Source: Archangium lipolyticum
GTDB lineage: Bacteria > Myxococcota > Myxococcia > Myxococcales > Myxococcaceae
Assembly: GCF_024623785.1 (NCBI RefSeq)
Contig: NZ_JANKBZ010000012.1
Location: 186,001 to 250,000 of the forward strand
Reading direction: 5' to 3'
Length of the DNA: 64,000 nt
Both the position numbers and the translations under genes were made by a program. A model generated the notes under the pieces. The model saw only the letters and a program-made list of their open reading frames with translations. It made no database searches and had not been told where the DNA came from. Below are positions 1 to 64,000 of the stretch, one piece after another. Each line of letters begins with the position of its first letter. Positions within the stretch are counted from its first letter, which is position 1.

Positions 1-2445
1 CAGGTCGCAGAAATCGAAGCCATCGACAGAACACAGAAATGGAATTTCCGGCTGCCGTTGCTTCTGCAGATCTTCCGCGTTCTTGAACCATTCCTCAGCC
101 TGGGTTGCGTCACCCAGTTGATGCAGCACATGAGCCAGGGTCGAGCATGCGGACTGGCGGTGGAACTCATCGCCATCCCGATCGGCATGAGCAATGCTTT
201 TCCTGGCATAGGCGACGGCTTTCTTCAGCTCTCCAAGCTTCAAATGAACACTGCTCAGGTTGTTCGCCTCACCCGATGCCCCTTTCCAGTTCTTCCCCTG
301 GAGCTTCATGTCCAGTCCGGCCCGCATGGGTTCGGTGGCCTCACGCAGGCGCCCCATCGCCGCCAGGCCGTAACCGGCCAGATTGAGAATCCAGGCCTTG
401 TAGGCATCTGACAGCCCGGAAGCGGGTCTGGTCCAGGGTCTTTCGAAGAAGTTTGAAATGACGACCAGGTGTGTACCGAGCGCGCCAAGCTGTTTGACGA
501 TGAAGGCCCCGTTCCTGTTGATTCGTTCTCCGTAGATCTCCTGAAGCGCCTCCTGGTGTCTGCCTGCCTGACAACCATGACGGATTGCTTGGAAAAGGGG
601 CTCCATTTCTTCCAGTGTGGCGGGTTGGTGCGTGGCGGGCAACCCCTTGAAGTACTCGTATAGACAATCATGTGCCGCTCGCCACGCCCGCGGATTGTCC
701 GCCCGAAGCTTGACGCCGAAATGCTCGCGGACCAATGGATGGCAGTCCAGGGTGTCCGGTTGCCCTGGATGCTCCTCAGCGATCAATCGTGCATCCCTCA
801 GTCTGGCCAGGGCGAATTTCCAATCCTCGGTCGATATGCTTCTCAACCCGGAGGTCAACCCGTCAATCGGTTCCGCGGCAATGAGTGCCTCGAGCGCATC
901 CAGGCTCGCCGGCCGGTCGAAGAGCCCCATCAGATAGAGAATGTTCCGTTCGGGGGTGTCGCCAATCCACCGCTCGTAGGCCTCCATCACCCTCCGCGCA
1001 TGCCCACCGTGCTTGGGATCCTTGTAGATGCCGCCAGTCTGTGCGGAGACCTTGTCGCGCTGCCGTATGTCCCCATTGTAGGCGATGGCGATGTGCCGGC
1101 CCAGCAATGTCAGTCCAAGCGCATGTCCCTCGTAATCGGCTACTGCTCTTTCGAGCTCCTCTTGGAACCTTTCGGCCTCCAACTCGAAAGGCACCTCTCT
1201 TACATCGAGAGAGCGTAGCAGTTCGGCTCCTGCCTGCTTGGAGAGTCCCTCCAGGTTGATGGTTCTCGCGCCTCGGATGTCTTCCACCGGCAACCGCGTG
1301 GTGATCACACACAGGCTCTTGTGCTGCGTACGATCCAGTTCCTTCAGTAGCGCCTTGAGTCCGGCGTCCCTCAGTTGCCCTTGCAGGTCGCCGGGTGGGT
1401 ACTGGAGTGGCTCGAGCCCATCCAGGATCAAGAGGGTGCGCTGTTCTCGAATCAGCTCGGCGAGCCGCACCCCCTTGGCCCAGGATGTATCATCGGCTGC
1501 CTCGGTATCACCAAACCATTCGAGGGCATGTGTCAGGAAGGCATCGGCGGAGGCCTGTCTTCCTTCCACCGCGCCCTGGCTGTAGAATGACCAGGCATAG
1601 ACTCTCTCCGCACCGTCGAAGCCGCCGGCCTTGAGCCGTTCCAACCAGTGGTTGACGAGCGAGGTCTTGCCCACGCCTCCCCACGCCACCAGGCATAGGA
1701 CAGAAGTGCTGATGTCATTCCAAGCCTCATTCAATTGCTTGAGTTCGTCTTCCCGCCCGAAAAGCGCGTGTCCAGTGGATGGAAGCTTGGATAGAGTCGC
1801 TTTGGCGGTGGCCCGTTCAATGCCCGTTGGAGGTGCGATCCTGTTCAGATCGGGCCAGGTCTCGTACGCCACTTCGATGGGGTGGATATAGGTGGTGGAG
1901 GGGCCCTTCTCTTCTTCACCGTGTTGAATGCCAACGACCACCTTCCGCCGTGGATCGAAAACCGGTGCTCCACTCATGCCCCCGACCGTGCTGCCGCCCG
2001 GCAGGGATGTTTCGAGGTTGTAGACCATCCCGAACGAATGAAGGTTCTGCCCGGGCCGGAGTGTACCGGTGATTCTGTAGCCGTCCGTGAACCCCATTCT
2101 GTATCCGAACAGACGCACCTCCGTGTCGGGCTTCGCGGAGCCCAGGGGTACGCACTCGACAGGCTCTTCGAGCGGACTGCTGACCCTCAGGACGGCCGTG
2201 TCCTTCTCGAGGTTTGAAATATCCTGCACGAGGCGTGCGTGAAGCACCGTCTCCCTGTATTTGAGGTGGACGTCAGAGGGGTCGAGACCATTGTCGGTGA
2301 GAACGTGATGGCAGGTGATGCAGTATCCCGCTGGCGAGACCCAGAAACCGGTGCCGACAATGGTCCAGGACTCAGGACGGAATCTCGACTTCCTCGGGAG
2401 CAGGATGCTCACGACGCAACGTTCGACGAAGTCATCGAAATTCAT
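1..2445 (-). CDS. Trypsin-like protease / STAND NTPase / TPR fusion protein, 3' end beyond window edge
   Basis: The reading frame stays open for 815 codons from an ATG at 2445 to the left edge, so the C-terminus is missing. Residues 1-195 are a trypsin-like serine protease domain: TCHHVL (His47), LEKDTAVL (Asp82) and GGMSGAPVF (Ser158) give a complete triad. A STAND-type NTPase follows, with Walker A GGVGKTSLV near 256, Walker B LLILDGLEPLQ near 337-347 and a sensor-like ITTR near 380. The rest is helical TPR-like repeats. There is no signal peptide, so it is probably cytoplasmic. A GAGGG ribosome site overlaps the stop of the upstream membrane-protein gene, which indicates co-translation. 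STAND proteins act as ligand-triggered switches; here the protease would be the effector and the TPRs the sensor. A role in defence or self-killing is inference. Codon use is less GC-extreme than in the neighbours. Confidence 0.85.
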   Translation of the reverse strand, partial: MNFDDFVERCVVSILLPRKSRFRPESWTIVGTGFWVSPAGYCITCHHVLTDNGLDPSDVHLKYRETVLHARLVQDISNLEKDTAVLRVSSPLEEPVECVPLGSAKPDTEVRLFGYRMGFTDGYRITGTLRPGQNLHSFGMVYNLETSLPGGSTVGGMSGAPVFDPRRKVVVGIQHGEEEKGPSTTYIHPIEVAYETWPDLNRIAPPTGIERATAKATLSKLPSTGHALFGREDELKQLNEAWNDISTSVLCLVAWGGVGKTSLVNHWLERLKAGGFDGAERVYAWSFYSQGAVEGRQASADAFLTHALEWFGDTEAADDTSWAKGVRLAELIREQRTLLILDGLEPLQYPPGDLQGQLRDAGLKALLKELDRTQHKSLCVITTRLPVEDIRGARTINLEGLSKQAGAELLRSLDVREVPFELEAERFQEELERAVADYEGHALGLTLLGRHIAIAYNGDIRQRDKVSAQTGGIYKDPKHGGHARRVMEAYERWIGDTPERNILYLMGLFDRPASLDALEALIAAEPIDGLTSGLRSISTEDWKFALARLRDARLIAEEHPGQPDTLDCHPLVREHFGVKLRADNPRAWRAAHDCLYEYFKGLPATHQPATLEEMEPLFQAIRHGCQAGRHQEALQEIYGERINRNGAFIVKQLGALGTHLVVISNFFERPWTRPASGLSDAYKAWILNLAGYGLAAMGRLREATEPMRAGLDMKLQGKNWKGASGEANNLSSVHLKLGELKKAVAYARKSIAHADRDGDEFHRQSACSTLAHVLHQLGDATQAEEWFKNAEDLQKQRQPEIPFLCSVDGFDFCDL

Positions 2446-2453
2446 GGGGGCCC

Positions 2454-2828
2454 TCAATACCAGGCTTCAGCGAACCCGCCCCTCTTCCCCTTGTTGCCGA
2501 TGCTCGTTCCTCGCACGGGAGGTTTCACGCTCCCGGTGCTGGCCGCGGACTGCGCGACGAGGGTGTTGGCTCCTACGGCCGTGAGATAGATCAGGAACCC
2601 ATTGACCAATGCCACACCCCAGGTCAAAACCGTGGGATCCTCCACCCGGGAGGTGCCCAGGAACGACAGGGCAAGGGCCAGGAACAATCCGAACCATTTC
2701 TTGAGCGCCCTGCTATCCCTGGGTTCAATCAAGTAGCCGATCACGCTGGTGATCATCCAGACGGCTGTCGCCGAGCCGGTCAGGGAGAAAAGGCTATCGA
2801 GTGTATATAGTTCGTTTGGCACATCCAT
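2454..2828 (-). CDS. Small three-helix membrane protein, partner of the trypsin-STAND gene
   Basis: A 124-residue protein of unknown family. From the ATG at 2828 it has three hydrophobic segments, roughly residues 17-34 (TAVWMITSVIGYLI), 45-60 (FGLFLALALSFLG) and 66-91 (LTWGVALVNGFLIYLTAVGA), then a basic, Gly-rich tail. This start is chosen because GAGAGG lies six bases upstream; the frame remains open to a TTG at 2933 (159 aa), but that extension is hydrophilic and lacks a ribosome site. The stop is eight bases before the STAND start, so the two genes form an operon. It could be a membrane anchor, a protease substrate or a pore-forming effector released by the protease; nothing in the sequence decides this. 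Confidence 0.6.
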   Translation of the reverse strand: MDVPNELYTLDSLFSLTGSATAVWMITSVIGYLIEPRDSRALKKWFGLFLALALSFLGTSRVEDPTVLTWGVALVNGFLIYLTAVGANTLVAQSAASTGSVKPPVRGTSIGNKGKRGGFAEAWY

Positions 2829-3417
2829 GGGTTGCCTCTCGGGCATGGGGCCCAGTGACCATCCGGACGGCCATTCCCGCTCCTGTGGACTGGAGTCCGG
2901 GTCAGACACCCCGCCCCGTCTCACTTTCGACAACAGGCATCTTCCAGTAATACTTTCAAAGAGGCTCTTGTCCCGGGTGCTCAGGTAGCGCCCGGCACGG
3001 CAGTCCTTTCATGATGAGAGCGCACTGCTCTCGAAGGGCCTGATACCAGGCGTTGCCGGGCAACACGTCTGGAACGGACATCTGGACCTGGGACGTTTCG
3101 ATGGATGAATGCCATGGGGCCTCCGCGAAGCCCGCCTCGGCCAGGGACAGGACTCCGCCTTTGGGGTGGAGTCGGGCCTCCGGTGGATGTGAGCGCTGGC
3201 CCTCTCCCTCCACGGACGTCCCAACTGGGTAAGGCTCTTTGCCCGTGCTCCAGGCGAGCGAACGGCTCAGAAGGGAGACTCTGGGGTTTTGGCAGAGGCT
3301 CGAGCCGCCACCGAATTCACCCTGAAGTCACCTGGCCGTCCCACAAGCGCCTCACAGCAGTCGCAAGTCCCTACCTCACATGCGGATCATCTCCGAGCTC
3401 ACCGAGGAGGGCTCCGT
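2829..3417. other. Upstream region of the STAND operon and the divergent membrane-protein gene
   Basis: This stretch of about 590 bases lies between divergent genes. Apart from the weak small frame at 2956-3213 it shows no gene, repeat or tRNA. A promoter for the minus-strand operon must lie here or within the small frame, but I could not pick out convincing -35/-10 or -24/-12 boxes. Its base composition is less GC-rich than the coding DNA to the right. Confidence 0.4.
2956..3213 (-). CDS. Possible small hypothetical protein
   Basis: An open frame of 85 codons (GTG start) or 41 codons (ATG at 3081) lies upstream of the membrane-protein gene on the same strand. I recognise no domain. Ribosome sites are weak and third-position GC over the last 41 codons is only about 60 percent, near that of the trypsin-STAND gene but not a convincing coding signal. 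It may equally be leader sequence of the operon. Confidence 0.2.
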   Translation of the reverse strand: MEGEGQRSHPPEARLHPKGGVLSLAEAGFAEAPWHSSIETSQVQMSVPDVLPGNAWYQALREQCALIMKGLPCRALPEHPGQEPL

Positions 3418-4503
3418 TTGAGAGCCAGCCCCCCTGATCCCTCCACGCCCTCCGCCCGCCCGAAGCTCCAGCCGCGCGGAGTGGTACTCCATGCCGCCGG
3501 CCTGCTGGTCGCCGCCGCCTGCCTCCATGGAGCCTTTCGCGAGGTGGACCTGTCGCGCGCCTGGGGCGCCGTCGCGCTGCTCGGCCCCACCGTGCTGCTC
3601 GTCCCACTGCCCTATGCCCTCTCGGCGACCGTGGATGGGGTGGCCTGGAGCCGCATCCTCGCCGTGCTCGAGCGACGCGTGGCGCCGCTGAGGCTCCTCT
3701 CCTTCCGGCTCTCCGCGGACGCCCTGCTCATCAGCCTCCCCGGCGGCGCCTTCTTCGCCGAGACGCTCAAGCCCATGCTCCTCACGCGCCGCTGTGGCGT
3801 GCCCCTCCACGAGAGCGTGAGCGTCCTCGCCGCCCGCAAGTGCCTCATCGTCCTCGGCCATGGCCTCTTCCTGGGCCTGGGCGTGGCGCTCGGGTGGGAC
3901 TTCCTCGTCACCAGTTCCCAGCGCGTGCTCGGCGTCTCCGGGCTCCCGCACCTGGCGATGGGAGCGGCCCTGGCCCTCATCCTCCTGGCCGGTGGCTCGG
4001 CGTGGAGCCTCGGCGGGGGGGCGCTGGCCGGACGGCTGGGACGGCTCCTGGAGCGCCTCCCCAGCCGAGGCCTGAAGCGCTGGCTCGAGGGACGCAAGGC
4101 GGGCTTCGCGCGTGCGGACGGGCACCTCGGGAGGATGCTGGCTCCGCGCGAGTCCCTGCTGCCAGCCCTGCTCTACGTGGGCATGTGGGTGGCCGATGCC
4201 ACCGAGACCTTCCTCCTGCTGCGCCTGCTCGGCCTGGAGGTGGGCTTTGGCGAGGCGCTCGCCCTGGAAGGCATCATGTCGGTGCTCAAGGTGCTCGTCT
4301 TCTTCGTGCCCGCGGGGCTGGGCGTGCAGGACGCTGGCTACGCGGCCTTCATCGGAGGCCTCGCCGGCCCGGGGGCGCTGCACCTGGCCGCCGCCTTCGT
4401 CCTGCTCAAGCGCGCCCGTGAGGTGCTGCTCATCGCCGTGGGCTACGGGCTGCTGTTGTCACAGCGCAAGGCGCGGAGGCTGGAGATGGCGCCCACGGCA
4501 TGA
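3418..4503 (+). CDS. LPG-synthase-TM-like (UPF0104) integral membrane protein
   Basis: A polytopic inner-membrane protein of 361 residues from the TTG at 3418. That start follows GAGGAGGG (3404-3411) at six-base spacing; an in-frame ATG at 3289 would add 43 hydrophilic residues without a good ribosome site. About eight hydrophobic segments are visible, with the family-type stretch LPGGAFFAETLKPMLLTRR in the first third and FFVPAGLGVQDAGYAAF near the C-terminus. These match the membrane domain of lysylphosphatidylglycerol synthases and related flippase-like proteins. The soluble acyltransferase domain of MprF is absent, so lipid lysylation is unlikely; roles in lipid or polysaccharide transport are known for relatives. 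It converges with the next gene, six bases away. Confidence 0.7.
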   Translation: MRASPPDPSTPSARPKLQPRGVVLHAAGLLVAAACLHGAFREVDLSRAWGAVALLGPTVLLVPLPYALSATVDGVAWSRILAVLERRVAPLRLLSFRLSADALLISLPGGAFFAETLKPMLLTRRCGVPLHESVSVLAARKCLIVLGHGLFLGLGVALGWDFLVTSSQRVLGVSGLPHLAMGAALALILLAGGSAWSLGGGALAGRLGRLLERLPSRGLKRWLEGRKAGFARADGHLGRMLAPRESLLPALLYVGMWVADATETFLLLRLLGLEVGFGEALALEGIMSVLKVLVFFVPAGLGVQDAGYAAFIGGLAGPGALHLAAAFVLLKRAREVLLIAVGYGLLLSQRKARRLEMAPTA

Positions 4504-4509
4504 GGCCGC

Positions 4510-5400
4510 TCAGGAGAGGGGGGGTTGCCGTGGCCCCAGTGCGCCCACGAAACCCAGCGACAGCCAGGTGCCGATGAGGGGGGAGACGCCGAAGCCGAGG
4601 ACAGGCACGGGGAAATGACCGAAAGCGGGGGTGAGCGCCTGAAGCCCGAGGTACATCGCGAGGCCTGCGGTCACCCGCCGCGCCAGCGGGGAGGCGCGAC
4701 TCCACCCGCGTCCCCCCACGAGAGCCAGTCCCAGCGGGATGAGCGCCAGCGACGCGAGGGCCGCGACGCCCCAGAGCATGCCGGCTTCGGCCGCGAGCCG
4801 AACGATGCCCTCGACGTGAGGCACGGGGAGCAACGGGTCCGGGCGCGCCCAGGCGAGCGCGATGGACAGCAGCACCACCGAGCCTAGACCCCAGCGCAGC
4901 AGCGGCGCTCCGGGGGAGAGGATGAGGAGTACCAGCGAGGCGGCTCCAAACGCGGTCGCCTGGGCGGCATCCGGCTGAATGAGATGGAGCGCCTGCATCA
5001 AGAGGACGACGCCCGCTGCGGCGAGGGGCCTCCCCGCGTCGAATAGGACAGCGGTCCCGAGAAGAACGAGGGGGGCGAGGAGCGACGAGGCATGCACCCG
5101 GAGGGGCCCCAACACCCACCAGCGATGAACGTCGTCCAGGCCGGGAGACACGAGCGTCAAGAAGCCGCAAAGGAGCCCGCCGGCGGCAAGCGCGGGGGCC
5201 CACGCAAGCACCTTGTCTGGCGGAAGACGGGCAACCCGCGCACCCATCCACCCCGCGAGGATTGCAGCCACGGCCTGGAGCACGATGACGGCGGGTGACA
5301 CGCCGTGCCGGAGCATCACATAGACGCCGACCACAACCGCGGGCACAGGGGTGATGAGGAGTCCCCGGAGGCCGGAAAGACTGGCGAAGAGAGGGTGCAC
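4510..5400 (-). CDS. Divergent SEDS (FtsW/RodA)-like membrane protein
   Basis: A 296-residue polytopic membrane protein with about ten hydrophobic segments. Three stretches line up, in order, with landmarks of SEDS peptidoglycan polymerases: LGPLRVHASSLLAPLVLL (compare the LGxxxxQPSE region), LLMQALHLIQPDAAQATAF (compare the LQPDLGTA motif) and LQALTPAFGHFPVPVLGFG (compare the GLLPVTGxPLPFxSYGG motif). The protein is shorter than a typical FtsW or RodA and lacks the canonical PSE and SYGGS residues, so polymerase activity is doubtful. The GTG start at 5400 has GGAG five bases upstream. The SEDS relationship is inferred from motif order only. Confidence 0.5.
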   Translation of the reverse strand: MHPLFASLSGLRGLLITPVPAVVVGVYVMLRHGVSPAVIVLQAVAAILAGWMGARVARLPPDKVLAWAPALAAGGLLCGFLTLVSPGLDDVHRWWVLGPLRVHASSLLAPLVLLGTAVLFDAGRPLAAAGVVLLMQALHLIQPDAAQATAFGAASLVLLILSPGAPLLRWGLGSVVLLSIALAWARPDPLLPVPHVEGIVRLAAEAGMLWGVAALASLALIPLGLALVGGRGWSRASPLARRVTAGLAMYLGLQALTPAFGHFPVPVLGFGVSPLIGTWLSLGFVGALGPRQPPLS

Positions 5401-5551
5401 CGGCTCCGTATGGCAGGGTCACCCCCGGAAGCAAAGACCAGGAAGTCGTAGCCCACCAGGTGACCTCCCTACCGGCTCAACTTCTTTTCCAGAGGGGACA
5501 CCCTGGCTTACCGTGGCCCGCGCAGTGCTCACTCAGGAGGCACATCACAAG

Positions 5552-5824
5552 ATGCGAAGGACAATCATCGCAGGGTTGATGGCAGCGGGGATGCTGGCGG
5601 GTTGTGGAGGCACGTCCGACGAAGAGGTGTACATTTCGTGTGGCAACGGAACCTCGTGCACTGGTTCCGCTGAAAAGTGTGCGGAGCAGTGCGGCTCATC
5701 CGATGCGGACACGAAGCACGCTTCCTGGATCATCATTTATTGTTGCGACGGCTCCGAATGCCGTAGCCCCACCTCGGCTTCCGTCTGCTTCGAGTACTGC
5801 CAAACCCGCGACGGCGTTTGCTGA
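5552..5824 (+). CDS. Small Cys-rich lipoprotein
   Basis: A 90-residue protein with a lipoprotein signal: two Arg, a hydrophobic core and lipobox LAGC with the acylated Cys at 18. The mature part carries about eleven further cysteines over about 70 residues (for example SCGNGTSC, EKCAEQC and YCCDGSEC), so it should be disulfide-bonded at the cell surface or in the periplasm. The ATG at 5552 follows CAGGAGG; longer in-frame starts lack signal character. No family is recognised. Small Cys-rich lipoproteins of this kind are common in myxobacteria. Confidence 0.6.
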   Translation: MRRTIIAGLMAAGMLAGCGGTSDEEVYISCGNGTSCTGSAEKCAEQCGSSDADTKHASWIIIYCCDGSECRSPTSASVCFEYCQTRDGVC

Positions 5825-5941
5825 CGCCGGGGTAACACCTCTCGTTCTGTCATGCGGCGGCCCGCCCCGAACTTTCAGGGCGGGCCGCTGTGCTTCACCC
5901 GCAGCGGAAAACCCATTCGCGTCAGGGTAGGCTCGGCGGAC

Positions 5942-6565
5942 ATGCGCTCCTCCCTTCATATTCGGCCCTACCACCCGGATGACCGGGATGCTGTGTATGA
6001 CATCTGTGTGCGTACGGGTGCGGACGGGCAGGATGCTCGGGGTCTCTACCGGAGCGACGAGCTGCTGCCCGACGTCTACGCGGGCCCCTACCTCGAGCTC
6101 GAGCCGCAACTGGCGTTCGTGGTCGATGAGGGCGGACGCGCGGTCGGGTACGTGCTCGGCGCCGCCGACACGCCGGCCTTCGTGGAGGCCTGGCATGCCC
6201 GGTGGCTGCCGCGCGTGGCTGGCCGTCATCCCCGCCCGGTCGAGCCGGCCCTCTCCGCGGAAGAGCGGCTGATCGCCAGGCTGCACCATCCCGAGTGGAT
6301 GCTGGCGCCCGAGCTGGCCCCCCACCCGGCGCACCTGCATGTCAACCTGCTCCCCCATGTGCAGGGGGCCGGTTTCGGCCGGCGCCTCGTGGAGACATTC
6401 CTTGCCGCGGCGGCCGCCGTGGGCGCGCCCTCGCTCCATCTGGGCACGAGCAACGACAATACCCAGGCACTGCGTTTCTATGAGCGTCTGGGCTTCCAGA
6501 GGCTCACCGTGGCGGGAGACGTGGGTACCACGTATTTCCACTGCCCCACGGGGACGCGCGGTTGA
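5942..6565 (+). CDS. GNAT-family N-acetyltransferase
   Basis: A 207-residue single-domain acetyltransferase. It opens with the usual HIRPYHPDDRDAVYDIC helix-strand pattern. The acetyl-CoA pyrophosphate loop is seen as LLPHVQGAGFGRRLVETFL, followed by LGTSNDNTQALRFYERLGF, the standard GNAT C-terminal motif. An insert between the early strands (WHARWLPRVAG and the following 30 residues) resembles the bacterial relatives of the acetyltransferase-like domain of O-GlcNAcase. The start at 5942 is chosen because the upstream in-frame extension is Pro/Arg-rich with no family similarity. The substrate is unknown. Confidence 0.8.
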   Translation: MRSSLHIRPYHPDDRDAVYDICVRTGADGQDARGLYRSDELLPDVYAGPYLELEPQLAFVVDEGGRAVGYVLGAADTPAFVEAWHARWLPRVAGRHPRPVEPALSAEERLIARLHHPEWMLAPELAPHPAHLHVNLLPHVQGAGFGRRLVETFLAAAAAVGAPSLHLGTSNDNTQALRFYERLGFQRLTVAGDVGTTYFHCPTGTRG

Positions 6566-6737
6566 CGGGGTCCGAGCCCCCTCTCCCGTTGCCCTCCAAC
6601 AGGAAATCCACCGTATCCCGGACGCCGGGCAACTGGCCGCCCCCTGCATCCATTCGTGGCCTGGGAGCTTGTGACCGTGGGCGAACCTCTCCTAACCTGG
6701 GAGTTTGTCCGTCGATGGACTTGGAGAGGGGCTGAGC

Positions 6738-7316
6738 ATGAATCGCGAGGGAAGTGAGCTCCTGAGCCGTAGACGGCTCCTGGTGCTGGGGTCAGCGGCG
6801 GGCACCGGACTGTTGCTCTGGGGTTGCAAGGATGACCCCAAGCCCGCGCCGTTCGATCCGAATGCCGCCGTCCCAGAGGGGCTCCTGGATCCTGAAAACA
6901 CGGGAACGCTGAGCGCCGTCGAGGCCGCGTCCCTGTGGACCGTATTCTCCGCCATCGGTACGCGCTGGAAGAATGGTGGGTTCTGCACCATTGATCAGGA
7001 GGGACTGCGGGAGATCCTCGACCTCAAGACAACACAGACGCCGAGCTATTTCTCGGAGTACCAGCTGATCCATCGCGCTTACGAGCAGCTCAGCCAGCAA
7101 TACGGCCCGGAGCGTGCCCTTGATGAGCTCTTCGCCATCCCAGCCGATGCTCCAGAGACGACGGTGGCGGGCCACATCCGCAAGTACACGCTGGCGGAGC
7201 TCATCAACCTGCAGGTCTCCCATGGCTCATTCCGGCAGATGGGTTACCTCAACTACCCGGGCTTCATGGGTGGAACCTACAACGATCCGTCCCATCTGCC
7301 GTACCGGGGGGCCTGA
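6738..7316 (+). CDS. Tat-exported lipoprotein, gluconate 2-dehydrogenase subunit 3-like
   Basis: A 192-residue protein with a twin-arginine signal (SRRRLLVLG, Arg11-13) that ends in a lipobox LLWGC (Cys30), so it should be folded in the cytoplasm, exported by Tat and anchored to a membrane. The mature part (SAVEAASLWTVFSAIG and the following helices) resembles the small subunit of membrane-bound gluconate dehydrogenases. The downstream oxidoreductase gene begins two bases after the stop, so the pair is translationally coupled. Such small subunits carry their FAD partner across the membrane by hitch-hiking, which fits the lack of a signal on the partner. A ribosome site GGAGAGGGG precedes the ATG at 6738. 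Confidence 0.7.
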   Translation: MNREGSELLSRRRLLVLGSAAGTGLLLWGCKDDPKPAPFDPNAAVPEGLLDPENTGTLSAVEAASLWTVFSAIGTRWKNGGFCTIDQEGLREILDLKTTQTPSYFSEYQLIHRAYEQLSQQYGPERALDELFAIPADAPETTVAGHIRKYTLAELINLQVSHGSFRQMGYLNYPGFMGGTYNDPSHLPYRGA

Positions 7317-7318
7317 GC

Positions 7319-8872
7319 ATGGCGCAGTCCACACGTACGTTGATCATCGGCTCGGGCGTCGCCGGTTCATTGATTGCCCAGGAGATGCTTCGCAAGGGCC
7401 ATGGCCCCGTGGTCATGTTGGAGGCCGGCCCGGCCGTCCCCATGCGTGATCGCAGAGCCTGGCTCGACCATGTGATGAACGGGCGTCTGCCGTACACCAG
7501 CCTGTATGATCAACCCGATGACTTCTCGTCCTCGGGTGTGGTCCCCTGGCAGATCACGGGAGGACGGATCATCGGCCGTGGAGGCTCGACGCTCCACTGG
7601 GGTGGCTGGGCACCGCGCTTCCAGCCGGAAGACTTCCGGCTGAAGAGCAACACGAATCAGGGCATGGACTGGCCCTTCGACTATGCCGCGCTCGAGCCCT
7701 ACTACTGTAAGGCCGAGCAATTCCTGCAGGTGGCTGGCGACTCCACGCCACCTCCGTTCCGGAGCCAGCCGTACCCCTTCCCGCCGCCGCCATACCCCGC
7801 GCTGGCGGCGCCGATCATCCAGTCTCTGCAGTCGTTCGGGTATTCCTTCCAGCACATGCCCATGGCTCGCAACACCGAGCCCATCGCCGGCCGGCCTGCC
7901 TGCGTGACGACGGGCACCTGCGACTACTGCCCCATTGGCGCTCGCTTCACGGGCGATCAGCCCCTGGAGCGGCTGGAGACCGACACGCGGTTCACGCTCC
8001 AGCTCCATTCCGCGGTCCGGAAGATCCTGATGAGCAGCCGGAAACAGGTGACGGGGGTGGAGTACGTCGACACCCGTAACGGCGAGGTCCACACGATCGA
8101 GGCGGAGCACGTCTTCATCTGCGCGGGTGCCATCGAGACGCCCAAGCTCCTGCTGGCCTCGGCCAACACCTATTGGGACACGGGCATCGGCAATGGCGCG
8201 GACCTGGTGGGGCGCTACCTGGTCGCGTCTCCCTTCCTGTCCTCGCAGGCGATCGCCAGCTCCAATCCGAACAAGCTCCAGGCCGAGCTAAACTTCCCCA
8301 CGCTCTGCACGCGCCAGTGGGACACCGCCAGCCAGCAGGCGCAGGGCAAGGTGCTGGTGACGGCGAACTACAACACCCCGTTCCTCAACCTCGGCACCCT
8401 GATGAACCAGGGAAAGACGGCCGAGGAGATGGCCGCCGCCGCCACAGGGAGCATGAAATTCGAGCTGTGGGGCTCCCTGCACGAGTTCAGCCACGCGGAG
8501 AACCGGGTGCAGCTCGGTCGGGAGACGACGCGCTTTGGCCTGCCCAAGACGATCATCGAGACTCCGCGGGCCACCTATGATCAGCAGGTCGCCCAGGGCC
8601 ACCTCGACAACATGAAGAAGATCCTCGTGCAGATGGGCCTGACGCCCGTGTACGAGGGGATCTACCCCCAGCGCGGCGACCACGCGATGGGGACCACCCG
8701 CATGAGCGCCTCGGAGGCAGACGGGGTGGTGACACCGGACCTGCGGGTCCATGGTGTCGACAACCTGTACATCGCCTCCAACTCCGTCTTCCCGTCCGGC
8801 GCCGCGGCGAACCCGACGCTCACGCTCGTCGCCGTCATCCTCAAGGCCCTCGAGTCCTTCCCGGTGAACTGA
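7319..8872 (+). CDS. GMC-family FAD-dependent oxidoreductase
   Basis: A 517-residue flavoprotein. The N-terminal Rossmann motif LIIGSGVAGSLIAQEML binds FAD; GGSTLHWGGWAPRF follows near 85-100, and the C-terminal GMC signature region contains HAMGTTRMS and SNSVFPSGAAANPTLTLVA, where the conserved His/Asn pair of the active site lies. A Cys-containing stretch CVTTGTCDYCPIGAR near 200 is typical of the gluconate/sorbitol dehydrogenase branch. It lacks its own export signal and probably travels with the Tat lipoprotein encoded upstream. The usual cytochrome c subunit is not adjacent, so the electron acceptor is unknown, as is the sugar or alcohol substrate. Confidence 0.85.
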   Translation: MAQSTRTLIIGSGVAGSLIAQEMLRKGHGPVVMLEAGPAVPMRDRRAWLDHVMNGRLPYTSLYDQPDDFSSSGVVPWQITGGRIIGRGGSTLHWGGWAPRFQPEDFRLKSNTNQGMDWPFDYAALEPYYCKAEQFLQVAGDSTPPPFRSQPYPFPPPPYPALAAPIIQSLQSFGYSFQHMPMARNTEPIAGRPACVTTGTCDYCPIGARFTGDQPLERLETDTRFTLQLHSAVRKILMSSRKQVTGVEYVDTRNGEVHTIEAEHVFICAGAIETPKLLLASANTYWDTGIGNGADLVGRYLVASPFLSSQAIASSNPNKLQAELNFPTLCTRQWDTASQQAQGKVLVTANYNTPFLNLGTLMNQGKTAEEMAAAATGSMKFELWGSLHEFSHAENRVQLGRETTRFGLPKTIIETPRATYDQQVAQGHLDNMKKILVQMGLTPVYEGIYPQRGDHAMGTTRMSASEADGVVTPDLRVHGVDNLYIASNSVFPSGAAANPTLTLVAVILKALESFPVN

Positions 8873-9130
8873 GAGCCGGGCACAGCTCCGCGGCAGGGAG
8901 GCCCGCGGAAGTGGTGGTCCCCCCGGCTGCGGGCACGGCTCGGGACGCTGGCGGGGCGCTCGCCATCTGGGTATTTGCCCCTGAGTGTGAGGAAATCCTA
9001 TAGTCCCTCTGCTCGGACGTGCTGGTGGAACATGCTCCACGCATGATGGAGCGAGCCGAGTGGGGGGAGCATGAGTCTTCGGCGCGGGCCAACCCCGATC
9101 ATCACTTTTCCGCGCTCCAGGGAGAGGGAC

Positions 9131-9706
9131 ATGACGGGTCGGTTGGTGGGGCTTTGGCAGGCGCGGCGGGGGGCGCGTACGGCGTTTCTCGGATTGCTGC
9201 TGGCCCTGGCCGCTTGCAATGAGTCCACTCCCCGAGAGAAACCGGTTGAAGGGCCCGCCACGACCGCGGATTCCCGGATCTTGCGAAAGCGCTTCTCCCT
9301 GGAGATCAACGGCTTCAACTACACCGATCTGTACATCGACAGCTTCTCGGTGAATGGGCAGGGTGGTGGCAACATCAACGTCAGCTCACCGACTTCGGGC
9401 GGGGGAGGCAGTGTGTGCTGCGTACTCTTCTCTCCGGGCAGCGAACTCCCTTTGCGAGTCAAAGTCGAATGGACACGCGACGGGGATCGCTGGTGCGAGC
9501 AGGAAGTGCTGATCACCGGCCCTGTGCCGGCCTCCCCCACGCACCTGGGAATCCATTTCTTCCCGGATGGGCATATCGAGGCCGAGCTCACAGAACACTA
9601 CCCCACGCCGAAACTCCGGTTGGACAGAGTGGACCCGGGTAAGCGCAAGGAGTCGGGCAATACCGTGGCGGATGAACAGATGGGGAAATGCCGTAATGGC
9701 CGCTGA
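9131..9706 (+). CDS. DUF3304-type lipoprotein, probable type VI immunity protein
   Basis: A 191-residue lipoprotein with signal RTAFLGLLLALAAC (Cys29). The ATG at 9131 follows an excellent AGGGAGAGGGAC site; an in-frame start 60 bases upstream only adds charged residues. The mature part has GFNYTDLYIDSFSVNGQGG and GGGGSVCCVLFSPG, the pattern of DUF3304 proteins, which usually sit beside DUF2235 lipases of the type VI secretion system and are thought to be their periplasmic immunity proteins. Its last codons overlap the ATG of the DUF2235 remnant downstream, supporting the pairing. The immunity role is inferred from family and context. Confidence 0.65.
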   Translation: MTGRLVGLWQARRGARTAFLGLLLALAACNESTPREKPVEGPATTADSRILRKRFSLEINGFNYTDLYIDSFSVNGQGGGNINVSSPTSGGGGSVCCVLFSPGSELPLRVKVEWTRDGDRWCEQEVLITGPVPASPTHLGIHFFPDGHIEAELTEHYPTPKLRLDRVDPGKRKESGNTVADEQMGKCRNGR

Positions 9707-10911
9707 AAAATATCCGAAGCTCCAGCAGTCCAAGGAAGCACTTCAGCAGGCCGCGAAGCTCGCGGACGTGACCACCCAGAAGACATTGGTCATGGCTCCT
9801 GGGCTGACGATCTGCGCATTCCCGAGATGGTGGAAGAGTGCTTCCATCTGGCGGCTGGCCAAGAGATCCGCAACTCCTTTCCCCTGGACAGCGTCCTCCA
9901 GGGAAACTTCTACCCGAAGAATTGCTGGGAGATGGTCCTTCCCGGCGTCCACTCGGACGTGGGCGGTGGCTACCGCCCTGGCGAAGGGCACGAAGTTCGA
10001 AGCCCGGCTCGATGCTGAGCCTCATTCCGCTGCGGCTCATGCGTGACACCGCGATCCACGCCAAGGTGCCCCTCTACCAGACCCTCCCCGATAAGAGGAG
10101 GTTGAAGGACTTCGGGATGGATGAGGGCAGCGCGGGCGAATACAAGAAGCTCCTGGAGCGCTTCAATCACTACATGAATGCCGTGAAGGGCGGGGCGGGC
10201 GAGCCGCTGGGTCGGCAGGTGCTGGCCCACATGCGCGTCTACTACCAGTGGCGCTTCTACAAAATCGCCGCCAACATGAAGGCTCGGAAGGCCGGACTGC
10301 CAACGCAAGACGAGGCCCTTCTGCGTGACTTCGAACCAGGCTGGGCCGCACAGAGGGCAGCAACGCAAGCCGAGATGGACAGGCTGGATGCCGAATCGGA
10401 GAAATACCACGATGCCCATGACAAGGCCGTCTGGAGCATGCTCCGGGGGTCCAGGCCCGAGCATCACGGGGGACCCACCCGGGAGCAGCTCGACGAGGTG
10501 CGGAAACTCATGGACACCTCGAAGCAGAAGCGAAACGAGTACCTCGCCGTCAAAGCCGTCCATGACACGCTTCCCAGCTCGAATGGCTCGTTGGCAAAGA
10601 ACCTACGCCTCTACGACGAGCAACTCCTGACCGATGCCCTGATGCTCAAGTTGATGTCCTTCACCGGAAAGCTGCGCCCGCATTACAAGGCACTGCTTGA
10701 TGCCTACGGGGCCGAGTTCAAACACAGCAAGGGTCTACGCGACGAGAAGCTCATCGCGTTCTTCGACGAGTACGTTCACGACTCGTTGGCCGGCTTCGCC
10801 GGTGATGCGACGCTCCCGTCCGACCCTCGCGTCATCTTCATCGGCGGCAACCGGCGGTTGCAGTATGCCGTGAATCAGCTCCACCGGCCCTCGGTCTCGG
10901 AGCTCGCCTGA
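9696..10911 (+). pseudogene. Frameshifted, N-terminally deleted DUF2235 (Tle1-like) lipase effector
   Basis: Family similarity is spread over three frames. The first piece runs from the ATG at 9696 to about 9795 and ends in LVMAPG. It continues in the next frame around 9800-9990 as HLAAGQEIRNSFPLDSVLQG and VLPGVHSDVGGGYRPGEG, then shifts near 9988 into the frame that ends at 10911, with SKPGSMLSLIPLRLMRD and a helical C-terminus. Each shift is explained by one missing G in a G run. The EIRNSFPLD and PGVHSDVGGGY blocks are typical of DUF2235/Tle1 phospholipases. The N-terminal part with the nucleophile motif GFSRG is absent, so the product should be inactive. The start overlaps the immunity-like gene by eleven bases. 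Confidence 0.65.
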
Positions 10912-11031
10912 ACAGGACCGTTCCCCCAAGCAGGTGTAGAGGAGCCCAGGGAGTGTTTGGGGCCACTAATCCCTACCGCCACCAGCATCAGTGAGGGGGT
11001 GCCTGTCGGCGAACAGCCACCCCTTCACCAC

Positions 11032-12759
11032 CTACTTCACCTCGCCGCTCGCGGTGCTGCTCGCTGCCGGGCTCATCAGGATGGGCGGCCGGTCCTTGCC
11101 CTCCATCGCCCGCTGCAACTCAATCTCTTGCAGCAGCACCGCAGGGGCCACCGTCGACACCGGCACGTTCCCGCTCTCCGCACCGCAGAAGCCGTTGAAC
11201 ACGCCCTGCTTGCGGCCCGTCGCCAGAATCCGGTTCATCGACGACAACGGCGTGCCCACGATCTCCACCCCGCGCACCAGCGTCTCCTGCCCCGTCTTCA
11301 CGTCCACCCGGTACACCATCCTCGGCATCCCCTTGAATGCCTGGTACCCGTAGCTCGACGTGTTCGTGTTCCCTCCCGTGATGTCCCGAATGATCAGCCC
11401 GTACGGCTTGCCCTGACGCTTCGCCTCGGCGATCAGCTGCTTCTTCAGCTCCGCGTCATCCACCTGCTTCGACGACTCGGCGATCAGGTTCGCCATCCGC
11501 GCCACCGGCTTGCGCGTCCCCTGGCTCCTCCCGTGCCCGTTGGACTGCAGGAAGCCATCCACCGGCCTCCTCGACACCAGGTAGCTCTTCAGCACCCCCT
11601 TCTCCACCAGCACCGTCCTCTGCCCCTTCACTCCCTCCTCGTCGTACTCGTAGTAGCCGTTGAGCGGCTCGCCCTGCAGCGTGCGCAGGGTCGGGTCATC
11701 CACGATGCTCAGGAACGTCGGCAGCACCTGCTTGCCCACCTGTCCGCGGAACGTCTTCCCCTCCCCTTCCCCATCCTGGCGGTCTCCCTCCAGCCGGTGC
11801 CCCAACGTCTCGTGGAAGAGCACTCCCGCCGCCTCCGGCGCCAGGATCGCAGGCCCCGTGTACGGATCGATCGACGGCGCCTTGCGCAGCGCCATCAGCT
11901 CCTCGATCACCTTGCTCGTCGCCTCCGCCAGCTTCTTCTCGTCCGGCAGCCCTGCCTCGGTGGGCGAGTAGTAGTTGCGCGAGTTGTCCAGCAGCTGCCC
12001 GTCGTCCGCCCGCGTCACCGCCATCACGTGCAGCCCGTACATCGTCTGCTCGCTGATGATGCGCCCCCCCTCGCTCGACACGAAGACGCGCGTCACCTTG
12101 TCCGCCGTCACCCGCACCTCCGAGTCGAAGATGTCCGGGTGGCCCTTGAACCGCGAGGACACGTCACGCGCCACGCGCACCCACCGCTCGCGATCGAACG
12201 GGAAGGCCAGCGGCGGCTGCGTGTACGTCGCCGGCTTCTCCTTGGAGAAGGACGGCGGCTGCTTCGGATCCTCCACCGCGTAGACGTTCTCCGCCTTCTT
12301 CTTGAGGAAGCTGGAGAGCGCGGCCTTGTACTTCTCGTCCGTCACCAGCCACAGCGAGGTGCGCAACGCCAGGGGCGAGTCGTCCAGCGGCGCGTCCTTG
12401 TTGGAGATGTAGCTGGAGCCCTTGCCTCCTCCAAAGAAGTCGTACTCCTCGGGGCCCGAGTTGTCGAACTCGTACGAGCCCACCCGCACGTCCACGTACA
12501 GCTTGCGATCCCGATACGTGTCATCCTGGAAGATCGCCCCGTAGCGGGCGACGATGCCGTACTGCTCCGTGTCCTTGAGCTGGTAGCTCATGAAGTACGG
12601 AGGCTCGTGGTTCTGCAGCTTGAGCTGCTGCTGGTTGCGCTGGAGCTCCTCCGCCATGGCGTCCATCAGCACCGCGCGCTTGTCCGGAGGGGGCGCGGCG
12701 GCGGTGAGCAGGGCGGAAGCGGCGAGCAGCGAGAGGACTGGCCAGGTTCGTATTCTCAC
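11032..12759 (-). CDS. Exported TldD/PmbA-family metalloprotease
   Basis: A 575-residue protein with a cleavable signal (VLSLLAASALLTAAAPPP). The N-terminal half is the TldD/PmbA first domain; the zinc motif HETLGHRLEGD (His316, His321) lies in GVLFHETLGHRLEGD, and the C-terminal domain contains IIRDITGGNTNTSSYGY and VEIVGTPLSSMNRIL. E. coli TldD and PmbA are cytoplasmic and process microcin B17 and CcdA; this homologue is predicted to act in the periplasm or outside. It stands alone, unlike the TldD/PmbA pair at 55.6-58.5 kb. The substrate is unknown. Confidence 0.85.
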   Translation of the reverse strand: MRIRTWPVLSLLAASALLTAAAPPPDKRAVLMDAMAEELQRNQQQLKLQNHEPPYFMSYQLKDTEQYGIVARYGAIFQDDTYRDRKLYVDVRVGSYEFDNSGPEEYDFFGGGKGSSYISNKDAPLDDSPLALRTSLWLVTDEKYKAALSSFLKKKAENVYAVEDPKQPPSFSKEKPATYTQPPLAFPFDRERWVRVARDVSSRFKGHPDIFDSEVRVTADKVTRVFVSSEGGRIISEQTMYGLHVMAVTRADDGQLLDNSRNYYSPTEAGLPDEKKLAEATSKVIEELMALRKAPSIDPYTGPAILAPEAAGVLFHETLGHRLEGDRQDGEGEGKTFRGQVGKQVLPTFLSIVDDPTLRTLQGEPLNGYYEYDEEGVKGQRTVLVEKGVLKSYLVSRRPVDGFLQSNGHGRSQGTRKPVARMANLIAESSKQVDDAELKKQLIAEAKRQGKPYGLIIRDITGGNTNTSSYGYQAFKGMPRMVYRVDVKTGQETLVRGVEIVGTPLSSMNRILATGRKQGVFNGFCGAESGNVPVSTVAPAVLLQEIELQRAMEGKDRPPILMSPAASSTASGEVK

Positions 12760-12888
12760 ACCCCGACTCTACCCGAGCCCTCCCTCGCTCCCCATCGGAG
12801 AAAAACGGAGCGCCCCTCCTGGACGGCTGGATTGGCACTCCTACCCGCCCGAGAAGCGACCGGCCAGGTTCACCCCTTTGTCGGCCAT

Positions 12889-12924
12889 TACCCTCACCCC
12901 CCGCCCTCTCCCAGAGGGAGAGGG
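12889..12924 (+). repeat. REP-like dispersed repeat, copy 1
   Basis: A TACCCTCACCC lead is followed by the near-perfect palindrome CCCTCTCCCAGAGGGAGAGG at 12904-12924. The same arrangement in the same orientation occurs at 20061-20095. It lies between the start of the exported protease gene and the SDR gene. Confidence 0.7.
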
Positions 12925-12997
12925 AGCATGCGCAACACGAGTATGTCCACGAACTCCGTGGAGACTCCATTAGCATGCGCTCCACGAGGAGACGGTC

Positions 12998-13774
12998 ATG
13001 GACAAGAAGGTCGTGGTCATCACCGGGGCCAGCGCGGGTATCGGCGCCGCCCTGGCCGAGCAGGTGGGCAAGAAGGGCTGGCTGGCTGTGCTCGCCGCGC
13101 GGCGCGAGCCCGAGCTGCGTCAGGTGGCGGCACGCTGCGGGTCCGAGGCGCTTCCGGTCGCCGCCGACGTCTCCCGTCGTGAGGAGGTGCAACGCGTGCT
13201 GGACGCGGCGCTCGGCCGCTTCGGACGCGTGGATGTCTGGGTCAACAACGCGGGGCGCGGCATCAGCAAGCTCGTCTCCCAGCTCACCGATGACGACTTC
13301 GACGAGATGATGCGTGTCAACGTCAAGTCGGCCCTCTACGGCATCCAAACGGTGCTGCCGCATTTCCAGGCGCGCGGCAGCGGGCACATCATCAACGTGT
13401 CCTCCGTGCTGGGGCGGGTGCCCTATGTCCCCGAGCGCTCGGCCTACAACGCGGCCAAGCACGCGCTCAACGCGCTGACGGCCAACCTGCGCCAGGAGCT
13501 GCGCGAGCGCTACCCGGGCATCCACGTGACCACGTTCCTTCCGGGCGTGGTGGCCACCGAGTTCGGGGTGAATGCGCTCGGCGGCGGCGTGGACTCGCGC
13601 AAGATTCCCGGCGCCCAGCCCGTCGAGGAGGTCGCCTCCGTCCTCGTGGACGTCATGGAGCGGCCCCGCCCCGACGTCTACTCGCGGCCGGAGTACCGGC
13701 AGCAGGTCCTCTCCTACTACGCGTCCGAGGACCTGACCTTCCCCGTGCCCGGCGCGCCCCTCATCAAGCGCTGA
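12998..13774 (+). CDS. Short-chain dehydrogenase/reductase
   Basis: A 258-residue classical SDR. The NAD(P) motif VVVITGASAGIGAALAEQ is at the N-terminus, NNAGRGIS follows near 85, and the catalytic residues are Ser in INVSSVLGRVP and YNAAK (Tyr-x-x-x-Lys) near 145-155. ASAGIG and an Arg in AARREPEL after the second strand suggest NADP(H). Five bases separate its stop from the start of the DHA2 transporter, so the two are one operon, perhaps modifying and exporting a small molecule. The substrate cannot be read from the sequence. Confidence 0.85.
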   Translation: MDKKVVVITGASAGIGAALAEQVGKKGWLAVLAARREPELRQVAARCGSEALPVAADVSRREEVQRVLDAALGRFGRVDVWVNNAGRGISKLVSQLTDDDFDEMMRVNVKSALYGIQTVLPHFQARGSGHIINVSSVLGRVPYVPERSAYNAAKHALNALTANLRQELRERYPGIHVTTFLPGVVATEFGVNALGGGVDSRKIPGAQPVEEVASVLVDVMERPRPDVYSRPEYRQQVLSYYASEDLTFPVPGAPLIKR

Positions 13775-13779
13775 ATCGC

Positions 13780-15237
13780 ATGCCCCAGAAAGAAGAAGGG
13801 TCCCGCGACATCCGCTTCTGGCCGTTCATGTCGGCCATCTTCCTCGGGTCGTTCATCTCCGTGTTGAGCTCCAGCTCGATCACGATCGCCATTCCCGAGT
13901 TCCAGCGGTATTTCGGTGCCGAGCTCTCCCTGATCCAGTGGACCCTGACGGGCTTCATGCTCGCCATGGGCACGGTCGCGCCGCTCACCGGCTACCTCGG
14001 CGACCGCTTCAGCTTCAAATGGCTGTACGTGGCCGCCCTGGTGGGGTTCATCCTGTCGTCCGTGCTGTGTGGGGTGGCCTGGAACACCTATTCGATCGTG
14101 GCCTTCCGGATCGTCCAGGGCGCGTTCTGCGGCCTCATCATGCCCGTCACCATGACGCTCATCTATCAGCTCCTTCCCCGGAGCCGACAAGCGATGGCCG
14201 TCAGTCTCTGGACCCTGTCCGCGATGCTCGCCCCCGCGTTCGGACCGACACTCGCGGGCTGGTTGATCACCCTGGGCAACTGGCAGTGGTTGTTCTTCTT
14301 CAACGTGCCGCTCGGCCTCGTCGCCGTGGGTCTGGCCGTGCGGAGGGTCCCCTACTACCGCCTGCGGGTCCCCAAGTCGTTCGATCTGCTCGGCCTCGTC
14401 ACCGTCGTCACCAGCACCCTGTCGCTCCTGATGGCCTTCAGCCAGAGTGGAACCTGGGGGTGGACCAGTGGGAAGACCCTGGCCCTGTTCGCGCTCGGAG
14501 TCCTGTCACTGGTTGTCTTCATCGTCCGGGAGTTGAGGACGGACTCTCCCCTGCTCGACCTGCGTGTGCTCGCCAACGCCCGCTATCTGGTGACGCTGAT
14601 CGTCTCGAGCATCATCACGATCAGCCTGTATTCGGGAGCGTTCCTCATCCCGGTGTTCCTGCAGCGGATCCAGGGCGTGACGCCGCTCGAGACCGGGTTG
14701 ATCCTCCTCCCCGCCTCCCTGGCCATGGCGCTGCTCATGCCCCTGGTCGGCCGCGTGTACGGAACGCTCGGGCCGCGCACGCTCATGGCGGCCGGCGTCC
14801 TGCTGATCGCGGGCGGCACGTACGCCTTGAGCCATCTGACGCCGGAGATCTCACACACCTACGTGCTGTGGTGGATGCTGGTCCGTAACGTCGGCATCTC
14901 CCTGTCCACCATGCCGGCCAGCAACGCGGGCATGGAACAGATTCCCCCCAGCCTGAGCGGCCACGCCTCGTCCATCAGCAACTGGCTGCGCAACGTGTTC
15001 GGCTCGTTCTCGATCGCCATCTTCACGTCGCTCCTGTCCACCTTCGGGGCCCGGGAAGCGGCGGTGCTCATGAAGCAGGGCGTGACGGAGCCTCGTCAGC
15101 TCCAGCTGTTCGCGTTCGTGGAGAGCATCAACGACGTCTACCTGGTCGCCACGCTCATCACACTGGCCGCACTGCCACTCAGCTTGTGGGTCCGCCCCCA
15201 GCCGGCGGGCCTCGAGCCCTCCCCGCAGGCGCGGTAG
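13780..15237 (+). CDS. DHA2-family MFS drug efflux transporter
   Basis: A 485-residue transporter with about 14 hydrophobic segments, the DHA2 (EmrB/QacA) topology. The first helix carries FISVLSSSSITIAIPEFQRY, motif A is seen as GYLGDRFSFKW, and the antiporter-type helix 5 as LAPAFGPTLAGWLI. It should act as a proton-driven exporter in the inner membrane. No EmrA-like adaptor or TolC gene is adjacent, so it may act alone. It is in an operon with the SDR five bases upstream and ends before a strong hairpin that also faces the converging dehydrogenase gene. Confidence 0.85.
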   Translation: MPQKEEGSRDIRFWPFMSAIFLGSFISVLSSSSITIAIPEFQRYFGAELSLIQWTLTGFMLAMGTVAPLTGYLGDRFSFKWLYVAALVGFILSSVLCGVAWNTYSIVAFRIVQGAFCGLIMPVTMTLIYQLLPRSRQAMAVSLWTLSAMLAPAFGPTLAGWLITLGNWQWLFFFNVPLGLVAVGLAVRRVPYYRLRVPKSFDLLGLVTVVTSTLSLLMAFSQSGTWGWTSGKTLALFALGVLSLVVFIVRELRTDSPLLDLRVLANARYLVTLIVSSIITISLYSGAFLIPVFLQRIQGVTPLETGLILLPASLAMALLMPLVGRVYGTLGPRTLMAAGVLLIAGGTYALSHLTPEISHTYVLWWMLVRNVGISLSTMPASNAGMEQIPPSLSGHASSISNWLRNVFGSFSIAIFTSLLSTFGAREAAVLMKQGVTEPRQLQLFAFVESINDVYLVATLITLAALPLSLWVRPQPAGLEPSPQAR

Positions 15238-15258
15238 GGGCCCCACCCCGAAAGAATA

Positions 15259-15308
15259 GAGGCCCCGCCCCGGCGTCCCCCCCTCCTTGGACGCCGTAGC
15301 GGGGCCTC
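15259..15308. terminator. Bidirectional hairpin between convergent genes
   Basis: GAGGCCCCGC at 15259-15268 pairs with GCGGGGCCTC at 15299-15308, and an inner GGCGTCC/GGACGCC pair extends the stem around a C-rich loop. It sits between the transporter stop and the UDP-sugar dehydrogenase stop. No clear T run is present, so it may work with Rho or as a barrier. Confidence 0.5.
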
Positions 15309-15348
15309 CTGCTTCACCGGACGGCAACCGGGCCGGCCGGCGTCAGCG

Positions 15349-16674
15349 TCAGGCCTTGGTCACCTTCTCGCGGCCGGGCCCGATGTTCTTGCAGGCGTTG
15401 CGGGTGTCGACGACCACCGGCGCCTGCTTCACCACCATGGCGTAGTCGATGCTCGAGTGGTCCGTGAGGATGACCACCGCGTCGTACTTGCTGATCGTCT
15501 CCGGGGTCAGCGGCACCGACTGCATGGTGTAGTGGAAGCCGTGGCCCTCCTCGAGGCGAGGGACGTACGGGTCGTGGTAGTCGACCTCGGCGCCCTTCTC
15601 CTTGAGCAGCGAGATGACCCGGAGGCTCGGGCTCTCGCGCATGTCGTCGATGTCCTTCTTGTACGCCGCGCCCAGGCACAGCACCTTCGCGCCGTTGAGC
15701 GTCTTCTTGTTCTTGTTGAGCGCCTCCATGGTCCGGGTGACCACGTAGTACGGCATCTGCGTGTTCACCTCGCCCGCCAGCTCGATGAACTTGGTGTGGA
15801 ACTCGTACTCACGCGCCTTCCACGTCAGGTAGAACGGGTCGATGGGGATGCAGTGACCGCCCAGGCCCGGACCCGGATAGAAGGGCATGAAGCCGAAGGG
15901 CTTCGTCGCCGCCGCGTTGATGACCTCCCACACGTCGATGTTCATCCGGTCGCAGAGCATCTTCATCTCGTTGACCATGGCGATGTTCACGCACCGGAAG
16001 ATGTTCTCCAGCAGCTTGGCCAGCTCGGCCACGCGCGTGGAGGACACCGCCACCGTCTCCTTCAGGGCGCTCGCGTACAGCGCCTGCGCCACCTCGAGGC
16101 ACGCCGGCGTGTGGCCACCGACGATCTTCGGGATCGTCTTCGTGTTGAAGCTCTTGTTGCCCGGATCCTCGCGCTCGGGGCTGAAGGCCAGGTGGAAGTC
16201 CACGCCCGCCTTCAGGCCGTTCTTCTCCAGCAGCGGCTTGAGCACCTCGTCCGTGGTCCCCGGATACGTCGTGGACTCCAGGATGAAGAGCTGCCCGGGC
16301 CGGACGTGGGGCGCGAGCGCCTCGCCCGTCTTGATGATGTAGCTCATGTCCGGCTCACGCGACGCCGTCAGCGGCGTGGGCACGCAGATGATGATGCAGT
16401 CCATCTCCCGGGCCTTCGAGAAGTCCGTCGTGGCCTTCAGCTTGCCCGCGCCCGTCAGCTCCTTCAGCGGAGCGCTGGGGATGTGCTTGATGTAGCTCTC
16501 CCCCTTGCCGATGCTCTCCACCTTCCGCGTGTCCACGTCGAGCCCCATCACGGGGAAGCCGGCCTCCGCGAACGCCATACCCAGCGGAAGACCCACGTAG
16601 CCCATCCCCACCACGCCCACCTTCGCCTCCCGCCGGCGGATCTGCTCCAGCAGCGGGCTCACCATGACGCGCAT
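15349..16674 (-). CDS. UDP-N-acetyl-D-glucosamine/mannosamine 6-dehydrogenase (WbpA/WecC type)
   Basis: A 441-residue nucleotide-sugar dehydrogenase that oxidises a UDP-HexNAc to the uronic acid in two NAD-dependent steps. VGVVGMGYVGLPLGMAFAEA is the N-terminal NAD site, GPGLGGHCIPIDPFYL carries the catalytic Cys, and the C-terminal UDP domain follows (CLGAAYKKDIDDMRESPS). The start at 16674 has AGAGGTGG six bases upstream; a longer frame to 16752 adds 26 unrelated residues. It follows the heparinase-like gene by 56 bases on the same strand, pointing to exopolysaccharide, O-antigen or spore-coat polymer synthesis. The precise epimer of the substrate is uncertain. Confidence 0.85.
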   Translation of the reverse strand: MRVMVSPLLEQIRRREAKVGVVGMGYVGLPLGMAFAEAGFPVMGLDVDTRKVESIGKGESYIKHIPSAPLKELTGAGKLKATTDFSKAREMDCIIICVPTPLTASREPDMSYIIKTGEALAPHVRPGQLFILESTTYPGTTDEVLKPLLEKNGLKAGVDFHLAFSPEREDPGNKSFNTKTIPKIVGGHTPACLEVAQALYASALKETVAVSSTRVAELAKLLENIFRCVNIAMVNEMKMLCDRMNIDVWEVINAAATKPFGFMPFYPGPGLGGHCIPIDPFYLTWKAREYEFHTKFIELAGEVNTQMPYYVVTRTMEALNKNKKTLNGAKVLCLGAAYKKDIDDMRESPSLRVISLLKEKGAEVDYHDPYVPRLEEGHGFHYTMQSVPLTPETISKYDAVVILTDHSSIDYAMVVKQAPVVVDTRNACKNIGPGREKVTKA

Positions 16675-16730
16675 CTGCTTCCACCTCTCTGATGGCGTGC
16701 CGGTCCCCCGGTCACACCACGTCCCTGTCT

Positions 16731-18806
16731 TCAATTGAAGACGACCACCCACCTCAGCCTCGCCGGGGGCGACAGCCGCACCCCGAACACCACCACCAGT
16801 GACGCCACCACCTGGCCGTATCCCGGCGAGTACCGGGACGGCTCCAACCGCGGCTCCAGGCCCGACGCGAAGAGCACCAGCGCCTCCGGTGCTTCCGCCG
16901 ATCCCAGCTCCACTCCAAGCGACTCGAAGCTCCGTGGGGCGTCCGGCACTCGCAGCGCCCTCGCCAGTTCCTCCGGCGTGGGTGCCCTCAGCCGTGCTTC
17001 GCGGTCCGGAAGGTGGATCCTCTCCACCACTTCGTGAAGCCCCACCCCCACCAATGCGTCCGTCACCCCGAGCGCACGCTCACGCTTGTCCAGCACGAAG
17101 GTGCGCTCCACGCCCACGGGCGCGGGCAGCACGCGGTAGCCGTCGTGCCGCACGGTGAGGCGATCCAGCTCGGCCCCCGGCTGGAACACCTGCACCCGCG
17201 CCCGCGCCGTCTCCGGCAGCGCGAACAGCCGGCCCGGCGACAGCGGCGTCTGCTCCACTCCGTCCACCTGCGGGGTGTTGTGCGCCGCCGTGGAGCGGAA
17301 CGCGTTACGCATCTCCGGGTCGCGTGTGTACGTGCCCGTGCCTGGATCCACGATGACGGGGCGCCCGTGCAGGTGCAGCTCGAACGACAGCTTGTCGTTG
17401 TGGCTGTGTCCCCCCACTCCGCCCTGTCCCTGCGGGCCAGCGCTCACCGTCACCACCGCCCCCGCGCCACGCAGCACGTGGAAGCCTCCTCGCGGGAAGC
17501 TCACCGACTCCGCGGGCCGGGCCGGCCGCAGCGCCTGGAAGCGCTCGAGCCCGGGCCGTCCCAGCAGCCACGCCGCCTCGTCCGGGAACTCGCCCTCCGC
17601 GAGCTCCGCGGCTCCGAAGAGGGCCGCCCCCAGCGGCACCAGGTACCCCTGCTCGCGCGGCTCCCTCTCCCGGAACGGGAAGACGCGGCCCGAGTCGTTG
17701 TCCCCTATCTGTGGCGCCAGCCCGCGCTCGGAGCACCAGGCCCGCGAGGCCGCGTACATGCGGCGCAGCCGCATCTCGTATCTCGGGCCCAGCTCCACGC
17801 CCAGGCCCCGCCCCACCACCAGCGCCAGCGTGAACAGCTCCACCGCCAGCCGGTGGTACGGCACGGAGCCCTCGAAGGAGGTGCCTTCCGCGTGCACCTG
17901 CGACGCCATCTGCGCCCGCAGCCCCGAGACCGCCCGCGCCACCTGTCTCGGCGCGTCCGGCAGCTCCGGGAAGAGCAGCCCCATCATCAGCAGGCCCACG
18001 TAGTTGGAGACGAGGTGGTTGTTCGGCACCGCCCCCTTGTCCTCCAGGTGCGCCTCCACCCACGCGGAGTGCTCGGCCAGCGACTCGAGCACCGGCACGA
18101 GGAACTCCGGCCGCCGTGCCTCCGGCGCGTCCGCGAACATCACCAGCGCCTGCGCCAGGTTCGCCCCACGCAGCGCCACCTCCATGGCGCACGTCCAGTG
18201 CACCCCCTGCCCCACCGGGTTCGCCTGGAGGAAGTCCAGCGTCCGCGTCACGAAGGCCCGCGCGAAGGCCCTCCGCGGCTCCTCGTGGCGCCCCACCCAG
18301 TACCCCTGGCCCAGCGCCACCAGGCAGTCCAACCGGCCCAGCTCCCACGGGTACTTTGGATCCGAGCCCGGGCGCTCCAGCCGCAGCTGCTCCACCGGGA
18401 TGACCGGGTAGCGGTAGCCACTCACCGGATCCCTCGACCAGTCCACCGGCTGGCCCTCGCCGAAGCACACGTGCGTCCCGAAGACGTCGAACTCGCCCCG
18501 CAGCGCCGCTCGGGCCCGCTCCAGCGCCCGTGTCTCCGCTCCCGGGATGGCCGCGAGCGCCTCCTTCACCGAGGCCCGCTGCGCCACCTCGCACCACGCC
18601 CCACCGGGACGCGACGACAGCACCCGCTCGGCCAGCGCTTCCGCCGTGGAGACCCCGAAGGCCTCCAGCAGCCTCGGCTCGTCGAGCCGCTCGCGCCTCT
18701 TATAGAGGGCCTGCCTCGCCGCCCCCTGGACCCGCCTCGCCATCCCCCTGGCGAACCCCCCGGGCGCGAGCCGCATGATCGTCGAGTAGTAACCCAGCGT
18801 CCCCAT
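16731..18806 (-). CDS. Heparinase II/III family polysaccharide lyase-like protein
   Basis: A 691-residue protein with an N-terminal helical toroid (about residues 80-370) and a C-terminal beta-sandwich of the heparinase II/III type. The conserved VGGHSHNDKLSFELHLHGRP followed by VDPGTGTYTRDPEMRNAFRS and HNTPQVDG is the family signature around the catalytic/zinc His residues. The N-terminal YYSTIMRLAPGG resembles the start common in polysaccharide-cluster members. The ATG at 18806 (GGAG five bases upstream) is preferred over one at 18857. No signal peptide is evident, so it may act on a polymer at the membrane or in the cytoplasm. Its coupling to the UDP-sugar dehydrogenase suggests trimming or turnover of a uronic-acid-containing polymer. 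Confidence 0.8.
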   Translation of the reverse strand: MGTLGYYSTIMRLAPGGFARGMARRVQGAARQALYKRRERLDEPRLLEAFGVSTAEALAERVLSSRPGGAWCEVAQRASVKEALAAIPGAETRALERARAALRGEFDVFGTHVCFGEGQPVDWSRDPVSGYRYPVIPVEQLRLERPGSDPKYPWELGRLDCLVALGQGYWVGRHEEPRRAFARAFVTRTLDFLQANPVGQGVHWTCAMEVALRGANLAQALVMFADAPEARRPEFLVPVLESLAEHSAWVEAHLEDKGAVPNNHLVSNYVGLLMMGLLFPELPDAPRQVARAVSGLRAQMASQVHAEGTSFEGSVPYHRLAVELFTLALVVGRGLGVELGPRYEMRLRRMYAASRAWCSERGLAPQIGDNDSGRVFPFREREPREQGYLVPLGAALFGAAELAEGEFPDEAAWLLGRPGLERFQALRPARPAESVSFPRGGFHVLRGAGAVVTVSAGPQGQGGVGGHSHNDKLSFELHLHGRPVIVDPGTGTYTRDPEMRNAFRSTAAHNTPQVDGVEQTPLSPGRLFALPETARARVQVFQPGAELDRLTVRHDGYRVLPAPVGVERTFVLDKRERALGVTDALVGVGLHEVVERIHLPDREARLRAPTPEELARALRVPDAPRSFESLGVELGSAEAPEALVLFASGLEPRLEPSRYSPGYGQVVASLVVVFGVRLSPPARLRWVVVFN

Positions 18807-19079
18807 TCCGCTCCGTCCCATCCCGGGCGGCTTCGATAGCAAGTGCCCGGCCAACACCCTCCGAGGGGAAAACCGGCGCCAGCAACGAGGAAACCCTGTA
18901 GGCCAGTAAAAAAGTTGGGTGGACGGGTGAATGGGTGGGAAAGAGTTTTCCTTCCGTCATCCCTTTCGTTCCCAGGCAGGGTTGCGTTGCACCATTCGCC
19001 CACCGTGCCCATTCCTCCGTGTGTGCAGGCAGGTGCTTGGAGTGGGCGGCGTGTGGGTAGGAGTGCCAGCGCCTCCGAG

Positions 19080-20021
19080 GTGGAGCGAACGGTCTCGGCT
19101 GTCGCCGAGCTGGCGCTACATCACGGGGCGAGGGCCGGCCTCGATGCGCTCGCGGAGGCGGCTGTATTTCTCACGGGAGTGAGCGGCGCCGCGCTGTACG
19201 CGGCCGGCCGCCGCGTGGCCCTCTCCGGCCTCGCTCCCCCAACCCCGGCTCGCGCCCATCCTCTACAGATGCAGAAGGATGGGCACACGGCCCTGGTGCT
19301 CGGCGAGCCGTGCGTGGATGCCTCGGATCGGCAGCTCCTCACCCGCCTGGCCGTGCTGGGCAGCGCGCTGCTCGCGTGCCAGGAGCGCGAGGACGCCGCT
19401 CGGGCCGAGCGGACCCGCCTGCGCTGGGAGCGGCTCCGGTTGGTCGAGCTGCTCGCCCACTGGGACCGGGCGAGATCCCGGCAAGCGCATGACCTGCGCA
19501 CTCCGTTGCAGGTCATCCAGGGTTATATCGACATGCTGAACCGCGGCATGGCGGGTGCGCTCACTCCCCCCATGCAGCGGTACCTCGAGCGCATCGGCCG
19601 CGCCGCCAGTGAGTTGAACGTGCGTCTCCAGCACCGGCCCTCTCGCGAGAATGTTCCCGCGGAGGATTTCCGCGTCCTGTTGAGCGCCAGCTTCGGGCCT
19701 GGACGGCCAGGGGATGTGCGGCTGGAGCTGCCCGCGATGCCTGTGCGCATCCGCGCTTCCCGGAGCCGGTTGGAGTTGATGGTCCGGACCCTGGAACGGA
19801 TGCTGCGCGGAGTGCGCGCTTCGGAGATCGTGCTGCGCGTGGAGGCTCCGGAGAGCACCGAGGCGTGGCAGTTGACTCTTCAGGCTCGTGCCGAGCGCCC
19901 GTTGCCCGAGAAGGCTCGTGCGTCCCTGGAACGGATTGCTCGCGCGATGGAGGCTCGGATCTCCGTGAGGGAGGATCCGGAGCTCGAGGTGTCCCTGGTG
20001 CTGCCTCGTATCCTCGGGTAG
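19080..20021 (+). CDS. GAF domain / histidine kinase-like protein with degenerate ATPase domain
   Basis: About 313 residues from the GTG at 19080. A GAF-like domain occupies roughly residues 10-115, and a DHp dimerisation helix follows with RSRQAHDLRTPLQVIQGYID, including the phospho-acceptor His. The remaining 150 residues lie where a HATPase domain should be, but no N box (NLLxNA) or G1 box (DxGxG) can be found. It may be a phosphotransfer or sensor protein rather than a kinase. The frame is open further upstream to 18843, but third-position GC falls sharply before about 19060, so that part is unlikely to be coding. The exact start is uncertain. Confidence 0.6.
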   Translation: MERTVSAVAELALHHGARAGLDALAEAAVFLTGVSGAALYAAGRRVALSGLAPPTPARAHPLQMQKDGHTALVLGEPCVDASDRQLLTRLAVLGSALLACQEREDAARAERTRLRWERLRLVELLAHWDRARSRQAHDLRTPLQVIQGYIDMLNRGMAGALTPPMQRYLERIGRAASELNVRLQHRPSRENVPAEDFRVLLSASFGPGRPGDVRLELPAMPVRIRASRSRLELMVRTLERMLRGVRASEIVLRVEAPESTEAWQLTLQARAERPLPEKARASLERIARAMEARISVREDPELEVSLVLPRILG

Positions 20022-20060
20022 GGGAGTTGTTGACCCGGGGTGTGCGGCTCGGGATGCGAA

Positions 20061-20095
20061 TACCCTCACCCTGACCCTCTCCCAGAGGGAGAGGG
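20061..20095 (+). repeat. REP-like dispersed repeat, copy 2
   Basis: A second copy of the TACCCTCACCC lead plus palindrome CCCTCTCCCAGAGGGAGAGG (20075-20095), differing from copy 1 mainly in the linker. It lies between the convergent GAF/DHp gene and the DedA gene and could act as a terminator hairpin there. Confidence 0.7.
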
Positions 20096-20108
20096 GATGG
20101 ACACGGGG

Positions 20109-20771
20109 CTACGGATCAACCTCGGGCGTTTGGATCACTCGCGCGGTTCTCAGCAAGGCGCGTCGTTTCATCCAGCGCACGCAGAGCATCCCCAGACCTG
20201 CTCCTACCGCCACGTAGAGCAGCCACCTCAGGCCCCCTCGGACGTCCGCCAGCACCGTCGGGCCGAACCGGTAGCCCAGCCACGTCATCCCCATCGCCGC
20301 CACCCAGGCCGCCGCTCCATCCGCCAGCAGGAATCGGCGATAGGGCAGTCCCGTCGCTCCCGCCAGCAGGAACGCCGGCGCCCGCAGTCCCGGTAGGAAG
20401 CGCGCCAGGAACACCGTCAATGAGCCTCGCCGCGCGAACATCTTCTTCAGCAGCTCGACGCGTGTTGGCGTCAGCATCTTCGCCATCTTCGGGTGCGAGA
20501 ACACCCGCGGCCCCAGCGTGCGTCCGAGCCGGTATAGCGCGCTGTCCCCCGCCAGGATGCCCAGATACGCGGTGAGCGCCATCGCCGGCAGGCTGCCTCC
20601 GCTCCGAGCCACCACCAGCCCTCCGGTGATGACCACCAGCTCCTCGCTCAACGGCGCTCCCACTCCACAGAGAACGAGGAGCAGGAACACCGCCGGGTAG
20701 GAGAATCCCGCGATCCACAGCGCGACCTGCGCCTCCACGCCGCCTCCTGGCAAGAATGCCAAGGTGCTCAC
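20109..20771 (-). CDS. DedA/VTT-family membrane protein
   Basis: A 220-residue membrane protein of the DedA (SNARE-associated/VTT) family. The family landmarks are the early acidic PLSEELVVITGGLVVARSGG, the GDSALYRLGRTLG turn and FLARFLPGLRAPAFLLAGAT, where the conserved Arg-Phe-x-Pro-Gly-x-Arg lies. Four or more membrane segments are visible. DedA proteins recycle undecaprenyl phosphate or move other lipids, and affect membrane potential and drug resistance. The GTG start at 20771 has a weak ribosome site. It follows the CheA gene by 54 bases on the same strand and may be read through from the chemosensory operon. Confidence 0.8.
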   Translation of the reverse strand: MSTLAFLPGGGVEAQVALWIAGFSYPAVFLLLVLCGVGAPLSEELVVITGGLVVARSGGSLPAMALTAYLGILAGDSALYRLGRTLGPRVFSHPKMAKMLTPTRVELLKKMFARRGSLTVFLARFLPGLRAPAFLLAGATGLPYRRFLLADGAAAWVAAMGMTWLGYRFGPTVLADVRGGLRWLLYVAVGAGLGMLCVRWMKRRALLRTARVIQTPEVDP

Positions 20772-20825
20772 GCCCGGCCCTGGCGGGAAGAGACCTCCTC
20801 AACGAGGCCCCACTCCCTCGCCTGC

Positions 20826-23351
20826 TCAGGCGCTCGCGGGGAGCAGCTGGCGCACCAGATCCAACAGCTTGCCGCGCTCCACCTCGCGCTTGACGAGGTA
20901 GCCGTCCGCTCCCGCCTCCAGTCCGGCCGCCCTCTCCTGCGGACTGTCCAGCGACGTACAGAGGATGATCGGGATGTGCGACAGCTTGGGGTTCGCGCGG
21001 ATGCGCCTCGTGAGCCCGATGCCATCCAGCCTCGGCATCTGCCAGTCACTCACCACCATCTGGCAGGGCGTCCGCTCGAGAATGCCCAGCGCCTCCTCAC
21101 CGTCCCCGGCCGTCACCACCGAGTAGCCGGCGATCTCCAGCAGCGCCTTCATGGCGAAGCGCGTGGTGAGTGCGTCGTCGCATACGAGGATGTGCGGACG
21201 GCGCACCTCGGTGGCGGCGCGCAGCACCACCGGCGCCGAGGCGGCCCGCAGCAACTCCGGCGCGTTGAGCACCGGCACCACGCTGCCGTCGTCCAGCACG
21301 GCCGCCCCCGCCAGGTGCGCCACGCCCTGCATGTGCCGCCCCAGCGAGCGCACGACGATCTCCTGCTGGCCCACCACCCCGTCGATCGCGAACACCGCTC
21401 GCACGCCGCCAAGCACCAGCACCATGGCCGTCTGCGGCTTGCCCGTCTCGAGCGCCAACGGCAGCCGCGGCATGCCGATCGCCACCGACAGCGGGTAGAA
21501 GGGCAGGTGCTCGTCCTCCACCCGCGCCATCACGTGTCCGGCCACCGTGCCCACGTCCGACGGCGCCAGCCTCATCACCCGCTCCACCGCGTCCGACGGA
21601 ATGGCCACCACCGCCGTTCCCGTGCGCACCAGCAGCCCCAGCGCGCCCGCGAGGATCAGCGGCAGATCGATGGTGAAGCGCGTCCCCTTCCCCTTCTCGA
21701 AGGAGATGTCCACCGCGCCCTGCAACCGCGTGGCCGTGGTCTGCACCACGTCCAGGCCCACGCCGCGCCCGGACATCTCCGTCACCTGCTCGCGGGTGGA
21801 GAAGCCCGGCTCGAACACGAGCCGCGCCGCCTGCATGTCCGTCAGCTTCGCGGCCTCCGCCTCCGTGAGCAGCCCCCGGCGCACCGCAGTGGCCCTCACG
21901 TTCTCCGGCGACAGGCCCGCCCCGTCATCCTCCACCACCACCGCCAGGCGCGTGCCCCTCGGCTCCACCCTCACCGTGAGCTGCCCGCGCGGGGACTTGC
22001 CCGCCGCCACGCGCTCGTTCACCGCCTCGATGCCGTGGTCCAGTGCGTTGCGCACCAGGTGCAGCAATGGGTCCTTCAGCACGTCCACGATGCGCCGGTC
22101 GATGCGCACGTCCCCACCGGCGATCTCCAGCTCCACGTCCTTGCCCAGCCGCGCGCACAGCTCTCGCACCGTGCGCTTGAGCGGCTCCAGCATCTGCGAG
22201 GCCGGCACCATCCGCAGATCCCTCAGGTCGTCGCGCACCACCTGCGCCACCAGCGCGAGCTGCTCGCCCTCGCGGTGCACTTCCTTGGACAGCTGCACCA
22301 GCCGCTTCTGCACCCCCCGCACCTGCCCCACCCCCGCGCGCAGCGACTCCAGCGCCCCGCCTCCACCGGACAGCGCCAGCTGCTGCGCCGCTCTCTCCAG
22401 TTGCAGCAGGGCCTGGTTCGTCTGCTCCAGCAGCTCGCGGTGGGCCTCCGAGCGGCGCATCTGCTGCGCCCGGCCCGCCGCCAGCTGCTCCACCTGGAGC
22501 GCCAGCGAGTCGAGCGTGCGCACCGACACCCGCACCGCCCGGTCCATGTCCTGCTGGCGCCGGCCACCCGAGGCCGAGCGCGCCGTCACCACCGGCTCCG
22601 CCGGGGCCACTGCGGGCTCGGCGGCGACCTCCTCGGTGAGCGACTCCAGCGCGCCCCTCAGCTGCACCAGCGCGCCCGCGATGTCCGAGGCCGCCACGCT
22701 CGCCCCGACGCCCGACTCCTCCATCCGCGCGAAGCCCGCGCGCACGGAGCTCGCCAGCGCCTCCACCGCGGAGATTCCGGCGGTGTTCGCCGCCGCCTTC
22801 AACAGCTCGGCCAGGCCCACCGCCTCCCACACCGCTCCGGCCCGGTCATCCAGGCCCGGCGAGCACAGCCGGCCCAGCGACGTCTCCAGCTTCTCCAGCG
22901 TCTGCAGGCCCTCGCGCCGGAAGTGCGCCGGCACCTTGGGCTTCGCCTCCGTGGGCAGCTCCACCCCGCCGCGCCCGAGCCCGGACAACAGCTGCGCCAG
23001 GTTCTCCACCGCCGGCTGCTCCCCGGCGTCCCCGCGGTTGATCGCGGTCTCGATGGCCGTGAGGCTGCGCAGGGTGCTCTCCACCAGCCCCGGCGGAGGG
23101 ACGTGCCCCGGCGAGCAGCGCGCCAGTGCGTCCTCGATGGCGTGCACCAGCTGCTCGATGTCCGCCAGGCCCAGGCTGGCCGCGGAACCCTTCAGGCTGT
23201 GCACCTCCCGCTTGAGCGCGATGAGCTGCTCCGAGGCCTGCTCGGACGTCCCCTGCTCCAGGCCCATCACGGCCGTACCGATGGTCTGCAGCTGCTCGCG
23301 CGTCTCCGCGGCGAAGATGGGCCAGAGGCTCCGGAGTACCCGAGGATCCAT
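20826..23351 (-). CDS. CheA-type histidine kinase with C-terminal receiver (FrzE-like hybrid)
   Basis: An 841-residue core kinase of a chemosensory complex. An N-terminal Hpt domain carries VHSLKGSAASLGL (His51). A Pro/Ala-rich linker, a dimerisation helix pair and the HATPase follow, with N box HLVRNALDHGIEAVNERVA, G1 VVVEDDGAGLS and G2 EMSGRGVGLDVV. A CheW-like domain spans about 560-700. A receiver occupies 719-841 with CDD, phospho-acceptor Asp769 in VVSDWQMP, and the conserved Lys in YLVKREV. The architecture equals that of Myxococcus FrzE. It is the last chemosensory gene of the operon, nine bases after a CheW gene. A free CheY is also encoded, so the fused receiver may be a phosphate sink. 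Confidence 0.9.
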   Translation of the reverse strand: MDPRVLRSLWPIFAAETREQLQTIGTAVMGLEQGTSEQASEQLIALKREVHSLKGSAASLGLADIEQLVHAIEDALARCSPGHVPPPGLVESTLRSLTAIETAINRGDAGEQPAVENLAQLLSGLGRGGVELPTEAKPKVPAHFRREGLQTLEKLETSLGRLCSPGLDDRAGAVWEAVGLAELLKAAANTAGISAVEALASSVRAGFARMEESGVGASVAASDIAGALVQLRGALESLTEEVAAEPAVAPAEPVVTARSASGGRRQQDMDRAVRVSVRTLDSLALQVEQLAAGRAQQMRRSEAHRELLEQTNQALLQLERAAQQLALSGGGGALESLRAGVGQVRGVQKRLVQLSKEVHREGEQLALVAQVVRDDLRDLRMVPASQMLEPLKRTVRELCARLGKDVELEIAGGDVRIDRRIVDVLKDPLLHLVRNALDHGIEAVNERVAAGKSPRGQLTVRVEPRGTRLAVVVEDDGAGLSPENVRATAVRRGLLTEAEAAKLTDMQAARLVFEPGFSTREQVTEMSGRGVGLDVVQTTATRLQGAVDISFEKGKGTRFTIDLPLILAGALGLLVRTGTAVVAIPSDAVERVMRLAPSDVGTVAGHVMARVEDEHLPFYPLSVAIGMPRLPLALETGKPQTAMVLVLGGVRAVFAIDGVVGQQEIVVRSLGRHMQGVAHLAGAAVLDDGSVVPVLNAPELLRAASAPVVLRAATEVRRPHILVCDDALTTRFAMKALLEIAGYSVVTAGDGEEALGILERTPCQMVVSDWQMPRLDGIGLTRRIRANPKLSHIPIILCTSLDSPQERAAGLEAGADGYLVKREVERGKLLDLVRQLLPASA

Positions 23352-23360
23352 GTGCTCCGC

Positions 23361-23939
23361 CTATCCCCGCCCCACGGCGGCGGGATCGGCCAGCTGCTCG
23401 AGGTCGAGCACCATCAGCCGCTCCCGGGTGAGGAACGTGAAGGGCCCCGGTGGCGGATGCGACAGCTCCGCGCGGGCCAGCTCCTGCCGTCCGTCCACCT
23501 CCTCCGCCGCCAGCCCGAAGAACTCCTCGGACACCTCCACCACCACCACGCGCGTCAGGTCCGACATGCCGCCCCCCTCCAGGCCGAGCACGTGCCTCAA
23601 GTCCAACACCGGCACCACCCGCGAGCGCGACACCAGCGCGCCCAGCACGTACCGGGGCGAGCCCGGCAGCGGGCACAGCCCCCTGGACTCCAGCACGTGG
23701 TCCACCGCGTCAATGGGCACCGCGTAACGCTCCCCGCCCACGCGGAAGGCCAGCACCGACATCGTCTCCCGGCGCTCCTCGTGACGTGACTCGGCCAGCG
23801 CGCGCGCGCGCTCGGCGAGGACCTCGCGGCGGCGCTCCGGGCTGAGCACCTGCGCGCCCTCGAGCACGGCCTGCGCCTCGTCCAGCTTGCGGCGCAGTGC
23901 CGCGTAGTCGATCTTCCCGCTCGACTCGTCGCCGGCCAT
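23361..23939 (-). CDS. CheW-like coupling protein
   Basis: A 192-residue protein with an N-terminal helix of about 60 residues and one CheW domain: MSVLAFRVGGERYAVPIDAV, then GSPRYVLGALVSRSRVVPVLDL and VVVVEVSEEFFGLAAEEVDG. It should tether the MCP to the CheA hybrid in the cytoplasmic array. It lies 16 bases after the CheY gene and nine before the CheA gene. A second, distinct CheW is encoded at the head of the operon. Confidence 0.85.
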   Translation of the reverse strand: MAGDESSGKIDYAALRRKLDEAQAVLEGAQVLSPERRREVLAERARALAESRHEERRETMSVLAFRVGGERYAVPIDAVDHVLESRGLCPLPGSPRYVLGALVSRSRVVPVLDLRHVLGLEGGGMSDLTRVVVVEVSEEFFGLAAEEVDGRQELARAELSHPPPGPFTFLTRERLMVLDLEQLADPAAVGRG

Positions 23940-23955
23940 GGCTGCTCTCGCTCCT

Positions 23956-24333
23956 CTAGTACTTGCTGGCGGGGAGCTTCAGGATGCTGCGCACCTTCTC
24001 GCGCAGATCGTCCACCGCCACCGGCTTGTTGAGAAAGGCGCTCGCCCCCACCAGGCGTCCCCGCTGGCGGCTCGCGTCATCCTTGAGCGAGGTGAGCATC
24101 ACGAAGGGCGTGGCGAAGAGGATCGGATCCGCCCTCACCGCCGCGCACAGCGCGAAGCCATCCATCTCCGGCATCTGCACGTCGGAAATGATCAGATCCG
24201 GCTTGATCTCCCGGGCACGCGCGAGCCCTTGCACGCCATTGCTCGCCTCGAAGAACTCCAGCCCCCACCCCATCAAGTACACCTGGATGAGGTTGGTGAT
24301 GGTCTTCGTGTCCTCGACGATCAGCACCTTCAT
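23956..24333 (-). CDS. CheY-like single-domain response regulator
   Basis: A 125-residue receiver. VLIVEDTKTITNLIQVYL gives the acidic pocket, LIISDVQMPEMDGFALC the phospho-acceptor Asp, FVMLTSLKDD the switch Thr/Ser and FLNKPVAVDDL the conserved Lys. There is no output domain, so it works by protein contact, like CheY or FrzZ. The ATG at 24333 (GGAAG upstream) is chosen because the 13 extra upstream residues are low-complexity and overlap the end of the MCP gene. It is probably the diffusible output of this chemosensory system. Confidence 0.85.
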   Translation of the reverse strand: MKVLIVEDTKTITNLIQVYLMGWGLEFFEASNGVQGLARAREIKPDLIISDVQMPEMDGFALCAAVRADPILFATPFVMLTSLKDDASRQRGRLVGASAFLNKPVAVDDLREKVRSILKLPASKY

Positions 24334-24368
24334 TCTTCCACTGCCTCCCGACGCGCCGTGTGCTGTTG

Positions 24369-25979
<1,611 letters not shown>

Positions 25980-26022
25980 GCCGTTGCCTTCCACAAGTCC
26001 TCCCAGCTCCTACGGGCGCCTC

Positions 26023-27423
26023 TCATCTCGCCCCCGACTTTCCCTGCATCGTCCCCGGCACGAGCGCCCGCCGCAGTCCACCGGCCGTCATCGTCTCCAC
26101 GCCTCGCAGCACGTGCTCGTCATCCAAACCTTCCAGCGCCCGGAGGGCGTTGCGCCGGGCCCGCTCTGCCTCTTCGGGGTGTCCCAGCCGTCCATACAGC
26201 GCCACGAGCATGGCATGGCCGATGGCCAGTTGTGGCTCCAGATAGAGCGCCTTGCGAACCGCGGCCACGGCCCCCTGCACGTCCCCCCGCCCTTCGGACA
26301 CCATGGCCAGCAGCAGGTAGGCCTCGGGTGACAGCTCCCGAGCCGCCAGCCGGGCGAGCTCCTCCGCCTGCTCGAAATGTCCCTCGCGCGCCGCGGTCAG
26401 CGCCCGCGTCAGCGTCTCCGGTACCGGGGGCGGGGAGGAAGCAGGGGAGGACACGGCCGGTGGGAGGGCCTCGGTCACCAGGGCCCGTGGAGCGGCCGGA
26501 GCCTCGGCGGCCCGAGCGGTATGGGAGGGAGCCAGCACCCGCCGCAGCGGGCTCGGCGCCCGCGTCGCGATCCGGAGGGGTCCGGGCCTGGAGGCGCGCA
26601 GGGCGACCCGCTCGCCGGGGAGGGGCTTGCGCAGGATGAGCTGCCCCCCCACCTCATGCTCCTCCAACCCCAGGCCCTTGGCGAAGGGCACCTCGGCCGG
26701 AGAGAGGAAGAGCCAACCGCCGGGCGCGAGCGCCAGGATGAGCCGCTCGACCACCTCGGGGATGACGTGGGTGGGGAAGTAGATGAGGACGTTGCGGCAG
26801 AAGACGGCCTGCGCACCGGCCACGGGCGGCGCATCCGTGACGAGGTTGTGCCGCCGGAGCTCCACCCGGGCGCGCACCTCGGGAGGCACGGAGACGGAGT
26901 CCGGCCGGAGGGAGAGGAAACGCCGCTCCAGCTCCGGCTCCATGCGCCGCACGGACCAGGGGGAGTACGTGGCCTGCCGGGCGCGCTCGAGGGCCCGGTT
27001 GGATACGTCCGTGCCCACCACGCGGACGTTGTCGGGCTGGACGCCCGCGGCCAGCAGGGACATGGCGATGCTGTAGGGCTCCTCCCCACTGGCGCACCCG
27101 GCGCTCCAGACGAGGAAGGGCCCCACGTGCAGGGCGGCCAGGCGCGACAGCTCGCGCAGCTGCTCCGGATGGCGGAAGAAGTACGTCTCGCCAATGACGG
27201 CGTAGCCGATGAAGGTCTCCACCGCCGCGGTATCCCGGGCCAGCAGCCGCTGGAGGAAGTCGGCGGCGGGCAGCCCCTGGGACTCGGCGGCGCGCGTCAG
27301 GGCGGTACGCAGGGAGCGGCGCACGCTGGGGGCCAGCACCATGCCGCATGCCGCGCGCAGGACGGACTCAAGTCCGCTCAGCGTCTGCTCATCGAGACGC
27401 TCCACGCGCGCCGGCTCCTTCAC
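26023..27423 (-). CDS. CheR methyltransferase with C-terminal TPR-like repeats
   Basis: A 466-residue protein. An N-terminal CheR all-helical domain is followed by the SAM-binding domain: VIGETYFFRHPEQL, LVWSAGCASGEEPYSIA, VVGTDVSNRALERARQ and AVFCRNVLIYFP are the standard CheR motifs. A Pro/Ala-rich linker leads to about 120 residues with TPR-like helices, as in Myxococcus FrzF. It should methylate glutamates of the neighbouring MCP. The GTG start at 27423 has GGAGGGG upstream and overlaps the stop of the preceding CheW by four bases, so translation is coupled. No CheB methylesterase is encoded in the operon. Confidence 0.9.
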   Translation of the reverse strand: MKEPARVERLDEQTLSGLESVLRAACGMVLAPSVRRSLRTALTRAAESQGLPAADFLQRLLARDTAAVETFIGYAVIGETYFFRHPEQLRELSRLAALHVGPFLVWSAGCASGEEPYSIAMSLLAAGVQPDNVRVVGTDVSNRALERARQATYSPWSVRRMEPELERRFLSLRPDSVSVPPEVRARVELRRHNLVTDAPPVAGAQAVFCRNVLIYFPTHVIPEVVERLILALAPGGWLFLSPAEVPFAKGLGLEEHEVGGQLILRKPLPGERVALRASRPGPLRIATRAPSPLRRVLAPSHTARAAEAPAAPRALVTEALPPAVSSPASSPPPVPETLTRALTAAREGHFEQAEELARLAARELSPEAYLLLAMVSEGRGDVQGAVAAVRKALYLEPQLAIGHAMLVALYGRLGHPEEAERARRNALRALEGLDDEHVLRGVETMTAGGLRRALVPGTMQGKSGAR

Positions 27424-28001
27424 GACCCCTCCGAAATGGCCAGCACGGCCGAGGCGCGCAGCAGCGGCCGGATGCCTTCGGGGGTACGGCACAGGCCCGC
27501 CATCAGCCCCGTCCCATCCCAGGACGTGGGGGCATCACCCTCGCCGCCATCCACCAGCAGCGGGGACTCCACCAGATCGCGCACCCGGTCCACCAGCAGC
27601 GCCACCGTGCGCGGGCCACTACAGATGACCAGATGTGCGTCCAGGTCGGGTTCCCTGCGCACCCGGAGCATCGCGGCCAGATCCACCACCACCGCGGGGG
27701 TCCCCCGGTAGAGCATGGTGCCGAGCACGTGGGGCTGGGCCGCCGGCAGGGGCTCGATGGCCACCAGGCGCACCACCTCCACCACGGCCTCCACGGGCAG
27801 CAGCGCCGTGGTGCCCGCAACTTCCACTGTCAGGAAGAGACCCGGCAGCCGTTGGGCCTCGCCGAGCGTGGCCAGCTCCCGCCGGAGCCGGACGACCTCT
27901 TCTTCCAGCAACGCCAGGCGTTTCTGTACCGACGCACGCCTCGCCTGGGCTTCAGCCGTCATCGAAGGGGAATCGACCATCGCGAGCCCGCGTGAGTCCA
28001 T
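27420..28001 (-). CDS. CheW-like coupling protein with N-terminal coiled coil
   Basis: About 193 residues. The first 60 form a charged helix (RRASVQKRLALLEEEVVRLR), probably a coiled coil. A CheW domain follows: LFLTVEVAGTTALLPVEAVV, LPAAQPHVLGTMLYRGTPAV and VALLVDRVRDLVESPLL. It is the first gene of the chemosensory operon and overlaps the CheR gene by four bases. The exact start is uncertain: ATGs at 28001, 27980 and 27962 all lack a strong ribosome site. The 186 bases between this gene and the divergent kinase gene should hold both promoters. Confidence 0.75.
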   Translation of the reverse strand: MDSRGLAMVDSPSMTAEAQARRASVQKRLALLEEEVVRLRRELATLGEAQRLPGLFLTVEVAGTTALLPVEAVVEVVRLVAIEPLPAAQPHVLGTMLYRGTPAVVVDLAAMLRVRREPDLDAHLVICSGPRTVALLVDRVRDLVESPLLVDGGEGDAPTSWDGTGLMAGLCRTPEGIRPLLRASAVLAISEGS

Positions 28002-28187
28002 GCACGGGAGAATTGAACGGTAGTCCGACATTGCGGGAAGCGTCAATGCGGGCGGCATGGGGTGAACGAGCGGACGGCTGCCGGGCAGGCACTGATCTCC
28101 CAAGTCGCGTGTTTCCAGGAGATGTGGTTTCATGACGCGACAGACGATGGTTCTCTCACCCAGGCCAAGACCGGGGGAGCATGACGA

Positions 28188-30191
28188 ATGGTGACCGGCG
28201 ACTCGCAGGGTCCGAGTGATACCGGGGCGGATCCTCTCATCGGGCGGACGCTCAACGGCCGCTTCAGCATCCTCGAGCCGATTGGCATCGGGGGGATGGG
28301 TCGGGTCTACCGTGCCCAGCAGACGCCCTTGGATCGGGTGGTCGCGCTCAAGGTGCTCAACCCCAATTTCCCCACCAGCAAGGATCCGGGCTTCCAGAAG
28401 CGCTTCCTGCGCGAGGCCTCGCTGTCCTCGAAGCTCCGCCACCCCAACACGGTGACGGTGATCGACTACGGGCAGACGGACGACGGCATCTACTACATCG
28501 CCATGGAGTACCTGGAGGGGCGCACCCTCGGCCAGGTGCTTTCGGACGTGGGGCCGCTGCCCTGGGCGCGGGCGCTCAACATCGCCCAGCAGGTGTGCCG
28601 CTCGCTGCGCGAGGCCCACAACCAGGGCATCGTCCACCGCGACCTGAAGCCCGCCAACATCATGCTCCTCAACGAGGCCGATCAGGATCTCGTGAAGGTG
28701 TTGGACTTCGGCCTGGTGAAGTCCATTGCCCCGGGCTCCGAGGAGACGCCCAACCCGGAGATCACCCAGAGTGGCACCTTCCTGGGCTCCCCGGCGTACA
28801 TGGCGCCGGAGCAGGCGCGCAACGAGTCGGACGTGCGCAGCGACGTGTACTCGCTGGGCGTGGTGCTCTACCAGATGCTGGTGGGGCGGCCGCCGTTCGT
28901 CTCGAAGGATCACATCGAGCTCATCTTCGCCCACCACAAGGAGCTGCCCCCGGCGCTCAGCTCCGTGCGGCCGGACATCTCCGTGCCCCAGGAGATCGAG
29001 ACGCTGGTGCGCCGGTGCCTGGCGAAGGATCCGGCGCAGCGCTTCCAGACGATGGACGAGTTGCTGGAGGCGATGCGCGGGGCCAGCATGGCCGCGGGCG
29101 GCCACAGCGGCATCTTCAAGCGTCCGGGTGGGCATACCACCACGGGGCCGCACAAGACGCCGCTCTTCGCGGGCATCGCGGGCGAGCCCCCCTCGGGCGG
29201 CGACACGATCGCGGTGGACATCAGCGTGGAGGTGCCGCCGGACATGAAGAAGGCGCGCCGGCGCACGCTGCTGCTGGGAGGGCTGGTGGGCGGAGGCATC
29301 GCCGTGGCCCTCACGGGCGGCCTGCTGCTGTCCTCGGGCCTCTTCTCGCCCAAGCCCCCGCCGGCGGAGACGGTGGCACCGGCCGCCCAGGCCGCCGCGC
29401 CCGCCGTCGAGAAGGCTCCGGTGGAGGTGGTGCGCTTCCAGCTGATGAGCAAGCCCAACGGCGCGCGCGTCAGCTACAAGGGCCAGGAGCGCGGCACGAC
29501 GCCGATGGTGCTGGAGATTCCCAAGGAGGCGGGCCAGGACACCGTCACCGCCGAGTTCACCTTCGCGCTCGACGGCTACCAGACGGAGACGGTCATCACC
29601 GGCGGCTCGGGCGAGGTCGTCTTCGCCCAGAAGATGCAGCGTGCGCGTGGGGGCTCGTCCGCCTCGGCGCGCAACGCGAACGCCGGGAGCCGGGTGGAGC
29701 AGGCCTCGGCCAGGTCGGGCGAGTCCCAAACGGTGGCGGCCATGGGCTCGTCCATCTCGGCGCCCGTGATGCTGGAGTCCGATCCGCCCCCGGCGCCGGT
29801 GCCCGCGGGAGCCGCGAAGCCCGGGGCGGAGTCCACGGGTGGCCAGACGGTGGCCGCGTCGGCGCTGGCCAAGAGCGCGATCCCCGTGGGTGACGGCCCC
29901 GTGCCCTACCAGGACGGCATGCCGCGCCTGGTGCAGCTCGAGGGCAAGGACATCGTCTACACGCGCGAGGCCCTCGCGGCCCGCGTCGAGGGGCTGATGG
30001 TGGTGAAGTGCGTCATCACCAGGCAGGGCCGGGTGGACAACTGCCGCGTCATCAAGGGCCTGCCGCACATGAACGAGGCGGTGGTGGCGTCGCTGCAGTC
30101 GCGCCTCTACAAGCCCATTGCCCTCGAGGGCAAGCCGGTGGCGGTGGACTACGTCTTCACCGTCCGGCTGGTGGCGCCGCGCCGCCGCTGA
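28188..30191 (+). CDS. Transmembrane Ser/Thr protein kinase with extracytoplasmic TonB-C-like domain
   Basis: A 667-residue protein. Residues about 24-290 are a PknB-type kinase with complete motifs: GIGGMGRVYRA, VALK (Lys55), HRDLKPANIML (Asp152), DFGLVK (Asp173) and MAPEQAR. One membrane helix follows near 364-390 (LLLGGLVGGGIAVALTGG). Outside are a Pro/Ala-rich stretch, a PEGA-like domain (SKPNGARVSYKGQERGTTPM) and a low-complexity linker. The last 65 residues (GLMVVKCVITRQGRVDNCRV, then LQSRLYKPIALEGKPVAVDY) match the TonB C-terminal fold. Such a domain normally contacts outer-membrane receptors, so the kinase may sense the envelope or an outer-membrane partner. The ATG at 28188 follows GGGGGAG. 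It is divergent from the chemosensory operon. Confidence 0.85.
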   Translation: MVTGDSQGPSDTGADPLIGRTLNGRFSILEPIGIGGMGRVYRAQQTPLDRVVALKVLNPNFPTSKDPGFQKRFLREASLSSKLRHPNTVTVIDYGQTDDGIYYIAMEYLEGRTLGQVLSDVGPLPWARALNIAQQVCRSLREAHNQGIVHRDLKPANIMLLNEADQDLVKVLDFGLVKSIAPGSEETPNPEITQSGTFLGSPAYMAPEQARNESDVRSDVYSLGVVLYQMLVGRPPFVSKDHIELIFAHHKELPPALSSVRPDISVPQEIETLVRRCLAKDPAQRFQTMDELLEAMRGASMAAGGHSGIFKRPGGHTTTGPHKTPLFAGIAGEPPSGGDTIAVDISVEVPPDMKKARRRTLLLGGLVGGGIAVALTGGLLLSSGLFSPKPPPAETVAPAAQAAAPAVEKAPVEVVRFQLMSKPNGARVSYKGQERGTTPMVLEIPKEAGQDTVTAEFTFALDGYQTETVITGGSGEVVFAQKMQRARGGSSASARNANAGSRVEQASARSGESQTVAAMGSSISAPVMLESDPPPAPVPAGAAKPGAESTGGQTVAASALAKSAIPVGDGPVPYQDGMPRLVQLEGKDIVYTREALAARVEGLMVVKCVITRQGRVDNCRVIKGLPHMNEAVVASLQSRLYKPIALEGKPVAVDYVFTVRLVAPRRR

Positions 30192-30204
30192 GCCCCCGCC
30201 CCGC

Positions 30205-30903
30205 TCACCGAGAGGAGACGTCCAGCGTCGCGTCTCCTCCGCCGCCCGGCACGCCCCAGTCCACCACGGGCCAGCCACGCCGCAGGGCCTCGCGGCGCAG
30301 GCGGCGATCCGGGTGGACGGCCACGGGGCGGCCCACCACCTCCATCACCGGCAGGTCCGAGTACGAGTCCGTGTAGAAGGCACACGCGGACAGCTCGACG
30401 CCGGCCTCCGAGGCGAAGGACAGCGCGTAGGTACGCTTGCCCTCGCCGAAGCACACCTCGCCCAGGGGGCGGCCGGTGCACAGCCCCGAGACATCCACCT
30501 CGAAGCGGTTGCAGAGCACCGCGTGCAGGCCGAGGTCTCTCGCCACCAGCTCGGACAGGTAGCCCGAGGACGAGGTGAGCAGGACGAGCGTGTCTCCGGC
30601 CGAGCGGTGCTCCTCCAGGGCGCGCAGGGCGCCGGGCCGGAACTGCGAGCGGACCCGCTCCTCGTAGAACTGGACGGTGCGCTCACGCAGGTACCGCTCG
30701 CCCATGCCCTGGAGGTGGGTGATGGCCTGCACCAGCGCGTCCTGCATGGAGACGAAGCCCAGGTGGTAGCGGGCCAGCCAGTAGCTGGCGCGCAAGGCCT
30801 GCACCCGGGTGATGTGACCCTGCTCCAGCTCGCGGCGGATCCACAGGGCCCCCGAGTTGACCGCGAGCAGCGTCTTGTCCAGGTCGAAGAAGGCGATCGC
30901 CAT
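30205..30903 (-). CDS. HAD-superfamily (SerB-like, IB) phosphatase
   Basis: A 232-residue hydrolase. Motif I is FFDLDKTLL with the nucleophile Asp, motif II is LVLLTSSSGYLSELVA, a Lys lies in FGEGKRTYAL, and motif IV is YTDSYSDLPVMEVV. The helical cap between motifs I and II is the type seen in SerB-like HAD-IB proteins. It may dephosphorylate a small metabolite or lipid head group; phosphoserine is possible but not supported by context. It is the last gene of the matrixin operon, 13 bases after the preceding stop. Confidence 0.8.
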   Translation of the reverse strand: MAIAFFDLDKTLLAVNSGALWIRRELEQGHITRVQALRASYWLARYHLGFVSMQDALVQAITHLQGMGERYLRERTVQFYEERVRSQFRPGALRALEEHRSAGDTLVLLTSSSGYLSELVARDLGLHAVLCNRFEVDVSGLCTGRPLGEVCFGEGKRTYALSFASEAGVELSACAFYTDSYSDLPVMEVVGRPVAVHPDRRLRREALRRGWPVVDWGVPGGGGDATLDVSSR

Positions 30904-30916
30904 GCGCCCTTTCTTC

Positions 30917-31867
30917 CTACTCACGCGACCCGCGCGGGACACGGCCCTGCTCGCCAGGACGCTCGCGGCGCCGGCCGAGCGCCAGCAGACCCAGCAGCGC
31001 CACCGGGGCGAGGAGCGCACCGGGCGCCGCGCCGCAGCCCACGCCCGTGCCGCGCGACACCGCCTGGACGTGGCGGCCCAGATCGGGAATCTCACCGCAC
31101 TGGGTGGGGGGCAGGCCCCGGGGGTAGGCGTCGCAGAAGCCCGCGGCGCTCCCCACGTCGATGATGCGCTTGTGCGTCTCTCCCGGGGGCGCGGTGGGCT
31201 CCATGGTGGAACCGGACACGGACACGTGGTCCAGCCCGACGACGTGGCCCAGCTCGTGGGTGACCGTGTTCTGCACGTCCGTGGCGACGCAGTTGGTGGT
31301 CTGTATCCCCCCCTCGCACGGCGGCGAGTCGACGGTGGTGAAGAGGAAGCCCCTGCCCTGGGTGCCCGCGTTGAGCTCGATGTCCGCATCGAGGATGTAG
31401 CCGGTGCGGAAGCTGAACGTGGTGGTGGTCAGCCCGATGGTGGCGCCACCGTGCTCCCAGCAGGAGTAGTCGTTGGAGCAGGTATCGGCATCGAGGCACG
31501 GATCATCCGGCTCGACGACGTCGTTGCAGTCCCGCTCGCGGAAGGTGATGACGTTCTGGTTGTCCTTGCTGTCCTTGTCGTACCCCACCCTGGGCTTCGC
31601 GATGTCCGGGCCGCGGGTGAAGGTGTAGTCGCTGCAGGTGCTGGAGACCGCCCGCCAGGAAGCGATCGCGGCCTCGATGGCCACGAGCTCGGAGTCTCCG
31701 GGAGTGCGGCTGCTACCAGTGGGATCCAGGTGGTACAGGTAATCACGCCCGGGCCAGACGACGCAGAAGGGCCGGCCGGGAACCAGGGTGCGCTGGTACG
31801 TCTGCGCCTCGGCCCCGGGAGCGGCGAGCGCGAGCGCGGCGAGGGCGAACCACGGAAGGGAGCGCAT
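30917..31867 (-). CDS. Secreted matrixin metalloprotease with MYXO-CTERM tail
   Basis: A 316-residue exported protease. A signal peptide (LPWFALAALALAAPGAEAQ) is followed by a matrixin domain with the complete zinc site HELGHVVGLDH (His204, His208, His214) and Met222 of the Met-turn. Six Cys lie between residues 78 and 136, suggesting disulfides. The tail reads GCGAAPGALLAPVALLGLLA and then Arg-rich, a MYXO-CTERM sorting signal processed on the way to the cell surface. The start codon overlaps the stop of the upstream paralogue by one base. The two proteases are clearly homologous along their length. The substrate is unknown; prey proteins or outer-surface proteins are candidates. Confidence 0.85.
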   Translation of the reverse strand: MRSLPWFALAALALAAPGAEAQTYQRTLVPGRPFCVVWPGRDYLYHLDPTGSSRTPGDSELVAIEAAIASWRAVSSTCSDYTFTRGPDIAKPRVGYDKDSKDNQNVITFRERDCNDVVEPDDPCLDADTCSNDYSCWEHGGATIGLTTTTFSFRTGYILDADIELNAGTQGRGFLFTTVDSPPCEGGIQTTNCVATDVQNTVTHELGHVVGLDHVSVSGSTMEPTAPPGETHKRIIDVGSAAGFCDAYPRGLPPTQCGEIPDLGRHVQAVSRGTGVGCGAAPGALLAPVALLGLLALGRRRERPGEQGRVPRGSRE

Positions 31868-32799
31868 CACGGGCGGGCGCCTCCCCGGCGGCGGCGCCAC
31901 GCGAGCAGGGCGAAACCGGTCATCGCGGGCAGCCACGTTCCGGCGCCGGTGCTGGAACAACCGAAGGCCGCGCCTCCCAGCTTCGCCGAGCTGGCGCCCG
32001 AGTCCGGCGTGGGAGTGAAGCAGCTCTGACTGGCGAGGCCCCTGGGGTACGTCTGGCACACGAAGTCGCGCGAGCCCTCGTCGATGATGCGCTTGGACGT
32101 CTCGCCCACCGGGGCCCGTGGAAACATGACGGAGTTGACCGCCTGGGTGTGGTCCAGGCCGATCAGGTGGCCGATCTCGTGTGTCATGGTGTTCTGCACG
32201 TCGGTGCCCACGCAATTGCCGGGGTTGCTGGCGATGGGCTGGGGGCAGATGGGATAGGGCGGGCTGTCCACGGTGGTGAAGACGAAGTGGGCCGCGTTCA
32301 GCTGGATGTCCGAGTCGTAGATGATGCCGGACTTCTCGTCGTAGGTGGTGAGCGTGAGGGCGATGGTGCGCTCATCGTCCTCCCAGCAGTCGTAGGTGTT
32401 GCCACAGTCCGCGTCCGCGTCGCACCTGACACCGGCGGGAACGACGTCCTCGCATCTGTTGGAGCGGAAGAGGACGAGGTTGCGGTTCGGACCCTTGGGG
32501 TCGTAGCCCACCTTGTTGCGCTCGCCGTCGACCAGGGGCCCCTCCTCGAAGCGGAGGTTGCCGCAGTCCTCGAAGACGTCCTGCCAGCTCTGGAAGGAGC
32601 GGCGGATGGCCGCGAACTCGTTCTGCTTCTGGGCCTCCGAGCTCTTGGGGTTGCCCACACTGCTGAGCTGCCACCGGATGGTGGACGCCGTCCAGAAGAG
32701 GCACTGGGAGCTCGCGTTGCCCTGCTGCACCCGGCTGCGAACGTAGGGGTCCGAGCTCTGTCCGAGGGCGAGCGAGACCAGGAGAGAAGCGACGATCAC
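31867..32799 (-). CDS. Secreted matrixin metalloprotease, second paralogue, MYXO-CTERM
   Basis: A 310-residue paralogue of the downstream gene. It has a short signal (VASLLVSLALGQ), a Cys-rich N-terminal half and the zinc motif HEIGHLIGLDH (His207, His211, His217) with Met225. The tail reads FGCSSTGAGTWLPAMTGFAL and then AWRRRRGGARP, a MYXO-CTERM signal. The GTG start at 32799 overlaps the stop of the upstream gene by four bases, and its own stop overlaps the next start, so all three are translationally coupled. Both paralogues share blocks such as FTTVDSPP, GTDVQNT/ATDVQNT and SKRIID/HKRIID. This points to tandem duplication. Confidence 0.85.
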   Translation of the reverse strand: MIVASLLVSLALGQSSDPYVRSRVQQGNASSQCLFWTASTIRWQLSSVGNPKSSEAQKQNEFAAIRRSFQSWQDVFEDCGNLRFEEGPLVDGERNKVGYDPKGPNRNLVLFRSNRCEDVVPAGVRCDADADCGNTYDCWEDDERTIALTLTTYDEKSGIIYDSDIQLNAAHFVFTTVDSPPYPICPQPIASNPGNCVGTDVQNTMTHEIGHLIGLDHTQAVNSVMFPRAPVGETSKRIIDEGSRDFVCQTYPRGLASQSCFTPTPDSGASSAKLGGAAFGCSSTGAGTWLPAMTGFALLAWRRRRGGARP

Positions 32800-33380
32800 G
32801 GCCGCTTCTCCTGGGCGCGGACCGGGGGCTGTTGGAGCGCGGTGCGGATGGACGCCTTCAGCTCCGGGAGCGACAGGGACTGGAGCGAGGAGGTGGTGGG
32901 CTGCCGGGTGTCCGGATCCACCAGGAGCGTGTCACCGATGGGCTCGGGCACGGCCATGGCGCGGGTGCCATCCGCCGAGCGCTGCACCTTGTACTTGCCC
33001 TGGGCCATGGCGGCCACGCGGAAGGACTGGGTCCCCCGGCGCTCGAGGAAGAGCACCACCTCCTCCCCCGGGGTGAACGAGGCCAGGCCGCTCACCCGCT
33101 GGCCGATGTCGCCTACTCGCCCACCAGGCTGGGTGACGAGCACCGTGCCGCCCGCCTGCCCCTTGAGGGTCTCGGTCACCTGGATTTCCACATCGGTGAC
33201 GATCCGGCGGCCATCACCGCTCCACCGGCTTTCCATCCGGCGCACCGTCCCGTGGACGATGGTATCGGCCGAGCGGGCGAGCTCCGGCAGGTCCGCCCGC
33301 AGCATCGTGGTGGCGCCCGCCGACAGGGAGAGCAGGAGAACGAAGGGGAGGAGCGCGCGGAGCGCGTTGGGAAATTTCAT
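32796..33380 (-). CDS. Exported protein of unknown function at the head of the matrixin operon
   Basis: A 194-residue protein with a signal peptide (LLPFVLLLSLSAGA). The mature part is beta-rich, with ELARSADTIVHGTVRRMESR, VTDVEIQVTETLKGQAGGTV and FTPGEEVVLFLERRG. This looks like a small barrel fold seen beside secreted matrixins in other myxobacteria, though I cannot name the family. Its stop overlaps the GTG of the first matrixin. It could be a chaperone, inhibitor or substrate-binding partner of the proteases; this is inference from linkage alone. Confidence 0.6.
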   Translation of the reverse strand: MKFPNALRALLPFVLLLSLSAGATTMLRADLPELARSADTIVHGTVRRMESRWSGDGRRIVTDVEIQVTETLKGQAGGTVLVTQPGGRVGDIGQRVSGLASFTPGEEVVLFLERRGTQSFRVAAMAQGKYKVQRSADGTRAMAVPEPIGDTLLVDPDTRQPTTSSLQSLSLPELKASIRTALQQPPVRAQEKRP

Positions 33381-33488
33381 GCAAGGACCCTCGGTGCGCG
33401 GCAGTTTAATGCATCGGCCACGCCACGGGCAGTGAACTCGGCCGCTCGTTGACCACCCAAGCCCGCTCCTGCTATCCGCGCCCCTTCT

Positions 33489-34928
33489 ATGGCATCCGTA
33501 CCCCGCGTCCGTTTCGCGCCGTCCCCCACTGGCTACCTCCACATCGGTGGTGCCCGCACGGCCCTCTTCAACTACCTCTACGCGCGGCGCCACGGCGGCG
33601 TCTTCATCCTGCGCATCGAGGACACGGACCAGGAGCGCTCCACCCCCGAGTCCGTGAAGGCCATCCTCGACGGCCTCACCTGGTTGGGCATCGACTGGGA
33701 CGAGGGCCCGGGCAAGGAGGGCCCCTCGGCGCCCTACTTCCAGACGCAGCGGCTGGAGCTGTACACGAAGTACGCCGAGCAGCTCATCGCCGAGGGCAAG
33801 GCGTACCGCTGCTACTGCACACGCGAGGAGATCGACGCGCGCCGCGCCGCCGTGGAGAAGGCCACGGGCAAGCCGGGCACCTACAAGTACGAGGGCACCT
33901 GCCGCGACCGCAAGGACATCCCCGAGGGCCGCACCTCCGTGGTGCGCTTCCGGATGCCGGACGGCGAGGGCCAGGTGACGTTCGATGACAAGGTGCTCGG
34001 GCCCATCACCAAGGCGTACTCGGACCTGGATGACTGGGTCATGCTGCGCGCCGACGGCATCCCCCTCTACAACTACGGCTGCGTCATCGACGACCACACC
34101 ATGGACATCACCCTGGTGGGGCGTGGGCAGGAGCACGTCAACTCCACCTTCCCCCAGCTGATGCTCTACCAGGCCTTCGGGTGGAAGCCGCCCGAGTTCG
34201 CCCACTTCCCGCTCATCCTCGGGCCGGACCGCGAGAAGCTCTCCAAGCGCAAGCACCCCGAGGCGGACGTGATGCTGCACAAGCGCAACGGCGTGCTGCC
34301 CGAGGCGCTGCTCAACTACGTCATCCGCCTGGGCTGGAGCCACGGCAACGACGAGGTCATCAGCCGCGCGCAGATGGTGGAGTGGTTCGACTTCGACCAC
34401 GTGGGCACCACGTCCGGCGTGTGGAGCCCGGACAAGCTGATGTGGCTCAACCAGCAGTGGCTCAAGATGCTGCCCCCCGCGGTGGTGGCCGAGACGCTGG
34501 TGGACTTCCTGGTGGCCAAGGGCGTGCAGGTGAAGAAGGGCGACCCGCGGCTGGAGCGCGTGGTGATGGCCTTCCGCGAGCGCGCCAAGACGCTCCAGGA
34601 GATGGCCGACACGGCCCTCAAGTACTTCCAGCATGGCGTGACGCTGGACGAGAAGGCCGCGGCCAAGCACCTCACCGCCGAGTCCAAGCCGCTGCTCACC
34701 CAGGTGCGCGAGCAGGTGGCCGCGCTGCCGCAGTGGAGCGCCGCCTCGCTGGACGAGGTGGTGAAGAAGGTGAGCGAGCAGGCCGGAGTGGGCATGGGCA
34801 AGGTGGCCCAGCCGGTGCGCGTGGCGGCGACGGGTGGCACGGTCAGCCCGGGTATCGGCGAGACGCTCGAGCTGCTGGGCCGCGAGGAGACCCTCCACCG
34901 GCTGGACGCGGCGCTCGCCCGGCCGTAG
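33489..34928 (+). CDS. gltX: Glutamyl-tRNA synthetase
   Basis: A 479-residue class I synthetase that charges tRNA-Glu. The HIGH-type motif is in RFAPSPTGYLHIGGARTALF and the KMSKS-type motif is KLSKRKHPEADV. FILRIEDTDQERS, YNYGCVIDDHTMDITLVGRG and QLMLYQAFGWKPPEFAHFPL are typical of bacterial GluRS, and the length is usual. The SWIM zinc Cys set is partly recognisable in YRCYCTREEIDARR. Downstream lie tRNA-Gln and two tRNA-Glu genes, so enzyme and cognate tRNAs are clustered. Whether it also charges tRNA-Gln (non-discriminating type) cannot be read from sequence alone. Confidence 0.95.
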   Translation: MASVPRVRFAPSPTGYLHIGGARTALFNYLYARRHGGVFILRIEDTDQERSTPESVKAILDGLTWLGIDWDEGPGKEGPSAPYFQTQRLELYTKYAEQLIAEGKAYRCYCTREEIDARRAAVEKATGKPGTYKYEGTCRDRKDIPEGRTSVVRFRMPDGEGQVTFDDKVLGPITKAYSDLDDWVMLRADGIPLYNYGCVIDDHTMDITLVGRGQEHVNSTFPQLMLYQAFGWKPPEFAHFPLILGPDREKLSKRKHPEADVMLHKRNGVLPEALLNYVIRLGWSHGNDEVISRAQMVEWFDFDHVGTTSGVWSPDKLMWLNQQWLKMLPPAVVAETLVDFLVAKGVQVKKGDPRLERVVMAFRERAKTLQEMADTALKYFQHGVTLDEKAAAKHLTAESKPLLTQVREQVAALPQWSAASLDEVVKKVSEQAGVGMGKVAQPVRVAATGGTVSPGIGETLELLGREETLHRLDAALARP

Positions 34929-34993
34929 CCCCTCGACGAGGGCCCGCACACGGGGGTGGACACCTCCGGCGTCGGGCCCTATTCTCCCCCGCG

Positions 34994-35425
34994 ATGACAC
35001 GAGCGCTTGACAGCCTGAAGGGCCTTTTCTATAAGCCGCGCCCGCTCGGGACGGCGGTGGTCGCGGCGCTCTGGGCGTCGGTGGCGGTGGCGGAGGTGGT
35101 GAGTGGGGCACAGATGCCTGATGGCGCTCAGAAAGTGGGCGAGAACAGGTATCGGGCGCCGGGGGACCTCGAGAAGACGATGGAGTACTACAAGATCGTC
35201 TACCCGGTGAGCGCCTACCCTCGGAGGGCAGTCGTCAACCAGCCGGGCGTGAAGGCGGTTCACATCGCCAACCCCTCGGGGAAGAATTTCGAGGGTCTGA
35301 ACATTTACGAAGCGAACGACGAGGTCCGTATCTACGTCGTTCCGCTGCAGGCCGCGCCGGCGAAGTCCACACCGGCCAAGCCCGCGAAGAAGGCTGAACC
35401 GAAGGGTGGGAAGAAGTCGCGGTAG
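34994..35425 (+). CDS. Small exported or membrane-anchored protein of unknown function
   Basis: A 143-residue protein. A basic N-terminus (KGLFYKPRP) precedes one hydrophobic segment (LGTAVVAALWASVAVAEVVS), either a signal peptide or an anchor. The mature part has DLEKTMEYYKIVYPVSAYPR and KAVHIANPSGKNFEGLNIYE, and ends in a Lys/Ala/Pro-rich tail (AKSTPAKPAKKAEPKGGKKS). No family is recognised. The basic tail might bind anionic polymer or nucleic acid. It lies 65 bases after gltX on the same strand. Confidence 0.6.
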   Translation: MTRALDSLKGLFYKPRPLGTAVVAALWASVAVAEVVSGAQMPDGAQKVGENRYRAPGDLEKTMEYYKIVYPVSAYPRRAVVNQPGVKAVHIANPSGKNFEGLNIYEANDEVRIYVVPLQAAPAKSTPAKPAKKAEPKGGKKSR

Positions 35426-35491
35426 CCCGGTGGTTCGGAAAAAAGGCAGTTGAAGTGGTAGGGCAGTTGCGGTAGTCAGGAGCGCAGTTCT

Positions 35492-35562
35492 TGGGGAATC
35501 GTCTAACGGCAGGACAGCAGACTCTGACTCTGCTTATCTAGGTTCGAATCCTAGTTCCCCAG
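35492..35562 (+). tRNA. tRNA-Gln (CTG)
   Basis: TGGGGAA at 35492-35498 pairs with TTCCCCA at 35555-35561. The anticodon stem GCAGA/TCTGC encloses the loop CTCTGAC, giving anticodon CTG. GGTTCGAATCC is the T arm. CCA is not encoded. Confidence 0.92.
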
Positions 35563-35585
35563 CTCGTTGTACCCGGTAGCAAACC

Positions 35586-35657
35586 GGCCCTGTCGTCTAG
35601 CGGTTAGGACGGTGCCCTCTCACGGCACAAACTCGGGTTCGAATCCCGGCAGGGTCA
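35586..35657 (+). tRNA. tRNA-Glu (CTC), copy 1
   Basis: GGCCCTG at 35586-35592 pairs with CAGGGTC at 35650-35656. The anticodon stem GTGCC/GGCAC encloses CTCTCAC, giving anticodon CTC. The T arm is GGGTTCGAATCCC. CCA is not encoded. Copy 2 at 35708 is identical. Confidence 0.95.
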
Positions 35658-35669
35658 CTCGTAGCAAAG

Positions 35670-35705
35670 GCACCCACCTTCTTGGGAAGGTGGGTGCTTC
35701 GTTTT
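35670..35705 (+). terminator. Rho-independent terminator after tRNA-Glu copy 1
   Basis: GCACCCACCTTC pairs perfectly with GAAGGTGGGTGC around loop TTGG, followed by TTCGTTTT. It separates the two tRNA-Glu copies. Confidence 0.85.
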
Positions 35706-35707
35706 CC

Positions 35708-35779
35708 GGCCCTGTCGTCTAGCGGTTAGGACGGTGCCCTCTCACGGCACAAACTCGGGTTCGAATCCCGGCAGGGTCA
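35708..35779 (+). tRNA. tRNA-Glu (CTC), copy 2
   Basis: Identical in sequence to copy 1, including two C residues before the acceptor stem and CT after the discriminator base. The anticodon is CTC. The identity suggests recent duplication or gene conversion. Confidence 0.95.
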
Positions 35780-35784
35780 CTGAG

Positions 35785-35823
35785 GCGCCCGCTTCTCGCA
35801 AGGGAAGCGGGCGCTTCGCTTTT
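35785..35823 (+). terminator. Rho-independent terminator after tRNA-Glu copy 2
   Basis: GCGCCCGCTTC pairs with GAAGCGGGCGC around a short loop, followed by TTCGCTTTT. The hairpin differs in sequence from the one after copy 1. It also faces the end of the converging response-regulator gene. Confidence 0.85.
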
Positions 35824-35851
35824 GCGGGCACCGCGCCGTGCCCGCCCTCCC

Positions 35852-36826
35852 CTACCCTCCCTGCTGGAGGCTCTTGCGGAAGGCGGCCAGCGCCGTGGCC
35901 AGCCCCGCCTGGGCGCGCTGCAGGTTGCGGCGCATCAGCAGCATGCGCACCCGCTCCGGCAGCACCTGGGGCGACGAGGAGCCGAAGCCCACCAGCTCCA
36001 GCCGCAGGGTGATGGCATCCAGCAGGTCCGCCAGGTCCGCGTTCGGGCCCGCCAGCAGCACCAGGTCCGGCGCGGCGGACTGGAGGCGCTCGGCGAGCTC
36101 CCACCAGCGGGGCGCGCCCGTCTCCAGCACCACCACGGCCGCGCCCAGCAGCGCCGGCGAGTCCGGGGGCAGCGCCACGGCCTCGAGTCCCTCGCGCAGC
36201 AGGGCGTCCAGCGCCTCGGGGCTGCCCACCACCGCCACCTGCCCGCCCGCAGCCATCCGGCTGGCCTGCTCGTACGTGGCCAGCTGGGACTCCAGCAGAT
36301 CTCGCGCCTCGGGCGAGGCCTGCCCGCCCGCCTCCAGCAGCGAGGCGGCCTCGCGCGCCATGCGCCGCGCCAGCTCACGACCCCGCACCCGCTCGGCCCG
36401 GCGCTCCAGCGCGGCGCGCACCTTGGCCCGCACCAGCCGCAGGTCCTCGAAGGGCTTGAGGATGTAGTCGCTCGCTCCCGCCGCGAAGGCGGCGATCACC
36501 GACTCCGTGCTGGAATAGCCGGTGATCATCACCGCCTCCAGCGCGGGCTGCAGCGCCCGGGCCTCGGCGATGAGCTCCACGCCGCCCAGGCCGGGCAGGT
36601 TCTTGTCGGTGATGAGCACGTCGAAGCGCTGGGCGCGGAGCAGCTCCAGGGCCTCCTCGGCATCCTGGGCCAGGCTCACCACCAGGTCCGGCTCACGCGC
36701 CAACAACCGGGCGCACACGTCGCGCACCACGGCTTCGTCGTCCACCACCAGAACGGTCGAGGCGAGGGTTCCCCCACGGCCCTGCTCACTCCCGCCACCC
36801 TCATCCGTTTCGAAGGGGAGATCCAT
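35852..36826 (-). CDS. Response regulator with N-terminal receiver and unclassified C-terminal domain
   Basis: A 324-residue protein from the ATG at 36826. The receiver (about residues 20-140) has VLVVDDEAVVRDVC, phospho-acceptor Asp in VLITDKNLPGLGG, MITGYSS and YILKPFEDL. A helical linker (ALERRAERVRGRELARRMAR) follows. The last 110 residues (QVAVVGSPEALDALLREGLE, then LLGAAVVVLETGAPRWWELA and LVLLAGPNADLADLLDAI) alternate strands and helices like a receiver fold without the acidic residues, which may be a pseudo-receiver. No DNA-binding domain is visible. It is divergent from the membrane-protein gene at 36894. Confidence 0.75.
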   Translation of the reverse strand: MDLPFETDEGGGSEQGRGGTLASTVLVVDDEAVVRDVCARLLAREPDLVVSLAQDAEEALELLRAQRFDVLITDKNLPGLGGVELIAEARALQPALEAVMITGYSSTESVIAAFAAGASDYILKPFEDLRLVRAKVRAALERRAERVRGRELARRMAREAASLLEAGGQASPEARDLLESQLATYEQASRMAAGGQVAVVGSPEALDALLREGLEAVALPPDSPALLGAAVVVLETGAPRWWELAERLQSAAPDLVLLAGPNADLADLLDAITLRLELVGFGSSSPQVLPERVRMLLMRRNLQRAQAGLATALAAFRKSLQQGG

Positions 36827-36893
36827 GCCTTCGAGAATCGCACAGCTCGCGCCGGACTTCGAGCGAAGCGGAACGGGGCCTATGCTGTGAGAC

Positions 36894-37481
36894 GTGGCGA
36901 GCTTCGAGAAAGCACTCGAGGAGAACCCCGCGCCCAAGCGGCTGGGCGATGTCCGCCTGCGCTACGAGCCCGGCCGACTGCTCGGGGAGTCCCTGCCGCC
37001 CTCCTTCCTGAGGAGGCAGCTGCCCGGCGCATGCCTGGTGCTGGCGGCCCTGTGCACGGCGGGCGCGGTGGTGGGGGTGTTGCTGGGCGGCACCCACGAG
37101 GCAGTGCCCTCCGTGTCCCTGGCGCTGGGCACGGTGGCGCTGGCGCTGGTGGGCTACGCGCTGCGGCTGGAGAGCCAGCTGGGACGGCGCCGCTTCGTGC
37201 TGCACTTCCCCACCGAGCGCCTGCGGGTGGAGCAGCTGCGGTGGGCGCCAGGGGCCACGCGCACCCAATGGGTCCCCTTCGACGAGGTGTCCGCCGTGGA
37301 GATCGTCGAGCGCGCACCCAAGCGCTACGCGCTGGTGGTGGCGTGGCGCCCGGGTGGCGATCAGGAGACGCGGCGCGCGGTGCTGGTGGAGCACATCGGC
37401 GCCACCGAGGAAGAGGCCCTCTTCCGCGTGTGGCGCATGCTCCACAACGCCTTCGGACTCAGGGGAGCTGGCCTCGCTTGA
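36894..37481 (+). CDS. Two-helix membrane protein of unknown function
   Basis: A 195-residue protein with a GTG start. Two hydrophobic segments lie near residues 45-65 ([20 protein letters not shown]) and 73-90 ([17 protein letters not shown]). A cytoplasmic part of about 100 residues follows, with [31 protein letters not shown] and [20 protein letters not shown]; this resembles a PH-like beta-sandwich often found in small bacterial membrane proteins. The 3' end overlaps the converging REC-kinase gene by 23 bases. Function unknown. Confidence 0.6.
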
Positions 37482-38616
37482 GGGTGAGCTCCACCTCGGT
37501 GCCCTCGCCCGGCTTCGACGACAGCCGCACGGAGCCACCGGACTGAACCACCAGCTCCTTGCAGATGGACAGGCCCAGGCCGGTGCCGATGCCCACCGGC
37601 TTGGTGGTGAAGAGCGGCTGGAACACCTTCTCCTGAAGCTCCTGGGGGATGCCGCAGCCGTTGTCCGCCACGGTGAGCACCACCTCCTGCTCGCGTGACG
37701 TCCACCGCACCTCGATGCGTCCCGAGCGGCCCGTGCCCTCCATGGCCTGCGCGGCGTTGACGATGAGGTTGAGCAGCACCTGGGTCAGCTTCACCGGGCC
37801 GAACGTCACCTTCACCGGCTCGCCCATGGTGGTGATGCGGGCGCGATCACGCACCTCGGCGCGCGCCAGCTTCACCGCGAAGGACACCACCTCGGCCACG
37901 TCCGCCGAGACCTCCATGTCCTCGCCCCGCGCCTGCGCCCTCAGGCCCAGCGCCACTCCGCGCAGGTGGTCCGCGCCCGAGGCCAGGTCCTGCAGCAGCG
38001 ACGGCAGATCCTCCAGCACGCTCGCCACTTCCTGCGACGGATCATTCGCCAGGTGCTTGGAGGCGTACTGCACCACGCACTCCAGATCCCTGCGCAGCGA
38101 GGCCACGTTCTGCGACAGGTAGCCCACCGGGCCCATCAGCTCGTGCGCGATGCCGGCCGTCACCTGGCCCAGCGTGGCCAGACGCTCGGCCTTCATCATC
38201 CGCCCTTCCACCTCGCGGATGCGCAGCTCCAGGCGGGCGATCTTCAGGCCGTCCTCGAGCGCGGCCAGCACCTCGGCGCGGTCCCACGGCTTGACGAAGT
38301 AGCGGCTCACCTGGCCGCGGTTCACCGCGTCGATCACCGCCTGCATGTCCGAGTAGGCCGTGACGAGCATGCGCTTGGCGTCCGGCGCCAGCGTGCGCGC
38401 GCGCTCCAGCAGCTCCACGCCCGTCATCCCCGGCATGCGCTGGTCCGACAGGATGACGCCAATCTCGTTGCGCTTCTGCTCCAGCAGTGTCAGCGCCTCG
38501 GCCGGTGTCGAGCAGCGGAAGATGCGGAACTTCGAACCGAAGTTCGCCTCGAACACCCTCAGGTTGAGCGCGTCGTCGTCGACATAGAGGACGGCGGGGA
38601 GGTCAGACGGATTCAT
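37459..38616 (-). CDS. Receiver-histidine kinase hybrid, cytoplasmic
   Basis: A 385-residue protein with the receiver first. [31 protein letters not shown] (phospho-acceptor Asp), VTAYSDM and [11 protein letters not shown] fill residues 8-125. A coiled coil leads to the DHp helix with [20 protein letters not shown]. The HATPase has N box [13 protein letters not shown]1 VADNGCGIP and G2 [10 protein letters not shown]. There is no membrane segment. The order receiver-kinase suggests that kinase activity is gated by phosphorylation from another kinase, as in several myxobacterial developmental regulators. A GAGAGGA site precedes the ATG. Confidence 0.85.
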
Positions 38617-38811
38617 GGAATTCCTCTCCGGGCCAGGCCGACCGACACCCTCACCACCCTGCCAACCCACTGCGCCCACGCCCCAAGAGATACCACGTCG
38701 CGAGCAAAACCCGATGGGCCGTGTTTCAGGATGTAAGAGAACCCGCACGCGCCGGGGACCCCAGCACGCTCGGCGTCCAGGCCACCTCCCCCACACGAGC
38801 GCCGGAGCGAC

Positions 38812-39126
38812 TCAACGAGGAGGCATGGGAGCCATCGAAAGCTCTGTCGCCTGCTCGCCTACCTGGGCCTGGGACTCCAGCGCCTGTTGGACCGCATCCA
38901 GCGATTCGAACCACCGCTGGGGAAGGTTGCCCAACAGCGACAGGACGACGGCGGGGGTGTCGTTCTCCCGGGCCAGCCAGACGAGCTGCTCCGTGGAGAG
39001 AGGAAACACGGCTCCCAACAAGGCCTCATGGAGCGGCTGGGCCAGGGGCGAGGGGCCCCCCATGCGCGTCTCCAGTTCCTTCACGCCCTCTTCGAGCAGG
39101 GTGCGTCTCGTGTCGTCGTCGGTCAT
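38812..39126 (-). CDS. Small DUF2795-like protein
   Basis: A 104-residue soluble protein. PLHEALLGAVFPLSTEQLVW, followed by ARENDTPAVVLSLLGNLPQR and then a DAVQQAL helix, matches the DUF2795 pattern, a small helical domain of unknown role. The ATG at 39126 is preferred over a start eight codons upstream. It stands alone with nothing obvious to link it to the kinase gene 195 bases downstream. Confidence 0.6.
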   Translation of the reverse strand: MTDDDTRRTLLEEGVKELETRMGGPSPLAQPLHEALLGAVFPLSTEQLVWLARENDTPAVVLSLLGNLPQRWFESLDAVQQALESQAQVGEQATELSMAPMPPR

Positions 39127-39288
39127 CGAGGCCAAAGTTAAGCAGCTCACGAAGGACTTGCGTGTCCTTTTCAGTGCCTACCCAGCAAGCAGGTGTGCAA
39201 CCCACATGGAGACGACCCCCATGGCCGTCTCCCACCTCGACCCCCACCGTAATCCCGGGACCCTACACACGACCCGAGGAGGGACGAG

Positions 39289-39504
39289 ATGGCTGACAAC
39301 AAGGACCCGAGCTACGCGGAGCACATCGAGCACGTGCAGGCCACCCATCCGGATCCGTGGCCCGGCATCAAGGGGCGCTCCGAGGAGCGTGAGACGGAGC
39401 TGCCCACCGGCACGAAGCGCGAGGACCAGGCCAGCGTCACCGATGCCCAGCGCCGGCTGGAGCACGAGATGCACGAGGAGCAGAAGGAGCCGACCCGCGA
39501 GTGA
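39289..39504 (+). CDS. Small charged hydrophilic protein
   Basis: A 71-residue protein of about one third acidic and basic residues with no hydrophobic core (KREDQASVTDAQRRLEHEMH and a Glu/Lys-rich C-terminus). It is probably disordered or a short amphipathic helix. A GAGGAGGGAC site lies directly upstream of the ATG, which supports translation. Family and role are unknown; small proteins of this composition are often stress-related, but that is a guess. Confidence 0.5.
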   Translation: MADNKDPSYAEHIEHVQATHPDPWPGIKGRSEERETELPTGTKREDQASVTDAQRRLEHEMHEEQKEPTRE

Positions 39505-39561
39505 CGGGCGGCGAGTCCCGGGCGGGCCGCCGGGGAAGGCGACCCGCCGGGACGGCGGTGG

Positions 39562-41172
39562 CTAGAACAGCAACCGCATCGGGTGCTCGAGCAGGTTCTT
39601 GAGCTCCCGCAGGTACTCGGCGCCGATGGCGCCGTCGATGACGCGGTGGTCGCCCGAGAGCGTCACCGTCATCATCTTGCGCACCACCATCTGCCCATCA
39701 CGCACCACCACCTTGTCCGAGACGGAGCCCACCGCGAGGATGGCCGCCTGGGGCGGGTTGATGACGGCGATGAACGAGTCGATGCCGTACATGCCCAGGT
39801 TGGACACGGTCAGCGAGCCGCCGGTGTACTCGTCCGGCTTGAGGCCGCGCTTGCGGGCCCGCTCGGCCAGGTCGCGCGCTTCGGCGGAGATGGCCGACAA
39901 CCCCTTCTTGTCCGCGTCGCGGATGATGGGGGTGATGAGGCCGTCCTCGATGGCCACCGCGATGCCCACGTCCACCGTCTCGAAGTGCAGGATGGTGTCA
40001 CCGTGCAGCGAGACGTTGATCTTCGGGTAGCGGCGCAGCGCCATGGCCGAGGCCTTCACGATGATGTCGTTGACCGACACCTTCGACTCGAGCGCCTTGG
40101 CCTCCTCGCGGATCTTCAGCGCGGCGTCCATCTCCACGTCCACCGACAGGTAGAAGTGGGGCACGCCGGGCTTCACCTCGGCCATGCGCTGGCTGATGAC
40201 CTTGCGCATGGTGGTGACAGGCACCGACTTCGGCTCGGGACGCACGCCCGGAGCCACGGCGGGAGCCTTGCGAGCGGCGGCCGGAGCCGGCGCCTGGGTG
40301 AGCGCCTTCTCGATGTCGCTCTTCACGATGCGGCCGTGCGGACCGGAGCCACGCACCTGGCTCAGGTCCAGACCGCGCTCCCGGGCCATGCGCTTCGCGA
40401 GCGGACTGGCGCGCAGGCGTCCCCCCGGCGTGGGAGCCGGAGCCGCGGCCTTGGGCGCGGGCGCCGCGGAGGGCGCCGGAGCCGGAGCAGGCGCGGCGGC
40501 CTGGGGCGCGGCGGCGGGCGCCGGAGCGGCGGCCTTGGCGCCCCCCTTGCCGGCCAGGAACGCGATGGGCGCTCCCACCTTGGCCATCTGGCCTTCCTGC
40601 ACGACGATGCGAGCCAGCACACCGTCGTCGTAGGCCTCGACCTCGAGGTTCGACTTGTCCGTCTCCACCTCGGCGATGGCCTGACCGGAGGAGACCTTGT
40701 CGCCCTCCTTCTTGAGCCACTTGACGAGCTTGCCCTCCGTCATGGTCGGGGAGAGCGCGGGCATCACCACGGGGATGCCGTCTCCCCCACCGGCGGGAGC
40801 GGCCGGCTGCGCGGCGGGCGCGGGAGCCGAAGCGGGCGCGGGAGCCGGAGCGGGCGCGGCGGCCTTCGGGGCCTCGGCCTTCGGAGCGGCGGCGGGCGCG
40901 GCGGCCTTGGCGGCACCCGCGTCGACCTTCTCTCCCTTGGCACCGAGGATCGCGATGGGCGAACCCACCTTGGCCATCTCGCCTTCGGGAACGACGATCT
41001 TCAGGAGGTAGCCGTCGTCATAGGCTTCGATCTCGAGGTTCGACTTGTCGGTCTCGCACTCGGCGATCGCCTCGCCAGAGGAGACCTTGTCGCCCTCCTT
41101 CTTGAGCCACTTGACGATCTTGCCCTCCGTCATCGTCGGAGAGAGGGCAGGCATCTGGATGGGCGTGGCCAT
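39562..41172 (-). CDS. aceF: Dihydrolipoyl acetyltransferase E2 of pyruvate dehydrogenase, two lipoyl domains
   Basis: A 536-residue E2 subunit that moves acetyl groups from E1 to CoA. Two lipoyl domains lie near residues 1-80 and 127-205, each with the modified Lys in ETDKSNLE. Ala/Pro-rich swinging linkers separate them. A peripheral-subunit-binding domain follows near 255-295 (ASPLAKRMARERGLDLSQVR), then the catalytic domain with GDHRVIDGAIGAEYL (active-site His and Asp) near the C-terminus. It is seven bases after the E1 beta gene and last in the operon. No E3 gene follows, so dihydrolipoyl dehydrogenase is encoded elsewhere. Confidence 0.93.
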   Translation of the reverse strand: MATPIQMPALSPTMTEGKIVKWLKKEGDKVSSGEAIAECETDKSNLEIEAYDDGYLLKIVVPEGEMAKVGSPIAILGAKGEKVDAGAAKAAAPAAAPKAEAPKAAAPAPAPAPASAPAPAAQPAAPAGGGDGIPVVMPALSPTMTEGKLVKWLKKEGDKVSSGQAIAEVETDKSNLEVEAYDDGVLARIVVQEGQMAKVGAPIAFLAGKGGAKAAAPAPAAAPQAAAPAPAPAPSAAPAPKAAAPAPTPGGRLRASPLAKRMARERGLDLSQVRGSGPHGRIVKSDIEKALTQAPAPAAARKAPAVAPGVRPEPKSVPVTTMRKVISQRMAEVKPGVPHFYLSVDVEMDAALKIREEAKALESKVSVNDIIVKASAMALRRYPKINVSLHGDTILHFETVDVGIAVAIEDGLITPIIRDADKKGLSAISAEARDLAERARKRGLKPDEYTGGSLTVSNLGMYGIDSFIAVINPPQAAILAVGSVSDKVVVRDGQMVVRKMMTVTLSGDHRVIDGAIGAEYLRELKNLLEHPMRLLF

Positions 41173-41179
41173 ACGGTTC

Positions 41180-42166
41180 TCAGGCTCCCTCGCGGTAGAG
41201 GACCTTCTTCACGGCGGCGACGATCTTGGGCGCGTCCGGCTGGATCGCGTTCTCCAGGTTCGCCGCGTAGGACATGTTCACGTCGAGGCCGGTCACGCGC
41301 ACGACGGGAGCATCCAGGTCATCGAAGCCCTTGGACTGGATGATGTCCACCACCTGCGCGCCCACGCCGGCCAGGGGCCAGCCCTCTTCCACCACCACCG
41401 CGCGGTTCGTCTTGCGCACCGTGGCGAGGATGGCCTCCTCGTCCAGCGGCCGCAGCGTGCGCAGGTCGAGGATCTCCACGGAGATGCCCTCGGCCTCCAG
41501 CTGCTTCGCGGCCTCCTCGCAGAAGTAGTACATGCGCGACCAGGTGATGAGGCTGACGTCCTTGCCCTCGCGCTTCACGTCCGCCTTGCCGATGGGGACG
41601 ATGTGCTCGCCCTCGGGCACCTCGCCCTTGAGGGCGTAGAGGCGCTCGCCCTCGATCATGATGACGGGGTTCTCGTCACGGATCGCGGACTTGAGCAGGC
41701 CCTTGGCGTCCGCCGGGGTGGCCGGAGCCACGACCTTGAGACCCGGGAAGTGGGCGTAGGTGGACTCCAGCGCCTGGCTGTGCTGGCTGGAGAGCCGGCC
41801 GCCCGCGCCACCGGGGCCACGGAACACGATGGGGCAGCGCAGCTGGCCGCCGGACATGTGCCGCAGCTTCGCCGCGTTGTTGACGATCTGGTCCATCGCC
41901 AGGATGGCGAAGTTCCAGGTCATCATCTCCACCACCGGGCGCAGGCCCACCATCGCCGCGCCGACACCCAGGCCCGTGAAGCCCAGCTCGGAGATGGGCG
42001 CGTCGATGATGCGCGCGCTCCCGAACCGGTCCAGCAGTCCCTGCGACACCTTGAAGGCGCCCTGGTAGCGACCCACTTCCTCACCAATGAGGAACACGTT
42101 GGCGTCGCGCTCCATCTCCTCGGCGAGCGCCTGGTTCAGCGCCTCGCGGTACATCAACTCGGCCAT
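41180..42166 (-). CDS. pdhB: Pyruvate dehydrogenase E1 component, beta subunit
   Basis: A 328-residue transketolase-like subunit. MYREALNQALAEEMERDANV and FLIGEEVGRYQGAFKVSQGL open the pyrimidine-binding domain; RMYYFCEEAAKQLEAEGISV and DLRTLRPLDEEAILATVRKT begin the C-terminal domain. Together with the alpha subunit it binds thiamine diphosphate and decarboxylates pyruvate. The gene is 55 bases after pdhA and seven before aceF. Length and motifs are normal. Confidence 0.93.
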   Translation of the reverse strand: MAELMYREALNQALAEEMERDANVFLIGEEVGRYQGAFKVSQGLLDRFGSARIIDAPISELGFTGLGVGAAMVGLRPVVEMMTWNFAILAMDQIVNNAAKLRHMSGGQLRCPIVFRGPGGAGGRLSSQHSQALESTYAHFPGLKVVAPATPADAKGLLKSAIRDENPVIMIEGERLYALKGEVPEGEHIVPIGKADVKREGKDVSLITWSRMYYFCEEAAKQLEAEGISVEILDLRTLRPLDEEAILATVRKTNRAVVVEEGWPLAGVGAQVVDIIQSKGFDDLDAPVVRVTGLDVNMSYAANLENAIQPDAPKIVAAVKKVLYREGA

Positions 42167-42221
42167 CTTTGGCTCCGAATGCGAAATCCGTAGGTTGAGA
42201 AGTCAGTGTGATGAGGAAGAA

Positions 42222-43346
42222 CTAGCGCTTGAGGCCCGCGGCCTTGTCCGCCTTCTCGGCCTGCTCGCGCGGCTCGAGGTCCCACGTCACCTTCAGCTCC
42301 TGGCCCGACGGGTACTTCGGCCAGTTCGTCACCTTCACGCCCAGCACGCGCTCGCGGGGGCGCACGTCCTCCTCGCCCTCCTCGACGATGGTGTCCTTCC
42401 ACAGCTCGTCCAGGCTGGGCTCGGGCGACTCGTCGGCGAACTTCACCGCCGCGTCCACCTGCTGCTTCACCTCTTCCTCGATGGCGTCGAACTCCTCCGC
42501 CTTCGCCAGCTTCTGGGCGATGGCGTAGTCCTTGAGGCGAGGGATGGGGTCGTTCTTGCGCTCGTCCTCCACCTCCTGCTTGGTGCGGTAGGTGGCGGGG
42601 TCGGCCATGGAGTGGCCACGGAAGCGGTAGGTGTTGGCCTCCATCAGCACCGGGCCGTTGCCCGCGCGGATGTACGCGGCCGCGTCCTTCACCGCCTCGT
42701 ACATCTTCAGCACGTCCATGCCGTCCACGGCCTCGTGGCGCATGCCGTAGGCCTCGCCACGCTTGTGGATCTCCGGCACCGCCGCGACGCGCGCGATGGC
42801 CGTGCCCATGCCGTAGCGGTTGTTCTCGCAGATGTAGAGCACCGGCAGCTTCCACTTCACCGCCATGTTGAGCGTCTCGTGGAAGATGCCCTGGTTGGCC
42901 GCGGCGTCACCGAAGTAGCACACGGTGATGCGGTCCTCGTTGCGGTAGCGGCTGGCGAAGGCCATGCCCGCCGCCAGGCCGATCTGCGCGCCGACGATGC
43001 CGTAGCCACCGTAGAAGTGGTGCTCGATGTCGAAGATGTGCATCGAGCCGCCCTTGCCCTTGCTGTAGCCACCGGTGCGGCCGAAGAGCTCCGCCATCAC
43101 CATGCCCGCGTCCGAGCCACGCGCCAGCGGCTGGGCGTGATCGCGATAACCCGAGAGCATGTAGTCATCCGGGCGGATGGCCTCCTCGACACCGGCCGCT
43201 ACCGCCTCCTGGCCGATGTACAGATGGCAGAAACCGGCGATCTTCCCCAGACCGTACTGCTGGCCCGCCCGTTCCTCGAAGCGGCGCATGAGGTACATCT
43301 TCCGGTACATCGTCAACAGCAGGTCTTTCGAGTACTTGCTGGCCAC
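42222..43346 (-). CDS. pdhA: Pyruvate dehydrogenase E1 component, alpha subunit
   Basis: A 374-residue subunit. RRFEERAGQQYGLGKIAGFC and HLYIGQEAVAAGVEEAI are N-terminal family motifs; the thiamine diphosphate motif is GDAAANQGIFHETLNMAVKW with ICENNRYGMGT. The phosphorylation-loop region reads YRFRGHSMADPATYR. A GTG at 43346 is taken as start because GGAGG (43355-43359 on the plus strand, as CCTCC) is eight bases upstream; a TTG two codons earlier is only two bases from that site. A C-terminal extension of about 40 residues (PREQAEKADKAAGLKR) is somewhat longer than usual. First gene of the operon. Confidence 0.93.
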   Translation of the reverse strand: MASKYSKDLLLTMYRKMYLMRRFEERAGQQYGLGKIAGFCHLYIGQEAVAAGVEEAIRPDDYMLSGYRDHAQPLARGSDAGMVMAELFGRTGGYSKGKGGSMHIFDIEHHFYGGYGIVGAQIGLAAGMAFASRYRNEDRITVCYFGDAAANQGIFHETLNMAVKWKLPVLYICENNRYGMGTAIARVAAVPEIHKRGEAYGMRHEAVDGMDVLKMYEAVKDAAAYIRAGNGPVLMEANTYRFRGHSMADPATYRTKQEVEDERKNDPIPRLKDYAIAQKLAKAEEFDAIEEEVKQQVDAAVKFADESPEPSLDELWKDTIVEEGEEDVRPRERVLGVKVTNWPKYPSGQELKVTWDLEPREQAEKADKAAGLKR

Positions 43347-43498
43347 CGCCAATGCCTCCGTACGATGAGACCGCCCCCCCAGCGTAGAAGGGCGGCAGAC
43401 ACGCCGTGCGCCTCATAGCGCGCGGCAAGGGGACTGCAAGGGCTTTCGTGCAACAAACAGATGGGTGAGTCCTGAGCCCCACCTTTGGGCGCGTTGCG

Positions 43499-44242
43499 TC
43501 ACGGCTCGTGAGAGAAGTGCGGCACCGAGACGATCTCGTCGAGCAGGACCACGGGCCTACCGGAATGGTCGGTCGCCAGGTGGACGACCTTGGCCTCCGG
43601 GAAGCGGCGCAGGTAGTCGTTGGCGTGCGTGGGCTCGTTGTCGAAGGCGGCGATCACCCGCCCCAACTCTCCCAGCCGGGCATGGGCCTCGCGCTTGAAG
43701 GCATCGTCGTTGTCGCGCTCGGAGGGCTTCATCAGCAGGTGCACCCGCCCCTCTCCAGGCACGGCCAGGCCGTTGCGGCGCATGCACTCCACGGTGCCCG
43801 CCCGCATGCCCTCGTGGCGACCCGTGACGTAGGCCAGATGCGCCCCGGTGGCCACCACCGCGTGGGTGAAGGCCGCGGCGCCCTGGGTGGCCACGTCGTC
43901 CACGCAATACTCATTGGTGAAGAAGCGCTCCAGCCAGAAGGCACGGACCGAGGGGAAGTGGGCCTCCACCTCCTCCTCCGTCAGGCCGCACCTGCGCATG
44001 GCGCCCCGCATGTCGAAGCCACTCTCCCAGTGGTGCGGCTCGCAGGAGCCCAGCTTCTCCACCGCCCGGGCCAGGCCGAACTCCCGGAGGATGCGCGCCT
44101 GGCGGGGACGGTTGTCGAAGAGGGTCGAGTCCAGGTCGAAGGCGAGCACCGCCTGGGCACCGAGCGAACGCGCCTCGTCCAGGATGGAGCGCAGCGTGCT
44201 CTGCCAGCCCTCCCGGACGCGGGTCTTGAGATCCGAAGCCAT
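43499..44242 (-). CDS. HAD-superfamily hydrolase
   Basis: A 247-residue protein. Motif I is LAFDLDSTLFDNRPRQARI with both Asp, motif II AYVTGRHEGMRAGTVECM, a Lys in LLMKPSERDNDDAFKREAH and motif IV IAAFDNEPTHANDYLRRF. The DNEPTHAN form of motif IV is common in a HAD group of unknown substrate. It lies 50 bases after the orphan membrane-protein gene on the same strand and could be co-transcribed with it. Confidence 0.75.
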   Translation of the reverse strand: MASDLKTRVREGWQSTLRSILDEARSLGAQAVLAFDLDSTLFDNRPRQARILREFGLARAVEKLGSCEPHHWESGFDMRGAMRRCGLTEEEVEAHFPSVRAFWLERFFTNEYCVDDVATQGAAAFTHAVVATGAHLAYVTGRHEGMRAGTVECMRRNGLAVPGEGRVHLLMKPSERDNDDAFKREAHARLGELGRVIAAFDNEPTHANDYLRRFPEAKVVHLATDHSGRPVVLLDEIVSVPHFSHEP

Positions 44243-44292
44243 GGACCTCTCTATAGGGCACCCCGCGCCCGGATTGCGCGGAATTCGGACGA

Positions 44293-45855
44293 TCAGGCGG
44301 CCGAGCGCAGGGGCTCGGGCCGGAAGGGCTGCTCCGGGGGAGACAGGCGCAGCATCCGCTTGATGCCATTGCGGTCCATCACCAGCCGGACGAGCTGCAA
44401 GGAGACCCGCTCCTGCCCCGCCTCCTGGACGATGAAGCGGAAGGCCAGGTCCACCTGGTAGCTCTTGGCCCCGCGCACGCGCCCCACGGAGAAGTCCTCC
44501 AGGTCCACGTACTCCAGCGCGTACTCGGGCTCGTCCATGTCGCGCAGGAAGCGCTCCACGTTGAGCCGGATGATGTCGGTGATCCCACTCACCCCCCGCT
44601 CGGTGCGCGGCAGCAGCTCCACGTCCAGCACCACCTGCTTCTGGTAGCGGATGACCGTCTCCGTCAGCTCGCCCTGGGACACGGTGATGAAGTCGTCCCG
44701 GGACCGCAACGCGGCCACCTCGGGAGGCACCCGCACCGCGCGCCCGTAGTCCACCTTCTCCTCGCACGTGCCCAGGCACTTCTCCGTCACCGGGTCCACG
44801 ATGCCCGCCGTCCTGTCGTACAGGTGCCGCGACGCCACCTGGCTGAAGATGCGGCGCATGCCCTCCTTGATGCGGTCCTTCATCATGTAGCCCACCACCA
44901 TGATGAGGAAGAAGTTGAGGCTGGCCTGGGTGAAGCGGACCTGCGCCCAGAAGGCCACCGACGTCGCGAAGGCCATGGCCACGCCCGCCGCGAGCGCGAA
45001 CAGCACCTCCTCCCAGCCCTGGCGCTTCTGGTTCCGCCGCGCCGACAGGAAGAGGATGTTCATGCAGAACTTCTTCAGGAAGCCGAACCGGTGCATGTAC
45101 TCCTCGTTGTCACCGGTGGGGCTGATGACCGAGCGCAGCTGGTTCGCCTTGCGGTACTGCTCCTCGCGCAGCACCTCGTCCATCAGCGCCTTGCGCAGCT
45201 CGATGTAGACGCCCGAGCGCGGCAGCGCGTCCATGTCCGCCACGGCCTTGCGGAAGAACTGCTCCACCGTGAGGCTCATGTACTCGTCCACCAGACGGAT
45301 GGAGGCGCGCGTCTTCTCCTGCAACCGGTAGCGGTTGGCCGAGCGTGCCCACGCACGGAAGCGCTCCAACACCCGCCGCGCGCCATCGCTCACCGTATGC
45401 GACTCGGCCTCCAGCCGCGCGCACGTGGCCTCTCCCGAGCCTCGCGCCAGTCCCTCGCACTGCTCGTCCACACCGTTGGCGAAGCGCCGCAGCGCCCCAC
45501 GGAAGATGCAGGACAGCAGCTTCGCCTGGTAGACGAGATCCGACTCGCTCACGAGCCCCGTGAGCAGCCCCGCCTCCAGCCGCGCCAGGGGCGTGCCGTC
45601 CGAGGACAACAGCTCCGCCAGGCTCATCACCGGCGTCTTGAAACGCACGTAGTTGTGGATGTCCGCGTAGAAGGCCGCCCGCGGGTACGTCTCCGCGTCG
45701 ATGTTCAGGCTCGTCGGCAGGAAGATGTACGTCTCCACGAGATAACGCGTCTCGTCGTCCGCGCCGGAAGGCTGGTACTCGAGCTTGATTTCGAACTGCT
45801 TCCGGTCGTGGACGTCCAGCCGGTTCTGCAACAGAGGTGCGGGAGACGGGGACAC
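44293..45855 (-). CDS. Orphan two-helix membrane protein, 520 aa
   Basis: No known family is recognised. About 285 cytoplasmic residues (start FEIKLEYQPSGADDETRYLV) precede two hydrophobic segments near 287-308 (VLFALAAGVAMAFATSVAFW) and 314-328 (SLNFFLIMVVGYMM). A further 190 residues follow, with a Cys pair in KCLGTCEEKVDYG and a regular beta/alpha C-terminus. The hairpin topology puts both large domains on the same side of the membrane. Similar proteins may occur in other myxobacteria, but function is unknown. The GTG start at 45855 is the most upstream in frame with a plausible site. Confidence 0.65.
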   Translation of the reverse strand: MSPSPAPLLQNRLDVHDRKQFEIKLEYQPSGADDETRYLVETYIFLPTSLNIDAETYPRAAFYADIHNYVRFKTPVMSLAELLSSDGTPLARLEAGLLTGLVSESDLVYQAKLLSCIFRGALRRFANGVDEQCEGLARGSGEATCARLEAESHTVSDGARRVLERFRAWARSANRYRLQEKTRASIRLVDEYMSLTVEQFFRKAVADMDALPRSGVYIELRKALMDEVLREEQYRKANQLRSVISPTGDNEEYMHRFGFLKKFCMNILFLSARRNQKRQGWEEVLFALAAGVAMAFATSVAFWAQVRFTQASLNFFLIMVVGYMMKDRIKEGMRRIFSQVASRHLYDRTAGIVDPVTEKCLGTCEEKVDYGRAVRVPPEVAALRSRDDFITVSQGELTETVIRYQKQVVLDVELLPRTERGVSGITDIIRLNVERFLRDMDEPEYALEYVDLEDFSVGRVRGAKSYQVDLAFRFIVQEAGQERVSLQLVRLVMDRNGIKRMLRLSPPEQPFRPEPLRSAA

Positions 45856-45977
45856 ACCCGCACTCTAGGTCACGAGTCTGTCACGTCCTAGTGACCCCCA
45901 GGCCAGGGCCGCTGGTCTGTTGATGGGACTCCAGATCGGCTCCGCCCGATGGACACACACATCCACCCACCAGGGAG

Positions 45978-46379
45978 CTACCGGGCCCAGCCTTCCCGGG
46001 CCAGCAGGGCCGACACGCGGGAGCGCACCTCGTCGCGAATCTCCCGGACCCGCTCCACGGGCTTGCCCTTGGGATCCTCCAGGGGCCAGTCATCGCGCAC
46101 GAGCCCCGGCACGTAGGGGCAGGCTTCACCGCAGCCCATGGTGATGAGCATGGAGGCCCCCCGCGCCAGCTCATCGGTGAGCCGCTGGGGCTTCGCACCC
46201 GACAGGTCGATGCCCACCTCGGCCATGGCCGCCCGCACCTCCGGGTGGACACGCTCCCCGGGCTGGGTGCCAGCGGAGATGGCCCGGGCGCTGGCGGGGT
46301 TGGCCAGCGCGTTGAAGAAGGCGGCGGCCATCTGCGAGCGCCCGGCGTTGTGGACACAGGCGAAGATGACGGTCTTCAT
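45978..46379 (-). CDS. arsC: Arsenate reductase, thioredoxin-coupled (low-MW phosphatase type)
   Basis: A 133-residue reductase that turns arsenate into arsenite. The catalytic loop is CVHNAGRSQ (Cys8, Arg14). The relay cysteines are Cys83 and Cys87 in MGCGEACPYV, and the general acid lies in DDWPLEDP (Asp97/98). This matches the Staphylococcus pI258 and Bacillus enzymes, which use thioredoxin. The ATG follows the stop of the MFS transporter gene by two bases, so the two are co-translated. No ArsR, ArsB or Acr3 gene is in the window. Confidence 0.88.
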   Translation of the reverse strand: MKTVIFACVHNAGRSQMAAAFFNALANPASARAISAGTQPGERVHPEVRAAMAEVGIDLSGAKPQRLTDELARGASMLITMGCGEACPYVPGLVRDDWPLEDPKGKPVERVREIRDEVRSRVSALLAREGWAR

Positions 46380-46381
46380 GA

Positions 46382-47779
46382 CTACCCCTGGGTGCCCGTC
46401 CGGGAGCCCTGCTTCTGGCTGTCGGAGGGCGCCTCGGGGGCCGCGGCCGCGGGGGCCGTCTGGGACGCGTGCGCCTTGGGCCGGGCGTTCCACAGGGTGA
46501 GCATGAGGAGGCCGCCAACGGCCGAGAAGCCGATCATGCTCGGGCCCCAGGCGCCCCAACCGAAGTTGTCCAGCATCCAGCCCATGCCCACGCCCACCAC
46601 GGAGCCACCGACGTACTGCATGCCGTCGAACATGCCCGCCGCCGTGGCCGCGGCCTTCTTCCCGCCGAAGTCCATGGACGAGGTGCCCGACAGCATCGAG
46701 TGCACGATGCTGATGGAGAAGGAGTTCACCACGAAGGCGGCGATGACCAGGTTGAGGCTCGGCGCCTTCCAGATGATGGCCATGCACACCACCTGGAGCA
46801 CGTAGCCGATGAAGGCCACGGGCGGCCGGCGCGCCTTGAAGAGCAGGTCGGACATGATGCCCGCGCAGAACGCGCCCGCGATGCCCGCCAGCACCACGCC
46901 CGTGGCGCCCTTCTGGAAGATGGGGCTGTCGAGCGACAGCTTCTGCGCCTCCTGCATGTAGCGGGGGAACCACTGCTCGAAGCCGTGGCGCACGAAGCCG
47001 GTGCAGAACTCGGCCGCCGCGATGGTCAGCGTGACGGGGTTGGTGAAGACCACCTTCGCCACGTACTTGAAGTCCACCTTGCCGGTGTACCCGCTGGAGG
47101 CATCCGCCGTGTCCAGCGCGGGCAGGCCCGCCTCGTCCGGCGCGTCACGCACCCAGAGGAAGGTGAGGAAGCCCAGCGTCGCCATCACCAGCGCGGGCAC
47201 GAAGAAGACGAACTGCCAGGGCAGCGCCAGCACCAGCAGCGGCCCGATGAAGTAGATGAGCGCCCGGCCACCTTGGATCATCGAGCCGAAGATGGCGGAG
47301 AACACGCCGCGCTCGCTGATGTGGAACCAGCCCGAGTTCACCTTGATGAGCGCCAGGGCCGAGTAGGACTGGAAGTACATGTTCAGCGACCAGACCGTGG
47401 CCAGGTAGCCGAGCAGCACCGTCCCCGTGCCCAGGAAGCCCAGGTACGCCCCCAGACCGAAGGCGAGGTTGAACACCACCGCGCCGCCCGCGCCCACCAG
47501 CATGGCCTTGCGCCCGCCGATGCGGTCCGCCAGCGGCCCGTTGAAGATGGCGGACAGGCCGTAGATGAAGGTGGCCGCGCTGATGATCGCGCCCACCTGC
47601 GTCTTGTTCCAACCATACGTCTCCGACAGCCGGGCGTTGGCGAAGGAGAAGTTGTAGCGGCCCATGTACATGGCCGCGTACATGGTTCCAAGCGTGAGCC
47701 AGTTCTGCGCGCGGCGAAGGCGGAAGGCCCGCGAATACTCCGGCCGCGGCGTCGAGGACGAGGGGGCTGCGTCGTGCAT
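46382..47779 (-). CDS. MFS transporter of the organophosphate:phosphate antiporter (GlpT/UhpT) family
   Basis: A 465-residue transporter with about 12 hydrophobic segments. RAQNWLTLGTMYAAMYMGRY in helix 1, FIYGLSAIFNGPLADRIGGR (motif A) and SGTSSMDFGGKKAAATAAGM late in the protein are typical of OPA-family members that exchange phosphate for glycerol-3-phosphate or hexose phosphate. The ATG at 47779 is the first good start. Close coupling to arsC is unusual and suggests transport of an arsenic or phosphate compound. That the substrate is an arsenic species is inference. Confidence 0.75.
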   Translation of the reverse strand: MHDAAPSSSTPRPEYSRAFRLRRAQNWLTLGTMYAAMYMGRYNFSFANARLSETYGWNKTQVGAIISAATFIYGLSAIFNGPLADRIGGRKAMLVGAGGAVVFNLAFGLGAYLGFLGTGTVLLGYLATVWSLNMYFQSYSALALIKVNSGWFHISERGVFSAIFGSMIQGGRALIYFIGPLLVLALPWQFVFFVPALVMATLGFLTFLWVRDAPDEAGLPALDTADASSGYTGKVDFKYVAKVVFTNPVTLTIAAAEFCTGFVRHGFEQWFPRYMQEAQKLSLDSPIFQKGATGVVLAGIAGAFCAGIMSDLLFKARRPPVAFIGYVLQVVCMAIIWKAPSLNLVIAAFVVNSFSISIVHSMLSGTSSMDFGGKKAAATAAGMFDGMQYVGGSVVGVGMGWMLDNFGWGAWGPSMIGFSAVGGLLMLTLWNARPKAHASQTAPAAAAPEAPSDSQKQGSRTGTQG

Positions 47780-47833
47780 GTCGCCGGGCACCCTACCCGC
47801 CCGGCGGGCTCCCGACAATCGCACCCGCCTGGA

Positions 47834-48508
47834 TCAGGGCTGCTCGGCCAGCAGCCGCAGGATGGCGATCTCCGTCTTCGCGTCCGGCACCTCGCCGCGC
47901 CGGCACATCGCCAGCAGCTCGCGGATGGGCCTCCACTGCAGGTGCGTGCCCTCCTCCAAGGGGGAGCCGTCCCCCTGGGGCACCCCGGGCTCCTTGCCCG
48001 TCACGTCCACCGCCGCCGGGAACACCTTCTCCGACAGGATGCCCGGCGCCAGGAAGAAGCCCGCCCCCAGCAGCTGGATTTCCTCCGGCTTCACCTCGAA
48101 CCCGGCTTCCTCGAGCACCTCCTCCGCCGCCCGGTGCCTCAGGCCCGCCTCGCCCTTGTCCTCCGGCTCCAGCAGCCCCGCGACGATCTCCTCCACCCGC
48201 AGGTACGAGGCCCCGTCCGGCACCGTCATCTCCTTGCCCCGCCGGAAGTAGGCAGCCGGCCTCAGGTTCATCCGCGTCAGCACCTCCAGCCCCGACGCAC
48301 CGCGGCGGTAGACCAGCACCGCCACCGCGTCCAACCTCGGCCGGTCCACCACGTCCACCCGGTACACCTTGGACGCCGTTCCGTCCGCGCGCCGGTTCTG
48401 ACACCTCAGCCGCCGCACTCGCAGAAAACCCTCGTCGCACTTCGCGGTCGACGTGAAATCCTCGATGATCTCGATATCGGTCACAGCAGAATGACTGCTT
48501 GGTCGCAT
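47834..48508 (-). CDS. Nudix hydrolase-like protein
   Basis: A 224-residue protein. After an N-terminal strand region (IIEDFTSTAKCDEGFLRVRR) it has the fold of ADP-sugar pyrophosphatases: RLDAVAVLVYRRGASGLEVL, then the Nudix box region GLRHRAAEEVLEEAGFEV and ILSEKVFPAAVDVTGKEPG. The box keeps the EEVLEEAG metal-binding core, but the usual Arg before it is Glu and the upstream Glu is displaced, so activity may be altered. The ATG at 48508 has AAGGGA upstream. It is divergent from the 5'-nucleotidase-like gene. Confidence 0.75.
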   Translation of the reverse strand: MRPSSHSAVTDIEIIEDFTSTAKCDEGFLRVRRLRCQNRRADGTASKVYRVDVVDRPRLDAVAVLVYRRGASGLEVLTRMNLRPAAYFRRGKEMTVPDGASYLRVEEIVAGLLEPEDKGEAGLRHRAAEEVLEEAGFEVKPEEIQLLGAGFFLAPGILSEKVFPAAVDVTGKEPGVPQGDGSPLEEGTHLQWRPIRELLAMCRRGEVPDAKTEIAILRLLAEQP

Positions 48509-48628
48509 GGCCGTTCCCTTAACGGAGAAGCCTGACGTAGGGGCGTTGCTTGCCCACCCAGGGATCATCTCGTACCTTGGGCCGTCGTCTACGCTCAATT
48601 TCTTCAATCCCCCCGGATCCGCCCTCGA

Positions 48629-51004
48629 ATGCGACGTCTCCCGCTCGGCCTCTTGTGCGCCCTGCTCTCGGCCTCCTGCATGCCCGTCATGGAGGGACAG
48701 GACATTGATCTCAGCGGACAGGAAGTCCGGCTCACCTTCCTCCATACGGCGGACATCCACTCACGGCTCGTCCCCTATGACTTCGCGCCGCTGAAGACGG
48801 ATACGGACCTGGGCCTCATCCCCGAGGCGGGCCCCTTCGGTGGGGCCACCCGGCTGGGCGCCATCCTCAAGCGCGAGCGCTCGCGCGCCGAGCGTGTGCT
48901 GCACCTGGACTCGGGGGACTGCTTCCAGGGCGCCCCCATCTTCAACGTCAACAGCGGCGAGGCCGAGTTCCGCTTCCTGTCCAGGATGCGGATGGACGCG
49001 GCCGTGATCGGCAACCACGAGTTCGACGCGGGCCTGGCCAACTTCGTCCAGAAGGCGCGCGACTTCGCCACCTTCCCGCTGATGGCGGCCAACTACTACT
49101 GGGACAGCCCGAAGGATCCCGGCAACGAGCAGGCCGCGCTCAACACCGAGCCCTACATCATCCGCAACGTGCAGGGCCTGAAGGTGGGCATCATCGGCAT
49201 GGCCAACATCTCCTCGCTCAACTCGCTGGTGGAGGGCGGCAACTCGCTGCAGGCCACCCCGCTGGAGCAGAACGAGGCGGCGCGTGCCTACGTGGAGATG
49301 CTGCGCCCGGTGGTGGATCTCATCGTGGTGGTCAGCCACCTGGGCCTCACCGAGGACCAGGATCTCATCCGCGGCTACGAGGCCTACTACGAGTACGAGC
49401 GCGCCCGGCCCTTCATCGAGCGGGACCACGATCAGTGGAAGGTGCTCGAGTGGGCGGACCCGGAGCTGGAGGGCAACCCCAAGGCGGTGGTGAAGGTGTT
49501 CATCCCCGGCGTGTCCGGCCTGGACGTCATCCTGGGCGGCCACCTGCACGTGGTGCTCAACCCGCCGCAGGAGCTCACGGATCCCAGCGGCCGCAAGGTG
49601 GTGGTGGTGCACTCGGGCGCCTTCGCCAAGTACGTGGGGCGCGCGGACCTGGTGGTGAAGGTCCCCAAGGCCGAGGAGCGCACGCCGGATGGCGCCGAGG
49701 TGAGCAGCCACTCCTACCGCGCCTTCCCGCTGGACGGCCTGTGGTGCAACGAGCCCATGCGCGCCTGGTACATCGACAACTTCTGGAACCCCGGAGAGTT
49801 CATCAACGCCGAGGGCGTGCGCGAGGCCATCGCGGAGTGCCAGCAGCAGGAAGACCGGGAGACGACGGACCTGCTCCAGCCCTACCTGCTGGGCATGGAC
49901 TTCAACCTCCAGCTCACCTCCATCTTCTCCTACGCGCCGACCGACGTGGCCCGCCGCAACACCTCCTCGGGCGGTGACTCGCCGCTGGGCAACATCACCG
50001 CGGACTCCATGCGCAAGCGCCGCGCGGTGGAGGCGGAGATGGCCCTCACCAACTCGCTGGGCATCCGCGACAACCTCTACGCGGGCGTGGTGACCCAGGA
50101 GTCCATGTTCAACGTGTTCCCGTTCGAGAACACCATCAACATCATGTACCTGTCGGGCACGGAGATTCAGGAGATGTTCGACTTCGTGGCCGAACGCTCC
50201 GCCAGCCGCGGCTGCGTCAGCCAGGCGCAGATCTCCGGCGCGCGTTTCACCATGGACTGCGCCCAGGTGCAGCTCAACGACCTGCGCATTCCGTGCGACC
50301 CCGCGAAGAACGCCACGGACTGCCCCCAGGAGAACCGCGAGAACCACGCCCCCTGGCAGTGCATCGCGGACCAGGACGGCGAGCGCTGCTACGCCCACCC
50401 CGCCACGGACATCTCCATCAACGGCAGCCCCATCAACCCCAACGGCATGTACCGCGTGGCGGTGAACGACTACATCGCCAAGGGGGGCTCGGGCTTCAAC
50501 GTCCTCAAACGCAACACCACGCGCCAGGAGACGGGCATCTCCCTGCGCGACTCGCTCATCGGCTACATGCAGAACTTCTGCACCTGCGATGACATCAACG
50601 CGGGCCGCGAGACGTCCAAGACGGGCGAGCGCTGCGGCACGCTCATCAAGGGCCAGTGGGTGGTGGATGACAAGACGCGCAACTTCTGCGTCAAGGCCCA
50701 GGAGTTCGAGGACGCGCTGGCGCGCACGGTGGGTGACTGCACGTGCCGCCAGTTGCTGAACATCCCCCCCGAGGAAGCCGCCGCGCGCTGCCACGTGGAG
50801 AACCTGGATGCGGAGACGATCCAGAGCACGTGCAACGTGCCCACGGGCCCGTACACCGGACGCTGCAGCTGCCGCGACGCGCTGTCGGGTGCCCAGGAGT
50901 GTGGTTCGGTCACCCGGCAGCTCGAGACCTTCTGTGAGAACCCAACCGAGATGCCCATCGCCACCGCCATCGAGGATGGCCGTATCGGACGGAGGGTGAA
51001 GTGA
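48629..51004 (+). CDS. 5'-nucleotidase/UshA-like metallophosphatase lipoprotein
   Basis: A 791-residue lipoprotein (lipobox LSASC, Cys17). The metallophosphatase domain has FLHTADIHSRLVPYDF, HLDSGDCFQG, VIGNHEFDAG and LGGHLHVV, the metal and nucleophile set of the 5'-nucleotidase family. The C-terminal nucleotidase domain is seen in SSGGDSPLGNITADSMRKR and NGSPINPNGMYRVAVNDYIA, the latter lining the nucleoside site. About 150 extra C-terminal residues carry many Cys in CxC pairs (CTCDD, DCTCRQL, RCSCRDA), an unusual addition that is probably disulfide-rich. It overlaps the next gene by one base. Confidence 0.85.
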   Translation: MRRLPLGLLCALLSASCMPVMEGQDIDLSGQEVRLTFLHTADIHSRLVPYDFAPLKTDTDLGLIPEAGPFGGATRLGAILKRERSRAERVLHLDSGDCFQGAPIFNVNSGEAEFRFLSRMRMDAAVIGNHEFDAGLANFVQKARDFATFPLMAANYYWDSPKDPGNEQAALNTEPYIIRNVQGLKVGIIGMANISSLNSLVEGGNSLQATPLEQNEAARAYVEMLRPVVDLIVVVSHLGLTEDQDLIRGYEAYYEYERARPFIERDHDQWKVLEWADPELEGNPKAVVKVFIPGVSGLDVILGGHLHVVLNPPQELTDPSGRKVVVVHSGAFAKYVGRADLVVKVPKAEERTPDGAEVSSHSYRAFPLDGLWCNEPMRAWYIDNFWNPGEFINAEGVREAIAECQQQEDRETTDLLQPYLLGMDFNLQLTSIFSYAPTDVARRNTSSGGDSPLGNITADSMRKRRAVEAEMALTNSLGIRDNLYAGVVTQESMFNVFPFENTINIMYLSGTEIQEMFDFVAERSASRGCVSQAQISGARFTMDCAQVQLNDLRIPCDPAKNATDCPQENRENHAPWQCIADQDGERCYAHPATDISINGSPINPNGMYRVAVNDYIAKGGSGFNVLKRNTTRQETGISLRDSLIGYMQNFCTCDDINAGRETSKTGERCGTLIKGQWVVDDKTRNFCVKAQEFEDALARTVGDCTCRQLLNIPPEEAAARCHVENLDAETIQSTCNVPTGPYTGRCSCRDALSGAQECGSVTRQLETFCENPTEMPIATAIEDGRIGRRVK

Positions 51005-53034
51005 TGAAGAAGCGTTTCCTGCTCCTCGCGGCGAGCGCCGCCGCCGCGTCCGGCTGCTACGACGTGGAGTCTCCCACTCCGCCGGGGATCGGCTCGTTCC
51101 GGGTGGTGGTGCAGAGCGTCACCGCGGTGACCCCCAGCGGCGGCACCCTGCCGCTCGACGTGGTCCCCGCCTGCATCTCCCGCTTCGGCGGCACCAGGAC
51201 GGAGCACGTGCCCCTCGAGGCGCGCGGCAAGGAGGACTGCCGCTACGTCATCCCCCGGGGCCCGGTGGAGATGCTGGTGGACGTCACCGCCCTGGACAAG
51301 GCCGGCAAGCCGCTCGACTTCAACGGGCCGGTGAGCTTCAAGGTGGTGCCGGGCGATCTCTCCGGCGACGACTACAGCTACTACTGGATGACGCTGTCGC
51401 GCGGCCGTGGCCTCGGGAAGATGCGCGCCCAGCACATCTACGGCGACGTGCGCGTCTGGGCCATGGACGAGCCCGTGAAGCTCAACTACGCCAACGGCGC
51501 CATCAAGGGTGACCAGACGAAGCTCCCCAAGGAGCCCGCGTCGCGCACCTACGCCGCCGGCGCCTCCTCGCCCCTGCTGTTCGCCGAGCCCACGCTGGCC
51601 TCCGTCCAGACGCCGCAGCTCTACGACAACACCACCTCGCCCTTCGTGACGAAGTTCGTCACCGTGGGCCGGGCCCCAGAGTCCGGCTCCATCCTGTACC
51701 AGAACTGCCCCGCCGTGGACCTGGACAAGGACGGCAAGCCGGATCCGCAGCCGCCCGTCACCCTGCTGGTGACGGGGACGGATCCCTCGGGCTTCTTCGT
51801 CACGGACATCACCGCCTGCCGCGTCCCCGAGGACGTCAGCGCGGCCGCGCAGGTGGCCGTCCCCGAGCCCAGCGGCTACCTGCCCGGCAGCTACGCCTCG
51901 ATGTTCGTCTACAACTACAGCTACCCCGAGGGGCTCGACCCGGGGGATCTGCTGTGGACGCTCTCCGGCTCCATCCAGGAGTTCACCTCCACCACGCAGC
52001 TCACCTTCCCCTCGTGGACGGTGCGCGAGCACGTGCGCCAGCTGCCGCTCGACCAGTGGGACAAGTACCTGAAGCTCAACCCGCCGGTGGAGATCAACCT
52101 GCGCCACTGCGGGCTGAAGAACGAGCTGGCGTACACCAACGTCGACGGGCTCTGCGGCTACTACACGAGCAACCTGAAGATGGAGAGCCTGGAGTCGGGG
52201 CTGGTGAAGGTGCGCCACGTGCGCTTCCCGCAGGTCTTCAAGGACTGCGACTTCAACGGCGATGGCGAGGTCCCCTTCTTCTGCAGCAAACGGGGCGCGT
52301 GGAGCTTCTGCGGCGACGTGGAGCCCGAGGACATGGACGAGATCCAGTGCAACATCGACTGCACCATCGGCACCGGCGCCTACCAGCGCACCGTCTGCGC
52401 CGAGCGCAGCCAGCACACCGGCTACGGCCAGTTCGTGGTGGAGATGACGGGCCCGGGTCCGTACGCGGCCGGCCTGGATGACTCGCTGCCCCTGCGCGGG
52501 CAGGAGGTCGTCCTCTCCAACACCCAGTCCAGGCCCATCGCCAAGGGCTACCCCGAGGGCGAGCCGATCACCGTCTGGTGCGACCTCGACACGTACGTGC
52601 GTTTCGGCCCCAGCACCGCCACCACCGCCACCGACAAGGACACGCTGCTGCCGGCGAAGACGCGGCGGGACGTCACCGTGCGCGCCGGCGAGGGCTACGT
52701 GGCCTTCCTGGCCAAGGAGGCCCCGTCCACTCCTCCTCCGGGGTCCGCGCCGCCCAGGTGCTTCGTGGGCAGCAGCACGCGCACGCGTCTGATGCTCGTC
52801 ACCCAGGACGCGGTGCCGGACCTGAAGGTGGACTGCGACGAGAACGACGCGGACGCGGACAGCGCCCAGCAGTGCCGCTTCCTGCGCGGAGCCACCTATG
52901 ACGTGGTGGGCCACCTGCGCCAGGTCCAGCCGGCCCGGCCGCGCTGGATGGTGATGCCGCGCGACGCGGACGACCTGTGCTGCCATCCGGGTGAGGGCAT
53001 GGAGTGCCCGCGCCCGCTGAAGTCTTGTGAGTGA
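51004..53034 (+). CDS. Large lipoprotein with Asp-rich calcium-binding-like motifs
   Basis: A 676-residue lipoprotein with lipobox AASGC (Cys18). The body is beta-rich (PGIGSFRVVVQSVTAVTPSG and many similar strands) and Cys-containing. Two stretches, DLDKDGKPD near 240 and DCDFNGDGE near 415, look like EF-hand or dockerin-type calcium loops, and DCDENDADAD follows near the end. The start codon ATG at 51004 overlaps the TGA of the nucleotidase gene, and GGAGG lies eight bases upstream of the ATG. With the barrel encoded next it may form a surface complex. No family name can be given. Confidence 0.7.
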   Translation: MKKRFLLLAASAAAASGCYDVESPTPPGIGSFRVVVQSVTAVTPSGGTLPLDVVPACISRFGGTRTEHVPLEARGKEDCRYVIPRGPVEMLVDVTALDKAGKPLDFNGPVSFKVVPGDLSGDDYSYYWMTLSRGRGLGKMRAQHIYGDVRVWAMDEPVKLNYANGAIKGDQTKLPKEPASRTYAAGASSPLLFAEPTLASVQTPQLYDNTTSPFVTKFVTVGRAPESGSILYQNCPAVDLDKDGKPDPQPPVTLLVTGTDPSGFFVTDITACRVPEDVSAAAQVAVPEPSGYLPGSYASMFVYNYSYPEGLDPGDLLWTLSGSIQEFTSTTQLTFPSWTVREHVRQLPLDQWDKYLKLNPPVEINLRHCGLKNELAYTNVDGLCGYYTSNLKMESLESGLVKVRHVRFPQVFKDCDFNGDGEVPFFCSKRGAWSFCGDVEPEDMDEIQCNIDCTIGTGAYQRTVCAERSQHTGYGQFVVEMTGPGPYAAGLDDSLPLRGQEVVLSNTQSRPIAKGYPEGEPITVWCDLDTYVRFGPSTATTATDKDTLLPAKTRRDVTVRAGEGYVAFLAKEAPSTPPPGSAPPRCFVGSSTRTRLMLVTQDAVPDLKVDCDENDADADSAQQCRFLRGATYDVVGHLRQVQPARPRWMVMPRDADDLCCHPGEGMECPRPLKSCE

Positions 53035-53118
53035 AGTAGTGCCATGACGAAGTGAAGCGCCCCGTTCCCAGCGGGGCGCAGGGAGGGGCGGCACCCCCCG
53101 CCGCCCCTTGGAGGGACT

Positions 53119-54657
53119 TTGAAGAAGACGCTGCGCACGCTGGCCCTGACCGGGCTGATGACCCTCTCCATGCCCGCATGGGCTGGAGACTTCGTCGACA
53201 CCCGTCTGTCGTTCGCCTTCGCGGACGACAACGTATTCGCCAACGCGGGCGAGACGACGCCCAACAGCCCCACGGCCCGCTTCGGCGCGGGCATCCAGAA
53301 CACCCAGTTCTACGACAACTTCAACACCCGGTTCTCCGGCTTCGAGACGCTGTCCAACATCGTCCTCTACAAGAAGATGCCGGCGTTCTTCGAGGGCCTC
53401 ACCACCGAGGCGGCCCTCACGGTGCTGTTGCTGGAGCGGCCCTCGGGCGGAATCGACCTGAGGGACAACTCCAGCTACATCCGCCTCAACTACCGGCCGC
53501 CGGGCTGGGGCGAGAACGAGGGCCTGTCCCTCACCGGCTTCCCCGTGTCCGCGGACCGCTTCCGGCTGGGCTATGCCTACCGCATCTCCTGGGGCGGCAG
53601 CGGCATCTTCACCACCCGCGCCACCGCGGCGGGCGTGCCGGGCGCCAAGCTGCAGCTCACCCGCGACAAGTGGTACGCCTTCGCGGGCGCCAAGACGGCG
53701 CTGGTGCTCAACGATCTCATCAAGGAGCAGGAGACGCTCTACGGCTTCATGGCCGGCGCCGGATGGGATCCCTTCGAGACGCTGCGCGTGGAGGCCGGTG
53801 GCGGCTACTTCCAGAAGGGCATCGTCCCGGGCCTGGCCGCGCTGGGCGTGGAGGCGCCGGTGAACTCGGCGGGCGTGTCCGCGCAGATCGTCCACCACGT
53901 GGGCGTGCCGGTGGGCACCAGCGTGGACTTCCGGCTGTACCGGAACGATCCGGACGTCTACCAGCGCTTCTTCGCCCCGGAGCAGTACCCGGGTGGGCTC
54001 TCGTACTCGGTGTCCCTCGAGGGCAGCTACCTGGTGCAGACGCTGTCGGATCCGGACGTGTTCGGCCGCACGGTGCCGCAGGAGGCCACCGCGGTGGCGC
54101 TGCAGGCGCGCGCCAAGTGGAACTACTGGCGCTTCCACGTGCTGGGCCTGTACCGCGACCTGTCCTTCATCCAGTTCGAGGTGCCCGGCCTGCCGCCCTT
54201 CACCGACTTCCCGAACGGCACGGAGCTCAAGCCGGAGATGTTCATCGCCGCGGGCGCGGACTTCCACATCCCCGCGCTGCACTTCACCCCGGGCTTCATC
54301 CTGGGCGTGCAGCAGCCGGCGACGTTCCGCAGCCCCGAGCCGCTCTTCGGCGGCAACAACCCGCCCCCGGGCCTCACGGGCACGCGCACCGTGGTGGTGC
54401 GTGACGTCAACGTGCTGAGCATCCTCCCCACCACGTGCGGCAGCGACAACAGCACCTGCGAGGCCGAGCCCATCATCTCCGCCAAGGGCACCTTCCGGTG
54501 GGACCTGTCGGAGATCGTCTCCGCGGTGGGCGAGGTCTATTACACCTACGACGCCAACCGGACGACCTTCCGGGACGACGTCTTCGGCGTGGCGCAGCCC
54601 AGCTTCGAGAAGCCCCACGCGCTGGGCTTCAACATGCTGCTGCAGGCGCGCTTCTAG
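53119..54657 (+). CDS. Predicted outer-membrane beta-barrel protein
   Basis: A 512-residue protein. A TTG start at 53119 follows GGAGGGACT at five bases; the signal peptide (LALTGLMTLSMPAWA) is cleaved near residue 22. The remainder is a series of short amphipathic strands ending in aromatic residues, such as VRLRY-like patterns SYIRLNYRPPG, DFRLYRNDP and YSVSLEGSYLVQ, and finishes with LGFNMLLQARF, a C-terminal Phe as in outer-membrane barrels. It lies 84 bases after the large lipoprotein gene and ends before a strong terminator, closing the three-gene envelope operon. Possibly a porin or a surface export channel. Confidence 0.7.
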   Translation: MKKTLRTLALTGLMTLSMPAWAGDFVDTRLSFAFADDNVFANAGETTPNSPTARFGAGIQNTQFYDNFNTRFSGFETLSNIVLYKKMPAFFEGLTTEAALTVLLLERPSGGIDLRDNSSYIRLNYRPPGWGENEGLSLTGFPVSADRFRLGYAYRISWGGSGIFTTRATAAGVPGAKLQLTRDKWYAFAGAKTALVLNDLIKEQETLYGFMAGAGWDPFETLRVEAGGGYFQKGIVPGLAALGVEAPVNSAGVSAQIVHHVGVPVGTSVDFRLYRNDPDVYQRFFAPEQYPGGLSYSVSLEGSYLVQTLSDPDVFGRTVPQEATAVALQARAKWNYWRFHVLGLYRDLSFIQFEVPGLPPFTDFPNGTELKPEMFIAAGADFHIPALHFTPGFILGVQQPATFRSPEPLFGGNNPPPGLTGTRTVVVRDVNVLSILPTTCGSDNSTCEAEPIISAKGTFRWDLSEIVSAVGEVYYTYDANRTTFRDDVFGVAQPSFEKPHALGFNMLLQARF

Positions 54658-54684
54658 GCGGCCCGCGTCGAGCCGCTCCACCGA

Positions 54685-54716
54685 GGCCTCGGGTTCCGCG
54701 GAACCCGGGGCCTTTT
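54685..54716 (+). terminator. Rho-independent terminator of the envelope operon
   Basis: GGCCTCGGGTTCC pairs with GGAACCCGGGGCC around a GC loop (one mismatch), followed by TTTT. It lies 28 bases after the barrel gene stop. Confidence 0.85.
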
Positions 54717-54789
54717 CATGTTCACGACGGCGGAACTGGCCTCCGGAACGTGAGCGCCCGGAGCAGACGCCGTGTTACAGACGGCTGGC

Positions 54790-55161
54790 ATGGATAGCGA
54801 TCAGCTGTTGTCGTCCTTCGTGAAGTTGCTCGTGTCGGACGCCGAGCGCTCCGCGCGGTTCTACGAGGCGCTCGGGTTCAAGCGCATGCACGCGGAGCCC
54901 CCCTTCATCCACCTGCGCTGGGAGAACCAGGCGGAGGTGTACCTGGTCGCCGTGCCCTCGGCGGTGGCGCTGGAGGGCCGGCGGGGCGTGGGCGTGCTGC
55001 TGGGCTTCCGCATCGGCGCCACGGGCCTGAACGAGGTGGCCGAACGGGCCCGGGCGCACGGCGCGGGCGTCGAGGGCCCCACCGTGCAGCCCTGGTACAC
55101 GCGGGAGATCATCGTCACGGATCCCGACGGCTACCGGCTGAACTTCATCGAGCCCGTGTAA
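54790..55161 (+). CDS. VOC (glyoxalase/bleomycin-resistance) family protein
   Basis: A 123-residue VOC fold protein. SFVKLLVSDAERSARFYEAL begins the first beta-alpha-beta-beta-beta unit and VEGPTVQPWYTREIIVTDPD with GYRLNFIEPV ends the second. A metal-site Glu is present at the C-terminus. The ATG at 54790 is chosen over a TTG at 54772. No operon partner exists; the gene converges with the small lipoprotein gene. The substrate is unknown. Confidence 0.75.
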   Translation: MDSDQLLSSFVKLLVSDAERSARFYEALGFKRMHAEPPFIHLRWENQAEVYLVAVPSAVALEGRRGVGVLLGFRIGATGLNEVAERARAHGAGVEGPTVQPWYTREIIVTDPDGYRLNFIEPV

Positions 55162-55177
55162 CCACCGCGGCCCTGCC

Positions 55178-55528
55178 TCACGGAGAAGGTGGTGGGGTGG
55201 GGTTGCAGGAGTTCGTGCCGCCGATCGCCACCACCTCGCAGCCGTGCGAGTCGACCGTCCGAGTGTAGGGCGGAGCCCCATCGCAGATGCCGTCGCATTT
55301 CGAGATGTCGTCCGTGGCGACCCAGCCGCCGGTCCGGAAACAACTGCAGGACGGTGTCTCGATCGGGCAGCAGAAGCCGCCCCCCATGGGGGCGGCCTGG
55401 AGCGTGGAGCCACCATCCCCCATTCCGCCATCCCCACGGATTCCACCATCCACCGGGACCTCATCCGGCGGCGTGAGGTCATTGCAGGACACCAACAGGA
55501 CGAAACCGAGCAGGAGCGCTCTCCTCAT
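55178..55528 (-). CDS. Small Cys-rich lipoprotein with Asp/Gly linker
   Basis: A 116-residue lipoprotein. The signal ends in LLVSC (Cys15). An Asp/Gly-rich linker (PVDGGIRGDGGMGDGG) is followed by a compact Cys-rich part (GGFCCPIETPSCSCFRTGG, then SKCDGICDG) with eight Cys, and a Pro-rich tail. The ATG at 55528 follows GGAGGAAGTG. This looks like many small surface lipoproteins of myxobacteria. Function unknown. Confidence 0.65.
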   Translation of the reverse strand: MRRALLLGFVLLVSCNDLTPPDEVPVDGGIRGDGGMGDGGSTLQAAPMGGGFCCPIETPSCSCFRTGGWVATDDISKCDGICDGAPPYTRTVDSHGCEVVAIGGTNSCNPTPPPSP

Positions 55529-55612
55529 CACTTCCTCCAGTGCGGCCTCCCCGGCCGGGGGCCGGGACGAACCATGACAGCACTGCTCCTGCCCGGACCA
55601 GGACTTCCCGGC

Positions 55613-56950
55613 TCAGACGCCCGCGAACTGCACACCCTCGAAGACGAGGGTCGGCGTGCGCATCGCGCTGTAGGCGAACGGATCATTGCCCACGGCCACC
55701 AGGCGCTTCCAGAGGTCCATCTGGTTGCCGGAGATGTTCATCTCGCTGATGGGCTCGGCGAGCTTCCCGCCGCGCACGCGGAACCCCTGGACGCCGAGGG
55801 AGAAGTCCCCCGTCACGGCGTTCGAGTTGCCGCCGAGGAAGCCCGTCACCAGGATGCCCTCCTTCAGGTCCGCCAGGAGCGCGGCCTGTCCCTTCTCGCC
55901 GAGCTTCCAGGAGAGGTTCGAGGCGCCGCCGGTCGTCGGGCGGGTCTTCAGCTTGCGGCCGTAGTAGCTGTCGATGAAGTAGGAGCGGAGCACGCCCGCC
56001 TCGAACAGCGGCAGGGGCTTCGCGGCGATGCCCTCGCCGTCGAACAGGCGTGAGCCGAGACCCCGCTGGATGTGCGGATCGTCCGTGAGCACCAGGCGAT
56101 CGCTGCCCACCTTCTGGCCCTGCTTCCCGTCGAGGAACGAGCGCTTCTGCTGGAGGGCCATGCCCGTCATGGGCCCGAGCAGCATCGACACGAGCCGGCC
56201 CGCGGCGCGGTTGTCGACGGCCATCGTCAGCACGGCCGACGCGCCCTTCGCCGCACCGAGGCGGCCCAGGGCGCGCTCTCCGGCCCGGCGGCCCAGGGTG
56301 GTCGCGTCGGGCAGGTCCGCGAAGAAGCGCGCGACGGCGAAGTCGCTCTCCTCCGGCCGGCGCCCGTCCGAGTCCTTGGCGCTCACGTCGGCGGAGGCGA
56401 AGAACTGGGTTCCGCGGATGCCTCCCTCGAAGCCGTTCGAGCTGACACGGTACGTCTCCCGCAGGACGTCTCCGAAGGCGGTGGTGACGGACAGGATGGC
56501 GCCCTTCGTGTCGACCGCGCGGGCGGCCGCCTCCAACTCCCGGACGATGCGCTGGCGCTCCTCGGCGCTGAGCTTCGCCTGATTCGGATCCTCGATCGCC
56601 AGGTCCACCTCCATGCGGCCCGCGTACAGCTCGGGCTCCGGCAGCCGGCGGTGCTCGTCACGCGCCAGGGCGCGCGTCATCGTGACGGAGTCGGAGATGA
56701 AGCGCTCCAGCGCCTCCGGACGCAGGTCGCTCGTGGACACCGCGGAGTAGCGCCCGTCGACGTAGAGCTGCACCGACAGCCCCCGCGTCGTGGCCTCGGA
56801 GATCTTGTCCAACCGGCCGTCGCGCCACTGCACCTCGACCTCGCGGGTGCGGCCGGCGTTGGCCGCCACCTCGGAGGCTCCCTGCTTCTTCGCGAGGTCG
56901 ACCGCCTGCCGCGCGACTTCCGCCAGATTCGTGTTGTTCGTCGTGCTCAT
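55613..56950 (-). CDS. PmbA/TldE-family protein, partner of TldD
   Basis: A 445-residue protein of the TldD/PmbA family without the HExxxH zinc motif, so it is the TldE/PmbA type that pairs with TldD. QWRDGRLDKISEATTRGLSV is the N-terminal family block, and TTGGASNLSWKLGEKGQ with GFLGGNSNAVTGDFSLGVQG the C-terminal one. No signal peptide is seen, in contrast to its TldD partner. The ATG at 56950 has AAGGGGG upstream and is eleven bases after the tldD stop, so the two form an operon. The usual product is a heterodimeric protease for small proteins. Confidence 0.85.
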   Translation of the reverse strand: MSTTNNTNLAEVARQAVDLAKKQGASEVAANAGRTREVEVQWRDGRLDKISEATTRGLSVQLYVDGRYSAVSTSDLRPEALERFISDSVTMTRALARDEHRRLPEPELYAGRMEVDLAIEDPNQAKLSAEERQRIVRELEAAARAVDTKGAILSVTTAFGDVLRETYRVSSNGFEGGIRGTQFFASADVSAKDSDGRRPEESDFAVARFFADLPDATTLGRRAGERALGRLGAAKGASAVLTMAVDNRAAGRLVSMLLGPMTGMALQQKRSFLDGKQGQKVGSDRLVLTDDPHIQRGLGSRLFDGEGIAAKPLPLFEAGVLRSYFIDSYYGRKLKTRPTTGGASNLSWKLGEKGQAALLADLKEGILVTGFLGGNSNAVTGDFSLGVQGFRVRGGKLAEPISEMNISGNQMDLWKRLVAVGNDPFAYSAMRTPTLVFEGVQFAGV

Positions 56951-56961
56951 GTCGGCCCCCT

Positions 56962-58539
56962 TCACGCGTTGCGTCCGCCCACGGTGATCGACGAGACCCG
57001 GACCGTGGGGAGGCCCTGGGACACCGGCACGCCCTGGCCGTCCTTGCCGCACGTCCAGCCGCCCTCGTCGATGACGAGGTTGTCGGCCACCATGTCCACC
57101 TTCTCGAGCACCCGCGGCCCGTTGCCGATGATGTTCACGTCCTTGATCGGCCGGGTCAGCTTCCCGTCCTCGATGAGGTAGCCGTTCTTCACGTAGAAGG
57201 TGAAGTCGCCACCGCCGATGTTCACCTGCCCGTTGGTGAAGTTCGAGCAGTAGATGCCCTTCTTCACCGACGCGATGATCTCCTCGTGCTTGTGCGGGCC
57301 CGGGAGCATGTACGTGGAGCGCATGCGCGGCAGGGGCGCGTGGCGGTAGCTCTCGCGGCGGCCGTTGCCGGTGGGCTTCACCTTGTAGTGCTTCGCGGAG
57401 ATGGAGTCGTGGAGGTACGTGGTGAGCACGCCGTTCTCCACGAGCATCGTCTTGCCCGGCACGTTGCCCTCGTCGTCCACGTTGATGGCGCCGCGCGCGT
57501 ACTCGTTCGTGCCGTCGTCGACGATGTTCACGAAGGGGTGCGCGATGGGCTTGTTGATCTTGTCCGAGTAGATGGACGTGCCCTTGCGGTTGAAGTCGGC
57601 CTCCATGCCGTGGCCGATCGCCTCGTGCAGGAGGATGCCCGACGAGCCCGCCGCGAGCACCACCGGCAGCTCGCCCGCCGGAGGCTGCACCGCCTCGAAG
57701 AGGATGGTGGTGCGGCTCACCGCCTCGCGCACGATGCGGTCGAGCCGCTCGGGCGAGTAGAAGTCGAACCCGGCGCGGCCCGCGACGTTGTAGCCGTTCT
57801 GCTCGCGCTTGCCGTTCTGCTCGGCCACGCACGAGAGGCCCAGCAGCGTCATGGGCTGGAGGTCCTCCACGAGCCGCCCGTTGCTGTCGGCCACGAGGAC
57901 GGCGCCGTACTCATTGGAGAACGAGAGGCTCACCTTGACGATGCGCGGGTCCGCCTTGAACGCCGCCGCGTTCAACCCCTCGAGGAGGGGCAGCTTCTGC
58001 TCGGGACGCACGGCATCCCAGCCCACCTTGAGCGCGTAGCGCTGCGGCAGCTCCTTGAAGAGGTGGAAGCTCTGGGGGCCGGGCCGGGAGGGGCCATCGG
58101 CGATCGCCGCGGCCGTCCGGGCGGCGCTACGCATCGCGTCGAGGGTGAGCTCCTCGGTGTAGGCATAGCCCGTCTGGTCGCCCTTGACGACGCGCACGCC
58201 CACGCCGAGCTCGACGGAGGTGAACGCCTTGTTCACCGAGCCGTCCTCGAGCGCCATGGAGGTGGAGATGCGGTGCTGGAAGAACAGGTCGCTGTAGTCC
58301 CCGCCCCGTGACAGGGCGGCGGCCAGCGTCTCGCGGATGAGGTTCTCGGTGACGCCGAAGCGGGCGAAGTACCCGATCGAATTCGAAGGTCCGTCCGAGC
58401 CACCGCCCAGGCCACCCGGGCCCGCCTGCTGGGTGGTCGCACAGCCGATCAACAACTCGCCCGCTCCCGCCATGGCCATTGCCGCGGTACCGAGGCCCAC
58501 GAAGTCACGTCGCGTCATTCCGGTTTTTCCTCTCGCCAT
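56962..58539 (-). CDS. TldD-family metalloprotease with Tat lipoprotein signal
   Basis: A 525-residue TldD with the zinc motif HEAIGHGMEAD (His305, His310) in SGILLHEAIGHGMEADFNRK. Unusually, the N-terminus is a twin-arginine signal (TRRDFVGLG, Arg10-11) ending in a lipobox LLIGC (Cys33), followed by a Gly/Ser linker. The protein should therefore be exported folded and membrane-anchored, whereas E. coli TldD is cytoplasmic. Family blocks GYAYTEELTLDAMRSAARTA and GNGRRESYRHAPLPRMRSTY are intact. A GAGGAG site precedes the ATG. The PmbA-like partner encoded downstream has no evident signal and may be carried along or act separately. Confidence 0.85.
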   Translation of the reverse strand: MARGKTGMTRRDFVGLGTAAMAMAGAGELLIGCATTQQAGPGGLGGGSDGPSNSIGYFARFGVTENLIRETLAAALSRGGDYSDLFFQHRISTSMALEDGSVNKAFTSVELGVGVRVVKGDQTGYAYTEELTLDAMRSAARTAAAIADGPSRPGPQSFHLFKELPQRYALKVGWDAVRPEQKLPLLEGLNAAAFKADPRIVKVSLSFSNEYGAVLVADSNGRLVEDLQPMTLLGLSCVAEQNGKREQNGYNVAGRAGFDFYSPERLDRIVREAVSRTTILFEAVQPPAGELPVVLAAGSSGILLHEAIGHGMEADFNRKGTSIYSDKINKPIAHPFVNIVDDGTNEYARGAINVDDEGNVPGKTMLVENGVLTTYLHDSISAKHYKVKPTGNGRRESYRHAPLPRMRSTYMLPGPHKHEEIIASVKKGIYCSNFTNGQVNIGGGDFTFYVKNGYLIEDGKLTRPIKDVNIIGNGPRVLEKVDMVADNLVIDEGGWTCGKDGQGVPVSQGLPTVRVSSITVGGRNA

Positions 58540-58646
58540 GGCTCTCCTCTAGGGAAGTGCACCACGCACTCGGAGCGTAACCCCCCAGGCGTGGGAGTAT
58601 TCCGGAAATCCGCCGCGCCTCATCGGGCGTGAGTTACACGACAGAG

Positions 58647-58682
58647 AACGGACCGGGCGACAGCGGGTCGCACCGGTCCGTT
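58647..58682 (-). terminator. Hairpin after the GspE-like gene
   Basis: AACGGACCGG at 58647-58656 pairs with CCGGTCCGTT at 58673-58682 around a 16-base loop. It lies just downstream of the secretion ATPase gene stop on the minus strand. No long T run follows, so strength is uncertain. Confidence 0.5.
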
Positions 58683-58692
58683 CGGGTGCCGC

Positions 58693-60522
58693 TCACGACG
58701 CGGAGGTCATGCGCACCACCTCGTCGAAGGAGGTGAGGCCCATGGCCAGCTTGCGCACCGCCGCCTCGCGCAGGGTGCGCGTGCCACCCCGGCGCGCCGC
58801 CTCCAACATGTCGTGGTGCCCGGCGCCGCGGGAGACGAACTCGCGCAGCTCGTTGGACATGTTGACGATCTCGAAGGCGCCCGTGCGGCCCCAGTACCCG
58901 GTGCCGCGGCAGCGGATGCACCCGGCGCCCTTGACGATGCGCACCCCACCCGGCAGCAGCGGGATGGGCGCGCCCAGCATGCTCAGCTCGTCCGGCGTGA
59001 GCGTCGTCGGCTGCGCGCAGTGCGGGCACACCCGCCGCATCAGACGCTGGGCCATGATGCCGATGAGGCTCTGGGCCAGCAGGAAGGGCGGCACCCCCAG
59101 GTCCTTCAAGCGCGCCACCGCGCCGATGGAGTCGTTGGTGTGCAGCGTGGAGAGCACCAGGTGGCCCGTGAGCGCGGCCTGGATGGCGTTCTCCGCCGTC
59201 TCCGCGTCGCGGATCTCTCCCACCATGATGACGTCCGGGTCCTGACGCAGGATGTGGCGCAGCGCGTTGGCGAAGTCGAGCCCCACCTTGGGCTGCACCT
59301 GCACCTGGTTGAAGCCGTCCCACACCATCTCGATGGGGTCTTCGATGGTGGTGACGTTCACGTCCGGACCGGCCACCGCCTTGAGCGCCGAGTAGAGCGT
59401 GGTCGTCTTGCCGCTGCCCGTGGGGCCGGTGACGAGGATGAGGCCGTGGGGCTGGTCGATCCAGTTCTCGAAGACGCTCTTCTCCTCCGGATCGAAGCCG
59501 AGCTGGGCGATGTCCTGCACCAGCGTCTCCGGATCGAAGACACGGATGACCACCTTCTCGCCGAAGGCGGTGGGCAGGGTGGAGACGCGGAGCTCCACCT
59601 CGCGGCCATCGCGCTCGGTCTTGATGCGGCCGTCCTGCGGCTTGCGCTTCTCGGAGATGTCGATGCGCGAGAGCGTCTTGATGCGCGAGATGATGGGCGC
59701 GTGCACGCCCGCCGGCAGCGTGTACACGGGGTGCAGCACGCCGTCGATGCGCAGGCGCACCAGCGAGGTGGTGCGCTTGGGCTCGACGTGGATGTCCGAC
59801 GCGCGGTTGTCGAACGCGTAGCGCATCAGGTAGTCCACCGCCTGCACCACGGGCTGGTCCGCCGCGTCCAGTTCCTGCCGGCCGCTGAGCGAGACGAGCT
59901 GCTCGAAGTTGCCGATCTGCGACACGTTCTGGGGGTTGGCGCCGAAGTCATCCGCGGCGCGAGCCAGCGTGCGCTTGAAGCCGTAGATGTCCGCGATGGC
60001 CTTGAGGATGTCCCCCTTCGCCGAGAGCACCGGCTCGATGGGCATGCCGGTGAGCACGTGGAGCCCCTCGAAGAGCTCCTTGTCGAAGGGGTTGGCCACC
60101 GCCACCAGCAGCCGGCCATCCTGGCCCTTCTCCAGGGGCAGGATGAAGTGCTTCTGCGCGAAGGGCCGCGACACGGTGCGGGTGGCCAGCGCCATGTCCA
60201 GCTTGAGCGGGTCGATCTTCCGGTGGGCGAGGCCGGCGGCGCGGGCCACCAGCTCGCTGATGCGGTCCTCGTCGAGCACCCCGCGGTTGTCCGCCAGGGG
60301 CACCTGGAAGGCGGCGACGATCTCCACCGGCGACACCTCGTAGCGCGCCGCGTCCTTGCCCACCACGCCCTGATTCTTGAGGACGCGGGCGCGAGCGGCC
60401 TGCTCACGCGCCAGGATGTTCTGCGCCTGGTCGGACGTGAGCACCCGCTGCGCGACGAGCGCGTCGAGGACGAAGGAAAGGGTGAAGTCTGTCTTGCTCC
60501 GGGAGGGAGCGGGCGAGGTCAC
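58693..60522 (-). CDS. GspE/PilB-type secretion or pilus assembly ATPase
   Basis: About 609 residues from a GTG at 60522. An MshEN-like N-terminal domain (VEIVAAFQVPLADNRGVLDE and LAVANPFDKELFEGLHVLTG-like region) precedes the ATPase core: Walker A TGPTGSGKTTTLYS, Asp box region TTIEDPIEMVWDG, Walker B RQDPDVIMVGEIRDAETAEN and His box TGHLVLSTLHTNDS. A zinc tetra-Cys module (VCPHC, then CIRCRGTGY) follows, as in GspE and PilB. It should drive pseudopilus or pilus polymerisation at the inner membrane. No other T2SS or T4P genes adjoin. Its start overlaps the stop of the MYXO-CTERM gene by four bases; the ribosome site is weak, so the start is tentative. Confidence 0.85.
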   Translation of the reverse strand: MTSPAPSRSKTDFTLSFVLDALVAQRVLTSDQAQNILAREQAARARVLKNQGVVGKDAARYEVSPVEIVAAFQVPLADNRGVLDEDRISELVARAAGLAHRKIDPLKLDMALATRTVSRPFAQKHFILPLEKGQDGRLLVAVANPFDKELFEGLHVLTGMPIEPVLSAKGDILKAIADIYGFKRTLARAADDFGANPQNVSQIGNFEQLVSLSGRQELDAADQPVVQAVDYLMRYAFDNRASDIHVEPKRTTSLVRLRIDGVLHPVYTLPAGVHAPIISRIKTLSRIDISEKRKPQDGRIKTERDGREVELRVSTLPTAFGEKVVIRVFDPETLVQDIAQLGFDPEEKSVFENWIDQPHGLILVTGPTGSGKTTTLYSALKAVAGPDVNVTTIEDPIEMVWDGFNQVQVQPKVGLDFANALRHILRQDPDVIMVGEIRDAETAENAIQAALTGHLVLSTLHTNDSIGAVARLKDLGVPPFLLAQSLIGIMAQRLMRRVCPHCAQPTTLTPDELSMLGAPIPLLPGGVRIVKGAGCIRCRGTGYWGRTGAFEIVNMSNELREFVSRGAGHHDMLEAARRGGTRTLREAAVRKLAMGLTSFDEVVRMTSAS

Positions 60523-62294
60523 AGGCGCTGGCAACGGCGTCTCCTGGCGGCCACGAGGAACAAAGCAAGGGCGCCGAGGAATCCCGGCGCGTTCACGGCG
60601 GAGCCCTGGCAGCCACACCCGGGGCCCGCCGGCCCACCCGGGCCCGTCCCACTGTCGGAGGGAGACGGGATGGGACCCGTCCCGGCATCGGGGCTCCCCG
60701 GACCCGGGCAGAGCGGGCAGGAGCCACCGTCATACGAGCCGGTCCCCACGCACTGGCCAGCGTTGCAGGTGGAGCCACCCGGGCAGTCATCCTGGGTGCG
60801 GCACGAGGGCAGGCATCCGCTGGTGCCATCGGGGAAGGGAGCGCACTGGAGTCCCGAGGCACAGGTCCCCGCGGTGCAGCTGCGCACGCACAGGGTGGTG
60901 TGATTGGGGCCCACCGTCTGGCAGGAGGAGCCCTCGGGGCAGGAGCACGTGGTCGTCCCCGCGCAGGTCTGCGAGCAGAAGCCCTGCGGATGGCCGTTCA
61001 CCTTCAGGCACAGCTGGCCCGTGCCGCACTGCGCGCTGTCGTCACAGGGCTCGCCGATGACCACGCCGGAGTTGCGCACGGGGGCGCACACGCCCTCGCA
61101 GACGCGGCAGGCGGAGCCGGCACCGCAGTCCGCGTCGCTGTAGCACTTCGGGATGCAGAGGTTGCCTCCGGGCTGGCTCGCGCAGACGTAGCCCTCGCGG
61201 CAGTCCGCGAGGGTGTTGCACTGGTCGAGGCACATGTTCGAGGTGGCGTTCACCTGGGTGCAGACCGAGCCCGTGGGGCAGGCACCGACGCCGGAACCAC
61301 AGTTCTCCGAGCAGTAGCCGCCGTACCAGGCCGTCCCCGTCGAGGGCAGCACCACCGGCTGCTGGCAGTAGCCGTACGCGGAGCCGCAGTTCTGGTTCTG
61401 GGTACAGGCGTTGCCCACCTGCGTGGCGTAGTCCTTGTCCGCCGGCAGGCACGCGTACCGGAAGCCCGGCACCGCGGTGGACGACTTGCACACGAAGGGC
61501 TCCGGGCACTCACCGGGGGTGGTGTTCGTGCAGCCCTTGGTGCAGAAGTTGTAGGCCACCTGGCCGCCCGTGTTCTGCGGCGTCACGCAGGTGAACCCGG
61601 TACAGGTGCCGGCCGCCGAGCACGGCGCGGACACGTAGTTCGGCGTCGTCGGATAGCGTTTGCACAGCAGGTCGAGGTCGTACTGGCTGAGCGCGCGCCG
61701 GTTGCCGCCCACCGGCAGCTCGTTGGACATCACCGCGTTCGTCACCTCGTACGAGAGGCCCAGGCCCTGGCAGAACCCCACCGCCTGAAGCAGGTACGTC
61801 TGCAAGTCGTAGAAGCCCGCCTGCGTGGGGGTGGTGGTGGACCATTTGATGTCCCCCGTCCCGTTGATGAGGATGTCGCACTGGTACAGGTAGCCGCCGT
61901 AGTCGAGCGGCACGGTGATGAAGGGCCGGGTGCCGAGCAGGTCGCGGTAGAGGGGATCATTCTTGTCGGTGATCCACACGGCGGCCACGCTGTAGCGGTC
62001 GTTCAGGTTGCGCGGCTCGGCGACGGTGGGCTGGCTCAGCCCCGCGTATCTGAAGGCAGTGGTCGCACAGGTGGCGTTGTCCCAGGTCTGGAACGCGTTC
62101 TTGACGGCCGTCTCCACCAGCGACAGTTGGATGCCCGCCGGCTGCGCGTACCGCGAGTCCACGTAGTACTCGAAGGGGTTGTCCTTCGTGTTGAGCATCC
62201 GGAAGTTGGAATAGTTGTAGGCCTGGGCCAGAGCCACCTGGCTCCAGACCAGCACCCCGAGCAGCACCACGCCGCGCAAAAGCCCGTGCCTCAT
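60519..62294 (-). CDS. Secreted MYXO-CTERM protein: inactive matrixin-like domain plus Cys-rich repeats
   Basis: A 591-residue exported protein. After the signal peptide (LLGVLVWSQVALA), residues 26-215 follow the matrixin pattern of the proteases at 30.9-32.8 kb: a helix ETAVKNAFQTWDNATCATTA, and LLQAVGFCQGLGL at 168-180 where the zinc helix should be, with AVM where the Met-turn is. All three zinc His and the catalytic Glu are replaced (Gln, Ala, Phe, Leu). Residues 220-530 hold many six-to-eight-Cys modules of the type DADCGAGSACRVCEGVC. The tail (GCGCQGSAVNAPGFLGALAL, then AARRRRCQRL) is a MYXO-CTERM signal. It may bind rather than cut a ligand. It overlaps the GspE-like gene. Confidence 0.8.
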   Translation of the reverse strand: MRHGLLRGVVLLGVLVWSQVALAQAYNYSNFRMLNTKDNPFEYYVDSRYAQPAGIQLSLVETAVKNAFQTWDNATCATTAFRYAGLSQPTVAEPRNLNDRYSVAAVWITDKNDPLYRDLLGTRPFITVPLDYGGYLYQCDILINGTGDIKWSTTTPTQAGFYDLQTYLLQAVGFCQGLGLSYEVTNAVMSNELPVGGNRRALSQYDLDLLCKRYPTTPNYVSAPCSAAGTCTGFTCVTPQNTGGQVAYNFCTKGCTNTTPGECPEPFVCKSSTAVPGFRYACLPADKDYATQVGNACTQNQNCGSAYGYCQQPVVLPSTGTAWYGGYCSENCGSGVGACPTGSVCTQVNATSNMCLDQCNTLADCREGYVCASQPGGNLCIPKCYSDADCGAGSACRVCEGVCAPVRNSGVVIGEPCDDSAQCGTGQLCLKVNGHPQGFCSQTCAGTTTCSCPEGSSCQTVGPNHTTLCVRSCTAGTCASGLQCAPFPDGTSGCLPSCRTQDDCPGGSTCNAGQCVGTGSYDGGSCPLCPGPGSPDAGTGPIPSPSDSGTGPGGPAGPGCGCQGSAVNAPGFLGALALFLVAARRRRCQRL

Positions 62295-62376
62295 CTTGAG
62301 GACTCCTCGGTCCACCCGGAGCGCCAGGGGACGCACGCGTGCTCCCCTCCCCCTCCGGCATTCAGTGGACGGCAGT

Positions 62377-63138
62377 CTACTCGCGAATCGCCCGGATGGT
62401 GGCGTCGACCAGGGCCTCGGGGGTGGGACGCTCGGCCACGGCGGCCACCGGGAGCCCCAGCTGCGTCAGCGCCGCCGCGGTGGTGGGGCCGATGGCCACC
62501 AGCCGGGCCGCGCCGATCCGCTCGCGCCCCACCGCCTCCAGGAACGCCTCCGCGGTGCGCGGCGAGGCGAACAGGGCCACGTGCGGGGGCGAGGACTCGA
62601 GCAGCTCATGGGCCTCGGGCGGCAGCGGCGCGGCCCTCGAGCGGTACGCCGTCACCCGCGTCACCCTCGCGCCGTGCTCGCGCAGCGCGTCCTCTATCTC
62701 CCGCCGCCCCTCCTCCGCGGCCGGTAGCAGCACCTCGTCCTCCGGATCCAGCCCGGGACGCATGACCTCGTAGAGCGCCGCGCCCGTGCCCTCGGGAGAC
62801 TCGACGGACACCGTCAGCCCGTAGCCCTCCACGGCGCGCGCGGTCCGCGGACCCACCACGGCGAAGCGCACCCGCGACAGCAGCGCCGTCGTGCCGGCCT
62901 CGCGCACCGCCTCCATCAGCGCCTCCACCGCCGAGGCGCTGGCGAACACCACCCACTTGTAGCGCTGGATGGACTCCGCGGCCGCCATCAGCGGGCGCGG
63001 ATCCTCCGGGGGCAGCAGCTCCAACAACGGGACATGCAGCACTTCCGCGCCCTCGTCCTCGAGGAGGAAGCACAGCTCCTCCGAGCGTTCACGGGGGCGC
63101 GTCACCAGGACGCGGATGCCTTCGAGTCGCTTTTGCAC
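62377..63138 (-). CDS. hemD: Uroporphyrinogen-III synthase
   Basis: A 253-residue enzyme that closes hydroxymethylbilane to uroporphyrinogen III in heme and cobalamin synthesis. IRVLVTRPRERSEELCFLLE is the N-terminal family block; YKWVVFASASAVEALMEAVR and APLPPEAHELLESSPPHVAL with FASPRTAEAFLEAVG lie at the two-lobe interface. The GTG at 63138 gives the expected N-terminus; the ribosome site is weak. It lies 112 bases after hemC on the same strand, a common order. Confidence 0.9.
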   Translation of the reverse strand: MQKRLEGIRVLVTRPRERSEELCFLLEDEGAEVLHVPLLELLPPEDPRPLMAAAESIQRYKWVVFASASAVEALMEAVREAGTTALLSRVRFAVVGPRTARAVEGYGLTVSVESPEGTGAALYEVMRPGLDPEDEVLLPAAEEGRREIEDALREHGARVTRVTAYRSRAAPLPPEAHELLESSPPHVALFASPRTAEAFLEAVGRERIGAARLVAIGPTTAAALTQLGLPVAAVAERPTPEALVDATIRAIRE

Positions 63139-63250
63139 GGGCGCGCACTGTAGGCCATCTGGGCGCGGTCCATAGTTCCTCTTCGCGTCTCGCTTCCGAG
63201 ATGGAGGTAGGACCGCGCGGGGAGACTTCCAGGGTTCTCCCGGTTCCCCG

Positions 63251-64000
63251 TCAGGACTCCGGCACGGGCCTGGCGCGGCCAAAATCGCGGAGGATCTCCG
63301 CCGCGCCCCGCGACAGCAGCTCCTCGGCGAGCGCCTCTCCCACGGCGTGCGCCGCCTCCACCGGGCCGCTGCGGGCGCCCTCCACCACCTTCGAGCCGTC
63401 AGGCCGCCCCACCAGTCCGCGCAGGTGGACGATGCCCCCGTCCACGGTGGCGTGTCCGGCCAGAGGGACGGTGCAGCCGCCCTCCAACCGGGCCATGAGG
63501 GCGCGCTCGGCCGTCACGGCCACGCGCGTGGTGGCGTCCTCCAGCGGCGCCAGCAGGCGGCGCACCTCGGCGTCCTCGGTGCGGCACTGGATGGCGAGCA
63601 CCCCCTGCCCCACCGCCGGCAGGCTCAGGGTGGTGGGCAGCACCTCGGAGATCTCCGTCTCCAGCCCCAGGCGCTTGAGGCCCGCGTAGGCGAGCACCGC
63701 GCCGTGCAGATCCATCTCGCGCATGCGCGCCAGCCGCGTCTGCACGTTGCCGCGCAGGCTGACGATCTCCAGGTCCGGCCGCCGCGATCGCAGGATGCAG
63801 CTGCGCCGCAGCGAGGACGTCCCCACCCTCGCGCCCATGGGCAACGACTCCAGCATGAGCCCACCCGGGCTGCAGAAGGCGTCGCGCGGATCCTCGCGCC
63901 TGGGCACCGCCGCGAGCAGCAGGCCCGCGGGCAGCACGGACGTCATGTCCTTGAGGCTGTGCACGGCCAGGTCCGCGCGGCCATCGAGCAGCGACTGCTC
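63251..64000 (-). CDS. hemC: Hydroxymethylbilane synthase (porphobilinogen deaminase), 5' end beyond window edge
   Basis: The C-terminal 249 residues of the enzyme that joins four porphobilinogens. The frame is open to the right edge, so the N-terminus (about 60-70 residues) is missing. [49 protein letters not shown] and [17 protein letters not shown] are family motifs, and [13 protein letters not shown] carries the Cys that binds the dipyrromethane cofactor. hemD follows downstream. Confidence 0.92.

Follow-up and report, generated by a model that had tools for sequence, protein, structure and literature searches.

Three co-directional open reading frames, A, B and C, lying where the preliminary description had placed them within the 64,000-nucleotide stretch of Archangium lipolyticum DNA analyzed here (the window), constitute a real and old three-gene operon. 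On balance we lean slightly towards the view that they form an outer-membrane unit of the Myxococcota for the capture, dephosphorylation and uptake of nucleic acids. The separate parts are of known types and the set itself seems undescribed, the operon uniting a nucleotidase, a fast-evolving lipoprotein with a putative OB-fold core, and a probable barrel.

Gene content and gene order were established directly. Counting from all open frames, the order A-B-C on one strand was recovered in 51 of 74 loci, which are not independent because several are contig pairs from one genome each (L050/L051, L060/L061, L068/L069 and others), and the remaining loci end at a contig edge or carry C elsewhere. A-B without C was found in 8/74 loci and C without A and B likewise in 8/74, some of the latter being small contigs. 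A simple gene caller overlooked B in several loci, including L147 and L148; L050, entered as BA with overlapping open frames, is actually an A-B locus ending at a contig edge, and L032 and L051 share the same B fragment, seemingly as stretches of a single contig. Within a sample of 195 Myxococcota genomes, C was present in 119, B in 118 and both in 116, with three genomes having C without B and two B without C; these sets were matched by eye, and genome relatedness inflates every co-occurrence count of A, B and C. The preliminary description had staked its proposal on co-conservation of the three genes, and these figures bear it out. At E 0.01, no homologues of B or C were found on plasmids and none of C in phages, and a single scan of genome contigs returned two loci only.

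The association of A, B and C exceeds chance, as follows from the phylum-wide gene order and from a conserved promoter-like block (TTGCCC-N17-TACCTT; 48550..48578, + strand) in the 120-nt gap 5' of A, kept in the window and 13 relatives. A promoter scan of the region reported no promoter-like site, the block falling below the scan threshold. The overlapping starts described earlier hold for A and B, which overlap by 1 nt with ATG 51004 or by 4 nt with GTG 51001, but not for B and C, which are 84 nt apart. This 84-nt gap (z -2.55) contains two GC-rich hairpins without a T run (53057..53109, + strand), and 3' of C comes an intrinsic-terminator-like hairpin that has a short T run (54683..54714, + strand; z -3.01), in agreement with the single terminator assigned to the end of the operon. 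As three terminator-like sites were observed in the region against 2.6 expected by chance, only the position of the hairpin after C is informative. Pho-box control, put forward as a check, found no backing: the window holds eight Pho-box-like matches against 13.1 expected, using the E. coli consensus, which may not fit myxobacteria. The nearest match, with two mismatches (48481..48497), lies within the divergent gene, and no RNA element matched Rfam at the gathering threshold.

Gene A (48629..51004, + strand) encodes a 791-aa lipoprotein of the 5'-nucleotidase family, with the lipobox LSASC (Cys17) recognized by eye. Its kinship is established by two Pfam domains that clear their curated cut-offs, Metallophos with 31.1 bits against 21.5 and 5_nucleotid_C with 104.6 bits against 23.6. 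By Pfam and alignment, the metallophosphoesterase domain spans residues 36-308 (48734..49552, + strand) and carries the motifs DIHS, GDCFQG, GNHEFD, SHLG and GGHLH; the metal-site residues D42, H44, D97, N129, H130, H237, H305 and H307 are each intact in 37/37 rows of the alignment, which excludes L067, L073, L083 and L084, and these residues belong to the metal-site motifs DxH, GDxxxG, GNHE, SH and GGHxH. The substrate-binding 5_nucleotid_C domain, delimited in the same way (residues 442-628; 49952..50512, + strand), shows NSLGIR, FPFENT and NDYIAKGGSGF. Alignment places Ser621 (codon 50489..50491, + strand) where UshA, 2z1a and 3ivd have Asp, and Ser occupies this GGDG-Asp position in 37/37 rows and 22/22 distant homologues, that is, in all 59 A members examined. 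In CD73, the Asp of GGDG binds both ribose hydroxyls (PMC8677862), and the Asp-to-Ser change yields a single-residue prediction of deoxyribose tolerance. The C-terminal tail, of about 150 residues, has 12 Cys arranged in three four-Cys CxC...C...C modules (residues 651-687, 704-735 and 746-769; 50579..50935, + strand), after which A ends EDGRIGRRVK; the number of module copies differs between homologues. Both Pfam domains, the lipobox and the 12 Cys uphold the initial picture of a nucleotidase lipoprotein with a Cys-rich C-terminus of some 150 residues, and A would be expected to act catalytically on nucleotides.

Gene B (51004..53034, + strand; alternative start GTG 51001) encodes a 676-aa protein whose lipobox ASGC, seen by eye, agrees with its earlier designation as a lipoprotein. 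Its core, at about residues 246-420 (51739..52263, + strand; VTGTDPSGFFVTD ... FVYNYSYPEGLDPGDLLWTLSGSIQEFTSTTQ ... LESLESGLVKVRHV), resembles ExeM/NucH-type OB-folds. Comparison by hhalign with OB repeats from neighbor genes plus two ExeM segments gave 97.0% (P 8.5e-11), and a profile of these repeats and segments detected 25 of 36 B sequences at E<0.01 and 36/36 at E<1, against 0/1080 shuffled controls at E<1, the neighbor repeats having been selected via a short motif resembling that of B. Against ExeM alone the figure was only 49.6%, and the neighbor repeats without ExeM recovered just 5/36 B at E<0.01. These comparisons point to a relationship between the B core and the OB-folds of ExeM/NucH extracellular nucleases, and B may bind nucleic acid. 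No endonuclease/exonuclease/phosphatase domain was detected in B and 35 homologues with Pfam, or in the B of the window with NCBIfam; ten distant B proteins likewise yielded no match to Pfam, and profile searches for solved relatives returned chance-level hits only (E 0.72 and 0.94; E 0.58 for the OB region). A search of 39 relatives for further proteins with the B-type OB-fold recovered nothing beyond B itself or B-like genes that lie between A and C.

The calcium motif ascribed to B in the preliminary description is weak, and calcium binding as the key feature of B found no support. Only the middle Asp loop of three, DFNGDG (residues 416-421; 52249..52266, + strand), is widely kept, with D-x-[DNST]-x-[DNST]-G in 27/36 homologues (the B alignment excludes L032, L050 and L051), and it is not a canonical EF-hand, as position 12 is Cys in 27/36 and Asp or Glu in none. 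Counterparts of the first loop, DLDKDGKPD (residues 239-247), occur in six members of the host genus only, the third is variable among homologues, and each EF-hand model matched 1/36 members (E 0.024 and 0.045), so that an EF-hand or dockerin assignment was rejected.

Gene C (53119..54657, + strand) encodes a 512-aa protein ending in QARF, which is probably an outer-membrane beta-barrel. Its TTG start, following a GGAGGG-like site, is conserved in 13/14 sequences, the window included. By eye, the N-terminus is signal-peptide-like, and beyond it there is no clear hydrophobic helix (best 19-residue window, median 1.31 and highest 1.76 over 39 homologues; the C alignment excludes L032 and the paralogues L074-L082). 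As to the barrel, on which the preliminary description had also staked its proposal, the balance leans in its favor: an aromatic last residue in 38/39 homologues, matches to the Phage_OMP barrel in 11/39 (best E 5.4e-06) and the Myxococcus xanthus listing given below argue for it, whereas a crude count of amphipathic strands shows only a mild excess (15 against 10.9, sd 2.6). Two structure predictions from three-sequence alignments, among them an AlphaFold model of C, reached mean pLDDT of only 25.0 and 36.6, so the barrel assignment of C and the OB-fold assignment of B rest on sequence. Pfam revealed in C neither the plug nor the receptor domain of a TonB-dependent SusC-type transporter. Profile searches found no solved relatives of C.

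In deep lineages, the genes that precede A bear on the function of the operon. Of 22 such loci, 19 had their upstream genes compared with one or more domain libraries, and in 12/22 the gene before A is of nuclease type: 11 match NF033681 ExeM/NucH (E 1e-07 to 2e-31, all under the 300-bit cut-off) and belong to an OB-fold lipoprotein type, and the twelfth encodes Endonuclease I (PF04231, E 1.3e-31). Some carry lamin-tail domains and thrombospondin-3 repeats. At locus L145 a carboxypeptidase gene intervenes before A, and three loci (L162, L167 and L173) have no same-strand upstream neighbor. The link to nucleic acids drawn earlier thus gains independent support from the ExeM-type OB-fold of B and from these nuclease-type neighbors. 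On the other hand, in 7/22 loci the upstream gene scanned does not resemble a nuclease (one GspN, a YfcE-type phosphodiesterase in two loci, one cyclic-nucleotide-binding protein and three without a match), which weakens the reading of the operon as a salvage unit.

Under the uptake reading, secreted nucleases would make DNA or RNA fragments, and the host genome encodes an ExeM/NucH nuclease elsewhere (586 bits). B would hold the fragments at the cell surface, the adjoining, disulphide-rich A would strip the 5'-phosphate off released nucleotides, possibly in a complex with B and C, and C, as a barrel without a TonB plug, would pass nucleosides and/or phosphate across the outer membrane. The genes directly upstream in roughly half of the deep-lineage loci, coding for a multi-OB lipoprotein or once for Endonuclease I, would supply a partner on the nuclease side. 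A more specific form of this scheme, in which Asp-to-Ser re-tuned A to deoxynucleotides and, with DNA capture by B and a dedicated C, gave predators throughout the phylum a SusCD-like route of DNA digestion and import, we consider unlikely.

Several known systems offer comparisons. Bacillus subtilis YhcR, a surface nuclease, likewise brings OB-fold nucleic-acid-binding domains and a metallophosphoesterase 5'-nucleotidase domain together at the cell surface, where A and B are predicted to lie; in A-B-C, however, the functions are split over separate lipoproteins and a barrel in a Gram-negative outer membrane, and A and B have no detected nuclease domain. Escherichia coli has Tsx-type nucleoside channels and periplasmic UshA, with ushA and tsx not known to share an operon. 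A and C would similarly pair dephosphorylation with nucleoside passage over the outer membrane, but C, at 512 aa, is larger than Tsx and has no nucleoside-channel match in Pfam. With UshA, CD73 and NadN, A shares two domains by sequence, the metal-site residues and the pocket motifs NxxG(I/L)R and FPF, and it differs in being a lipoprotein with a Cys-module tail and in the Ser described above. The ExeM/NucH extracellular nucleases, such as Shewanella ExeM (PMC6085458), have an OB region akin to the B core and the upstream-gene repeats and a lamin-tail domain in common with some upstream genes, whereas B lacks an exonuclease-endonuclease-phosphatase or other recognizable catalytic domain.

Other explanations were weighed against nucleic-acid uptake. 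A might be a UshA/NadN-like scavenger of UDP-sugars, NAD and dinucleoside polyphosphates, periplasmic or at the surface, with B as a scaffold and no polymers involved. Among NCBIfam models, A does match UshA best (NF007109, 137.3 bits) and NadN as well (70.3 bits), a Nudix-like gene diverges from the operon within the host's family, and YfcE-type genes precede A in two deep-lineage loci. The UshA score is nevertheless far under the 600-bit cut-off, and the OB-fold of B together with the OB, lamin-tail and Endonuclease I genes upstream indicate polymers, making a small-molecule scavenger rather unlikely. The divergent gene itself (47834..48508, - strand) is only weakly assignable as a Nudix-like hydrolase (E 0.48 for Pfam NUDIX and E 0.005 for the best match among solved structures), and it is found near A in 28/54 loci, all from the host's family or an Archangium MAG.

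C could instead be an assembly or export factor that takes A and B to the surface without serving as a product channel, leaving A-B as the functional unit. This is consistent with the eight loci that have A-B without C and with the somewhat closer resemblance to the window's protein that C shows, in most relatives, compared with A and B; but no known export barrel was matched by C in Pfam scans, and the unrelated neighbor genes of C paralogues do not suggest a dedicated A/B exporter, so we judge it improbable. Little probability likewise attaches to a role in the cell's own matrix, where extracellular DNA would be anchored at the outer membrane by B and recycled by A and C, serving the matrix or adhesion rather than feeding. 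The lamin-tail and thrombospondin-3 repeats of deep-lineage upstream genes, some with partial matches to the cohesion model MtsC, would suit this role, as would the faster evolution of B (dN/dS 0.51-0.86, against 0.22-0.39 for A and C; Nei-Gojobori values on very GC-rich codons, usable only to rank B above A and C). Yet the MtsC matches are under cut-off, their best stretches span the repeat region only, and adhesion needs no phosphatase.

Nucleic acid is a large share of a lysed bacterium, and we found no published account of its uptake at the myxobacterial outer membrane; A, B and C are testable candidates for such uptake in a genetically tractable predator. By gene order and description, MXAN_2661, MXAN_2660 and MXAN_2659 of M. 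xanthus are probably A, B and C, respectively. In one proteomic account (PMC3222651), MXAN2659 is a predicted barrel with 17 peptides by LC-MS/MS in the outer membrane and MXAN2660 a lipoprotein with six peptides there; if the locus tags are right, the operon would provide a function for two outer-membrane proteins without an assigned role. MXAN_2661 is described in a second source (PMC9548883) as a predation-induced hydrolase placed in vesicles, and this induction, given the presumed identity with A, is the sole hint that the operon may act on prey.

Gene A (48629-51004), encoding a 5'-nucleotidase-family lipoprotein, gene B (51004-53034), encoding an OB-fold lipoprotein, and gene C (53119-54657), encoding a putative outer-membrane barrel, are open reading frames on the forward strand whose layout, as predicted from sequence, is compatible with a single operon. 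Lipoboxes were recognized by eye in A (LSASC) and B (ASGC), as was a signal peptide at the start of C. The preliminary description had all three genes bound by overlapping starts and one terminator; A and B do overlap by 1 nt (4 nt with the alternative B start GTG at 51001) and a terminator-like hairpin lies 3' of C, but B and C are separated by 84 nt, a gap containing two GC-rich hairpins without a T run. The window and 13 relatives share a strongly conserved promoter-like block, TTGCCC-N17-TACCTT (48550-48578), although a sigma-70 scan returned no site at this block. In 13 of these 14 sequences a GGAGGG-like site precedes the TTG (53119) with which C starts, and the conserved start is perhaps a way of setting the level of C. 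Antisense to B and C runs an open frame of 1372 codons (50563-54681, reverse strand), probably a by-product of GC-rich codons.

Co-conservation of A, B and C, implied by the operon first proposed, was upheld by the A-B-C order on a single strand in 51 of 74 loci from a profile search and by the joint presence of B and C in 116 of the 195 genomes of a phylum sample (matches counted at E up to 1e-6), counts that are not independent, since these are related genomes and certain loci belong to one genome. The remaining loci held A-B (8), B-C (4), lone C (8), lone A (1) and lone B (1), with another A-B locus entered as BA owing to overlapping open frames; several incomplete loci are cut off by a contig edge. 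A-B stands without a nearby C in L167-L169 and L171-L173, and in G047 C lies on a separate contig from A-B (L068, L069). Within the phylum sample C was found in 119 genomes and B in 118; comparing the lists by eye gave neither in 74, C without B in three (G037, G069, G190) and B without C in two (G165, G166), and a weaker B-like gene was later detected in G037 and G069. Among 59 genomes, comprising relatives and the 12.6-Mb genome containing the window, B was matched in 36, C in 38 and A-type nucleotidases in 55, the high-scoring ones mostly adjoining B and C. In 28 of 54 loci a divergent gene (47834-48508), weakly assigned to Nudix, is found close to A. Between B and C of one deep lineage sits a lipoprotein-like gene of 368 aa (L162:5623-6726, reverse strand) that matched no Pfam family.

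Protein A scored above the Pfam cut-offs for both Metallophos and 5_nucleotid_C, its nearest solved relatives are the 5'-nucleotidases 2z1a and 3ivd, and it reached 137 bits against the UshA equivalog, far under the 600-bit cut-off. All 37 rows retain eight residues of the motifs DxH, GDxxxG, GNHE, SH and GGHxH, together with N475, R480 and F499 of the pocket. The Asp of GGDG present in 2z1a, 3ivd and UshA is Ser in all 37 aligned homologues (GGSGF in 35, GGSGY in L070 and L071) and in 22/22 distant ones; ten paralogues included no GGSGF, one GGDGF, one GGGGF and eight without any GGxGF pattern. We take Asp506 of human CD73 to be the Asp of its GGDG motif. According to PMC8677862, Asp506 bonds both ribose hydroxyls and ribonucleotides are preferred, yet deoxy compounds reportedly bind about equally well, and the consequence of Asp loss is therefore uncertain; we infer that Ser may ease deoxynucleotide use. 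Eight core Cys are invariant across the 37 rows. The tail (50579-50935) carries four-Cys modules of variable copy number, by pattern match three in 25/37 homologues, four in two (L040, L043) and fewer in ten, and the C-terminal end reads EDGRIxRRVK or similar in most of the 37, though not in every distant homologue.

Window B matched no Pfam family at cut-off, and its Asp loops, initially read as a calcium motif, proved unconvincing as a calcium site. Its core (about residues 246-420) resembles the OB-folds of extracellular nucleases. In 19 of the 22 A-holding loci outside the window's order (deep-lineage loci), the gene before A was scanned. An OB match of the type found in the extracellular nucleases ExeM/NucH (NF033681, E 1e-07 to 2e-31, under the whole-protein cut-off) was found upstream of A in 11 (L145, L146, L147, L148, L150, L151, L152, L155, L164, L166, L174), in L145 as the second gene upstream, behind a carboxypeptidase gene. 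The upstream gene is Endonuclease I in L154 and of neither type in seven loci: GspN (L163), cyclic-nucleotide-binding (L169), YfcE-type phosphodiesterase directly before A (L171:9552-10037 and L172:9074-9589, both reverse strand) or without match (L153, L165, L168). Lamin-tail matches occurred in four upstream proteins (L146, L147, L150 and, just under cut-off, L151) and thrombospondin-3 matches in three. A full ExeM/NucH nuclease (586 bits) is encoded elsewhere in the window's own genome.

Nine OB repeats from ten of the deep-lineage upstream proteins, chosen by a short motif resembling B's, aligned to the B region with an hhalign value of 95.8%, or 97.0% with two ExeM segments added; ExeM alone gave only 49.6%. 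The combined profile recovered 25/36 B proteins at E<0.01 and 36/36 at E<1, whereas proteins of the A and C families and 1080 shuffled sequences yielded no hit at E<1; the profile lacking ExeM recovered 5/36 and 26/36. Against the A and C families the hhalign values were 0.2% and 0.1%. The OB region is crucial to ExeM activity (PMC6085458). B has no recognised nuclease domain and changes faster in sequence than A and C. An RCC1-type propeller is inserted in two homologues of B, each about 1070 aa long (L054:6615-9815, L056:6000-9209).

For C, the last residue is F or Y in 38/39 homologues, no clear hydrophobic helix was seen past the signal peptide, and a crude strand count of 15 differed weakly from that of shuffled columns (10.9, sd 2.6). 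The Phage_OMP barrel model matched 11/39 homologues (best E 5.4e-06) and one member (E 0.0095) of a set of ten C proteins that were either distant or paralogous. No solved relative was found for C, and ten proteins scanned beside C paralogues or lone C genes were of unrelated kinds.

The three genes are associated and their domains are kin to known ones; nucleic-acid salvage at the outer membrane is their most likely function, in which B would hold nucleic-acid fragments, A would dephosphorylate and C would admit the products; the activity and topology of the proteins, their partnership and any connection with prey are putative. The component parts are of known kinds, and the novelty lies in their phylum-wide combination and in the alteration of the ribose pocket. 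A literature search covering few subscription papers found no publication on the operon, nor is it named in the available portions of PMC2887360, PMC4158809, PMC5857379, PMC8475336 and PMC11495043.

The complete relative genome G027 has the order C-B-A, and G153 has C-B; by this gene order, Myxococcus xanthus tags 2659-2661 would fit C-B-A, although two further 5'-nucleotidases, MXAN2470 and MXAN5361, are also listed for this species. In M. xanthus outer membranes the hypothetical protein MXAN2659, a predicted barrel, was detected by 17 peptides and the putative lipoprotein MXAN2660 by 6 (PMC3222651). MXAN_2661 is listed among hydrolases induced during predation and reported from vesicles (PMC9548883).
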